NCBI GenBank assembly: GCA_024278935.1
Contig: JAJRSF010000030.1
Coordinates: 1 to 45,241 of the forward strand
Length of the DNA stretch: 45,241 nucleotides
From: Candidatus Zixiibacteriota bacterium
GTDB lineage: Bacteria > Zixibacteria > MSB-5A5 > GN15 > FEB-12
Direction: 5' to 3'
This document shows, piece by piece, positions 1 through 45,241 of this stretch. How positions within the stretch are numbered: the first letter of the stretch is position 1; the number at the start of each line of letters is the position of its first letter. The notes beneath the pieces were generated by a model. That model worked only from the letters and a program-made list of their open reading frames with translations, was not told the DNA's origin and made no database searches. The position numbers and the translations under genes are program-made.

Positions 1-2
1 AC

Positions 3-395
3 AAAAAAGGTAAGTCAGGAGAAATCAGTTTAATTATTACCGGAGGTTTAAGAGTACCTTCTGATTTTATAAAAGCGATGTTTCTTGGTGCCGATGGTGT
101 TGCAATTGCAAATTCTGCGATGCAGTCGATTGGTTGTGTGGCGGCACGTATTTGTAATACGAATAATTGTCCGGCAGGGATTGCAACTCAAAAGAAAGAT
201 TTACGGGCTCGTTTGGATGTTGATAAAGGTGCCAAACAACTGGCAAATTTCTTCAACGCTTCAACTGAACTGATGTCTGTCATGGCTCGGGCTTGTGGAC
301 ATAATCGACTAGATCAGTTTAATGAGAAAGATATTACGACCTGGAAAAAAGAGATGTCTCAGTTGACAGGAATCAAATACGCCGGCATGCTGTAA
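3..395 (+). CDS. FMN-dependent glutamate synthase-like protein, C-terminal part
   Basis: This is the last 130 residues of a glutamate synthase large-subunit-like enzyme; the frame is open to the left edge, so the 5' part lies outside the window. The segment GGLRVPSDFIKAMFLGADGV is the end of the FMN-binding (beta/alpha)8 domain. It is followed by C-x5-C-x4-C (CVAARICNTNNC, then PAGIATQ), the 3Fe-4S ligand pattern of the family. The protein stops about 80 residues after the cluster with no GXGXG beta-helix domain. That fits the short stand-alone FMN-binding glutamate synthase family better than full-length bacterial GltB. The reaction in that family is reductive transfer of glutamine amide nitrogen to 2-oxoglutarate. 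Family assignment is firm; which of the family's several paralogous roles applies cannot be told from this fragment. Confidence 0.88.
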   Translation, partial: KKGKSGEISLIITGGLRVPSDFIKAMFLGADGVAIANSAMQSIGCVAARICNTNNCPAGIATQKKDLRARLDVDKGAKQLANFFNASTELMSVMARACGHNRLDQFNEKDITTWKKEMSQLTGIKYAGML

Positions 396-544
396 TTTTT
401 TCAAGATAAATTCAATTGATAAAAACAGGTTTGTACCATCGACAATGTTGGCATTGAAACTTTCACAAATTTTCAGAAAACCTGTAAATCAGTTTTTTGA
501 GTTAGAAGAAAATGATTAAGAATGAGATTATTACGAATTGCCAG

Positions 545-584
545 CCTGCTCTATTTTCTTTTAGAAATGGTAGGATTATTTTTT
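545..584 (+). terminator. possible terminator of the glutamate synthase-like gene
   Basis: An imperfect stem (CCTGC pairing with GTAGG, plus a weaker inner part) is followed by ATTATTTTTT. It lies 150 nt after the stop codon. It is the only terminator-like element before the cysteine promoter, but the stem is weak. Confidence 0.3.
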
Positions 585-616
585 CAGGTGTTTGTCTAAC
601 AATGAGTTCTTAATAA

Positions 617-642
617 AATAGTTCCTATTATTAGGAACTATT
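617..642. repeat. perfect 11-bp inverted repeat
   Basis: AATAGTTCCTA, a 4-nt loop and TAGGAACTATT form a perfect hairpin. There is no T tract after it, so it is not a standard terminator. It lies about 45 bp upstream of the -35 box of the cysteine unit and could be an operator or an RNA processing or decay signal. Confidence 0.45.
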
Positions 643-663
643 ATTGAAATGGTTGGTTACATT

Positions 664-695
664 ATTGTCATCGACAATTTATTTGTCTTGACAAA
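664..695. promoter_or_regulatory. two TTGTC/GACAA palindromes over the cys promoter
   Basis: ATTGTC-ATC-GACAAT (664-678) and TTTGTC-TT-GACAAA (682-695) are adjacent palindromes with the same half-site. The second overlaps the TTGACA -35 box, where a bound repressor would block RNA polymerase. No regulator gene is adjacent, so the operator role is inference. Confidence 0.35.
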
Positions 696-715
696 AATTG
701 GATTGAGGTTATCTT
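688..715 (+). promoter_or_regulatory. promoter of the cys leader-cysK-cysE unit
   Basis: TTGACA (688-693), a 16-bp spacer and TATCTT (710-715) form a sigma-70-like promoter, giving a transcription start near 722. The first start codon downstream is that of the Cys-rich leader peptide at 745. Confidence 0.6.
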
Positions 716-744
716 TGATTCAAATAAAGAAATAAGAAAGAACT

Positions 745-876
745 ATGACGACTAATAACAGAAACTTCCATACTGAATCTTTTCTACACAATCAAGATTG
801 TTTTTCAAATGAACTTTGTTGTTGCTGCTGTTGTTGTACTCCTAAAAACCTGTCCAAAAGTAAGGATGTCTGTTAA
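745..876 (+). CDS. polycysteine leader peptide (attenuator peptide)
   Basis: This is a 43-codon reading frame starting at ATG 745, with an in-frame stop (TAA 733-735) just upstream and a purine-rich AAGAAAG four bases before the start. Residues 25-31 are seven consecutive cysteines (codons 817-837: TGT TGT TGC TGC TGT TGT TGT). There are further Cys residues at 19 and at the last position, 43. Nothing suggests a function for the peptide itself. Its position between a promoter and a strong terminator, directly ahead of cysK, matches leader peptides of amino-acid attenuators such as trpL or hisL, here sensing charged tRNA-Cys. Ribosome stalling on the Cys run when cysteine is short would favour read-through into cysK-cysE. 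The function is inferred from layout; the reading frame and Cys run are seen directly. Confidence 0.82.
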   Translation: MTTNNRNFHTESFLHNQDCFSNELCCCCCCCTPKNLSKSKDVC

Positions 877-915
877 CTTATTTCTCTAAATTACATAGAA
901 ATTTATAAGACCTTT
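862..915 (+). promoter_or_regulatory. candidate antiterminator pairing in the cys leader
   Basis: AAGG (862-865) and TCT (869-871) can pair with AGACCTT (909-915), the 5' arm of the terminator, leaving a 3-nt bulge. The upstream partner lies 25 nt past the last of the seven Cys codons. It would be uncovered when a ribosome stalls on the run and covered when a ribosome reaches the stop codon at 874. A small hairpin ATTTCT/AGAAAT (880-902) sits inside the loop. The pairing was derived by eye, without a folding calculation. Confidence 0.4.
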
Positions 916-939
916 CTTTTGAAGAAAGGTCTTTTTTTT
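907..939 (+). terminator. intrinsic terminator between leader peptide and cysK
   Basis: AAGACCTTTCTT (907-918), loop TTG and AAGAAAGGTCTT (922-933) form a perfect 12-bp stem running into eight T (932-939). It begins 30 nt after the leader stop codon and 76 nt before the cysK ATG. It would therefore end transcripts before cysK unless overridden. Confidence 0.88.
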
Positions 940-982
940 GGAAAAAATTAAACAAAAATATAAAAAAACAAAGGTAAACAAA

Positions 983-1897
983 ATGAGATTTCAAAACATT
1001 GTCGAAACTATCGGAAAAACTCCGCTTGTCAAACTAAACCGTATTGTCCCAGAAGGTTCAGCCGACATATATGTAAAAATAGAATCGTTTAACCCGGGAT
1101 CATCGGTCAAAGACCGTATCGGAATGGCGATGATTCAAAAAGCTGAAGCCGATGGAACCCTTAAAGCAGGCATGACAATTATCGAGCCAACATCGGGTAA
1201 CACCGGAATCGCCCTTGCAATGATAGCAGCCTCGAAAGGGTATAAATGTGTTTTGGTAATGCCTGAGTCGATGTCGCTTGAACGTCGGGCATTGTTGAAA
1301 CTGCTTGGGGCCGAATTGGTTTTGACTCCGAAAGAAAAAGGGATGAGTGGAGCGATTGAAAAAGCAAATGAGTTGATGAAAGCTGGTAACAGTTTTCAGC
1401 CTGACCAGTTTAGTAACCCGTCGAACCCAGAAATTCACGCATTAACAACAGGTCCCGAAATTATAGCTGATTTAGGTGAGCTGCATCTTGATGCATTTAT
1501 CGCTGGAGTAGGAACCGGTGGAACTATCAGCGGTGCAGGGTCGGTGTTAAAAGAAAAGTATCAAAGTAAAATCATTGCGGTGGAACCTACCGACTCGGCA
1601 ATCTTGTCTGGCGGTGAACCCGGGCCACATATGATTCAAGGAATCGGTGCAGGCTTTGTGCCTGATAACTATGACGGTTCTATTGTTGATGAAATAATCC
1701 AAATAGAAAATGATACCGCTTTTGAAATGAGTAGACAGTTAGCACTCAAAGAAGGAATCGTGGCGGGGATTTCATCGGGAGCAAATGTACACGCCGCTAT
1801 AGAGGTAGCCAAAAAACTTGGAAGCGGTAAAACAGTTGTGACAATAATTTGTGATACAGGTGAACGATACATTTCAACACCTCTTATGCAAAGTTAG
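983..1897 (+). CDS. cysK: cysteine synthase (O-acetylserine sulfhydrylase)
   Basis: A PLP enzyme of 304 residues that makes L-cysteine from O-acetylserine and sulfide in the cytoplasm. It shows the family landmarks: [12 protein letters not shown] near the start, the PLP-lysine motif [10 protein letters not shown], the substrate loop [11 protein letters not shown], the phosphate-binding [10 protein letters not shown], and the C-terminal SSGANVHAA with the conserved Ser. ATG 983 is chosen because AAAGG lies 8 bases upstream and the homologous region begins there. An in-frame TTG at 938 would start inside the T tract of the terminator. cysE follows after 12 bases, so both steps of serine-to-cysteine conversion are co-transcribed. 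Expression is probably controlled by the Cys-rich leader upstream. Confidence 0.95.
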
Positions 1898-1909
1898 GAA
1901 GAGTAATTT

Positions 1910-2506
1910 ATGAAAAATATACTTGAAGATATCAAAGCAATCTACCGTAATGATCCTGCCGTTCGAAATATAGAATTTATTTTGTATGCCGGGTTACATG
2001 CGATAATTTTTCACCGTATAGCCCATCTATTGTGGAACATGAACCTTCCATTTATACCTCGTTTGATTTCGCAATTGAGTCGGTTTTTTACCGGGATAGA
2101 AATTCACCCCGGGGCAACAATCGGTGCCGGCTTCTTTGTTGACCATGGGGCAGGATTAGTTATTGGTGAAACTGTTATCATAGGGAAAAATGCAGTGCTG
2201 TTTCACAATGTTACTTTGGGTGGTACCGGAAAACATAAAGGGAAACGTCATCCGACTCTTGGCGACAATGTCTTGGTAGGCACAGGTGCAACGATTTTAG
2301 GGCCTGTGACGATTGGTGACAATGTTATGATAGGGGCGAACTCTTTTGTAGTCATGAAAGATGTACCGTCAAATACTACTGTTGCGGGAACGCCGGCGGT
2401 GATTCTGAAACGAAATGGTATCAATGGCGTGCAGGCACTTCCCCATACTGATCAGGGACGTAAGTACGAAACGATTTATGCATATACGCCCGAGTTTTAT
2501 ATATAG
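1910..2506 (+). CDS. cysE: serine O-acetyltransferase
   Basis: A 198-residue enzyme that acetylates L-serine with acetyl-CoA, providing the substrate for CysK. A short helical N-terminal part (about 1-65) is followed by a left-handed beta-helix of hexapeptide repeats from IEIHPGATIGAGFFVDHG through VTIGDNVMIGANSFV. It keeps the catalytic DHG-type His and the conserved HNVTLGGTGK loop. Length and the short N-terminal domain match the EpsC/short CysE group rather than the 270-residue E. coli type. The Shine-Dalgarno (AGGAAGAG) overlaps the cysK stop codon, indicating tight coupling. The last 30 residues after GTPAVILKR are variable in the family. Confidence 0.94.
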   Translation: MKNILEDIKAIYRNDPAVRNIEFILYAGLHAIIFHRIAHLLWNMNLPFIPRLISQLSRFFTGIEIHPGATIGAGFFVDHGAGLVIGETVIIGKNAVLFHNVTLGGTGKHKGKRHPTLGDNVLVGTGATILGPVTIGDNVMIGANSFVVMKDVPSNTTVAGTPAVILKRNGINGVQALPHTDQGRKYETIYAYTPEFYI

Positions 2507-2512
2507 GGAAAT

Positions 2513-2535
2513 ACTTCGACTCCTCTCAGTATGAC
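2513..2535. repeat. dispersed-repeat-like sequence (CTTCGACTCC..CTCAGTATGAC type)
   Basis: A short stretch immediately after cysE resembles the CTTCGACTCCGCTCAGTATGAC-type intergenic repeats seen scattered in many bacterial genomes. The recognition is by memory; copy number in this genome cannot be judged from one copy. Confidence 0.35.
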
Positions 2536-2548
2536 GTATTTATACTAT

Positions 2549-2695
2549 GTAGGTCAGGTCTTTCCGAGACCTGACAATAACAGTTTTATGAAAAGATGAG
2601 ATTGCCACGACTCGTCTGCTGTTGCAGTCTTGTCTCACAATGACTGCTGATTGGTTGTGCTTCAGTCAAATGGAAGAGGCAGGTGGTTTTCCTAC
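2549..2695. repeat. 147-bp direct repeat, copy 1
   Basis: This copy matches the second (2791-2937) with three substitutions seen in 147 bases. It begins with a 9-bp perfect hairpin, GTCAGGTCT / AGACCTGAC with loop TTCCG (2553-2575). Next come ATGAGATTGCCACGACT and, further on, CTCACAATGAC, which resemble the widespread ATTGC...GCAAT intergenic palindromes. No open reading frame or transposase is present, so it is most likely a non-autonomous dispersed intergenic repeat. Confidence 0.85.
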
Positions 2696-2720
2696 TTAAC
2701 CAAAACAAACACACCCCTTA

Positions 2721-2743
2721 ATCCCCTCTTAAAAGAGGGGAAA
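2721..2743. repeat. hairpin between the two direct repeats
   Basis: TCCCCTCTT (2722-2730), AA and AAGAGGGGA (2733-2741) form a 9-bp stem, preceded by CACCCCTTAA. This resembles another common dispersed intergenic palindrome. It could also act as a bidirectional terminator between cysE and the convergent minus-strand gene. Confidence 0.5.
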
Positions 2744-2790
2744 TGACAATTATAAAAACATAAAACAAAACGGCTACTTGAATGAGGTAA

Positions 2791-2937
2791 GTAGGTCAGG
2801 TCTTTCCGAGACCTGACAATAACAGTTTTATGAAAAGATGAGATTGCCACGACTCGTCTGCTGTTGCAGTCTTGTCTCGCAATGACTGCTGATTGGTTGT
2901 GCTTCAGTCAAACGGAAGAGACAGGTGGTTTTCCTAC
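2791..2937. repeat. 147-bp direct repeat, copy 2
   Basis: This is the second copy of the element at 2549-2695, in the same orientation with a 242-bp period, and its hairpin is at 2795-2817. Here the inner sequence reads CTCGCAATGAC, restoring the ATTGC/GCAAT pairing. It ends 55 bases from the stop codon of the convergent gene. Confidence 0.85.
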
Positions 2938-2945
2938 AAATTGGC

Positions 2946-2981
2946 AGAACCACTAAAGAGCTTTTAAGCTCGCTGGGTTCT
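2946..2981 (-). terminator. probable terminator of the minus-strand sorting-domain gene
   Basis: AGAACC (2946-2951) pairs with GGTTCT (2976-2981) and encloses GAGCTT-TT-AAGCTC (2958-2971). This two-tier hairpin starts 11 bases past the minus-strand stop codon. The T tract is poor, so the efficiency is uncertain. Confidence 0.5.
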
Positions 2982-2992
2982 TCCCTACATAA

Positions 2993-4507
2993 TTATTTTA
3001 GGAGCATGGTTTTGATTGATTTGGTTTGGTCTTCGTATGATACTTTGAAAAGATACATGCCCGATGACTGCTCGCTAGCATCCCAGTTGAGAGAATGTTC
3101 TCCTGCAGATTGGTTATTATCATAGAGGGTCGAAACTTTTTGACCAAGCATATTGTAAATGTCAACTGTGAGATGTCCGTTTTGTGGAATCGAATAATTG
3201 ATTGTTGTGGTTGGGTTAAAAGGATTCGGATAATTTTGCAAAAGAGTGAATTGCGTTGGAAGTTCAGGCGGAGGGTTTAAGACAAGCTCTTTGTCAAAAA
3301 GAACTGATTGTAAAAAGATATATGAAATCGGGTTATCATCAAAAAGTTCAGTGGCATAGGCATATGAAAGTCTGTCCTCAACTTCGTCATAGACAAAATC
3401 TGAAATTTCTGAGACTTTCCCTTTGAATGGAATTGTTACAGAATCTATAAACTGGAACTGGTCATCAAAACGCATGATAGTTCCATCGTTGTTTTCACCT
3501 ATGAGAATAGCAATGCAGTAGTCGATAGTTTGTAGTGGGATTATTTTTTTATATGATTGATCAGTATATAATGACAGGTCTAAAATATCTTCAAACCGCA
3601 TCGTTTCAAAATTAATTTTCTTCAATTGATTGCTTTGTCTTAAAGCAAAAACATAATCATCTTTAACTTTGCCAAGAAAAATATCATCCGGTTGTTGGTC
3701 GCTTTCGGTGACGTCATGTGAGTATAAAGAATAAATAGACTGGATTTTATTTTTATAAATGACATAGCCTTTATAGCCTGTTGCCCATTGGCTACAAGTA
3801 AGGTTCTCAAAGCTTGTGCAGAAGATCCATGACTTGACAATAAATAGAGAATCGCCGTAAGGCAAGATTGCGGTTTGTCCGTTTGCTGAGAAATGTAAAA
3901 TTGGTGAGTAGAGGTCATTGGATTCTAAGTCTAAGGAGCGTAAAAAATATTCATATTTATTATTGTTGGGATCGGGTAACTCATTTTTTAAAATCTGACA
4001 ATACGTGCGGTCTCCTGTTTGAGCAAACAAAGGTTTTCTATTATTCGGAGAACTAACGGCATAAAAGCTATGCATCTTATCAAGATTTTCTTCGGTAGGA
4101 ATATAGGTGTCGTATATAAGGAGCTTTTGAGTATACAAACTGTCGTGAGTGCGTTCATCTTCAAATTGATCATAATAGAACAGAATGTTTTTATTGCCAA
4201 AGTGATACATGGTAGGTAAAAGAGGGTTTTGCGTTGAATCAAAAAGGAAATATTCTTCGGTTGTGTTAAACTGTGGTTCGGTCTGTAGACGGATAGTTTT
4301 GATATTGTTGCCACTAGAACCATTGATATGATAGGTAAGGGTATACCCGCTTGAGTCAAACAATAAGTTTGGGGAGTGTTGGCTTTCTGAAAGATCAGAG
4401 AGAGATTGCCCTACAACCACCGGGTCTAAAAAAACTATTTCCTTGGCTGCTGCCGAAGCAATCAAAGTGAATAGGCATAAAAATAGATACAAAATAGTGC
4501 GTTTCAT
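2993..4507 (-). CDS. secreted protein with C-terminal sorting domain
   Basis: A 504-residue exported protein of unknown function. The start is placed at 4507, where MKRTILYLFLCLFTLIASAAA gives a typical signal peptide; the frame extends upstream to 4576 but would put 23 extra residues before it. The middle (about 25-410) has short repeating segments of beta type with many aromatic residues (YFLFDSTQNPLLPTMYHFG, YIFLQSVLF), compatible with a beta-propeller, but no family is recognised. The last 85 residues (FTLLQNYPNPFNPTTTINYS to KSIKTMLLK) are a full sorting/FlgD-like Ig domain, implying surface delivery by a type IX-like route. It has its own promoter and is transcribed toward cysE. Confidence 0.85.
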   Translation of the reverse strand: MKRTILYLFLCLFTLIASAAAKEIVFLDPVVVGQSLSDLSESQHSPNLLFDSSGYTLTYHINGSSGNNIKTIRLQTEPQFNTTEEYFLFDSTQNPLLPTMYHFGNKNILFYYDQFEDERTHDSLYTQKLLIYDTYIPTEENLDKMHSFYAVSSPNNRKPLFAQTGDRTYCQILKNELPDPNNNKYEYFLRSLDLESNDLYSPILHFSANGQTAILPYGDSLFIVKSWIFCTSFENLTCSQWATGYKGYVIYKNKIQSIYSLYSHDVTESDQQPDDIFLGKVKDDYVFALRQSNQLKKINFETMRFEDILDLSLYTDQSYKKIIPLQTIDYCIAILIGENNDGTIMRFDDQFQFIDSVTIPFKGKVSEISDFVYDEVEDRLSYAYATELFDDNPISYIFLQSVLFDKELVLNPPPELPTQFTLLQNYPNPFNPTTTINYSIPQNGHLTVDIYNMLGQKVSTLYDNNQSAGEHSLNWDASEQSSGMYLFKVSYEDQTKSIKTMLLK

Positions 4508-4548
4508 TTTATAATAAGCTCTTGTATAAGTTGTTATTGTTCGCAGGT

Positions 4549-4576
4549 AAGATATAAGATTGTACGAATCTGTCAA
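4549..4576 (-). promoter_or_regulatory. promoter of the minus-strand sorting-domain gene
   Basis: On the minus strand TTGACA (4576-4571), 16 bases and TATCTT (4554-4549) lie 42 bases before the chosen ATG. The boxes and spacing are the same as in the cys leader promoter. Confidence 0.6.
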
Positions 4577-4597
4577 ATTTAAAATAGAAGCAACTTG

Positions 4598-5137
4598 TTA
4601 TTCATTCTCCAGTTCGATGCCCAGCGAGTCTGCCACCCGGTTGACATAACTAAAATAAGATGCTACCTGTGCAATGTCATGAATGCCAGTTTGCGTAAAA
4701 CCGTTCTCAAGAAGTGGAGCGAGATCCTCTTTTTTTATCGAGGCAGGCTGTTTGGCGATCTTTTCAGCATATGTTAAAATCAATTTGTCTTTATCAGTTA
4801 TATCCGCAGTCTTATAATCTTGCACAAGTTGATCTTTGAGAGATTCATCAACACCACCGAGAGAATGCAACGCATTCCAATGATGGGTGATTCAGTAGTG
4901 GCATTCATTTATTGCCGAGACAACAACGGCAATCATTTCACGCTGATGTCTGCTCAGTTCTGATTTTTGAAACATGATTGCACGGTAGAGATCGATATGG
5001 GCTTCCATCGCTTTTGGGTTTGACCCGGCAATACGAATTATGTTGGCAGGTATTTTTGTTTTACCGCCGTATCTGTCATAGAGCTTTTTGAGGTCATCGG
5101 ATGCATCGTCATAATCTATGTAGTCTATAAAAGCCAT
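4598..5137 (-). CDS. AhpD-like peroxidase-related enzyme, probable selenoprotein
   Basis: A 179-residue carboxymuconolactone decarboxylase/AhpD-family protein if the in-frame TGA at 4894-4892 is read as selenocysteine. Before it stands MAFIDYIDYDDASDDLKKLY and REMIAVVVSAINECHY; after it ITHHWNALHSLGG up to the family-typical ending NRVADSLGIELE. Both halves are in one frame with no indel. The TGA is residue 82 and takes the second Cys of the CxxCxxxH redox motif (E-C-H-Y-TGA-I-T-H-H), the catalytic cysteine of AhpD, with His at +4 present. The start at 5137 has GAAAGG seven bases upstream. It lies 23 bases after the alpha/beta-hydrolase-fold gene in the same unit. The alternative is a nonsense mutation or sequencing error, but the exact replacement of the catalytic Cys and the hairpin behind it argue for selenocysteine. 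The window holds no sel genes to confirm. Confidence 0.8.
4863..4894 (-). promoter_or_regulatory. candidate bacterial SECIS element
   Basis: Starting at the TGA (4894-4892), the mRNA has 20 nt and then loop GUU (4871-4869), closed by a perfect 6-bp stem GAATGC/GCATTC (4877-4863). A lower pairing CACC/GGTG is possible further out. A short loop with G as its first base, 16-37 nt after the UGA, agrees with the known description of bacterial SECIS elements. Pairings were found by eye. Confidence 0.62.
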
Positions 5138-5160
5138 GGGTCTGCCTTTCAAAGGAAATT

Positions 5161-6048
5161 CTATTTATTTAAATAATTAAGAATCAACGTATTAAGTTCT
5201 TCTTCTTTATAACTATGTAATCTCAGTTTTGTTTCATCTGAATTTTTTTCAAGCGTTTGTATTGCTTCGGTTTTGTCGTTTGTAAAAAGAGTCGTTGGGC
5301 AAGCAACTGCTTTGATGTTTTCAAGTTCTATATATGGAGGGGCGTAACCTGCATTTTTATCATACCACCAATACATGACAGAGTTGTAAAAAGGGAACCA
5401 TATTGAGCCATGTTTTTCTTTGGCAGCTTCTATTATGTAGTCTGTAATTAGTAACGGTTCTATTGTGACTACTTTTTTTATTCTTTTGTCATCGTGTGCA
5501 ACAGCAAGGGCAGCATCGGCACCTAACCCGGTACCTACTATGTATAGAGGCGGATGTAAACGCCCGCGGATTTCAAGGTAGCTGATAAGTTCTTGCAAAT
5601 CGATTGCTTCTAATAAACCAAAGCCGTGATGTTTGCCGGATGACAGCCCGGTGGCTCTTTGATCGTAGGTGATGCAGTCGTATGAATTATTTATAAGCTC
5701 TTTAATTAAAGCAAGTTGGGTTGTGCTAGACTGCTCTGATGCCGGTATGACTATAACAGTTCCTTCGGTTGTGTCGGTAAGGCTGTCTGAAATTGAGAGA
5801 CAGGCAAGAGATGTGAGGGCATCGGTGTCAACTCGAAAACTGTCGACGAGCCATGTTGGGTTCTCAAAAGGTGTTATGTCGTTTTGTGCTAATGAATCGA
5901 CGTTGTATTCATCGAGATCTATTCTTGCAAATAAAGTGTCAGAATTTATGAGTGGGTAGACACCATAGGTTGCAATTAACACGATTACAATAATGATAAA
6001 TAAAATAGTTTTTATTGTTTCTTTGGTTTGCCAAGAAAGTTTTGCCAT
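5161..6048 (-). CDS. membrane-anchored alpha/beta-hydrolase-fold protein, nucleophile missing
   Basis: A 295-residue protein with an N-terminal anchor (TILFIIIVIVLIATYGVY, about residues 14-31) and an outward-facing alpha/beta-hydrolase-like domain. Fold landmarks are VIVIPASEQSSTTQLALIKE, then ITYDQRATGLSSG (the usual D-x-R-G-x-G-x-S-x-G turn) and LYIVGTGLGADAALAVAHDD in the nucleophile-elbow position. The elbow reads G-T-G-L-G instead of G-x-S-x-G, so the catalytic Ser is absent. The usual HG oxyanion-hole motif is also not seen. It may be a non-catalytic binding protein, or a hydrolase with relocated chemistry. It is the first gene of a two-gene unit with the AhpD-like selenoprotein candidate, suggesting a shared envelope or stress role (inference). 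Confidence 0.72.
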   Translation of the reverse strand: MAKLSWQTKETIKTILFIIIVIVLIATYGVYPLINSDTLFARIDLDEYNVDSLAQNDITPFENPTWLVDSFRVDTDALTSLACLSISDSLTDTTEGTVIVIPASEQSSTTQLALIKELINNSYDCITYDQRATGLSSGKHHGFGLLEAIDLQELISYLEIRGRLHPPLYIVGTGLGADAALAVAHDDKRIKKVVTIEPLLITDYIIEAAKEKHGSIWFPFYNSVMYWWYDKNAGYAPPYIELENIKAVACPTTLFTNDKTEAIQTLEKNSDETKLRLHSYKEEELNTLILNYLNK

Positions 6049-6113
6049 CAGACTGTCCTTAATTTCTATGTAAAGTCTTTTCCTAAATATGTTTATCTAA
6101 AATCAGTATGACA

Positions 6114-6141
6114 ATTATATATAGTTTTATGACAGTGACAA
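6114..6141 (-). promoter_or_regulatory. promoter of the hydrolase-fold/AhpD-like unit
   Basis: On the minus strand TTGTCA (6141-6136), 16 bases and TATAAT (6119-6114) give a start near 6107 and a 5' leader of about 60 nt. The -35 region carries the direct repeat TGACAGTGACA (plus-strand reading). Confidence 0.55.
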
Positions 6142-6520
6142 GTTTAAAAAGTGATAGTGAAAAATAATAATTGTAAGTAATATGTATTTCTCTGCACACT
6201 TAAAAGAGTGCAGGACAGTTCTTCTTACGGGTTCATGGTTCTTTTTGCTGTGCAAAAATTGCACAATCGGCTGTTTCTTCTTGAATAAGAGGTTCTTAGC
6301 TCTATAAATATCGAGTTTTTTATAGTTTATAAAAAGTGGCATGTCGGTTGCATGAAGAGATTGTATGTTGAATGAAAATGAATTAACAGAAAAATATTAT
6401 AAGAGTAATCATTTGATTACAAAAAAATTGTACACTGCTATTAATAGGATTTTTTAAGAGGATGCACTCTTTGTGTAAAACAAAAAATGATAAAGGATTA
6501 GCAAGAAATTATTTTTTCTG
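6142..6520. other. AT-rich divergent intergenic stretch, no gene seen
   Basis: This part of the divergent region has only a weak minus-strand reading frame (6127-6342) without homology, signal peptide or ribosome binding site. I see no recognisable gene or RNA. It separates the promoters of the minus-strand unit and the surface-protein cluster. Confidence 0.5.
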
Positions 6521-6549
6521 TTGACAAAATTATACTTTAGCTATATATT
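6521..6549 (+). promoter_or_regulatory. promoter of the first surface-protein gene
   Basis: TTGACA (6521-6526), exactly 17 bases and TATATT (6544-6549) give a start near 6556, almost 300 nt before the ATG of the dockerin protein. Confidence 0.68.
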
Positions 6550-6848
6550 CTGCTCGGATGATAGGTGTAAGTAATAACATATAACAAAAATAATAATCTT
6601 ACAAACCACAGAAATATTGCTCTTCCGAGCAGTTCAAATCTATATAATACTTCGTTTTTTGCCGTCGTGGGGGCGGCTAAAACACACTAACAGGATTACT
6701 TGTTGAGTCAACTGTTAAAGGACTAACAGCTTAATAAAGTTACCTCAAACAGCGTACAAACTAATTACGCTTCGGAGTCATTGAGTATAGAGTACTAGCT
6801 AAGGGATTAAACAAAAGAAACCAGCATTAACCCTCTTGAAGGAGTTAT
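6550..6848 (+). promoter_or_regulatory. long structured 5' leader of the dockerin protein gene
   Basis: A roughly 290-nt untranslated region. CTGCTCGGA (6550-6558) is exactly complementary to TCCGAGCAG (6624-6632), but the first arm straddles the predicted start site, so it may act in DNA or use an upstream start. Further hairpins are GCCGTC/GGCGGC around 6661-6677 and AACAG/CTGTT around a GTTGAGTCAAC palindrome near 6700-6720. The end carries a strong GAAGGAG ribosome binding site. It matches no riboswitch class that I recognise. Confidence 0.4.
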
Positions 6849-7946
6849 ATGACCTTTCCGCTTAGAGCTTGTAAGTTAATTTGTCTCGTCGTTATTATAT
6901 TTGTGACTATGATGTCATTTTCAACGACCGCAGAGGCTATTCCTAGCATTACAGTAAAAGTTGCTGACACTACAGCGATTCCCGGTTACCTAAACGCTAC
7001 AATTACAATTTTTATGGACAACCTTTTTGATGAGGTTGCTGCTTTCAATTTGTGGATTCAGCTAGAACCTCAAGACTTGATGGTTTTCAAAACAGACATC
7101 CTTACAGTTATAGACACTACCTATTGGGTATGTGATTCTCTCGATGCTATGTTGAATTGTGCTGACTCAACAAAAGTTGATTCTCTCTCTCCTTGGGAAA
7201 TGCAACATATTGGTGAGTTGCTGGTCGCTGTTGGTAGTTTTGATACAACCGGAACTTTGATCTCCGGATGGAAATATGTACAGACACGTTCGATCTCCGG
7301 AGTTGGTACTGATATCAATATTGTCGCTATCTCTGATTTTTCAAATGGCTCTCAAGTTCCTCCTATCCCAGCTGGTCAACAAGGCGGAGTTCTTCTACGA
7401 GTTCTTGCCGATATCTTCCCGATGGACGACACTGTAACCGAACGTACCGCAAACTTGATTGTGCAGACAACAACTGATCATTTCTCGATTTCTCGTCCTA
7501 ATGGCACTGCGATTAACTGGATGCCTTTTGAATATATTGATACCCTTTGTTATGAATGTACGGTGTTGGTTGGAGAAAATTGCTTAGAGTATACAAGAAT
7601 TGGCGGTAATTTTGATCCTTTATTATGCGATTCTATGCATATCTTTTTAGACACAACCTCCATTTGGGACTCGACCAATGTAGTTATAATCAACGGTTCT
7701 CTCACAAATCTTCTTTCGTTTGTATGTGGTAATTTAGACAGTGCTCCTGATGGCAATGTTGATATTTCGGATTTAATATTTATAGTAGACTTTATATTTG
7801 GTAGCCCAAAAGGTCCAGCCCCGGTTCCATATGAGGCGGGCAATGTTGATTGCTTGGGTGATATTGATATTTCAGATTTAATATTTTTAGTAGACTTTAT
7901 ATTTGGTAGTACTAAAGGTCCGGCACCTTGTACGACCTGCCCGTGA
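6849..7946 (+). CDS. secreted cohesin-like/dockerin protein
   Basis: A 365-residue exported protein. The signal peptide runs from residue 1 to about 30 (LICLVVIIFVTMMSFSTTAEA). Residues 33-235 form a beta-rich domain starting ITVKVADTTAIPGYLNATIT, with the look of cohesin-like binding modules. Residues 293-365 are two dockerin-like calcium-binding repeats: CGNLDSAPDGNVDISDLIFI and GNVDCLGDIDISDLIFLV, each followed by DFIFGS.KGPAP. There is no YPNPFNP sorting domain, so the dockerin pair is the C-terminus. GAAGGAG sits 5 bases before the ATG. Probable role: surface assembly by calcium-dependent protein-protein contacts (inference from domains). Confidence 0.82.
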   Translation: MTFPLRACKLICLVVIIFVTMMSFSTTAEAIPSITVKVADTTAIPGYLNATITIFMDNLFDEVAAFNLWIQLEPQDLMVFKTDILTVIDTTYWVCDSLDAMLNCADSTKVDSLSPWEMQHIGELLVAVGSFDTTGTLISGWKYVQTRSISGVGTDINIVAISDFSNGSQVPPIPAGQQGGVLLRVLADIFPMDDTVTERTANLIVQTTTDHFSISRPNGTAINWMPFEYIDTLCYECTVLVGENCLEYTRIGGNFDPLLCDSMHIFLDTTSIWDSTNVVIINGSLTNLLSFVCGNLDSAPDGNVDISDLIFIVDFIFGSPKGPAPVPYEAGNVDCLGDIDISDLIFLVDFIFGSTKGPAPCTTCP

Positions 7947-8279
7947 TATGACATTAAATAAAAAAACTTGGTGAAAATTTACAACATGACAAAACAAACA
8001 AAAAATAAAATAGAAAAACTTTTAGCTGACTTCTGTTTGAGGTCGGTTAGAACAAACTTTTTAAAACAGTGGAAAGGAGGACGTTTAAAAAAGAGGTTAA
8101 ACGCACACGCTTCTATAGTAGGACAAATAATGCACTCTTCTATAAACGTTTTAGATTTTCTAAAGGCTAGTTGGCTCTCGCCTGTGATTATTTCACAACG
8201 GTTCCCGAGGGGGAAAAAGAATGAATTATTATGTCTGTCACTCTTAATTGATAAAAACTTTAAGAATTAGGAGAAGAAA
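7947..8279 (+). other. intergenic leader with hairpins, no convincing gene
   Basis: A TTG-started frame at 7968-8270 has no homology or ribosome binding site and is composed of basic, AT-driven residues; I do not accept it as a gene. The stretch has an inverted repeat CGTTTAA/TTAAACG (8082-8103), repeated TTCTATA words and small hairpins TTAGA/TCTAA and GTGA/TCAC. It is probably the leader of the next gene. No terminator separates it from the dockerin protein gene upstream. Confidence 0.45.
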
Positions 8280-10781
8280 ATGAAGCGTATTTCATTTTTC
8301 TTAGCTCTTGCTTTAATTATCGCGTCATTTGGAATGGTTACAGCTAGTTCTATAACTATTGACAATATGACAGGTACATGGGATGATGCTGGTACAACTA
8401 AGCTAATTCCAGGTGTTGCTGTCGTCATGGATTTTCGTGCAACGAATACTGGCGACAAAGTAAAAGGTTTTACTAATCCATTCGTTATTTATGGACCTGC
8501 TTCTGGCTATACTCCAGCTGTTGGTGATACTATTTTAGCTGGTTTCACAGGCAACTGGGATCTCGGTCTTTTCATCGATCATTTGTCCGCAAATGGTTCC
8601 GGTGCTGATACTGTAAGATTCGGTGGCGCTATTATTGGTGGCGCTGGTTTCCCTATTGGATTTGACGATGTTCCATTTAGAATTTCTACTGGTGGTGTTG
8701 CCGAAGGTGAAACACTTTGTATTGATTCTCTATCTTATCCACAAAACGCATGGAAATGGGTTGATGCTACAGCTGGTGATGTTCCTCCAGATTTTGCTGG
8801 ACCTATCTGTTTCTTAGCAGAAATTCCTCCATGTTTACCTCCTTCATTTGATAATGATCGAACAACACTAACTGGTTCACATTGTGACGTTATGGTTTTT
8901 GACTTTGACGCTACATTGAATGCAACTAATCTTGACCCAGGTGTTCTTGTATTCTCAGCTGATGTAGGTACAATTGATCCAGCAACTGGTGCATGGTCTT
9001 ATGCTCCAACTCTTGGTGATGTTGGTATGTCTATGGCTGTTAATGTTACTATTGGTAACGGTCTTTGTGATGCAACTCATTCTGTGAACTTAGTATTCAC
9101 AAACGAAGCTCCTGTACTTGATTGTTCAGCTGCTCCAGCTAATGTTTCTGCTGGTACTGACACAGATGTTCAACTATCTGCTACAGACGACTGTGATCCA
9201 TTCACATATTCAGTTGTTTCTGGTCCAGCTACAGTTGATGCTAGCACTGGTCTTTTGACTATCAATGCTCCAGCTGATGTTAATGCTCAAGATATCGTTG
9301 TTGAAGTAACTGACGGTAACGCATCTTCAACTTGTACAATCAGCATTATTGCTACTGCTGGTTCTTTATATCAAGTTGAAATTCCTTGTCTTGGTGCTCC
9401 TGAAGGACCAATTTTCCAAGGTCAACATGCTTTATTACCTATCAACCTTACAACAGGTAATACAATTGACGGTTATGACCTATTAATCGGTTATGACAAC
9501 TCTGCTTTAAGCTTCCAAACAGCTACCCCTGGTGCTGATTTAGTTGCTGATGGTTGGGAATATTTCACATATCGTTATGGTGCCAATGGTAACTGTTCTA
9601 ACGCATGTCCTACTGGATTACTACGTTTAACAGCTATTGCTGAAACTAATAATGGTCCTAACCACCCAACACTTGACGGTGTTAATGAACTTGCTGTTCT
9701 TGATTTCTTAGTTACTAACGACCGTACTTTAGAATGTCAGGAAATTCCTGTACGTTTCTACTGGATGGATTGTGGTGACAACACTTTATCAGCTGACGGT
9801 GGTAACACACTTATCGTTTCTGAAATCGTTTATGACGGTGACGAAGTTTTATCCCCACCAAATGGTACAGAAATTCAAGATTTCTTCTATGGCTTCCCAA
9901 CATACTTCGGTACACAAGAATCATGTATCGTTCCTGTAGTTGGAAAACCAACTCCACTTCGTGACGCATCTTTCAACAACGGTTGTTTATTCATCGCTTG
10001 TGCTGATGCTATCGATTTACGTGGTGATCTTAACTTGAACAACGTTGCTAATGAAATTGCTGATGCTGTTTTATATAGTAACTACTTCATCTATGGTATT
10101 GGACAATTCTCTATCAATACTGAAGGTCAAATCGCTGCTTCCGACGTTAACGCTGACGGTCTTGCTTTATCAGTTGCTGATTTAGTATACTTGATTCGTA
10201 TCGTTGTTGGTGATGCTAACCCTTACCCTAAAACTTCTCCTGAAGCTGTTAATGCAACTATCGTTGAAAGCAACAATGTACTTTCTGTTGACGCAACAAT
10301 GGGTGCTGCTTTAGTAGTAATCGAAGGTAATGTAGTAGCTGATCTTAGAGCTGAAAACATGGAAATGATTTCTGCTTTTGACGGTGTTAACACTCGCGTG
10401 CTTATTTACTCACTCGATAACAACACTTTCTCAGGTGAATTCTTGAATGCTAATGGTACAGTTATCTCTACTGAACTTGCTTCAGCAACTGGTTCTACTG
10501 TTAACGCTAAGCTAATTCCAGGCAACTTTGAACTTGCTCAGAATTATCCTAATCCGTTTAACCCTAGCACAACTGTTGGTTTCTCAATTCCTTTCCAATC
10601 AGATGTAACTTTGACTATTTACAACGTAACAGGTCAAAAAGTAGCTGAATTCTCAGGTGCTTATACAGCTGGTTTCCATTCAATCGAATGGGATGCTTCT
10701 GCAAACGCTTCTGGTATCTATTTCTATAAATTAGATGCTAATAACTTTGCTGAAACTAAGAAAATGGTATTGTTGAAATAA
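8280..10781 (+). CDS. secreted multidomain surface protein with internal dockerin and C-terminal sorting domain
   Basis: An 833-residue exported protein. Order: signal peptide (1-22); an N-terminal domain (23 to about 178; ITIDNMTGTWDD ... GSGADTVRFGG ... TLCIDSLSYPQNAWKWV) shared with two smaller proteins at 34055 and 35044; Ig-like domains (about 180-365); a cohesin-like domain (about 370-575, IDGYDLLIGYDNSALSF); a dockerin-like pair (about 583-657, GDLNLNNVANEIADAVLYSN and ASDVNADGLALSVADLVYLI); and the sorting domain from NFELAQNYPNPFNPSTTVGF to the end, MVLLK. Cys residues are frequent in the middle, suggesting disulfides. Codon choice is strongly biased (Ala nearly always GCT, Gly GGT), unlike the neighbouring 11326 and 13804 genes, which hints at high expression. 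GGAG precedes the ATG, and a strong terminator follows. Confidence 0.85.
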   Translation: MKRISFFLALALIIASFGMVTASSITIDNMTGTWDDAGTTKLIPGVAVVMDFRATNTGDKVKGFTNPFVIYGPASGYTPAVGDTILAGFTGNWDLGLFIDHLSANGSGADTVRFGGAIIGGAGFPIGFDDVPFRISTGGVAEGETLCIDSLSYPQNAWKWVDATAGDVPPDFAGPICFLAEIPPCLPPSFDNDRTTLTGSHCDVMVFDFDATLNATNLDPGVLVFSADVGTIDPATGAWSYAPTLGDVGMSMAVNVTIGNGLCDATHSVNLVFTNEAPVLDCSAAPANVSAGTDTDVQLSATDDCDPFTYSVVSGPATVDASTGLLTINAPADVNAQDIVVEVTDGNASSTCTISIIATAGSLYQVEIPCLGAPEGPIFQGQHALLPINLTTGNTIDGYDLLIGYDNSALSFQTATPGADLVADGWEYFTYRYGANGNCSNACPTGLLRLTAIAETNNGPNHPTLDGVNELAVLDFLVTNDRTLECQEIPVRFYWMDCGDNTLSADGGNTLIVSEIVYDGDEVLSPPNGTEIQDFFYGFPTYFGTQESCIVPVVGKPTPLRDASFNNGCLFIACADAIDLRGDLNLNNVANEIADAVLYSNYFIYGIGQFSINTEGQIAASDVNADGLALSVADLVYLIRIVVGDANPYPKTSPEAVNATIVESNNVLSVDATMGAALVVIEGNVVADLRAENMEMISAFDGVNTRVLIYSLDNNTFSGEFLNANGTVISTELASATGSTVNAKLIPGNFELAQNYPNPFNPSTTVGFSIPFQSDVTLTIYNVTGQKVAEFSGAYTAGFHSIEWDASANASGIYFYKLDANNFAETKKMVLLK

Positions 10782-10808
10782 GCATTTTCATTTTAGATTT
10801 ATTTTATA

Positions 10809-10840
10809 CCCCGGGAAAGCTTACGCTTTTCCGGGGATTA
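10809..10840 (+). terminator. intrinsic terminator
   Basis: CCCCGGGAAAGC (10809-10820), loop TTAC and GCTTTTCCGGGG (10825-10836) form a 12-bp stem with one G-U pair, followed by ATTATTT. It begins 27 nt after the stop codon and ends the transcript of the preceding surface protein. Confidence 0.8.
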
Positions 10841-11325
10841 TTTACCTAAAGAAGTCAGGTTTATTAGATAATCCTGATAAAAAAAGATAAGAAATGACAA
10901 ATAGTTTTTGTAGTAGACAAGATTTGAAAACAAATTTTTTCTTAATAGGGATATTAAGAGATTTAACACGGATGTATCATTTTTGGGCTGGTTTCAAGGA
11001 TATGAGAGACCGGTATGCATTTAATTGCGACGATTCGCGATTAAACTGTCAGGGATCGAGGGGATTCTCACTTACTTCATTACACAACTCTGAAATTCTT
11101 TCAGGAGACAAAACTACCGCCAAATAGCTAAGTTGATAAAGAACTTGTATGTAACGAATTAACAATTTTTAAAAAGGATTACTTCGGAATTACCGTAACT
11201 GAAGAAGCAATTTGAAGATAATGCAGGTCGACAGAAGAATTGTCGGCAGAAAAGTAATAATTGGTCTCAAAATTGCTCAATTAGATAATGATATGATATA
11301 CTTAGCCTATTTACACAAGAAAATA
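10841..11325 (+). other. intergenic leader with hairpins, no convincing gene
   Basis: An ATG frame at 10894-11127 lacks a ribosome binding site and homology. Two clear hairpins are present: TTTAAT-t-GCG / CGC-g-ATTAAA (11020-11045) and CTGAAA-TTC-TTTCAG (11090-11104). The region probably forms the 5' leader of the three-gene surface unit that follows. I could not assign a promoter with confidence. Confidence 0.4.
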
Positions 11326-13752
11326 ATGCAGCATATTGCCTTATTATTAGGGATATTGCTCTACTTTGGGGTACAAAGCTCTGCTTTCGGGCAGGTCGAT
11401 TCCTTTGGTACGTTGGATAGAATGTATATTGAAAAGGCTTCGGCTATAGCTGGAAGTGATGTTGTAGTTAGTTTTTATATGCAAAACGATGAAACTATTT
11501 CATCTGGTTCCGTTCCTTTGACTTATAACACAGGTTATCTGACATTGAATTCGATAGATTTTACAGGTTCACGAATAGATTATATCGCTAATAAGATGGT
11601 GACACCATCGCAAGCTGTTGATATAGACGGACATTTCCTGGTAACTTTCTTTACCTTAAGTGAAGATCCGGTTGTAGCAGGTGATGGACTTCTGTTTACA
11701 GCCCATTTTACCCTTGATGATTCCGCCTCAAATGGTGATCTGTTTGCTATTGATACTTTATTCTACCCACCGGGTGGAGAAATGATATTTGTCGAAGCAA
11801 CCCAGGCAGTAATAATTCGACCTCAGTTTGATGCCGGCTCTGTGGCAGTAGAAAAAGAAAATTTTGTTCCATTGATTTCTGCGACAACATCGGAATCAGT
11901 TTTAGAAGGTGAAAATTTGAGCTTTGTTGTTTCAGCCTCTGATGCCAATAATGATTCTTTAGTATTTGTCTGCTCAAATAAACCAACAGGTGCTATTTTT
12001 GAAATGATTGACAACAACTCGGCACGTTTTAGCTGGGATCCTGATTTTGTCGGACCATATTCATCTGATGGTTCTCCATTTAAATTAAAGCTTCTTGTCT
12101 CAGACGGTAGCTCATCGGCTGAAACCGAAATGCTCATTAATGTTGTCAATAAAAATAGAAAACCTACAATTTCAACTGTGTCAAATATGGATTATGAATC
12201 CGGCGATTTAGTCCAACTTGTGATTGATGCTTCCGATGCCGATTTTGATATGCTGACTTGGGAAACAAGTTTGATTCCGAATGATGCTATTTTCACCGAA
12301 GGAGCCCAAGCAACTTTTAACTGGCAGACTACTATTGATGATACCGGAAGTTTCCCTGTTCAATTTATTGTGACTGACCCATCCGGTTTTTCCGATACGC
12401 TTGCAAGTGCTATTTATCTTACCGCAGTAGAATTGTATGAACTTTCAATTACTTCTGCTGAAGGTTCTCCCGATGAAAAAGTTTCTGTTAGCTTGAATTT
12501 AGATAACAAGTTGCCAATCGGTTCATTTATTCTGCTTGTGCATTATGACCCATCGGCGTTGTCATTGATTTCTGTGAGTAATGATACCAGCCGGACATCA
12601 TCGTTTGAGTATTTTAGCTATACAAATAATGCTGATAACGCAGCCGGCAATATTCGTATTGTTGGAATTGCTGATCTGTCAGGTAATAATAATTCGTATC
12701 TTGCCAGTGGTACAGGTTCGATAGTTGATTTCGATTTTAGAATTTTTGGAAATTTAAGTTTAAGCGGGCTTAATATCCCGATGACATTTAAGTTTATAGA
12801 TATGGACGACAATACATTTACAGATTCTCTTGGTGTGAAAGTTGTTCAGGAAGCTATTACGTATATCAATGGTTCGATACTTATAACATCTTTAGGTGAA
12901 ATCAATACCGGTGATATAAACTTAAACGGTATCGCCTTTGAGATTAGCGATGCTATTTACTTTACCAATTATTTTATGAATCCGTTTACGGCACCGTTTA
13001 ACCCGCTTCAATATGCCAACTCAGATATTAACCATGATAATATTGTTGCTTCGATTGCTGATTTGGTTGCTTTGATAAATGTTATTACAAAGGGTGGTCA
13101 AGGTAAGATTGCTGTTGGAGAAGGAAACAACTTAAACGCTACCCTGTTAACTGAAAAAAATGATGATGGTATTAGAATCAGTTATGAATCTGATTTTGAA
13201 ATCGGTGGTCTTCTGATAACTTTTGCGGGTGACGATGTAACAGCTGATAATGTTTTAAATCTCACCGATAATATGACTCTTGATTTTGCATCGGGTGCTG
13301 AATCAAACCGTATATTAGTTTATTCTCTTGATGGTAATCAAATGCCTGACGGGAACCATGCTTTTGTACAGCTTGATTTAGAATCTGATATAGAGATTTT
13401 ATCTGTCGAGGTTTCATCATCAGATGGTGTCTTAGCTACTGTTGAGACAAGCCACAAAGAGATGACTCTTCCGACTACATTTACCTTATCACAAAACTAT
13501 CCAAACCCGTTTAATCCGTCTACCCAGATAAGTTTCTCATTGCCGGAACAAACCGATGTAAGCCTAGATGTATATAACGTGCTTGGTAAAAAAGTACGTG
13601 TGTTAATAAATGAATCATTTGCTGCCGGGAACCATACCGTGGTGTGGGATGGTCGCAATGATGCCGGAGCAGAAGTAGCTTCGGGGATTTATTTTTATCG
13701 TATGATGACAGAGATGAATCATCAAACTAAGAAAATGCTTTTCTTAAAATAG
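11326..13752 (+). CDS. secreted cohesin-like/cadherin-like/dockerin protein with sorting domain
   Basis: An 808-residue exported protein. The ATG at 11326 is chosen because MQHIALLLGILLYFGVQSSAFGQ is the signal peptide; the frame is open from 11212, which would add 38 odd residues. Order: a cohesin-like domain (about 28-170, YIEKASAIAGSDVVVSFYMQ); two cadherin/Ig-like domains (about 180-365, SFVVSASDANNDSLVFVCSN); a second cohesin-like domain (about 370-515, GSFILLVHYDPSALSLISVS); a dockerin-like pair (about 525-590, TGDINLNGIAFEISDAIYFT and NSDINHDNIVASIADLVALI); and the sorting domain TFTLSQNYPNPFNPSTQISF to MLFLK. It is the first gene of a 15.6-kb unit that continues with the next two genes. 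Confidence 0.83.
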   Translation: MQHIALLLGILLYFGVQSSAFGQVDSFGTLDRMYIEKASAIAGSDVVVSFYMQNDETISSGSVPLTYNTGYLTLNSIDFTGSRIDYIANKMVTPSQAVDIDGHFLVTFFTLSEDPVVAGDGLLFTAHFTLDDSASNGDLFAIDTLFYPPGGEMIFVEATQAVIIRPQFDAGSVAVEKENFVPLISATTSESVLEGENLSFVVSASDANNDSLVFVCSNKPTGAIFEMIDNNSARFSWDPDFVGPYSSDGSPFKLKLLVSDGSSSAETEMLINVVNKNRKPTISTVSNMDYESGDLVQLVIDASDADFDMLTWETSLIPNDAIFTEGAQATFNWQTTIDDTGSFPVQFIVTDPSGFSDTLASAIYLTAVELYELSITSAEGSPDEKVSVSLNLDNKLPIGSFILLVHYDPSALSLISVSNDTSRTSSFEYFSYTNNADNAAGNIRIVGIADLSGNNNSYLASGTGSIVDFDFRIFGNLSLSGLNIPMTFKFIDMDDNTFTDSLGVKVVQEAITYINGSILITSLGEINTGDINLNGIAFEISDAIYFTNYFMNPFTAPFNPLQYANSDINHDNIVASIADLVALINVITKGGQGKIAVGEGNNLNATLLTEKNDDGIRISYESDFEIGGLLITFAGDDVTADNVLNLTDNMTLDFASGAESNRILVYSLDGNQMPDGNHAFVQLDLESDIEILSVEVSSSDGVLATVETSHKEMTLPTTFTLSQNYPNPFNPSTQISFSLPEQTDVSLDVYNVLGKKVRVLINESFAAGNHTVVWDGRNDAGAEVASGIYFYRMMTEMNHQTKKMLFLK

Positions 13753-13803
13753 AGGAACTATGCAAAGAGAAAAAAATATACTTATAAATATTCGGAGGAA
13801 TAA

Positions 13804-16440
13804 ATGAGATTTATGAAATTCCCTCTTTTATGTTTGCTTATTTTATTTACACTTTCCGGTGTTGCCGAGGCACAGTTATGTGGCCCTGCTTACTCTACTT
13901 CTGAATTTTTTCAAGTAGGTAACAGTGAGGCTGCAAAGCCAGGCGATACGGTGAATATCCCGATTTTGCTTACGAATCTAAAAGGTGTTCAATCACTTCA
14001 ACTTTATTTTGAATATGATAAAACAGTCCTTACACCTCTTTTCTACTTTTTGGATTCCAGTATGGTTGTTGATACTGTGAATTCAATTCCAGAAACAACA
14101 TATACGGCATTTAATAACTATCTCCTTGAATATGCTGGTGGTAGAATGAATTTTACTCAAGATAATTCGGGTAATGATTTTTTATCAGCATCTGAGGAAT
14201 TTGAAAACCCATCTACTGACCCGAATATTAGTCGGGTGAGATTGTTTTTAAATCCGTTTTCTCTGATTATTGCCGGTGATACTAGTTCTGTTATTGATAA
14301 TGGGGATGGTACTATCTTTTTCATGCCATTTGTTGTGAATCCGGGCGCTGTACATAATACAGTAGTTGAATTTCCTATTTATGATATCGAAGTTAAGAGT
14401 CCTGTTTTTCCATACCCTGTGTTAGGTTGTACCTATTCCAGATATACTGACCCTTCTACCGACCAAACACTTCCCCATGATTTCCGCCCTACTCCTTTGC
14501 TTGGTACTTTTACAGTTGATACCTTAGCATCACCACCACCTGTTATAAGTTCATTTACGGCAAGCCCTACAAGTATTACTTCCGGTGGTTCTTCAAACCT
14601 CTCATGGAATGTGACCGATGCTGATTCGGTTGTAATCAATAATGGCGTTGGTACTTTCACTGCACTAAATAGTTCAATAGCAGTTTCTCCAACAGTAACG
14701 ACACTTTATTCAATCACTGCTTATAATGCGAGTACTACACAGTCTTCCGCATCTGTTACTATCACAGTTGGTGGCACAGTTCCTGGAAATAATATTCCTA
14801 CGATTGCTGCTGTTACCGGAGCTCCTTTTACTGTCAATCAGGGTGAGGCGGTTTCATTCACAGTGACAGCATCCGATGCCGACGCTTCTGATATTATTAC
14901 GCTTTCTGCTCTCTCGATTCCTGCCAACGCTACTTTTAATCAGGCGGTTGGTTCAGGCTCTGTATCCGGTAATTTTTCATTCACACCTGACATTACGCAA
15001 TCGGGTACTTTCTCTGCTGTATTTACTGCGACAGATAATGCCGGGGGTACATCAGCAACGTTTACTGTTATTATCAATGTCATAGAAATTCAAAATGATA
15101 GATTGTTTTCAACTTCAGCAGTAGGTCAACAACCTGTTGGTGGTTTAAGTGGCAAACGAAATATCTTTTTCCCTATAAACATGGTAACTGTTCAGACGGT
15201 ATATGGTATCCAGTTTGATTTTAAATATGACCCTCTCTTCTTTGAAGTAGATTCATTTATTGTAACCGGACGTACTGCCGATTATGTTGTCTATGACAAT
15301 ATTGGTCAGACCCCGGGTGAAATAAAAGTTGTCACTTTTGGTTTAAATAACGAACCGATTGTGAATGTTGAAGATACAACTGCTGTTTTATATGCGGTTA
15401 TGTCGATTGACTCAAATGCTACTCCGGGTGATTATGGTATCTATATTGAAAATGGTTGGGAATCAATTAACCCTGATCCGAATTTCCCATCACTTGAGTT
15501 AGTTGTTGATTCCGGTGTTATCCAAGTTGATAACCCTGGTGATGTAAACTTAGATAAACGTATCGATGTCGCCGATCTGGTGAACATAGTAGCATCGATT
15601 ATAAATACATTTACACTCAATGAAAGACAGTTTGATGTTGCCGATGTTATCACAAATGACACCGTCAATGTTTTCGATTTAGTCGGAATTGTTAATTTAG
15701 TCTTTGGTATTCCGCTTAATCCAAACCCTGCTCCTCTGCTTGATAATGAAACAGCAACGATTGCTCTTGCCTACTCTCCTTTAGTAGCGGGTGGTAATGA
15801 GATGATTGTTGTTAATTCAGAGACCCCTGTAGATTTAGCTGCTGTTGAGATCAATATAGCTTATGATCCATCGGCTGTTTTACTGGGGAAACCAACTCTT
15901 GCTGCCGATGCACAAGGTATGAGTATTCAGTCCAACGATGATATGACAGGAAATTTAAAAGTTCTCGTTCATTTTACCAACCCTGTCTCAGGGGCGAGGA
16001 TTGAATCCGGTTTTGCTGAAATGATTGAAATTCCAATGATTGCCAAGAAAGAGATTTTTGCGGGCGATACGGAACAACTCAGAATTACACAGGCAAATTT
16101 CTCGACCGATGCTGCCGCAAAAGTCGAAGTTGATGGATTTGAAGGTCCTCAGATACTGCCTGTATCTTTCTTCTTAAGTCAAAACTATCCGAACCCATTT
16201 AACCCGTCTACAACGATTGAGTTTTCAATCGAGTCAAATAAATATGTAAGTTTAATAATCTATAATATACTTGGTCGACAGGTAAGAAGTCTGGTGGATG
16301 AATCTATGCCGGCTGGCGCTCATTCGATAAAATGGGATGCTACCAACCAGGAGGGAGCCCACGTTGCTAGTGGGGTCTATCTCTACCGTCTGACAGTTGA
16401 CGATAACACTCAATCCAAAAAAATGCTTCTTTTGAAGTAG
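13804..16440 (+). CDS. secreted cohesin-like/Ig/dockerin protein with sorting domain
   Basis: An 878-residue exported protein with GGAGG ahead of the ATG and a signal peptide ending at AEAQ (about residue 24). Order: a cohesin-like domain (25-240, AAKPGDTVNIPILLTNLKGV); an Ig-like domain (245-325); a cadherin-like domain (330-428, SFTVTASDADASDIITLSAL); a second cohesin-like domain (430-575); a dockerin-like pair (576-640, GDVNLDKRIDVADLVNIV and a degenerate VITNDTVNVFDLVGIVNLV); a third cohesin-like domain (650-775, DLAAVEINIAYDPSAVLLG); and a sorting domain ending KMLLLK. The same polypeptide carries both cohesin-like and dockerin-like modules, so chain-to-chain assembly is conceivable. The gene starts 51 bases after the previous one and ends 19 bases before the giant repeat protein. 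Confidence 0.83.
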   Translation: MRFMKFPLLCLLILFTLSGVAEAQLCGPAYSTSEFFQVGNSEAAKPGDTVNIPILLTNLKGVQSLQLYFEYDKTVLTPLFYFLDSSMVVDTVNSIPETTYTAFNNYLLEYAGGRMNFTQDNSGNDFLSASEEFENPSTDPNISRVRLFLNPFSLIIAGDTSSVIDNGDGTIFFMPFVVNPGAVHNTVVEFPIYDIEVKSPVFPYPVLGCTYSRYTDPSTDQTLPHDFRPTPLLGTFTVDTLASPPPVISSFTASPTSITSGGSSNLSWNVTDADSVVINNGVGTFTALNSSIAVSPTVTTLYSITAYNASTTQSSASVTITVGGTVPGNNIPTIAAVTGAPFTVNQGEAVSFTVTASDADASDIITLSALSIPANATFNQAVGSGSVSGNFSFTPDITQSGTFSAVFTATDNAGGTSATFTVIINVIEIQNDRLFSTSAVGQQPVGGLSGKRNIFFPINMVTVQTVYGIQFDFKYDPLFFEVDSFIVTGRTADYVVYDNIGQTPGEIKVVTFGLNNEPIVNVEDTTAVLYAVMSIDSNATPGDYGIYIENGWESINPDPNFPSLELVVDSGVIQVDNPGDVNLDKRIDVADLVNIVASIINTFTLNERQFDVADVITNDTVNVFDLVGIVNLVFGIPLNPNPAPLLDNETATIALAYSPLVAGGNEMIVVNSETPVDLAAVEINIAYDPSAVLLGKPTLAADAQGMSIQSNDDMTGNLKVLVHFTNPVSGARIESGFAEMIEIPMIAKKEIFAGDTEQLRITQANFSTDAAAKVEVDGFEGPQILPVSFFLSQNYPNPFNPSTTIEFSIESNKYVSLIIYNILGRQVRSLVDESMPAGAHSIKWDATNQEGAHVASGVYLYRLTVDDNTQSKKMLLLK

Positions 16441-16459
16441 ATCAAGGAGGATCGAGATT

Positions 16460-19400
16460 ATGAAAATGAAAAAAATTCTATTCACTATTTTTGCTCTGTT
16501 TGTAATAACAACCGCTGCCCAGGCGCAAACGGTTGCCCCGGTCTTAGCACCGATTGGTGCTCAAGGGACAACAGAAAATGTTTTACTAACTTTTGGTGTG
16601 AGTGCCACTGATGGTGATGCGGTTATACCGACGTTGACATCATTGGGTCTCCCTACGGGTGCATCGTATATTGACAACGGCGATGGAACCGCGACATTCA
16701 GCTGGACGCCAACGTTCACTGATGCCGGTGTCTATAACATGACATTCTACGCCAATGATATTGTCACCGCCGATATTGACTCGGAACAAGTAGTCATTAC
16801 GATTACCGAAGCGGGTAATCAAAACCCGGTTGTTTCAGATATACCAGCACAGACAATTTTAGAAGGTGCAACATTTACAACTGTTGACCTTAATACATTT
16901 GTCACTGATGCTGATAATTTGGATAACGAAATAACTTGGACTTTCGGAGGCAACACAGAACTTACTGTTGCTATCGACGGTTCTAATATTGCGACTATCA
17001 CAATTCCAGATATTAATTGGAATGGTGCTGAAAACATTACATTCCCCGCTACTGACCCGGGACTATTGTTTGCATCCGACGCTGCTTTGTTTACCGTGAC
17101 TGCTGAAAATGACGCTCCTGTGCTTGCTGCTATTGGACCACAAGCTCAAACTGAAAATGTACAATTATTATTTAACATATCCGCAACTGATGTTGATGGT
17201 ACAACTCCTAACTTCTCTGTAACTGGACTTCCAACAGGTGCATCCTTCACAGACAACCTTGATGGTACCGCAACATTTGACTGGACTCCTAGCTTTGTTG
17301 ATGCCGGAGTTTACAACGTAACATTTACAACTACTGATGGTGTGTTAACTGATAATGAAATCGTTGTTGTCACTATCAATGAAGCAGGTAACCAAGCTCT
17401 TGTTCTTGCTGTTATTGGAGCTCAGGCTCAAACTGAAAACGTACAACTCTTATTTAATATATCTGCTACTGATGTTGATGGAACCACTCCAAACTTCTCA
17501 GCTACTGGTCTTCCAACAGGTGCTTCATTTACAGACAACCTTGATGGAACTGCGACATTTGACTGGACACCATCGTTTGTTGATGCCGGAGTTTATAATG
17601 TTACCTTTACCACAACTGATGGTGCGTTAACCGATAACGAAATTGTTGTAGTAACAATCAATGAAGCAGGTAACCAAGCTCCTGTTCTTGCAGTTATTGG
17701 AGCGCAGGCTCAAACTGAAAACGTTCAATTATTATTTAACATATCCGCTACTGATGTTGATGGTACAACTCCTAACTTCTCTGTAACTGGTTTACCATCT
17801 GGTGCTTCTTTTACAGACAACCTTGATGGAACCGCAACATTTGACTGGACTCCTAGCTTTGTTGATGCCGGAGTTTACAATGTAACATTTACAACTACTG
17901 ATGGTGCTTTGACTGATGATGAGATTGTAACTGTCACTATCAATGACGCAGGTAACCAAGCTCCTGTCTTAGCTGTTATTGGTGCTCAAGCACAAACTGA
18001 AAACGTTCAACTGCTCTTTAACATATCCGCAACTGATGTTGATGGTACAACTCCTAACTTCTCTGTAACTGGACTTCCAACAGGTGCATCCTTCACAGAC
18101 AACCTTGATGGAACGGCGACATTTGACTGGACACCTAGCTTTGTTGATGCCGGAGTTTACAACGTTACATTTACAACTACTGATGGTGCTTTGACTGATG
18201 ATGAGATTGTTGTAGTAACAATCAATGACGCAGGTAACCAAGCTCCTGTCTTAGCAGTTATCGGTGCTCAAGCTCAAACTGAAAACGTACAATTATTATT
18301 TAACATATCCGCAACTGATGTTGATGGTACAACTCCAAACTTCTCTGTAACTGGACTTCCAACAGGTGCTGTCTTCACAGACAACCTTGATGGAACCGCA
18401 ACATTTGACTGGACTCCTAGCTTTGTTGATGCCGGAGTTTACAACGTTACATTTACAACTACTGATGGTGCTTTGACTGATAATGAAATCGTTGTTGTTA
18501 CTATCAATGAAGCAGGTAACCAAGCTCCTGTTCTTGCAGTTATTGGAGCGCAGGCTCAAACTGAAAACGTTCAACTTCTGTTTAACATATCCGCAACTGA
18601 TGTTGACGGAACAACTCCAAACTTCTCTGTAACTGGACTTCCAACAGGTGCTGTCTTCACAGACAACCTTGATGGAACCGCAACATTTGACTGGACACCT
18701 AGCTTTGTTGATGCCGGAGTTTACAACGTTACATTTACAACTACTGATGGTGCTTTGACTGATGATGAGATTGTAACTGTCACTATCAATGACGCAGGTA
18801 ACCAAGCTCCTGTCTTAGCAGTTATCGGTGCTCAAGCTCAAACTGAAAATCTGCAACTTCTCTTTAACATATCTGCAACTGATGTTGATGGTACAACTCC
18901 AAACTTCTCAGTGACCGGACTTCCAACAGGTGCATCGTTCACAGACAACCTTGATGGAACTGCGACATTTGACTGGACACCATCGTTTGTTGATGCCGGA
19001 GTTTATAATGTTACCTTTACCACAACTGATGGTGCTTTAACCGATAACGAAATTGTTGTAGTAACAATCAATGAAGCAGGTAACCAAGCTCCTGTCTTAG
19101 CTGTTATTGGTGCTCAAGCACAAACTGAAAATGTACAATTATTATTTATTATATCCGCAACTGATGTTGATGGTACAACTCCAAACTTCTCTGTAACTGG
19201 ACTTCCAACAGGTGCTGTCTTCACAGACAACCTTGATGGTACCGCAACATTTGACTGGACTCCTAGCTTTGTTGATGCCGGAGTTTACAATGTAACATTT
19301 ACAACTACTGATGGTGTCTTGACTGATGATGAGATTGTAACTGTCACTATCAATGACGCAGGAAACCAAGCTCCTGTCTTAGCAGTTATCGGTGCTCAAG

Positions 19401-22400
19401 CACAAACTGAAAACGTTCAACTTCTGTTTAATATATCCGCAACTGATGTTGATGGTACAACTCCTAACTTCTCTGTAACTGGTTTACCATCTGGTGCATC
19501 GTTTACCGATAACCTTGATGGTACCGCAACATTTGACTGGACACCTAGCTTTGTTGATGCCGGAGTTTATAACGTTACATTTACAACTACTGATGGTGTG
19601 TTAACTGATAATGAGATTGTTGTAGTCACTATCAATGACGCAGGTAACCAGAACCCAATAGTTTCAGACATCCCTGCACAGACAGTTTTAGAAGGTGCAA
19701 CATTTACAACGGTTGATTTAAATACATTTGTATCCGATGTAGATAATTTAGATAATGAAATAACCTGGACATTCACAGGCAATACCGAATTATCAGTTGC
19801 TATCGACGGTGGAAATATTGCGACAATCACAATTCCTAATATTGATTGGAATGGTGCTGAAAATATAACATTTACCGCAACCGACCCGGGACTCTTGTTT
19901 GCTTCCGACGCTGCTTTGTTTACGGTGACAGGTGTTAATGACGATCCTGTTTTAGCGGCGATTGGTAATCAGTTTTCTACAGAAAATACACAACTTCTTT
20001 TTAATCTTTCAGCAACAGACATAGATGGAACTATCCCATCATTTACAACTTCGACTCTTCCGTCGGGTGTTGTTTTCACCGACAATGGTGATGGAACAGC
20101 GACATTTGACTGGACTCCAAACTTTACCCAAGCCGGAATTTACAATATTACTTTCCGTGCTGAAGATGGTGTTGCGGTTGATTCTGAGATTGTTGCGATT
20201 CAAGTATTTGAATCAGGCAACCAAGCTCCTGTATTGGCAGCTATGGGTGCTCAGGCAACAACCGAGGGAATCGCTCTTAACTTTGGCGTTTCGGCAACCG
20301 ACCCTGACTTAACAACTCCAACCTTGTCAACATCGGCACTTCCATCGGGAGCATCGTTTATTGACAATGGTGACGGAACCGGTTCATTTAGTTGGACTCC
20401 GTCATTTGTTCAGAATGGTTCTTACGATATTACTTTTATAACATCCGATGGTGCTTTAAACGATGTTGAGATTGTAACTATCACGGTTAATGAAGCAGGT
20501 AACCAAGCTCCTGTGCTTGCTGTTATTGGTTCGCAGGCTCAAACTGAAAACGTACAATTATTATTTAATATATCCGCATCTGATGTTGATGGTACTACAC
20601 CAACATTCAGCACAACAGGTTTACCATCTGGCGCTTCATTCACAGACAATGGTGATGGAACGGCGACATTTGACTGGACACCTAGTTTTGTTGATGCCGG
20701 AGTTTACAATGTAACATTTACAACTACTGATGGTGCCTTGACTGATAATGAGATTGTAGCGATTACAATCAATGAAGCGGGTAACCAAGCTCCTGTCTTA
20801 GCAGTTATCGGTGCTCAAGCACAAACTGAAAACGTTCAACTTCTGTTTAATATATCCGCAACTGATGTTGATGGTACGACTCCAAACTTCTCTGTAACTG
20901 GTTTACCAGTTGGTGCTGTCTTTACTGACAACCTTGATGGAACCGCAACATTTGATTGGACTCCAAGCTTTGTTGATGCTGGAGTTTACAACGTTACTTT
21001 TACAACTACAGATGGTGCTTTAACTGATAACGAGATCGTTGTTGTCACTATCAATGAAGCCGGTAACCAAGCTCCTGTATTAGCAGCAATTGGTGTACAG
21101 GCTGTAACTGAAAATTCACAGCTTCTGTTTAATATATCCGCAACCGATGTTGATGGAACAACTCCAAACTTCTCAGCTACTGGTCTTCCAACAGGTGCTG
21201 TCTTCATAGACAACCTTGATGGTACTGCGACATTTGACTGGACACCTAGCTTTGTTGATGCCGGAGTTTATAACGTCACTTTCACCACAACAGATGGTGC
21301 TTTAACTGATGATGAGATTGTTGTTATTACGGTTAATGAAATTGGTAACCAAGCTCCTGTGCTTGCTGTAATTGGTGCGCAGGCTCAAACTGAAAACGTA
21401 CAACTCTTATTTAATATATCTGCTACTGATGTTGATGGAACCACTCCAAACTTCTCTGTAACTGGTTTACCATCTGGTGCATCTTTTATAGACAACCTTG
21501 ATGGAACGGCGACATTTGACTGGACACCTAGCTTCATAGATGCCGGAGTTTACAACGTTACATTCACGACTACTGATGGTGCTTTGACTGATGATGAGAT
21601 TGTAACTGTCACTATCAATGAAGCAGGAAACCAAGCTCCTGTTCTTGCTGTTATTGGCGCCCAAGGTGCTGTTGAAGGAACCCAGTTACTCTTTAATATG
21701 TCCGCAACTGACCCGGATGCAACTACCCCGACATTCTCTGTCACAGGTTTACCAACCGGTGCCTCGTTTGTTGACAATGCTGATGGTACCGCGACATTTG
21801 ACTGGACGCCAACGTTTACCGATGTAGGTGTCTACAATGTTACCTTTACAACTACTGATGGTCTTCTGACCGACAATGAAATAGTTGTAGTAACAATCAC
21901 TGACGCAGGTAACCAAGCACCTGTGCTTGCTGTTATTGGTGCTCAGGCTATAACTGAAAACTCACAACTACTCTTTAATATCTCAGCAACTGATGCTGAC
22001 GGAACCACGCCAAACTTCTCAGCGACCGGTCTACCTGTAGGTGCGACTCTAACTGACAACCTTGATGGTACCGCAACATTTGACTGGACGCCTGGCTTTG
22101 TTGACGCCGGAATTTACAATGTTACTTTCACCACTACTGATGGTGTGTTAACTGATGATGAAATCGTTGTTGTCACAGTTAATGAAATTGGAAACCAAGC
22201 TCCTGTATTGGCAGCTATCGGTGCCCAAGCACAAACTGAAAACGTTCAACTACTCTTTAATATATCTGCAACTGATCTTGATGGAACCACGCCAACCTTT
22301 AGCACAACAGGTTTACCATCTGGTGCTTCTTTCACCGACAATGGTGATGGAACGGCAACATTTGACTGGACTCCTAGTTTTGTTGATGCCGGAGTTTACA

Positions 22401-25400
22401 ATGTTACTTTCACAACTACTGATGGTGCTGTAACTGACGAAGAAATCGTAACTATTACAATCAATGAAGCCGGTAACCAAGCTCCTGTCTTAGCGGTGAT
22501 TGGTCCTCAAGGAATTATTGAAGGAACCCAGTTACTCTTTAATATGTCCGCAACCGATGTTGATGGAACTACTCCGACATTTAGCACAACCGGTTTACCT
22601 GTCGGCGCATCGTTCACCGACAATGGTGATGGTACCGCGACATTTGACTGGACACCATCGTTCACCGATGTAGGTCTGTACAATGTTACCTTTACCACAA
22701 CTGATGGTCTTCTAACCGATGATGAAATCGTCGTTGTGACAGTTACTGACGCAGGTAACCAAACTCCTGTTCTTGCTACTATAGGTGTACAGGGAACAAC
22801 TGAAAACGTTCAACTACTCTTTAATATATCAGCAAGCGATGCCGACGGAACCACTCCTACTTTTACAACGTTAGGACTCCCGGCTGGTGCATCCTTTACA
22901 GACAATGCTAATGGAACCGCAACATTTGACTGGACTCCAAGCTTTACCGATGCCGGTGTATACAATGTTACATTCTTCGCAAACGATGGTGTCGCTTCTG
23001 ATTCTGAAATTGTTGTACTTACCGTAACCGAAGCAGGCAACCAAGACCCAGTCCTTGCGGTCATTGGTGCTCAAGTCGGTTCTGAAACGGTGCAACTTCT
23101 TTTCAATATGTCAGCTACTGACCCGGATGCAACTATCCCAAGCTTCACTGTTAACGGCTTACCTGTTGGTGCCTCATTCATAGACAACACCGACGGTACT
23201 GCGACATTTGACTGGACTCCAAGCTTTACCGATGCCGGTGCCTACAACGTTACCTTCTTAACTACTGATGGTGTCGCATCGGATTCTGAAATCGTTACTA
23301 TAACAATTAACGAAATTGGAAACCAAATACCTGTCTTAGCTGCTATTGGTCCAAGAGCGATTACCGAGGGGAACTTGCTCACATTTGCTTTATCCGCATC
23401 TGATGCCGACGCAACTATCCCGAGCTTTACAACTTCTGCTTTACCTGTCGGGGCTGTCTTAACTGACAACGGCGACGGTACCGCATCATTTGATTGGAAC
23501 CCTGCTTTTAACCAAGCAGGTATTTATAATATTACTTTCCGTGCTGAAGATGGTCTCGCAGTTGATTCAGAAATCGTTTCGATTACGGTCAACGAAGCAG
23601 GCAATCAGCTTCCTGTGTTAAATCCAATAGGTCCTCAGGCAGTTGCTGAAGGAGTTCAATTACTCTTTACTGTTACAGCAACCGACCCTGATGGAACGAC
23701 TCCGGTTTTCTCAGCTACTCCGCTCCCAACAGGAGCAGTCTTTACTGACAATGGTGATGGAACCGGTTCATTTGATTGGACGCCGACATTTACCGATGCG
23801 GGTGTCTACAACGTTACTTTCAGCATCAACGACGGTTCCGGTCCGATTTCTGAAATTGTGACTATAACTGTGAACGATGCCGGCAACCAACTTCCTGTTC
23901 TTGCCGCTATTGGTGTACAGGCGATTGATGAAAATGTTCAGCTTCTCTTTAACTTATCAGCTACTGATAACGACGGAACAACTCCGAGCTTTACCGCTAC
24001 AGGACTTCCGGTCGGCGTATCATTTATTGACAACGCTGATGGAACCGCGACGTTTGACTGGACGCCAACATTTACCGATGCCGGAATTTACAATGTAACT
24101 TTCTTTGCCAACGATGGTGTTGGTTCTGATTCTGAACTTGTTGTTATCACAGTTAATGAAGTAGGCAATCAGCTTCCTGTCTTAACTCTAATTGGTGACC
24201 AAGCAGTTGCTGAAGGTTCTCAACTTCTGTTGAATATCTCTGCGACTGATTTAGATAATATTCCTGTCTTGACAACTTCGTTACCACTTCCTGTTGGTGC
24301 TTTGTTTACCGACAATGGTGATGGAACTGCGACCCTTGACTGGACACCAACGTTTACTGATGTAGGTGCTTATCCGATTACATTCTATGCTAGCGATGGT
24401 ATAGCAACTGATTCTGAGCTTGTTACGATTACGGTCAATGAAGCAGGAAACCAAACTCCTGTCCTTGCCGCAATTGGTCCACAAGCTGCTACAGAGACTG
24501 TTCTGTTTAACCTCGTTGTGACCGCAACTGATGCCGACGGAACTATTCCAACATTAACAACATCAACTTTACCTGGTGGGTCAGCCTTTGTTGACAATGG
24601 TGATGGAACCGCGTCGTTTGACTGGACACCATCATTTGCCCAAGCAGGTATTCATAATATTATATTCTACGCATCAGATGGTGTAGCCTCTGATTCGGAA
24701 CTTGTATCTATTACCGTAGGCAATGTAAACCAAGCACCAATTTTGGATCCTATCGGAGCAAGATCGGTTCTTGAAACTAAACTGCTTACTTTCTTAGTGA
24801 CTTCATCGGATGCCGATGGAACCAACTCTGCATTAACAACAACTGCTTTGCCAACCGGTGCTACCTATGTAGACAATGCCGATGGTACCGGAACATTTAG
24901 TTGGGTGCCAACATTTGGACAAGCAGGATTGTATGACATTACATTTTATGCGACCGATGCTATTGATACTGTCTTTGAGATTGTAACAATAACAGTTGTT
25001 GCTGATAATATTCCACCTGTTCTAAATGCTATTGGACCTCAAACAGTTGTTGAAGGTGGCACCTTAGTTGTCGCAGTTTCTGCTACTGACCCTGATGGTT
25101 TGGCTCCTGCACTTCGTGCTGAGATAATGCCTGAGAACTTATCATTTGTTGATAATGGTGATGGTACCGGTAGCTTTACATTTAGTCCGAACTTTATTCA
25201 ATCCGGTTTATCGCAAGTTACTATTGTTGCTGATGACGGATTTGATATTGATAAAGAGGTTGTCATTATTCAAATATACGAAGCAGGTGAACAAGCTCCA
25301 CAGTTTGATTCTATTCCGGCTCCATTGGTGTTAGAAGGTGAGCTTATTGAAGGTGTTATTACTGCCTTTGATCCTGATACATTACCGGTTGTAATCTTTG

Positions 25401-26968
25401 CCGATACTACTACAGTCCCTGCCAACTTTACTTTGGTAGATTCAGGTAATGGTGTTGCATCGTACAGCTTTGCTCCAGACTTTACTCAGTCCGGTCTCTT
25501 TGATATAAATATTATTGTGACCGATGGAATTCTTTCAGATACAATCGTTGTAACCTTTACTGTTACCGATGCCGGAAACCAAATGCCTCTGCTTGACTTT
25601 GTTGCCGATACATTTACAACTGAACTTGTCAATGTTAACTTTGTGGTAACATCGACTGACCCTGATGGTGACTTCCCGATTATATCTGCTCTATTACCAG
25701 TTGGTGCGAACTTAACTGACAATGGTGACGGAACTGGGATTTTCAGTTGGACACCAGATGATTTAAGTGACGGCGTATATGATATAATGTTTTATGCGAC
25801 TGATTTTGTAGACCCTCTTATGGTTGATTCGCAGTTGATGCAGCTTACTGTTGTTGATACAAACCGAGTACCATTCATTAATGTTCAGTACAATGGTTCT
25901 ACGATTGACGAAGGTGATCTCTTAGAATTTCTTGTAGAAGGTTTTGATTTAGATGGCTCTATTCCTACTATCAGAGGTTACTTAGATGGTGATGATACCT
26001 TAGCAACAAATATGACCTTTTTTGATTCCGGTAATGGCTTTGGTGTATTTACATTTATTCCGGATTATACCCAAGGTGCTACTCCTATTGAGACTTTTTA
26101 TAATCTTCGGTTTGAAATCTGTGATGGTGTAGACCCTTCTCTCTGCGTAGAATCACAACTTCGTACGGTGCGTGTTGCTGATAAGAACTTTGCTCCGGAT
26201 ATAATCTTCCCGGATGGTGCCGGACCGTTTACCCTCAACGAAGGGGAAAACCTGAATATTTCAGTTGCTACTCAAGATCCTGAAACCGGACTTGTGGCAG
26301 ACTTTAGAGCAGAGAACCTTCCATTGAATGCTACCTTTAGCGGAACTATCAGCATACAGACTTTGATGTTCAATCCTGACTTCACTCAAGCAGGTCAGTA
26401 TTTTGTAAGCATAATTTCTGTTGATAATTTAGGTGCTGCCGATACTGCTATCGTTGAGATCAATGTCTTGGATGCCGGTAATCAGGCTCCTTTGTTTACG
26501 ACAGTTCTTGTTGATACACTTGATGTCTTTGTAGGGCTTAGCACTAATATGCTTATTTCTGCTGTTGAACCTGACGGGGAAGCAGTTGTGATTACCGCGA
26601 CTCCAATAATGCTCAATGCGTTCTATGTTGATTCGGGTAATGGACAGGCAACATATTTAATCACTCCTGATGTGAGCCAACTAGGCACAGTAACAGAAGT
26701 CACATTTATAGTTACTGATCCGAACCTTGCTGCTGATACTCTTGTTACAAACCTTCGAGTCAGCACCTTCATGCGAGGTGATTTAGATGATGATGGTAAG
26801 TATACTATGAACGATATTGTTCGTGTAGTGAACTATCTCTTTAGATCAGGCACGGCACCATATCCAGAAACTGCCGGCGATATAGATTTAAGTGGGTCAA
26901 TCAATGTAGCTGATATCGCATACCTTGTTAACTATCTTTATAAGGCAGGACCTCGTCCGCCGCAATAA
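16460..26968 (+). CDS. giant Ig/cadherin-like repeat surface protein with C-terminal dockerin
   Basis: 3502 residues. A signal peptide (1-22, ending AQA) is followed by about 36 Ig/cadherin-like domains of roughly 95 residues each. Each runs from NQAPVLAVIGAQAQTENVQL through LFNISATDVDGTTPNFS and DNLDGTATFDWTPSFVDAGV to DDEIVVVTINEAG. The acidic DVDG and DN.DGT turns could bind calcium. Domains 4-11 are exact 94-residue copies in length and nearly identical; domains toward both ends diverge. Domains 2 and 12 belong to a different subtype (NP.VSDIPAQT.LEGATFTTV) and closely resemble each other. The last 66 residues are a classical dockerin pair (GDLDDDGKYTMNDIVRVVNY and GDIDLSGSINVADIAYLVNY). 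There is no sorting domain. AAGGAGG precedes the start and a strong terminator follows. It is likely an extended cell-surface fibre or adhesin. Confidence 0.9.
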   Translation: MKMKKILFTIFALFVITTAAQAQTVAPVLAPIGAQGTTENVLLTFGVSATDGDAVIPTLTSLGLPTGASYIDNGDGTATFSWTPTFTDAGVYNMTFYANDIVTADIDSEQVVITITEAGNQNPVVSDIPAQTILEGATFTTVDLNTFVTDADNLDNEITWTFGGNTELTVAIDGSNIATITIPDINWNGAENITFPATDPGLLFASDAALFTVTAENDAPVLAAIGPQAQTENVQLLFNISATDVDGTTPNFSVTGLPTGASFTDNLDGTATFDWTPSFVDAGVYNVTFTTTDGVLTDNEIVVVTINEAGNQALVLAVIGAQAQTENVQLLFNISATDVDGTTPNFSATGLPTGASFTDNLDGTATFDWTPSFVDAGVYNVTFTTTDGALTDNEIVVVTINEAGNQAPVLAVIGAQAQTENVQLLFNISATDVDGTTPNFSVTGLPSGASFTDNLDGTATFDWTPSFVDAGVYNVTFTTTDGALTDDEIVTVTINDAGNQAPVLAVIGAQAQTENVQLLFNISATDVDGTTPNFSVTGLPTGASFTDNLDGTATFDWTPSFVDAGVYNVTFTTTDGALTDDEIVVVTINDAGNQAPVLAVIGAQAQTENVQLLFNISATDVDGTTPNFSVTGLPTGAVFTDNLDGTATFDWTPSFVDAGVYNVTFTTTDGALTDNEIVVVTINEAGNQAPVLAVIGAQAQTENVQLLFNISATDVDGTTPNFSVTGLPTGAVFTDNLDGTATFDWTPSFVDAGVYNVTFTTTDGALTDDEIVTVTINDAGNQAPVLAVIGAQAQTENLQLLFNISATDVDGTTPNFSVTGLPTGASFTDNLDGTATFDWTPSFVDAGVYNVTFTTTDGALTDNEIVVVTINEAGNQAPVLAVIGAQAQTENVQLLFIISATDVDGTTPNFSVTGLPTGAVFTDNLDGTATFDWTPSFVDAGVYNVTFTTTDGVLTDDEIVTVTINDAGNQAPVLAVIGAQAQTENVQLLFNISATDVDGTTPNFSVTGLPSGASFTDNLDGTATFDWTPSFVDAGVYNVTFTTTDGVLTDNEIVVVTINDAGNQNPIVSDIPAQTVLEGATFTTVDLNTFVSDVDNLDNEITWTFTGNTELSVAIDGGNIATITIPNIDWNGAENITFTATDPGLLFASDAALFTVTGVNDDPVLAAIGNQFSTENTQLLFNLSATDIDGTIPSFTTSTLPSGVVFTDNGDGTATFDWTPNFTQAGIYNITFRAEDGVAVDSEIVAIQVFESGNQAPVLAAMGAQATTEGIALNFGVSATDPDLTTPTLSTSALPSGASFIDNGDGTGSFSWTPSFVQNGSYDITFITSDGALNDVEIVTITVNEAGNQAPVLAVIGSQAQTENVQLLFNISASDVDGTTPTFSTTGLPSGASFTDNGDGTATFDWTPSFVDAGVYNVTFTTTDGALTDNEIVAITINEAGNQAPVLAVIGAQAQTENVQLLFNISATDVDGTTPNFSVTGLPVGAVFTDNLDGTATFDWTPSFVDAGVYNVTFTTTDGALTDNEIVVVTINEAGNQAPVLAAIGVQAVTENSQLLFNISATDVDGTTPNFSATGLPTGAVFIDNLDGTATFDWTPSFVDAGVYNVTFTTTDGALTDDEIVVITVNEIGNQAPVLAVIGAQAQTENVQLLFNISATDVDGTTPNFSVTGLPSGASFIDNLDGTATFDWTPSFIDAGVYNVTFTTTDGALTDDEIVTVTINEAGNQAPVLAVIGAQGAVEGTQLLFNMSATDPDATTPTFSVTGLPTGASFVDNADGTATFDWTPTFTDVGVYNVTFTTTDGLLTDNEIVVVTITDAGNQAPVLAVIGAQAITENSQLLFNISATDADGTTPNFSATGLPVGATLTDNLDGTATFDWTPGFVDAGIYNVTFTTTDGVLTDDEIVVVTVNEIGNQAPVLAAIGAQAQTENVQLLFNISATDLDGTTPTFSTTGLPSGASFTDNGDGTATFDWTPSFVDAGVYNVTFTTTDGAVTDEEIVTITINEAGNQAPVLAVIGPQGIIEGTQLLFNMSATDVDGTTPTFSTTGLPVGASFTDNGDGTATFDWTPSFTDVGLYNVTFTTTDGLLTDDEIVVVTVTDAGNQTPVLATIGVQGTTENVQLLFNISASDADGTTPTFTTLGLPAGASFTDNANGTATFDWTPSFTDAGVYNVTFFANDGVASDSEIVVLTVTEAGNQDPVLAVIGAQVGSETVQLLFNMSATDPDATIPSFTVNGLPVGASFIDNTDGTATFDWTPSFTDAGAYNVTFLTTDGVASDSEIVTITINEIGNQIPVLAAIGPRAITEGNLLTFALSASDADATIPSFTTSALPVGAVLTDNGDGTASFDWNPAFNQAGIYNITFRAEDGLAVDSEIVSITVNEAGNQLPVLNPIGPQAVAEGVQLLFTVTATDPDGTTPVFSATPLPTGAVFTDNGDGTGSFDWTPTFTDAGVYNVTFSINDGSGPISEIVTITVNDAGNQLPVLAAIGVQAIDENVQLLFNLSATDNDGTTPSFTATGLPVGVSFIDNADGTATFDWTPTFTDAGIYNVTFFANDGVGSDSELVVITVNEVGNQLPVLTLIGDQAVAEGSQLLLNISATDLDNIPVLTTSLPLPVGALFTDNGDGTATLDWTPTFTDVGAYPITFYASDGIATDSELVTITVNEAGNQTPVLAAIGPQAATETVLFNLVVTATDADGTIPTLTTSTLPGGSAFVDNGDGTASFDWTPSFAQAGIHNIIFYASDGVASDSELVSITVGNVNQAPILDPIGARSVLETKLLTFLVTSSDADGTNSALTTTALPTGATYVDNADGTGTFSWVPTFGQAGLYDITFYATDAIDTVFEIVTITVVADNIPPVLNAIGPQTVVEGGTLVVAVSATDPDGLAPALRAEIMPENLSFVDNGDGTGSFTFSPNFIQSGLSQVTIVADDGFDIDKEVVIIQIYEAGEQAPQFDSIPAPLVLEGELIEGVITAFDPDTLPVVIFADTTTVPANFTLVDSGNGVASYSFAPDFTQSGLFDINIIVTDGILSDTIVVTFTVTDAGNQMPLLDFVADTFTTELVNVNFVVTSTDPDGDFPIISALLPVGANLTDNGDGTGIFSWTPDDLSDGVYDIMFYATDFVDPLMVDSQLMQLTVVDTNRVPFINVQYNGSTIDEGDLLEFLVEGFDLDGSIPTIRGYLDGDDTLATNMTFFDSGNGFGVFTFIPDYTQGATPIETFYNLRFEICDGVDPSLCVESQLRTVRVADKNFAPDIIFPDGAGPFTLNEGENLNISVATQDPETGLVADFRAENLPLNATFSGTISIQTLMFNPDFTQAGQYFVSIISVDNLGAADTAIVEINVLDAGNQAPLFTTVLVDTLDVFVGLSTNMLISAVEPDGEAVVITATPIMLNAFYVDSGNGQATYLITPDVSQLGTVTEVTFIVTDPNLAADTLVTNLRVSTFMRGDLDDDGKYTMNDIVRVVNYLFRSGTAPYPETAGDIDLSGSINVADIAYLVNYLYKAGPRPPQ
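17390..19645 (+). repeat. eight tandem 282-bp repeats inside the giant gene
   Basis: Units begin at 17390, 17672, 17954, 18236, 18518, 18800, 19082 and 19364, each exactly 282 bases (94 codons). A closely related 279-bp unit precedes them at 17111. The core of each unit is nearly identical in DNA. Small variants (GASF/GAVF, TDNE/TDDE, NEAG/NDAG) occur in changing combinations, the mark of recombination or gene conversion. Short-read assemblies could miscount them. Confidence 0.92.
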
Positions 26969-27006
26969 TTGCGACAAATTAGTCTTGATATATCATTGAA
27001 ATATCT

Positions 27007-27035
27007 AAAAAGCCGCTTTAAAAAGCGGCTTTTTT
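27007..27035 (+). terminator. intrinsic terminator of the three-gene surface unit
   Basis: AAAGCCGCTTT and AAAGCGGCTTTTT form a GC-rich stem with a two-base A loop, running into a T tract. It lies about 40 bases after the stop codon of the giant gene. Confidence 0.9.
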
Positions 27036-27096
27036 ATTACTAAATAAGAATGTGATATTATTTTAATATTTTAATCTTTAATAATTCCAATATTCC

Positions 27097-27124
27097 TTGA
27101 CAATTCCAATTAAAAATGTATTTT
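27097..27124 (+). promoter_or_regulatory. promoter of the propeller/dockerin protein gene
   Basis: TTGACA (27097-27102), 16 bases and TATTTT (27119-27124) give a start near 27131 and a leader of about 370 nt. The -35 box is perfect, the -10 box weaker. Confidence 0.45.
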
Positions 27125-27499
27125 TATTGTAGCCCTCTTGGACCAGGGTTTTTTGTTAGCTGTGTGTCTTACGTTTATTTCTCGCAAGAGAACATAAGAA
27201 TTATTACAAATTTAAACGCGAATAAGAAATAAGTAATGGATTCTGTGAGCGAATCAAATCTTGTAATTATCTAATGTTCAAACGGACGAAGTTTCCTATT
27301 AGAAACATTTAAACATTTTAACATGGTGATGTTGTATGTTTAAAAAATTATGGTTTGGAAGCTGTTAAGAGTATGGTTGCGGATAAAGAGTATTTTATCT
27401 CTTTATTAAACATTTTAAAAATTTTAATTCGTACTTTCTTATTTCTCACATAGGATGAAATAAGTTGGGAACTTTAAAAACTCTCGAAAGGAGTGATGA
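27125..27499 (+). promoter_or_regulatory. long structured 5' leader
   Basis: No reading frame of note. CCCT/AGGG followed by TTTTTT (27133-27154) resembles a weak attenuator at the very start of the leader. Next comes TTCTC-GCAA-GAGAA, a stem with a GNRA tetraloop (27179-27192). A nested hairpin at 27308-27344 has outer arms TTTAAACAT/ATGTTTAAA and inner arms AACAT/ATGTT. The leader ends in CGAAAGGAGTG before the ATG. No known riboswitch class is recognised; a stabilising role for an abundant mRNA is possible. Confidence 0.45.
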
Positions 27500-30400
27500 A
27501 TGCTAAGGAGATTTTCAACTATATTTACCCTCTCCTTCCTGTTGGTTGCCTTTATGGCAGTAACAGCATTTGGTGCCAAATCTGCGGTTAGTAAACGTTC
27601 AAAAGGTAAGAAAACCAGTCAAACTGTGTACTATTCTTATCCTGATGAAAATTATCGCGAAGATGGCGGCAATACCATTGATATAGGAAAATCAAGCTAT
27701 TCTAGTAAAGCTGCGACATTATCTCCAGGTTCTGTTATTGGTGATACATGGTATGATTACCAACATAACAGTTCAATGGGTCGTATGATCGATTGGGGTA
27801 ATGATCCTTCCACAGGAAATGCGTATATCCATTTCTCATGGATGAAATTACCTACTGCTGTAATTAATGATCGTCACTATGCGTATACTCACTATAATGC
27901 GACTACTGGTGATTTAGCTCCAATTCTTAACCTTCAAAATCCTGAAGATTTTGCTGGTTATGTAAATGTTCCATCTAAAAATTCTGGTGCTGCTGTTTAT
28001 GGTGGTCATAATAAACCAAACGGCATAACAACATACCAGGATCATTTTTATTATAACTTTGCTCCAGGAAACCCTTTCTGGTTTGAATCACGTGTACCTG
28101 ATAATGTAGCATCTTATGGTTCACCTTTAACAGCTCAATCAACTATCTGGCCTAAATTTGCTTATCAAGAAACTGCTACTGATACAGTGATTCATGTACT
28201 TTCTCAAGTATCTGATGAAGATGAAGCAAGTGGTCTTTACTATTTCCGTAAAGTCGGTGGCAATGATAATGGTACTTGGGATTTCCCTCCATACGTTGTT
28301 GATACTCAAAACGTTCTTGGTCATGTTATAACAGCAAGTAAAACTTCTGAAAAAGTTGCTCTCGGGTGGCTTGGTCGTGTTCCTGCTGATGGTGACTGTG
28401 ACACATGTTCAAACAACGAAGCTATTGGTCTTCTTTGGAAACAAACTGAAAATGATGTTTATTATCAGATTTCTAATGACTTAGGTATTACTTTTGAACC
28501 TAGAGTTAATGCTACTAAATATCATTACGAAACCGGTGTAACCGGATGGCGTGCAAACTCTGAAATGTCAATTCTTATTGATGCTGCAGATGAAGTACAC
28601 GTTGTATGGACTGGTGTTATTTGGGGTGACAGTTTTGAAAACTTAAGACTTGACAAAGCTGCTCGTATTTTCCATACATCTGAATCTATCTTAGCTGGTG
28701 GACATGCTCCACGTATTGCTGCTAACTCAGATTGGGAACAAGAAGATACTATCAAATGTACCTCAGGTAAATTTGAAGCTAACGTTTCTAAAGTACAAGT
28801 TTCTGAATGTGATGGAAAAATCTATGTTCTGTTTGTGCAGTACAATGATTTCCCTAATGGCATTTATGATGATTGTGCTCACCGTGTATTTGTCGATCCT
28901 TCTGAATATGAAAGTTCTGCTAACGGCGATCTTTATGTAGTTGTATCTGGCGATGGTGGTGTTACATGGGACATTCCTCGGAACTTAACAAACTCTAGAA
29001 CACCTGATTGTGAACATGGTGTTTCCGGTGATTGTGAATCTGATGCTTGGCCTTCAATGACTCGTTATGGTCGTGCAAATAATGCTACTGAAACTTGGGC
29101 CGGCGCTGTTATAGTCGATCCATCAAATACTTTCACTGGTGCTGCCGGTGAATATTTCTTAGACGTTGTCTATCAATCAGATATCGATCCTGGTGGTTAT
29201 GCTGCTGGCGTTGGACCTGAAGGTACTCAACAAAATAACAATATGCAGTGGTTCCGTCTCGCTTGTGTCGAGCCTGTTTCTTCTGCTCAAATTGCTTTAT
29301 CCCCTACTAAAATTCAACTTCCTACTTGGGTAAAACCTAACCAAACATTAAGCCTTAACCTTGAAATCACTAACTCCGGTAACTTTGGTCTTACTTATGC
29401 AACATCTATTGAAGAAGACAATGGTACTCCTGGATGGTTATCTGTTTCTGGTTTGGGTGGATCTGTTCCTTCAGGTCTTTCTAATGTTGAAAATGGTTTC
29501 CTTAACTTAAATGATGGTGGCGTTCAAACTACTGAAGCTACACTGAATGGTAGAGTTGTCTTTACATCTAATGCTCCTAACACTGTCAACCTTGAAGTTA
29601 CTCTTCTTGTTGCTGATACTGTTGTTGCTGCTAAAATCGATACTGTTGTTGGTTACTTATCACTATCAGTTGGTTCTGATGGTAAGTATGGTCACTTCGA
29701 ACCTCGCGTTGGACTTGACTATAAAGCTAATGGTGTTGATTGTGATACTACTCTTTTTGGTTCTTCTTCTTACCTAGGTGAAGGTTCTCCAATCATCTTG
29801 TCTATTACTGGTTTAGATACTAATATCGTAGCCTCTGCATTTGATAATAGCTGGATTGATCCAGACGGATTCAAACCTATGGCTGCCGGTAAAACTGAGC
29901 CTGGTGCTGGTTCTGAAGCTACATTTAGTTGGTATGCTTCAGGTACTTTCATTACTCCTGATTCTACTGTTGCTTTTGAGCAAATTACTTATGCTCCTAC
30001 AGCAGTTGGTGCTAACTACATGATCAAAGAACTTAGAATTTGGTCTCATGATGGTGCTGCACACGCTGGTTTAAGAATCGGTGATGTAATTGACTGGGAT
30101 ATCCCTTCTGATTCCGGTTCTGATAACCTTTCTGGTATTGACGGTTTAGCTTCACGTAACCTAATCTATCAAGTTGGTACAGAATTTGATCAAACTGATA
30201 CTCTTGATGATGGATTTGTCGATCCTTTCGGTACTGACTGTGTAGACGGTGACAGACGTTTTGGTGGTATGGCATTCTTGAAATCACAGAGCCATAATGG
30301 CACTGCATGGGTTGATGTCTCTGATGTTCCTTATTCTGCTTATACTGCTAGAAACGATTCATTCGTTTATCCAGCAGGCAGATTAGTCGGTGGTAAAACA

Positions 30401-30862
30401 TGGGCTAATATGGAAAATACTGGTATGTCAGTTGAAACTGAAATCACTGATCAACATATGGTCATGTGTTACGAGCCTTCATTACCACTTGGTGCTACTG
30501 ATACAGTTAGATACTTTGTATCATTTATTACTGTACAAGATGGTGTCCAATCTGACTTAGCTGATGGTGCTGATGCTGCTGAAGCATTTGCTATCGCTAA
30601 TGACTACTGGCCTTCATACATCAATAGTGGTTCTTGTTGTATTGGTGATCGTGGTAACGTTGACAATGATCCTGGTGATCAAGTTGATATTTCTGATCTC
30701 GTATTTATTGTTGACTTTATCTTCACAGGTGGAGCTGCTCCAGAATGTGATTTGGAAGCTAACGTTGATGGCGATCCAGGAGAAAATATTGATATCTCCG
30801 ATCTCGTTTATATCGTTGACTTTATCTTCACAGGTGGAAATCCTCCTCCTGCATGTCCGTAA
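27500..30862 (+). CDS. secreted sialidase-like propeller protein with C-terminal dockerin
   Basis: 1120 residues. The signal peptide (about 1-25, ending AFGA) is followed by a strongly basic stretch KSAVSKRSKGKKTSQ. Residues about 60-590 have segments typical of sialidase/BNR-type propellers (ISNDLGITFEPRVNATKYHY, VVVSGDGGVTWDIPRNLTNS, DAADEVHVVWTGVIWGDS). Residues about 605-710 form an Ig-like domain (LSLNLEITNSGNFGLTYATS), followed by a further beta-rich region. The C-terminus is a dockerin-like pair (CCIGDRGNVDNDPGDQVDIS and NVDGDPGENIDISDLVYIVD), both with DFIFTGG. No sialidase catalytic set was confirmed, so it may only bind. Codon use is as strongly biased as in the gene at 8280, suggesting abundant synthesis. 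Confidence 0.82.
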   Translation: MLRRFSTIFTLSFLLVAFMAVTAFGAKSAVSKRSKGKKTSQTVYYSYPDENYREDGGNTIDIGKSSYSSKAATLSPGSVIGDTWYDYQHNSSMGRMIDWGNDPSTGNAYIHFSWMKLPTAVINDRHYAYTHYNATTGDLAPILNLQNPEDFAGYVNVPSKNSGAAVYGGHNKPNGITTYQDHFYYNFAPGNPFWFESRVPDNVASYGSPLTAQSTIWPKFAYQETATDTVIHVLSQVSDEDEASGLYYFRKVGGNDNGTWDFPPYVVDTQNVLGHVITASKTSEKVALGWLGRVPADGDCDTCSNNEAIGLLWKQTENDVYYQISNDLGITFEPRVNATKYHYETGVTGWRANSEMSILIDAADEVHVVWTGVIWGDSFENLRLDKAARIFHTSESILAGGHAPRIAANSDWEQEDTIKCTSGKFEANVSKVQVSECDGKIYVLFVQYNDFPNGIYDDCAHRVFVDPSEYESSANGDLYVVVSGDGGVTWDIPRNLTNSRTPDCEHGVSGDCESDAWPSMTRYGRANNATETWAGAVIVDPSNTFTGAAGEYFLDVVYQSDIDPGGYAAGVGPEGTQQNNNMQWFRLACVEPVSSAQIALSPTKIQLPTWVKPNQTLSLNLEITNSGNFGLTYATSIEEDNGTPGWLSVSGLGGSVPSGLSNVENGFLNLNDGGVQTTEATLNGRVVFTSNAPNTVNLEVTLLVADTVVAAKIDTVVGYLSLSVGSDGKYGHFEPRVGLDYKANGVDCDTTLFGSSSYLGEGSPIILSITGLDTNIVASAFDNSWIDPDGFKPMAAGKTEPGAGSEATFSWYASGTFITPDSTVAFEQITYAPTAVGANYMIKELRIWSHDGAAHAGLRIGDVIDWDIPSDSGSDNLSGIDGLASRNLIYQVGTEFDQTDTLDDGFVDPFGTDCVDGDRRFGGMAFLKSQSHNGTAWVDVSDVPYSAYTARNDSFVYPAGRLVGGKTWANMENTGMSVETEITDQHMVMCYEPSLPLGATDTVRYFVSFITVQDGVQSDLADGADAAEAFAIANDYWPSYINSGSCCIGDRGNVDNDPGDQVDISDLVFIVDFIFTGGAAPECDLEANVDGDPGENIDISDLVYIVDFIFTGGNPPPACP

Positions 30863-30910
30863 GACTGATTAAATATTCTACTTTGTAGATATATAATCTT
30901 ATTATAGATT

Positions 30911-30942
30911 AGCAGCCCGTAATTATTGCGGGCTGCTTTTTT
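30911..30942 (+). terminator. intrinsic terminator
   Basis: AGCAGCCCG (30911-30919), a 9-nt loop and CGGGCTGCT (30929-30937) form a perfect 9-bp stem leading into TTTTTT. It begins 49 bases after the stop of the propeller protein. Confidence 0.92.
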
Positions 30943-30978
30943 ATTTGGAAAAGTTCCCGTTATCCATTATATTTAAGA

Positions 30979-31136
30979 GTTACTTACCAAGTAACCGCCT
31001 TACTTTACTTATAAATGCTTGAATTTTGTAATACTAACAAAAAAATGCAAGTTATTGCTACATCTTTAGGAAGCTGACAGCCTTAAATCATTATAACTCA
31101 ATGATTTGATGCCTTTATAAGTCGGCATGATTTTTG
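30979..31136 (+). promoter_or_regulatory. hairpin-rich leader of the subtilisin-like protease gene
   Basis: Three hairpins in a row: GTTACTT-ACC-AAGTAAC (30979-30995), AAATCATT/AATGATTT (31085-31107) and ATGCC/GGCAT (31109-31128), the last followed by GATTTTT. The last two could act as an attenuator or as structured mRNA leader. I could not assign a clear -35/-10 pair. Confidence 0.35.
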
Positions 31137-31188
31137 TATATACAAATATTGGATAATAATATATTTTATAATAATACTGGAGATTGGA

Positions 31189-33603
31189 ATGAACCAAAGA
31201 GCTAGAGTAACTATTTCATCATTGCTTACATTACTGTTTTTGATAGTTTTTGTATCAAGCAGTTTTGCTATGCACTACCCGGGCATTACAAAAGCACAGC
31301 CAAAGTCGTTTAAAATCGGCGGGGCAATTACAATTCAATTTGAAGACGATATTGACTTAAAAGCTACCAACAAAATGAATCGCGGATTTGGTGCTGTTTC
31401 ATTTAATTTGGCAACTCTTGATAATTTATTAAGTAAATATGAAATTATCAGTGCCAAAAAGATTTTCCCACTTGAAAAAAACAAACCGGAAATCAATTCC
31501 GGTATGATTGATTTAACTCGTTATTATGAACTTACTTTTGCTGAAGATGCTGATCTTGATAAGATTATTGCCGAACTCTCTTTAAACCCAAACCTCCGTA
31601 TGGCAGAGCCAGTGATGGCTGTACCTATCTACGCAGCTCCTAATGATCCACTATGGGGATCTCAATGGGCGATGGAGCCTATTGGACCGGATCCAAATTT
31701 TTATACTGCATGGGATTATGAAACAGGTTCTGATTCTATAAAATTTGCACTTATTGATACCGGTATTTTATATAACCATCGTGACCTTTTTGGAAATATC
31801 TGGGTGAACCCGGGCGAAGATCTTGATGGCGATGGGGTCGTATTTGATGCAGATGATTTCAACGGAATTGATGATGATGGCAATGGCTATATTGATGATG
31901 TTGTCGGCTATGACTTCTTCTCCGGTTTATCCGGTGGAATATGGCCGGGCGAAGATCCTAATACGCCTGATAATGACCCATCTGACTTTAATGGTCATGG
32001 GACGCATGTTGCCGGTATTGCTGCCGCTATGAATAATAATGCTACCGATGTTACCGGTGCTGCCGGTGGTTGGTATGGTGGTCATAGATCATTGAGAGGT
32101 GTGCAAATTATCTGTTGTCGTATTGGTGCTACCGGTTCTGATGGAAATGGCTATGTTAACTCTAACGATGCGGCTACTGCTATTAACTATTCTGTCAATA
32201 TGGGTGTTCATGTTATCAACGCAAGTTGGGGTGGCTCTTCAGCATCAGCCGCAGCAGCTTCAAATGCTATCGCAGCCGGTGTAACTTTCCTCCATGCTGC
32301 CGGAAATGATGACTCAAATTCTCCTGACAATATTGATAATGTACCAGGTGTTTTGTCGGTAGCATCGACTGGTCCGACTTCTGATGCAAAATCTAGTTTC
32401 TCAAACTGGGGGTCTTATATCGACGTCTCAGCTCCCGGTTCAAGTATCTTATCTACTTACTCATTTGATGGAGTTCCTGATGTTGCTACTATTGGTGGCA
32501 CATCGATGGCATCTCCAATGGTAGCCGGATTGGCACTTTTGATTCGCTCTCAAATGCCTTCTCTTACTAAAGACCAAGTTGATTCTATTATTGTAGAATC
32601 TGCCGATTCGCTTGCTTTGTATACCGCAAATCCTTTTGAACTTAACGATCTTGGTTCAGGACGTATCGACGCACTGGCTGCATTGATTGATTTAGCGAAT
32701 GCAAAGTTTACTGCCGATGTTACCGATGGATCTGCTCCGCTTACGGTGAACTTCAGTGACCTCTCTCCTAATTCTCCTGTTGGATGGGATTGGACTTTTG
32801 GAACCGGTGATGTTTCGACTGCCCAAAACCCACAATATGTTTATAACGAGCCGGGTCTCTATGATGTCTCTTTGATTATTGATGAAAATAATCCATTAGG
32901 TCCGGGGGAAGAACATCTTAAAAAATATATTTGGGTAAGACAAGATTCTATTATAGGTGATTCTATTGAGGCTGTCTTTAACACTAAAGTAGTCGTACCG
33001 ATTTATTTGCATAACACATCGCTTGTTAAAGATGTGCAATATGTATTCTCTTACGCAAATATATACGATGTTGTTTATGACTCTATTTCAGTAGTTGGTA
33101 CAAGAGCTGAATACTTTCAAAATGTAGGTCTCAATGCTCTTGATACTTGGAATAAAAGAATTTCTGTTTTCTTACAAACAAATACAACCCTTGGCTCTCA
33201 ATATTTACCGGCTGACACAGGTGTACTTTTCAATATCCATTTAACAGTAAATGGAAATGGAAATATGGGTATCATGACTTTGGATACGACTACGTTCAAT
33301 GGCAGGACCTCAAAAATAACTTCTATCTATGGCGAATATTTCCCTGATGGATATAAACCTGGTATTATAAATATCTCAGGTTGCTGTATCGCGGATCGTG
33401 GTAATTTTGATAATGATCCTGGTGACAATGTTGATATTTCCGCTCTCGTCGGACTAGTTGATTTTATCTTTACCGGCGGATCTGCTCCGCAATGTGAAGA
33501 AGAGGGCGATGTTGATGGCTCAGGTGAAATTGATATATCTGATTTAGTTATGTTGGTTGATTTTATCTTTACATCCGGACCTCCACCAACATCTTGTTTT
33601 TAA
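31189..33603 (+). CDS. secreted subtilisin-like serine protease (S8) with PKD domain and dockerin
   Basis: 804 residues. The signal peptide ends near residue 27 (SSSFA). A propeptide (about 40-145) has the inhibitor-I9-like layout, including LDKIIAELSLNPNLRMAEPV. The catalytic domain (about 150-500) has Asp190 in FALIDTGI, His270 in NGHGTHVAGIAAA, the oxyanion Asn373 in HAAGND and Ser439 in GGTSMASPMVAG, so the triad is complete. An acidic insertion between Asp and His (DLDGDG, DDDGNGYIDD) looks calcium-binding. Then come a PKD domain (about 505-570, PLTVNFSDLSPNSPVGWDW), a cohesin-like stretch (590-710) and a C-terminal dockerin-like pair (CCIADRGNFDNDPGDNVDIS, GDVDGSGEIDISDLVMLVD). It may process or mature the neighbouring surface proteins (inference from context). 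Confidence 0.92.
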   Translation: MNQRARVTISSLLTLLFLIVFVSSSFAMHYPGITKAQPKSFKIGGAITIQFEDDIDLKATNKMNRGFGAVSFNLATLDNLLSKYEIISAKKIFPLEKNKPEINSGMIDLTRYYELTFAEDADLDKIIAELSLNPNLRMAEPVMAVPIYAAPNDPLWGSQWAMEPIGPDPNFYTAWDYETGSDSIKFALIDTGILYNHRDLFGNIWVNPGEDLDGDGVVFDADDFNGIDDDGNGYIDDVVGYDFFSGLSGGIWPGEDPNTPDNDPSDFNGHGTHVAGIAAAMNNNATDVTGAAGGWYGGHRSLRGVQIICCRIGATGSDGNGYVNSNDAATAINYSVNMGVHVINASWGGSSASAAAASNAIAAGVTFLHAAGNDDSNSPDNIDNVPGVLSVASTGPTSDAKSSFSNWGSYIDVSAPGSSILSTYSFDGVPDVATIGGTSMASPMVAGLALLIRSQMPSLTKDQVDSIIVESADSLALYTANPFELNDLGSGRIDALAALIDLANAKFTADVTDGSAPLTVNFSDLSPNSPVGWDWTFGTGDVSTAQNPQYVYNEPGLYDVSLIIDENNPLGPGEEHLKKYIWVRQDSIIGDSIEAVFNTKVVVPIYLHNTSLVKDVQYVFSYANIYDVVYDSISVVGTRAEYFQNVGLNALDTWNKRISVFLQTNTTLGSQYLPADTGVLFNIHLTVNGNGNMGIMTLDTTTFNGRTSKITSIYGEYFPDGYKPGIINISGCCIADRGNFDNDPGDNVDISALVGLVDFIFTGGSAPQCEEEGDVDGSGEIDISDLVMLVDFIFTSGPPPTSCF

Positions 33604-33629
33604 TTGAATATTACTGATTGAAATAGATA

Positions 33630-33662
33630 AAACCGCCATACTATACTGTATGACGGTTTTTT
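33630..33662 (+). terminator. intrinsic terminator
   Basis: AAACCGCCATAC (33630-33641) pairs with GTATGACGGTTT (33648-33659), with one mismatch, and is followed by more T. It begins 27 bases after the protease stop codon. Confidence 0.88.
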
Positions 33663-34054
33663 ATGATAAAAATTCGTTATTATATGCATAGGTGCAATTA
33701 AATGCACATCATGCTGGTGCAATATCGGTTTATTGAGCCAAAAAGTACTTTTTTATTAATTTTTATTGGTATGGTATTTGTATAATAAAGAAGTGTATAT
33801 ATAAAATATTTTTGACAATTGTTCTCTATGATACGTTTCTTTTTAAACGCAATAATTAAAAAAATTGAATTTTTTATTGACTCGGAATTTTGATTTATTT
33901 ATCTTACAATGAATACTATAGTGAAGAAAAAAATATCAATAGATAAAAATGTATCATAAAATTAGGAGATTCTACTTTAAGAAAAAAAGTTAATTGTTTG
34001 TTATATAAATTAGAAAAAGAAAAAATTTAAAAAGCTATGGAGGCTTTTAATACT
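33663..34054 (+). promoter_or_regulatory. AT-rich leader with possible promoter
   Basis: TTGACT (33877-33882), 17 bases and TATCTT (33900-33905) could be the promoter of the following gene, giving a leader of about 140 nt. Upstream there is a small hairpin GTGCA/TGCAC (33692-33707) and a repeated GGTGCAAT word. No gene was seen. Confidence 0.35.
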
Positions 34055-34930
34055 ATGAAAGCTAAATTTATTACACTATTTCTTGCGATCTTTTTGTTAT
34101 CGTTTGGAACCTCATTTGCCCAAGAAGTATCGGTTGACAATATTGATGGTTTAATGTGGCATAACCAACCGGATTCAATAATTGCCGGTTCTACATATAC
34201 TTTTAACATCCGCTTTAACAACAACACGAGTGTTAATATTAGTGGGTTTACTATTCCTTTCCATGTGTACTCTCCTGACGGTGCTACTTGGACAACTACT
34301 ACTGCCGATACAACAGGTTTACTTAGTAAAAGCCTTATGGATGGTGGTCTACTTATCACATATCCTGATGATGGATCTCAAGTAAATGGTTCGGGTGCTG
34401 ATACGTTGACTTTTGGCGGATTCGTTTTCTTTAATCCTGGATTACCTCCTGGTTTTAATGAAGTTTCTTTAACTATTCAAATCGGACCTATAACTGATGA
34501 TGCTTTGATGCACGGTAAAACAATTTGTCTCGACTCTGTTACTTTTCCACAAAATGCTTGGAAATGGGTAGAAAAAGGTCAACCTGATATTATCCCATCA
34601 TGGGATGGACCACATTGTTATACTGTAGTTCATGAACTTACTGATACCGATGATGATAATTTAGTGCCTCATACTTTTGGTTTAGAACAGAACTATCCAA
34701 ATCCGTTTAACCCGACCACTAGAATTAATTTCTCACTTGCTACAAGATCAGAAGCAACATTGACTATTTACAATATCACTGGTCAAAAAGTGAAAGAATA
34801 TTCTAGTACTTATGAAGCCGGTCCTACAACTATTGAATGGGATGCATCCAATGTTTCTTCTGGTGTCTATTTCTATAAATTAGTTGCCGGTGATTTCACT
34901 GACACAAAGAAAATGATGCTTTTAAAATAA
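34055..34930 (+). CDS. small secreted protein with shared N-terminal domain and sorting domain
   Basis: 291 residues. ATG 34055 is preferred because GGAGG lies 11 bases upstream and the signal peptide MKAKFITLFLAIFLLSFGTS follows; an ATG at 34037 would contain that GGAGG inside its own codons. Residues about 25-190 form one domain of unrecognised family (VDNIDGLMWHNQPDSIIAGS ... NGSGADTLTFGGFVFF ... GKTICLDSVTFPQNAWKWVE ... SWDGPHCYTV). It recurs in the next gene and at the start of the large protein at 8280. The C-terminal 80 residues are the sorting domain (FGLEQNYPNPFNPTTRINFS to KKMMLLK). Function is unknown; the simple layout suggests that the domain itself is displayed on the surface. 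Confidence 0.82.
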   Translation: MKAKFITLFLAIFLLSFGTSFAQEVSVDNIDGLMWHNQPDSIIAGSTYTFNIRFNNNTSVNISGFTIPFHVYSPDGATWTTTTADTTGLLSKSLMDGGLLITYPDDGSQVNGSGADTLTFGGFVFFNPGLPPGFNEVSLTIQIGPITDDALMHGKTICLDSVTFPQNAWKWVEKGQPDIIPSWDGPHCYTVVHELTDTDDDNLVPHTFGLEQNYPNPFNPTTRINFSLATRSEATLTIYNITGQKVKEYSSTYEAGPTTIEWDASNVSSGVYFYKLVAGDFTDTKKMMLLK

Positions 34931-34965
34931 TTATTTTCTCATAGATTCAAAAAGTATGTATACAG

Positions 34966-34994
34966 AAGCTCTCCTTTGTGAGAGCTTTTGTTTT
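34966..34994 (+). terminator. intrinsic terminator
   Basis: AAGCTCTC (34966-34973), a 6-nt loop and GAGAGCTT (34980-34987) form a perfect 8-bp stem, followed by TTGTTTT. It separates the two paralogous genes. Confidence 0.78.
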
Positions 34995-35043
34995 ATCTAT
35001 CTTAAATTGTTTATGTTAAGAAACGTATGGAGCTTTATTACGG

Positions 35044-35913
35044 ATGAATTTTAAAAATATCAGAGGGCTATTCACAATACTATTTTTAATGTATGGAACA
35101 GTTTCTGCCCAAGAAATAAGTTTAGACAATGCAACCAATATAGGCTCGATGTGGCACAACCAGCCGGACTCTATAATGGTAGGTTCTACTTATGTTTTTC
35201 AAGTTCGAATAAACAATAACACGATAGAAAATCTGGTTGGGATTACGAATGCTTTTAAAATTTATTCACCCGATGGTGCCGAGTGGACAACGACTGTTGG
35301 TGATACTATAAGCGGGTTTGGGATGAGCCAAATGGATGGCGGTTTTTATATCCTAACGTTTGGGGTTACAGGCTCTCTTGTTGATACAATTGGATTTGGT
35401 GGCTTTGCTATTTCGGGGGATGGGTTGCTGGCTGGATTTAATGATATTACATATTCAATTACGGTTGGTCCAATTCCTTCTGGAGTAACTCATCATGGAA
35501 AAACAATTTGCATTGATTCTCTTTCATACCCACAAGGGAGTTGGAAGTGGAGCATCCCGGAGGTCTCTTTATTTCCGTCATGGGATGGACCGCATTGTTA
35601 TACCATTGTTGATGAAGCAACCGACTTGGACGATGAGCCAGATCTGACACCTCATACTTTTGCCTTGTCGCAAAACTATCCGAACCCATTTAATCCAACG
35701 ACAACAATTAGTTTTTCTCTGGCAGAAAGAACAGATGCAACTTTGACAATCTATAATCTCTCAGGTCAAAAAGTAATGCAGTTTTCAGATAGGTATAATG
35801 CCGGCAGTACGGCTATAGAGTGGGATGCTTCGGGTGTTGCTTCCGGTATATATTTCTATAAATTAGTTGCCGGTGATTTCACAAATACGAAGAAAATGCT
35901 CCTTTTAAAGTAA
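35044..35913 (+). CDS. paralogue of the preceding small sorting-domain protein
   Basis: 289 residues, aligned over its whole length with the product of 34055. Shared features are a signal peptide ending at SAQE, the WHNQPDSI segment, DTIGFGGFA in place of DTLTFGGFV, GKTICIDSLSYPQGSWKWS, SWDGPHCYTIVDEATD, and the sorting domain ending KKMLLLK. The DNA is clearly diverged, so the tandem duplication is old. A terminator separates it from its paralogue, so each copy probably has its own regulation, although I see no clear promoter in the 50-base gap. GGAG lies 12 bases before the ATG. Confidence 0.82.
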   Translation: MNFKNIRGLFTILFLMYGTVSAQEISLDNATNIGSMWHNQPDSIMVGSTYVFQVRINNNTIENLVGITNAFKIYSPDGAEWTTTVGDTISGFGMSQMDGGFYILTFGVTGSLVDTIGFGGFAISGDGLLAGFNDITYSITVGPIPSGVTHHGKTICIDSLSYPQGSWKWSIPEVSLFPSWDGPHCYTIVDEATDLDDEPDLTPHTFALSQNYPNPFNPTTTISFSLAERTDATLTIYNLSGQKVMQFSDRYNAGSTAIEWDASGVASGIYFYKLVAGDFTNTKKMLLLK

Positions 35914-35978
35914 AATTCATTACATCTCTATTATTGCGATTGTATCTTGTTGGAAGGCAATGAGATAAGAGTTTTAAT

Positions 35979-36007
35979 TTGACTTTGATGTTTGAATATT
36001 GTATAAT
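35979..36007 (+). promoter_or_regulatory. promoter of the GH35-type glycosidase gene
   Basis: TTGACT (35979-35984), a 17-base spacer and a perfect TATAAT (36002-36007) give a start near 36014 and a 46-nt leader. This is the best consensus promoter in the window. Confidence 0.78.
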
Positions 36008-36059
36008 ATGTTAGACAAGTATGGGGATAATTAATTAACTCATTGATAGATAAGGCGTT

Positions 36060-38261
36060 ATGTTAGGAATAATTGGTAATAAGTTTTCAATAGGAAAAGA
36101 GACGTATAATCCTTTTTCTGCTGAGTTGCACTACTTTCGAATAGATAAACGATACTGGTCGATCTGTTTTGAACGGATCAAAAGAGCTGGTTTTCGCATT
36201 ATAACGACTACTGTTCCATGGAATATTCATCAGGATGAAACCAAAACATATGATTTTGGCGGATTTGATGATCCAAGAAAAGATTTAATTGTATTTTTAG
36301 AGCTGGCTCGTGAGTTTGGATTTAAAGTTATTTTACGTCCCGGCCCATTTGTAGGTGGACAGTTAGAGAATGGTGGACTTCCGAAAAATCTCTTTAATGA
36401 CATCAAAGTATTTGCCCGTGACGCTCAAGGGAACGAACAGAAACTGCCCAAAGACAATGGTGTCGAACAAGGTTATCTTCCGAGTTATCTGCACTCTAAT
36501 TTTCAGTTTCATTTAAAGAGCTATTTCAAAGCGTTCATTGAAACAACGAAAAACTATGTGCATCCTCGTGGTCCTATTTTCATGGTAGAGCTAGATTACG
36601 AGACATCTTTTAACCGTATGCTTGACCCGGGTTCGGCTGACTATAACCAGGATGTTATCGAACGCTACTACGGTGAGTTTTTAGAAGAACGCTATGATGA
36701 AATCAAAAAGTTGAACTCTCTCTATAAAGAAAAAAATGATTCATTTGAAGAAGTACAACCACCTCGACAATTTACAGATTTAGATATAAAAGTTCTTCCA
36801 AAAGTATTTGATTGGTTTAGGTTCAGAGAATTCATGCTGAATACATATCTTGAAACTTTGGAAGATATTTTTAAGTCCTATGCGGTCGAACCATTGATTT
36901 TCCGTTCGTTATATTTTAACAAAGGAGAATTACTTCCTGCCTTTAATCTGGTACCGGAAGATCGTTCACCATTTTTAGGTTCCAATGTTTTCCCTGATGG
37001 AAACTATTTTGACTTATCAGTCAAAGCGAAGTTCTTGAAATCGGAATACGGTTTTGCTTATGCATCATCGTTTACCTCCGGTGCTGCTGCGACTGGACCT
37101 AGTCGCGAAGAAGAGATCGCACCAATCACCAACAATATTCGTCGGTTCTATCTGGCGGCAGGGTTGGCGTCTGGTTTTAAAGGTGTGAATCACTATATGT
37201 TTGTCAATCGTGAAAAATGGTATGGAGCTCCTTTATATAACGACGGTACAATTTCTGAAGGATACAACCTTATAAAGACATTCAACAACAAACTTATGGA
37301 AATCGGTCTTGAAGAGATGGAGTCCGATGAGCAGATTGCTGTTGTTGGAAACCGTTTGTATTCATGGTTAGCAAAAACGACTGTTAAAAAAGAATTCCCA
37401 TATACTAAAAAAGTTGTGCAGGATACTATGACCGGAATCTGTCGTGACTTGATGCGACTAAAAATCAGTTATGGTATTCGGGAGAATCGTGATTTTGAAT
37501 CTCTCAAAAAATATAAACTTCTTTTTATCTCATCTACTGAAATTATGGCAGAAAAAGAACAAGAAGCAATTGTTGAACTGGTGAAAGCCGGAGTTACTAT
37601 TGTGATGTGTGGATTGATGCCGAAGTATGATGAGAACTTAAAAGATTGTCAGATTCTAGCCAACCATTTTAGAATAAAAACTTCTGTTGATTACCGTATT
37701 GGATCGATTGAACATAAAAACGGAGCATACCCGGGATATATCTATGGCTCTATTCGTTCGACCGATGACTCCAAAGTGAAAAAACTGGTCAAGTCCGATG
37801 CCAAAGTGATCGGGGTTTCCTCCTCAAGATTTAAAGGCAATTTCTACTTCTTTGCTTTTGACTTCTCATCAGGTGGCAACCATCAGAAACTTTCATTCTT
37901 TGAATCTGTACTACATGGTGAAAGTCATGATTCGCATCTGTACTGCTCTGACCCATCACTTGATATTTCATTCCAGATGGGTGAAAAAAGAGGATTGCTT
38001 TATATCGTGGCACCTCCTCCGGGAGAATTGTCAGATGGATTCGAATCCGGTTCCAAAGAAGTTATTATCAAAGCTGATTTAAAACCGTTTGGTTTTAAAG
38101 CTGCCAAGATGAAACTGATTGATCTCTTTGCCGAAGAAGTAGGCGAAGAAGAGGAAGAGATTCCACCATTGAAAGTTACCGCAAAAGAACTCAAGGATGG
38201 TATTTCCATGCATGTGCAGTATCCTGATGGATTAATCTTTGTCGTTGAAAAATGTAAGTAA
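36060..38261 (+). CDS. glycoside hydrolase family 35-type (beta-galactosidase-like) enzyme
   Basis: 733 residues with no signal peptide, so cytoplasmic. The N-terminal part has GH35 landmarks: FSAELHYFRIDKRYW, RIITTTVPWNIHQDE, and VILRPGPFVGGQLENGGLP. In the acid/base region the usual VENEYG reads VELDYE (Glu177, Asp179, Glu181), so the catalytic Glu position appears to hold Asp. A candidate nucleophile is Glu329 in FLKSEYGFAY. HYMFVNREKWYGAPLYNDGT corresponds to the family's aromatic Y-M-F-x-G-G-T segment. The C-terminal half (about 420-733) includes a glutamine-amidotransferase-like or beta-gal trimerisation-like fold (LLFISSTEIMAEKEQEAIVE) and an acidic EEVGEEEEEIPP stretch. The substrate is unknown; an intracellular oligosaccharide is likely. 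Confidence 0.78.
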   Translation: MLGIIGNKFSIGKETYNPFSAELHYFRIDKRYWSICFERIKRAGFRIITTTVPWNIHQDETKTYDFGGFDDPRKDLIVFLELAREFGFKVILRPGPFVGGQLENGGLPKNLFNDIKVFARDAQGNEQKLPKDNGVEQGYLPSYLHSNFQFHLKSYFKAFIETTKNYVHPRGPIFMVELDYETSFNRMLDPGSADYNQDVIERYYGEFLEERYDEIKKLNSLYKEKNDSFEEVQPPRQFTDLDIKVLPKVFDWFRFREFMLNTYLETLEDIFKSYAVEPLIFRSLYFNKGELLPAFNLVPEDRSPFLGSNVFPDGNYFDLSVKAKFLKSEYGFAYASSFTSGAAATGPSREEEIAPITNNIRRFYLAAGLASGFKGVNHYMFVNREKWYGAPLYNDGTISEGYNLIKTFNNKLMEIGLEEMESDEQIAVVGNRLYSWLAKTTVKKEFPYTKKVVQDTMTGICRDLMRLKISYGIRENRDFESLKKYKLLFISSTEIMAEKEQEAIVELVKAGVTIVMCGLMPKYDENLKDCQILANHFRIKTSVDYRIGSIEHKNGAYPGYIYGSIRSTDDSKVKKLVKSDAKVIGVSSSRFKGNFYFFAFDFSSGGNHQKLSFFESVLHGESHDSHLYCSDPSLDISFQMGEKRGLLYIVAPPPGELSDGFESGSKEVIIKADLKPFGFKAAKMKLIDLFAEEVGEEEEEIPPLKVTAKELKDGISMHVQYPDGLIFVVEKCK

Positions 38262-38275
38262 CATTGTTGTTTCAT

Positions 38276-39991
38276 ATGATAGATAAAATAAAAAACCGCT
38301 CTTATAAAAAGCTTCAATTTATTGGAGCGGTTTTTATCTGTGCCGTTATATTGAACTGTTCCGGCATAAAAATAGAAACTCTCTATGAAAACGCTGTTAT
38401 TTCAACAGCATCTCCAATAGCAACTGAAATTGGTTTACAGGTTTTAAAAGATGGTGGTAACGCCTACGATGCTGCTGTTGTCATCGGTTTTACGTTGGCA
38501 GTTGTGCATCCCGAAGCTGGTAATATCGGCGGTGGTGGCTTTGCTCTTATTCGTGACGGCAAGTCATTGGAAGTCAGGTCAATTGATTTTCGAGAGACTG
38601 CTCCAAAGGCAGCTTTTGAAACGATGTATCTGGATTCCGATAGTAATGTTATAGAAAATCTGTCGACTGTTGGTGCTAAAGCAGTTGGGGTGCCGGGAAC
38701 TGTCGCAGGGCTGTACGCACTCTGGGAAAATAATGGTACGATGCAGTGGTCTGACTTAGTAACTATTGCTGCGGAAATTGCAGACAGTGGATTTATTGTA
38801 GACGCCTATTTAGAATCTTCATTTATAAATAAAAGAACCGAACTAACTCAATTTGAAACGACTGCCAGAATATTCTACCCTGGTAATCAAGCTCCTAAAG
38901 AGAACGACCTTTGTCAGCAAAAGCAATTAGCCAAGGCTTTGTATCTTATCGCTGCTGAGGGGAAAGATGGATTCTATCTTGGAGAAGTTGCCGATTCGAT
39001 TGTAGCAACAATGGTCGCACATGGTGGATTGATAACGCTTGCAGATTTACAAGATTACCAACCTGTCTGGCGTGACCCGGTTCATTTCAAATTTGATTCA
39101 CTCGATATTTATAGCATGGCACCACCAAGTTCCGGTGGAGTGATTGTCGGGCAGATTTTAAAACTGTTGGAACCATATGATTTTTCTCGGTACAATCCAA
39201 ACTCGCCAAAATATATAAATCTTTTTTCCGAAGCATCAAAACTTGCTTTTGCCGATCGCTCAAAACATCTTGGTGACCCGTCGTTTTATGATGTCCCGAT
39301 GGAACGGTTGCTTGACAAAGATTATTTAGATGGAAGAAGAGAACAGATTGAATTAGAAAATGCTCAAACTGCCGATGCTATCTCACCGGGTGGGATGATG
39401 CAGGTCGAGTCTGATGAGACAACCCATTTTTCTATCGCTGATAAAGATGGCAATTTGATTTCGATAACTTACACTTTGAATAGTCCTTATGGGTCTAAAC
39501 TTGCCGTGAAAGGATTTGGTTTTTTGCTCAATAACGAGATGGATGATTTTTCGGTTAAACCGGGAGAACAAAATCTGTATGGTTTAATAGGTGGTGAAGC
39601 AAATAAAATTGAACCAAATAAAAGAATGCTTTCGTCTATGTCACCAACGATTATTTTAAAAGAGAACGAACCGTTTTTAGTTTTAGGCACACCGGGTGGT
39701 TCTAAAATCATAACAGTTGTTGCTCAGGCAATTTTGTCGTTGACACGGTTTGATTTGAATGTTGTAGAAACAGCAGCACTGGGACGGTTCCATCATCAGT
39801 GGATCCCTGATTTATTATATCTTGAAGATGGTAAGTTTTCGCCTGAAACAATAAGTGAATTACAATCATATGGCTATCAGGTAAAAGAGCGAGAACGATA
39901 TTCAGATTTACAGATAATCTATATCGACCCATCACATTTTAAAACTGGTGCATCTGACCCACGAGGCAGAGGTCTTACTGCAGGTTACTAA
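38276..39991 (+). CDS. ggt: gamma-glutamyltranspeptidase, probable lipoprotein
   Basis: 571 residues from ATG 38276; the frame opens at a TTG at 38264, which is less likely. N-terminal hydrophobic segment FIGAVFICAVILNC ends in a lipobox-like ILNC, although Asn before the Cys is unusual. Family motifs are complete: AVVHPEAGNIGGGGFALIR, the autoprocessing site D-E-T-T-H-F-S-I (catalytic Thr about residue 382), YTLNSPYGSKL, LLNNEMDDF, MLSSMSPTIILK and GTPGGSKI. The enzyme cleaves gamma-glutamyl bonds, as in glutathione, and self-processes into two subunits. The export signal places it in the periplasm or at the envelope. It starts 14 bases after the GH35-type gene. Its 3' end overlaps the convergent bactofilin-like gene by four bases. 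Confidence 0.93.
   Translation: MIDKIKNRSYKKLQFIGAVFICAVILNCSGIKIETLYENAVISTASPIATEIGLQVLKDGGNAYDAAVVIGFTLAVVHPEAGNIGGGGFALIRDGKSLEVRSIDFRETAPKAAFETMYLDSDSNVIENLSTVGAKAVGVPGTVAGLYALWENNGTMQWSDLVTIAAEIADSGFIVDAYLESSFINKRTELTQFETTARIFYPGNQAPKENDLCQQKQLAKALYLIAAEGKDGFYLGEVADSIVATMVAHGGLITLADLQDYQPVWRDPVHFKFDSLDIYSMAPPSSGGVIVGQILKLLEPYDFSRYNPNSPKYINLFSEASKLAFADRSKHLGDPSFYDVPMERLLDKDYLDGRREQIELENAQTADAISPGGMMQVESDETTHFSIADKDGNLISITYTLNSPYGSKLAVKGFGFLLNNEMDDFSVKPGEQNLYGLIGGEANKIEPNKRMLSSMSPTIILKENEPFLVLGTPGGSKIITVVAQAILSLTRFDLNVVETAALGRFHHQWIPDLLYLEDGKFSPETISELQSYGYQVKERERYSDLQIIYIDPSHFKTGASDPRGRGLTAGY
38291..38335 (+). terminator. terminator-like hairpin inside the ggt signal-peptide codons
   Basis: AAAAACCGCTC (38291-38301) and GAGCGGTTTTT (38325-38335) are perfectly complementary over 11 bp with a 23-nt loop, and the 3' arm ends in five T. 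It starts 29 bases after the GH35-type stop codon, the expected terminator position. It nevertheless lies within the first 20 codons of ggt, so it may attenuate ggt relative to the upstream gene. Confidence 0.55.
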
Positions 39992-41291
39992 ACACCTACT
40001 TGATCTTTTATCTTACCATCACCAAGTTCTTTGTGACAGTTTTTAATTCCTAAAATTATTGCCCCAACTCCAATCAATGAAATAATCAAAAAGATAAGTG
40101 TCCCCAGATAAGGGATGGCAAAAAGTAGGTAGCTTATAAACAGTCCGATAAAGAGCTGGCTTTTGCTTAAGTAGGCAGGGTTTGATTTGAATTTTTTCAT
40201 TACCATGAAGCCAATTAGGAGGGCGACGATTATTTTTCCGCTATAGATCATCGTGCTTAATGTTGCGATTATCACACTTGAGATTGGAACCATGATAGTA
40301 GAGAGTGCAAGTAGTATAGTTCCTCCGGCAGTTTCACCTTTTGCGATCAAGGTAAACCCAATAACTAAAACGGTAACTGCGAATATAAGAATTATGACAA
40401 AGACAATTAAAACAGCGAGTGATATAAATCCGACCGCAGCAGTGATAGCAAATTTATTTTGAACTTCGTAGACCATGGAACTAATATATTTTTTCCCAAT
40501 CATAAGCAAGATGATACCAAATAAGAATGCTGCCAAAAATTTGGAACCGGATTTTACGGTTGTTAAAAACAGAGAATCTTCTTCGTCTTCTTCGGCTTTT
40601 TCAGGAAGGTCCCATGTTGTGTTGCCTAAGATGGTAACTCCCGAAGTTATGTCGATAGTTGCTTGGTTGTGTGATATATATTTAAAGTCACCTTTGATAA
40701 GTGCCGGTGGAATGATATGAATATTTTTACCATAAATAGTAAGATCACCGTCGATAGTTCCCGAAATATAAACACCCTCACGATTGACTCTGATACCGGT
40801 ACCAACGGCAATTGTTGATCCCGAATGAATGGTTACATTTCCGTGAACGACACCTTGCAGGTAAAACTTCCACCGCGAAAATTTATATCTTTTCCAAAAA
40901 CAGCATTCTTTCCAATTTTTAAGGAGTTACAAAAAAACAAGCCGGAGCGACCGATTGTGCCATCGATGATACCATCGTTCATAAAAAGTCTTAACGAACC
41001 TAGTATCTCACCAGTTTGCGAAAACTTATTTGAGAAGATGTTTGCCGAATGATGAATGGTACCATTTAAAGAGATATTTTCGCCCCCGCCAATAAGGTCG
41101 CCTTTAATCTCACCATCGACTGTGACTCTTTCACCCCAGGTGTAGAGATCGCCGTCGATAACATGGATGTTAGAAATATGTACATGCTCGGCAGTTTCAA
41201 ATTCTGTAGCATTGACAGAGGCTGTCCCAAGCAAAACAGTTGTCAAAATAAATATTGCAAGGGTCAGCTGTTTTAATTTATATGTTACCAT
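39988..41291 (-). pseudogene. bactofilin-like membrane protein, frameshifted
   Basis: Two adjacent minus-strand frames encode one protein. The first part (41291 to about 40866) has a signal peptide (LTLAIFILTTVLLGTASVNA) and short beta repeats (HVIDGDLYTWGERVTVDGEI, KGDLIGGGENISLNGTIHHS). In the other frame the same repeats continue (LQGVVHGNVTIHSGSTIAVG, ISGTIDGDLTIYGKNIHIIP). An acidic linker EKAEEDEED and four or so membrane segments (FLAAFLFGIILLMIGKKY, VFVIILIFAVTVLVIGFTLI and others) follow, ending at 39988. The shift lies at a run of four T (plus-strand A 40863-40866). A fifth T would give GGA AGT TTT TAC CTG and an unbroken 434-residue product. The beta-helix plus C-terminal membrane layout resembles bactofilin-type polymer-forming proteins. 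AAAGGA precedes ATG 41291. It could be a sequencing deletion, a real mutation or phase variation. Confidence 0.72.
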
Positions 41292-41623
41292 CTTAAGTCC
41301 TTTATCTTTAATAAAACTATACGTCAATTTTCTAAATCGGTTGCCCAATAATTAATGAGTTTGCTTAAGGAAAATCAAATAAAAATCTGCTTTATCGGTG
41401 TAAGTAACAAACAAACTTGTCGGGTTGATTATTTTATTGGTAAAATCGGGCTTGATTGAACCTTTTATGGGCTGTTTGAGCATATATTTTCGTAAAATAT
41501 TTTAGCGGTCGAGACGATCTGACTCTTTATAAGAAAAATTAGCAAAAAAACGTGTAATAGCTTCATTTTCAATAAATAAACTCAACTATCAGCCGATATA
41601 TTCTATGATAGGACATATATGAA
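41292..41623. other. divergent intergenic region, no gene seen
   Basis: An AT-rich region between the minus-strand bactofilin-like gene and the diguanylate cyclase gene. It must hold both promoters, but I find no convincing -35/-10 pair on either strand. No RNA gene is recognised. Confidence 0.4.
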
Positions 41624-43183
41624 ATGAAACTCTTTTTTGACAGAAATAAGACACTTTTACCGCGAGTAGATAAAATCTATCTCATAGCTCGTGGAATGGT
41701 ATTGTTGAGCCTGGTTTGGGTGGTATTTTTCAGCCAGTTTGAATCAGCTCATGATATTATATTTAATATTGTTTTAGGCACTTATTTTATTCATCTGATT
41801 ATTTTCTATATGGCTACAGCAAGTAAATTTGATATTAAATTAGCCTATTTATCGACAATAATTTATGACCTTGTTTTTATTCCGTTGTTGATTATGTCAA
41901 CCGGTGAGATTCATTCATCCTATTTCTTATTATATCTCTTAACCGTTTCGGTAGCTGCTTATGTGCTGACAAATATATTTTCATTCTCAATTTTATTGCT
42001 CGTAACATTCTCATACTTATTTTCTGTTTCGCAAAGTTTTCAACTTAATGATTTATTGAATGTAACTTTAAATATTGGATTTTTCTGGGTCTATTTTGTT
42101 GCGATAGTTTATGCCTCGGAGTTTATGCATAAATCGGAAAAGCGTCTGCTCAAACTTCTTGATACCCTCAATATGCGAACATCAGAACTTGAAAAAAATC
42201 AGGCACATCTGGAATTGATATATGAGAACTCCAGAGTCCTGGCATCGATTTTAGATACTGATTCAGTAGTGTCAGAACTAATGAATCTACTCGGGCGACT
42301 GCTTCGTTTTGAAGGCTATGCAGTTATATTTCAAGATGCTGATGATCGTTTTTATTATCGAGCCAGATTTCAGAACAAACAAAATAATTTTCAGATAGAA
42401 GCATTACCTGAATTTGCTGTTGAACTATTAGATAAAATTGGTAAGCAAAATTCAACTATTATGATAAAAGATGTCACCAAGCGTGATGATTATAAATTAC
42501 TCAATAAAAACAGTCGTTCAGTTATGATTGTACCGATGACGGCTCATGATGATTTACGTGGAATAATTATTGCGGAAGCGAGCAAAGCAGGTGCATTTAA
42601 AGATAAAGATTTACAAATGTTGTCCGCAGTAGCACGTTCGGCTGCCCTTGCTTTGGAAAATGCTGAACTGCATAAACAAACAGAAGCACTGACAGTCACC
42701 GACGGACTCACATCGACTTACAACTATCGTTATTTTGCTCGAAAGTTAGAAGAAGAAAAACGAAGAGCATCACGGTATAGCCTGGCATTATCACTGATCA
42801 TGATTGATATTGATTTCTTTAAAAAATTAAACGATACGCATGGACATGAATCAGGCAATCTTGTTTTAGTCGGGTTGGCAGGAATTATTAAAGAATGTGT
42901 TCGTGATGTTGATATATTTGCCAGATATGGAGGGGAAGAGTTCGCTATAATTTTACCGCAAACACCGCTTAAAGATGCTCTGGTCATTGGCGAACGGATT
43001 CGTCAGCAAGTTTCAGAGTTCCCTTTTAAATCGGACAAAGGTGTAGAGCTTAAAGTCACCGTTTCTGTTGGTTTGAGTTCGTATCCTGAAAACGGACGGT
43101 CGCACGAAGAATTGGTATCGCTTGCCGATCAGGCAATGTATCGGGCAAAAGATAATGGAAGAAATTTAGTTTGTACAAATTAA
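41624..43183 (+). CDS. membrane GAF-GGDEF diguanylate cyclase
   Basis: 519 residues. The N-terminal 165 residues carry about six membrane segments (for example GMVLLSLVWVVFFSQF and IGFFWVYFVAIVYASEF). A coiled-coil-like linker (170-200, SEKRLLKLLDTLNMRTSELE) leads to a GAF domain (about 200-345) and a GGDEF domain (about 355-517). The active site reads GGEEF (436-440), a functional variant. An inhibitory-site motif R-D-V-D (427-430) stands exactly five residues before it. DIDFFKKLNDTHGHESGN, the Mg/GTP-binding region, is intact. It should make c-di-GMP from two GTP in response to a membrane or GAF-bound signal. In a window full of surface and matrix proteins it is a plausible controller of their production, but this is only inference from proximity. 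Confidence 0.93.
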   Translation: MKLFFDRNKTLLPRVDKIYLIARGMVLLSLVWVVFFSQFESAHDIIFNIVLGTYFIHLIIFYMATASKFDIKLAYLSTIIYDLVFIPLLIMSTGEIHSSYFLLYLLTVSVAAYVLTNIFSFSILLLVTFSYLFSVSQSFQLNDLLNVTLNIGFFWVYFVAIVYASEFMHKSEKRLLKLLDTLNMRTSELEKNQAHLELIYENSRVLASILDTDSVVSELMNLLGRLLRFEGYAVIFQDADDRFYYRARFQNKQNNFQIEALPEFAVELLDKIGKQNSTIMIKDVTKRDDYKLLNKNSRSVMIVPMTAHDDLRGIIIAEASKAGAFKDKDLQMLSAVARSAALALENAELHKQTEALTVTDGLTSTYNYRYFARKLEEEKRRASRYSLALSLIMIDIDFFKKLNDTHGHESGNLVLVGLAGIIKECVRDVDIFARYGGEEFAIILPQTPLKDALVIGERIRQQVSEFPFKSDKGVELKVTVSVGLSSYPENGRSHEELVSLADQAMYRAKDNGRNLVCTN

Positions 43184-43190
43184 GAAGTTA

Positions 43191-43212
43191 ATGCATTATT
43201 TGTATAATGCAT
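43191..43212 (+). promoter_or_regulatory. hairpin before the NagZ-like gene
   Basis: ATGCATTAT (43191-43199), loop TTGT and ATAATGCAT (43204-43212) form a perfect 9-bp stem in the 40-base gap after the diguanylate cyclase stop. It has no T tract and ends just before the AAAAGG ribosome binding site, so it could modulate termination or translation. Confidence 0.45.
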
Positions 43213-43223
43213 AAAAGGAAAAT

Positions 43224-44222
43224 ATGAAAAACATAGAAAATCTCATAGGGCAACTCTTTATAATCGGATTCAAAGGTGAAAGACCATCATCATCTTTTCT
43301 GAATTTTCTCACCGAAGAAAAAATCGGTGGTGTAATTTTATTTAAAGATAACTGTAAGACGCATCAACTTGTTCGAAAAAATATAAAACAAATAATTTCA
43401 GCAACATCAAATAAACATCCCTTTATCGCAGTCGACCAAGAGGGTGGACGAGTATGCCGTATCTCCGGTGCGCCGGTTGAAATCGCATCTGCTCAAGCGT
43501 ACGCAAACAAATATGGTATTTCCCGATTTACTGATGACTACACTCGCTCTATGATAGGGTTGGAATCTCTTGGCGTGAATCTTAATTTAGCACCGGTATG
43601 CGATATTTTTAGAAATGATAAAAACAGTTGTCTTGATAGTCGCTGTTTTGGAACAACTGCCGATGAAGTTATCCCGTTTATAACTAAAGCGGTGCAGATT
43701 TCTCAGAAGTCTCATATTCTCTCCTGTCTCAAACATTTTCCGGGTCTTGGCGATGTCTCAATCGACCCGCATGAAGAAACTGCTGTCAGTTATTATGATG
43801 AACAATGGTGGGAAAACAACGAACGGCTTGTCTTTGAGCAAGGGATTTCAGCCGGAGCTGATATGATAATGACAACTCATATCAGATTGCCAAAATTTGA
43901 TACGGAGATTGCGACCGGTTCATCCTTGATTGTTGAACGGATGCTCAGACAAAGACTAATGTATAATGGCGTTGTGATTACAGATGATTTACAAATGAAA
44001 GGTGCTTCTGTCTTGGGTGAAATCGGCGAACGAACAATCAAGGCATTTAACGCAGGGCATGACTTACTTTTGTTTGGGCAAGACTCTGATTCTGCCATGG
44101 AAGCGTATGAACATTTTCGCGGTGCGTATAGTCGCGGAGAAATTTCAAAAGATAAAGTTATCAAATCACTGGAAAGAATTTCTGCTCTTAAGTTCAAGAT
44201 AGCAAATTCCGTTTTGTTTTAA
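43224..44222 (+). CDS. nagZ: beta-N-acetylhexosaminidase, glycoside hydrolase family 3 (NagZ-like)
   Basis: 332 residues without a signal peptide, so cytoplasmic. The GH3/NagZ signature is clear: GGVILFKDN, VDQEGGRV, LNLAPVCDI, the substrate loop KHFPGLGDVSIDPHEETAV (Lys170-His171 and the acid/base His183 in D-x-H), MTTHIRLP, and the nucleophile in VITDDLQMKGA (Asp254). The enzyme removes GlcNAc from GlcNAc-anhydroMurNAc during peptidoglycan recycling. The next gene, anmK, uses the anhydroMurNAc produced, and the two are 15 bases apart, which strongly supports this role over a general hexosaminidase. Confidence 0.92.
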   Translation: MKNIENLIGQLFIIGFKGERPSSSFLNFLTEEKIGGVILFKDNCKTHQLVRKNIKQIISATSNKHPFIAVDQEGGRVCRISGAPVEIASAQAYANKYGISRFTDDYTRSMIGLESLGVNLNLAPVCDIFRNDKNSCLDSRCFGTTADEVIPFITKAVQISQKSHILSCLKHFPGLGDVSIDPHEETAVSYYDEQWWENNERLVFEQGISAGADMIMTTHIRLPKFDTEIATGSSLIVERMLRQRLMYNGVVITDDLQMKGASVLGEIGERTIKAFNAGHDLLLFGQDSDSAMEAYEHFRGAYSRGEISKDKVIKSLERISALKFKIANSVLF

Positions 44223-44237
44223 TATACTAAAGAGGTT

Positions 44238-45241
44238 ATGCTAAACATTTTAAAAAGTAAAAAGTGCCTGCTTGTCGGGTTAAATTCGGGAACATCGGCT
44301 GACGCCTTAGACATGGCAGCTGTAGAAATAACTCGAAGCCGAAATAGTTACAGCTTGAAGTTCATCTCAGGTACAGAAAAAAAATATCCCTCCCAACTTA
44401 AAAATGAAATCCTTAAAATAGCTGATGATAAAAACCCTTCGATAGATGATATTATTCAGTTAGATAATTTGCTGGGTCAGTTTTATAGTAAAGCAGTGAA
44501 AAGTTTTATTACGAAATTACAGAAGAAAAATATGATTGTCGATGCGGTGGCATCGCATGGTCAAACAATACGGCACCTTCCGAAACGAATAAAAAAACTC
44601 GGTTCAAAAGTTAACGGAACATTACAAATCGGTTCTGCCGAATTTATCACACAACACACGATGCTTCCGGTTGTCTCTGATTTTAGACAGGCAGATATCG
44701 CCAGAGGTGGCGAAGGGGCTCCGATTACGACACCTGCGATGTATAAAATGTGTGCTGATTCAAAAGAAGAAAAAATGATTATAAATATCGGTGGCATGTC
44801 GAACTATTTTTATCTTCCTAAAAGATCAAGTCAGGATAAAACTATCGCCCAAGATTGTGGACCGGGCAATGTGCTATCTGATTTGCTTATGCGAAAACTG
44901 TTTGATAAACAATTTGACAAGAATGGAAAAATTGCTCGGAGTGGTAAGATTTCAAAACGATTACTTACTATTCTCATGGCTGATTCTTTTTCGTCACAGA
45001 AGGAAAAATCAACAGGACGAGAGCAATATGGCAAGCATATGGTCAGTTCAATTATAAAAAACTCAAAAAAACTTAAACTTTCATCTGCTGATATAGTGGC
45101 AAGTTCGGTAGAGTTCACTGCATTTTCGATTTTTCAGTCAATAGGAAAACTTATACACCGTAAAAAAATTGAAAAGTTATATTTGACCGGAGGCGGAAGA
45201 AAGAACATCTTCTTAGTAGCAAGAATACAATCATATTTTCC
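44238..45241 (+). CDS. anmK: anhydro-N-acetylmuramic acid kinase, 3' end cut off
   Basis: The frame is open from ATG 44238 to the window end: 334 codons plus two bases. AnmK landmarks are the ATP/substrate loop GLNSGTSADALDMAAVEI, VASHGQTIRHLP, LQIGSAEFI, the catalytic-Asp segment VVSDFRQADIARGGEGAP, IINIGGMSNYFYL, QDCGPGNVLSDLLM and the start of the C-terminal motif YLTGGGRKN. The enzyme opens and phosphorylates 1,6-anhydroMurNAc to MurNAc-6-phosphate in the cytoplasm. It directly follows the NagZ-like gene; AGAGG lies only two bases before the ATG, an unusually short spacing. About 30-50 residues are probably missing at the C-terminus. Confidence 0.93.
   Translation, partial: MLNILKSKKCLLVGLNSGTSADALDMAAVEITRSRNSYSLKFISGTEKKYPSQLKNEILKIADDKNPSIDDIIQLDNLLGQFYSKAVKSFITKLQKKNMIVDAVASHGQTIRHLPKRIKKLGSKVNGTLQIGSAEFITQHTMLPVVSDFRQADIARGGEGAPITTPAMYKMCADSKEEKMIINIGGMSNYFYLPKRSSQDKTIAQDCGPGNVLSDLLMRKLFDKQFDKNGKIARSGKISKRLLTILMADSFSSQKEKSTGREQYGKHMVSSIIKNSKKLKLSSADIVASSVEFTAFSIFQSIGKLIHRKKIEKLYLTGGGRKNIFLVARIQSYF

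Follow-up and report, generated by a model that had tools for sequence, protein, structure and literature searches.

How should a gene for an AhpD-like enzyme be read when a TGA interrupts its frame exactly at the catalytic CxxC motif? The question is raised by a 45,241-nucleotide stretch of DNA (the window, here meaning the whole stretch analysed), which forms contig 30 in the genome (3.4 Mb, 95% complete) of an uncultured member of the Zixiibacteriota. On its minus strand a gene runs from an ATG at 5137 to a TAA at 4600-4598 (4598..5137), encoding 179 amino acids if TGA is counted as selenocysteine (Sec). A likely Shine-Dalgarno sequence, GAAAGG, can be read 7 nt 5' of the ATG (5145..5150, minus strand). 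The frame holds one stop only, the TGA at 4891-4889, which occupies the second position of the motif C-H-Y-U-I-T-H-H, just where the original prediction had placed it. Standard ORF calling reports two fragments, of 86 and 90 aa, in place of one gene, and automated annotation would in this way cut an active-site enzyme into two. The reading favoured here with high confidence, on the evidence of sequence comparison, is that of an AhpD-like (TIGR01926, CMD-fold) thiol/selenol oxidoreductase, in which Sec would be inserted by means of SelB and an in-frame stem-loop 20 nt downstream of the codon.

The 179-residue product matches TIGR01926 with 145.4 bits against a curated cut-off of 81.8, and PF02627 (CMD) with 50.8 bits against a cut-off of 23. 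Its best solved relative, PDB 3c1l (E 3.7e-28), aligns over residues 17-179 and thus spans both sides of the TGA, and the TGA codon itself aligns with the second Cys of C-x-x-C in 3c1l as well as in 2pfx. Family homology continuing across the codon, as first proposed from the letters of the DNA, is confirmed by all three alignments (PF02627, TIGR01926 and 3c1l). The model NF041238, AhpD_rel_CFYUT (seleno)protein, describes a related CxxU protein and is matched with 73 bits over its C-terminal half; this score is far under the cut-off of 175, and the N-terminal half of the model is absent from the present protein. A blastn search of plasmids returned no match.

The TGA is kept among homologues. 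Among the 30 relative loci read, the window's own and 25 others share it at the identical codon (26 of 30), while the remaining four have Cys at the site within a C-x-Y-C motif, as CEYC or CDYC. Scanning genome contigs with a single protein query produced no matches and with an alignment query 473, and the best 80 of these 473, which are named homologues and not a census and which include a few of the same genomes as the 30 loci, have TGA without exception (80/80). The choice between Cys and TGA that the original prediction left to an alignment of homologues thus falls largely to TGA. The closest homologues among these best 80 of 473 are all Sec forms and belong to many phyla, being distributed over Zixiibacteriota, Gemmatimonadota, Acidobacteriota, Planctomycetota, KSB1, Calditrichota, Chloroflexota and Halanaerobiales. 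Recurrence at this exact position in both samples excludes chance or sequencing error as the origin of the TGA. In an unrooted tree, which does not fix the direction of change between Sec and Cys, the four Cys proteins cluster together next to Sec branches. Within the genus, dN is 0.13-0.30 and dS mostly >1.2 both upstream and downstream of the codon, rates which indicate that purifying selection acts on both sides of it.

The coding sequence after the TGA carries a second layer of information. A bSECIS-like hairpin, GGAATGC-GTT-GCATTCT, lies at 4859..4875 on the minus strand with its loop 20 nt after the UGA; a 6-bp hairpin with a G-first loop had been claimed at this distance, and the stem proves to be 7 bp long and topped by a GUU triloop. 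The published bSECIS model (PMC13188914 Fig. 2A) describes a loop of 3-9 nt with G in the first two loop positions, an upper stem of 4-16 bp, a distance of 16-37 nt from the UGA and an MFE <= -7.5, and the hairpin falls within all of these limits, with its 7 bp, its loop GUU closed by C-G and its 20 nt from the UGA. The energy of the hairpin region is -16 kcal/mol (59-66 nt stretch). Folded alone, the window hairpin is only modestly unusual (z -1.88). In an alignment of 20 genomes, 99.3% of hairpin cells are paired, versus 43-56% for slid partners, and three pairs have changed on both sides, a level of covariation reached by 0 of 500 shuffles; independent events are few, since some of the paired changes track a single Asn/His to Thr/Arg split among relatives. 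The loop codons GCG (Ala) and TTG (Leu) are the same in 19/19 genomes. Because nearly all other invariant degenerate residues in these 19 genomes use several codons (the exception is the TAC just before the UGA), the frozen GCG TTG shows that the RNA is constrained here and not the protein. The alignment shows plainly how an RNA signal can be carried inside coding sequence, and the hairpin that had been suspected to be a bacterial SECIS both conforms to the published model and covaries. No hairpin of this kind is present at the same site in the four Cys homologues. An Rfam scan of the window matched no RNA family. Register and sequence of the putative SECIS hairpin differ between clades (L045, L049, L162 and others versus L020-L039), with the protein motif unchanged: depending on clade, the UGA and the loop are about 16 or 20 nt apart, and one shifted example, ACGGAG-CGGGU-CUCCGU, has its loop 16 nt away.

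The host also appears equipped to decode such a signal. Its genome contains tRNA-Sec (64.5 bits, anticodon TCA), SelB (314 bits), SelA (505 bits) and SelD (372 bits), the last with an active-site UGA of its own in VSCAGUASKL. All four components sought in the genome were therefore found, among them selB and tRNA-Sec, on which the original prediction was to stand or fall, and the finding documents a Sec-decoding lineage. A second AhpD-like TIGR01926 selenoprotein is encoded in the same genome (L083, G000:C19:83229-83723, minus strand; 118.7 bits), with the motif C-V-H-U and a possible hairpin bearing a GGUC loop. With homology, hairpin and machinery genes taken together, Sec insertion at the UGA of the window gene is very likely. 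Once a ribosome reached this codon, the in-frame stem-loop would recruit SelB with Sec-tRNA-Sec, and Sec would be placed where CxxC has its second Cys.

The alternative that survives best grants Sec insertion to the relatives and denies it to this one population, in which SelA would be truncated by a real nonsense codon. SelA of the window's genome (G000, C64) does have an in-frame TGA at residue 331 (L018:2470-2472), a residue for which nearly every relative examined has Leu (TTA in G003), and this TGA is followed by no SECIS-like hairpin; SelA is free of stops in every one of the listed relatives. Should this TGA be genuine instead of an error of the assembly, the population might be hampered in making Sec, with the relatives unaffected. 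However, the remaining Sec genes are intact, SelA stays well conserved in frame past the TGA, in its C-terminal part, the UGA and hairpin of the AhpD-like gene are both preserved, and a one-base consensus error is possible in a draft assembly, so that such a loss of function seems quite improbable. A single wrong base or a local nonsense mutation is the likely cause of the SelA TGA, and a role as a regulatory recoding site is unlikely. This TGA was also considered as a Sec site in its own right and rejected, given that the position is Leu, not Cys, in almost all relatives and that shuffled sequences fold as well as the stretch downstream of it.

There is even less to recommend the TGA of the AhpD-like gene as an ordinary stop or nonsense mutation, which would leave a pseudogene or two split ORFs. 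The two pieces returned by mechanical ORF calling are what one would then expect to see, but the same TGA is common to dozens of genomes in many phyla, selection maintains the protein on either side of it, the hairpin beyond it covaries, and the downstream half has no Shine-Dalgarno sequence or ATG near the TGA; we regard this possibility as very remote. It is just as hard to credit that suppression or a recoded genetic code gives the TGA a different amino acid, for although an isolated TGA also occurs at a conserved Leu of SelA, that TGA is unique among relatives and lacks a hairpin, the homologues without TGA have Cys at the AhpD site, genes of the Sec machinery are present in the genome, and SelB and most window genes are open under table 11.

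An AhpD-like protein with Sec in its active site can be compared with characterised Cys forms. The Cys relative PA0269 of Pseudomonas is a weak, thiol-dependent hydroperoxidase with a proton relay of Glu36, Cys48, Tyr50, Cys51 and His55 (PMC3141380), and the E, C, Y, U and H of the Zixiibacteriota protein match the spacing of these relay residues. M. tuberculosis AhpD and PA0269 (PMC3141380) share with it the CMD fold and a Glu/Cys/His-or-Tyr/Cys/His relay; they differ in having Cys where Sec stands here, and in the present case the gene neighbours that recur or were tested include no recognised peroxiredoxin or ahpC. The activity is most likely that of a selenol/thiol pair reducing a peroxide or a redox partner. 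Catalysis would proceed through AhpD's Glu/Cys/Tyr/Cys/His relay, the selenol and its partner Cys probably reducing a peroxide or a peroxiredoxin-type partner, a reaction and a substrate that we infer. The reaction is uncertain because the peroxidase activity of PA0269 is weak.

Selenoproteins of this kind have a history. The first AhpD-like examples came from the Sargasso Sea study of 2005, with 27 sequences and a SECIS figure (PMC1088965); the GOS study counted hundreds, as 'AhpD-like 1/2' (PMC2398784); and in a 2026 review 'AhpD-like protein, TIGR01926, CxxU' appears among the selenoprotein families, with the Sargasso Sea study given as source (PMC13188914). The premise that AhpD-like proteins are among the known bacterial selenoprotein families is thus borne out (PMC13188914, PMC1088965). 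The window gene resembles the catalogued family in its HMM, in the predicted Sec at the same CxxU position and in the bSECIS-like hairpin directly downstream, and differs in its host, an uncultured member of the Zixiibacteriota, and, in part of the family there, in a pairing with a hydrolase-fold gene. It is a well-supported member of a bacterial selenoprotein family that is widespread and was catalogued before, and existing knowledge of selenoprotein families is left unchanged. Since the CxxU form of TIGR01926 is catalogued and Sec forms are widespread beyond this lineage, the novelty once proposed is unsupported. The papers searched contained neither a record for this lineage nor the pairing with a hydrolase-fold gene.

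The neighbour in question lies 23 nt 5' of the selenoprotein ATG (5161..6048, minus strand) and encodes a membrane-anchored alpha/beta-hydrolase-fold protein whose Pfam matches are just under cut-off. Its description as a degenerate hydrolase is right for the window's genome, in which GTGLG replaces GxSxG and Gly fills the nucleophile slot. Over 33 sequences this slot holds Gly in 12, Ser in 10, Asp in 4, Glu in 3, Ala in 3 and Gln in 1. The family (window 5161-6048, homologues L100-L129) is widespread in the lineage, often with the nucleophile Ser replaced. The gene is closely 5' of the selenoprotein gene in six relatives and farther away or elsewhere in others, and the genus mate G002 has the selenoprotein without this neighbour. 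That the two genes form a redox unit in Zixiibacteriota, with a pseudo-hydrolase that has lost its nucleophile tethering or presenting the substrate, is a doubtful proposition.

Other neighbours recur. A flavodiiron protein is encoded directly 5' of the selenoprotein in G001, G033 and two more relatives, and flavodiiron genes lie upstream of it in several Zixiibacteriota (L089:2769-3947, L095:8572-9756, L134, L142); a literature search found no link between AhpD-like selenoproteins and flavodiiron proteins. Genes for an ECF sigma factor and a zf-HC2 protein adjoin it in G059 and G097 (L093:6519-7438, L097:3956-4921). The neighbours in some relatives give a hint of oxidative or nitrosative stress. 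In Gemmatimonadota, the Sec AhpD-like gene sits beside histidine ammonia-lyase-like (19 loci) and urocanase-like (11 loci) genes, neighbours that were assigned by eye (L148, L153-L156, L159-L161 and others). Around the gene in the window itself (2993-4576 and 6849-13752) are genes for several secreted proteins, which carry sorting tails at the C terminus and dockerin-like repeats.
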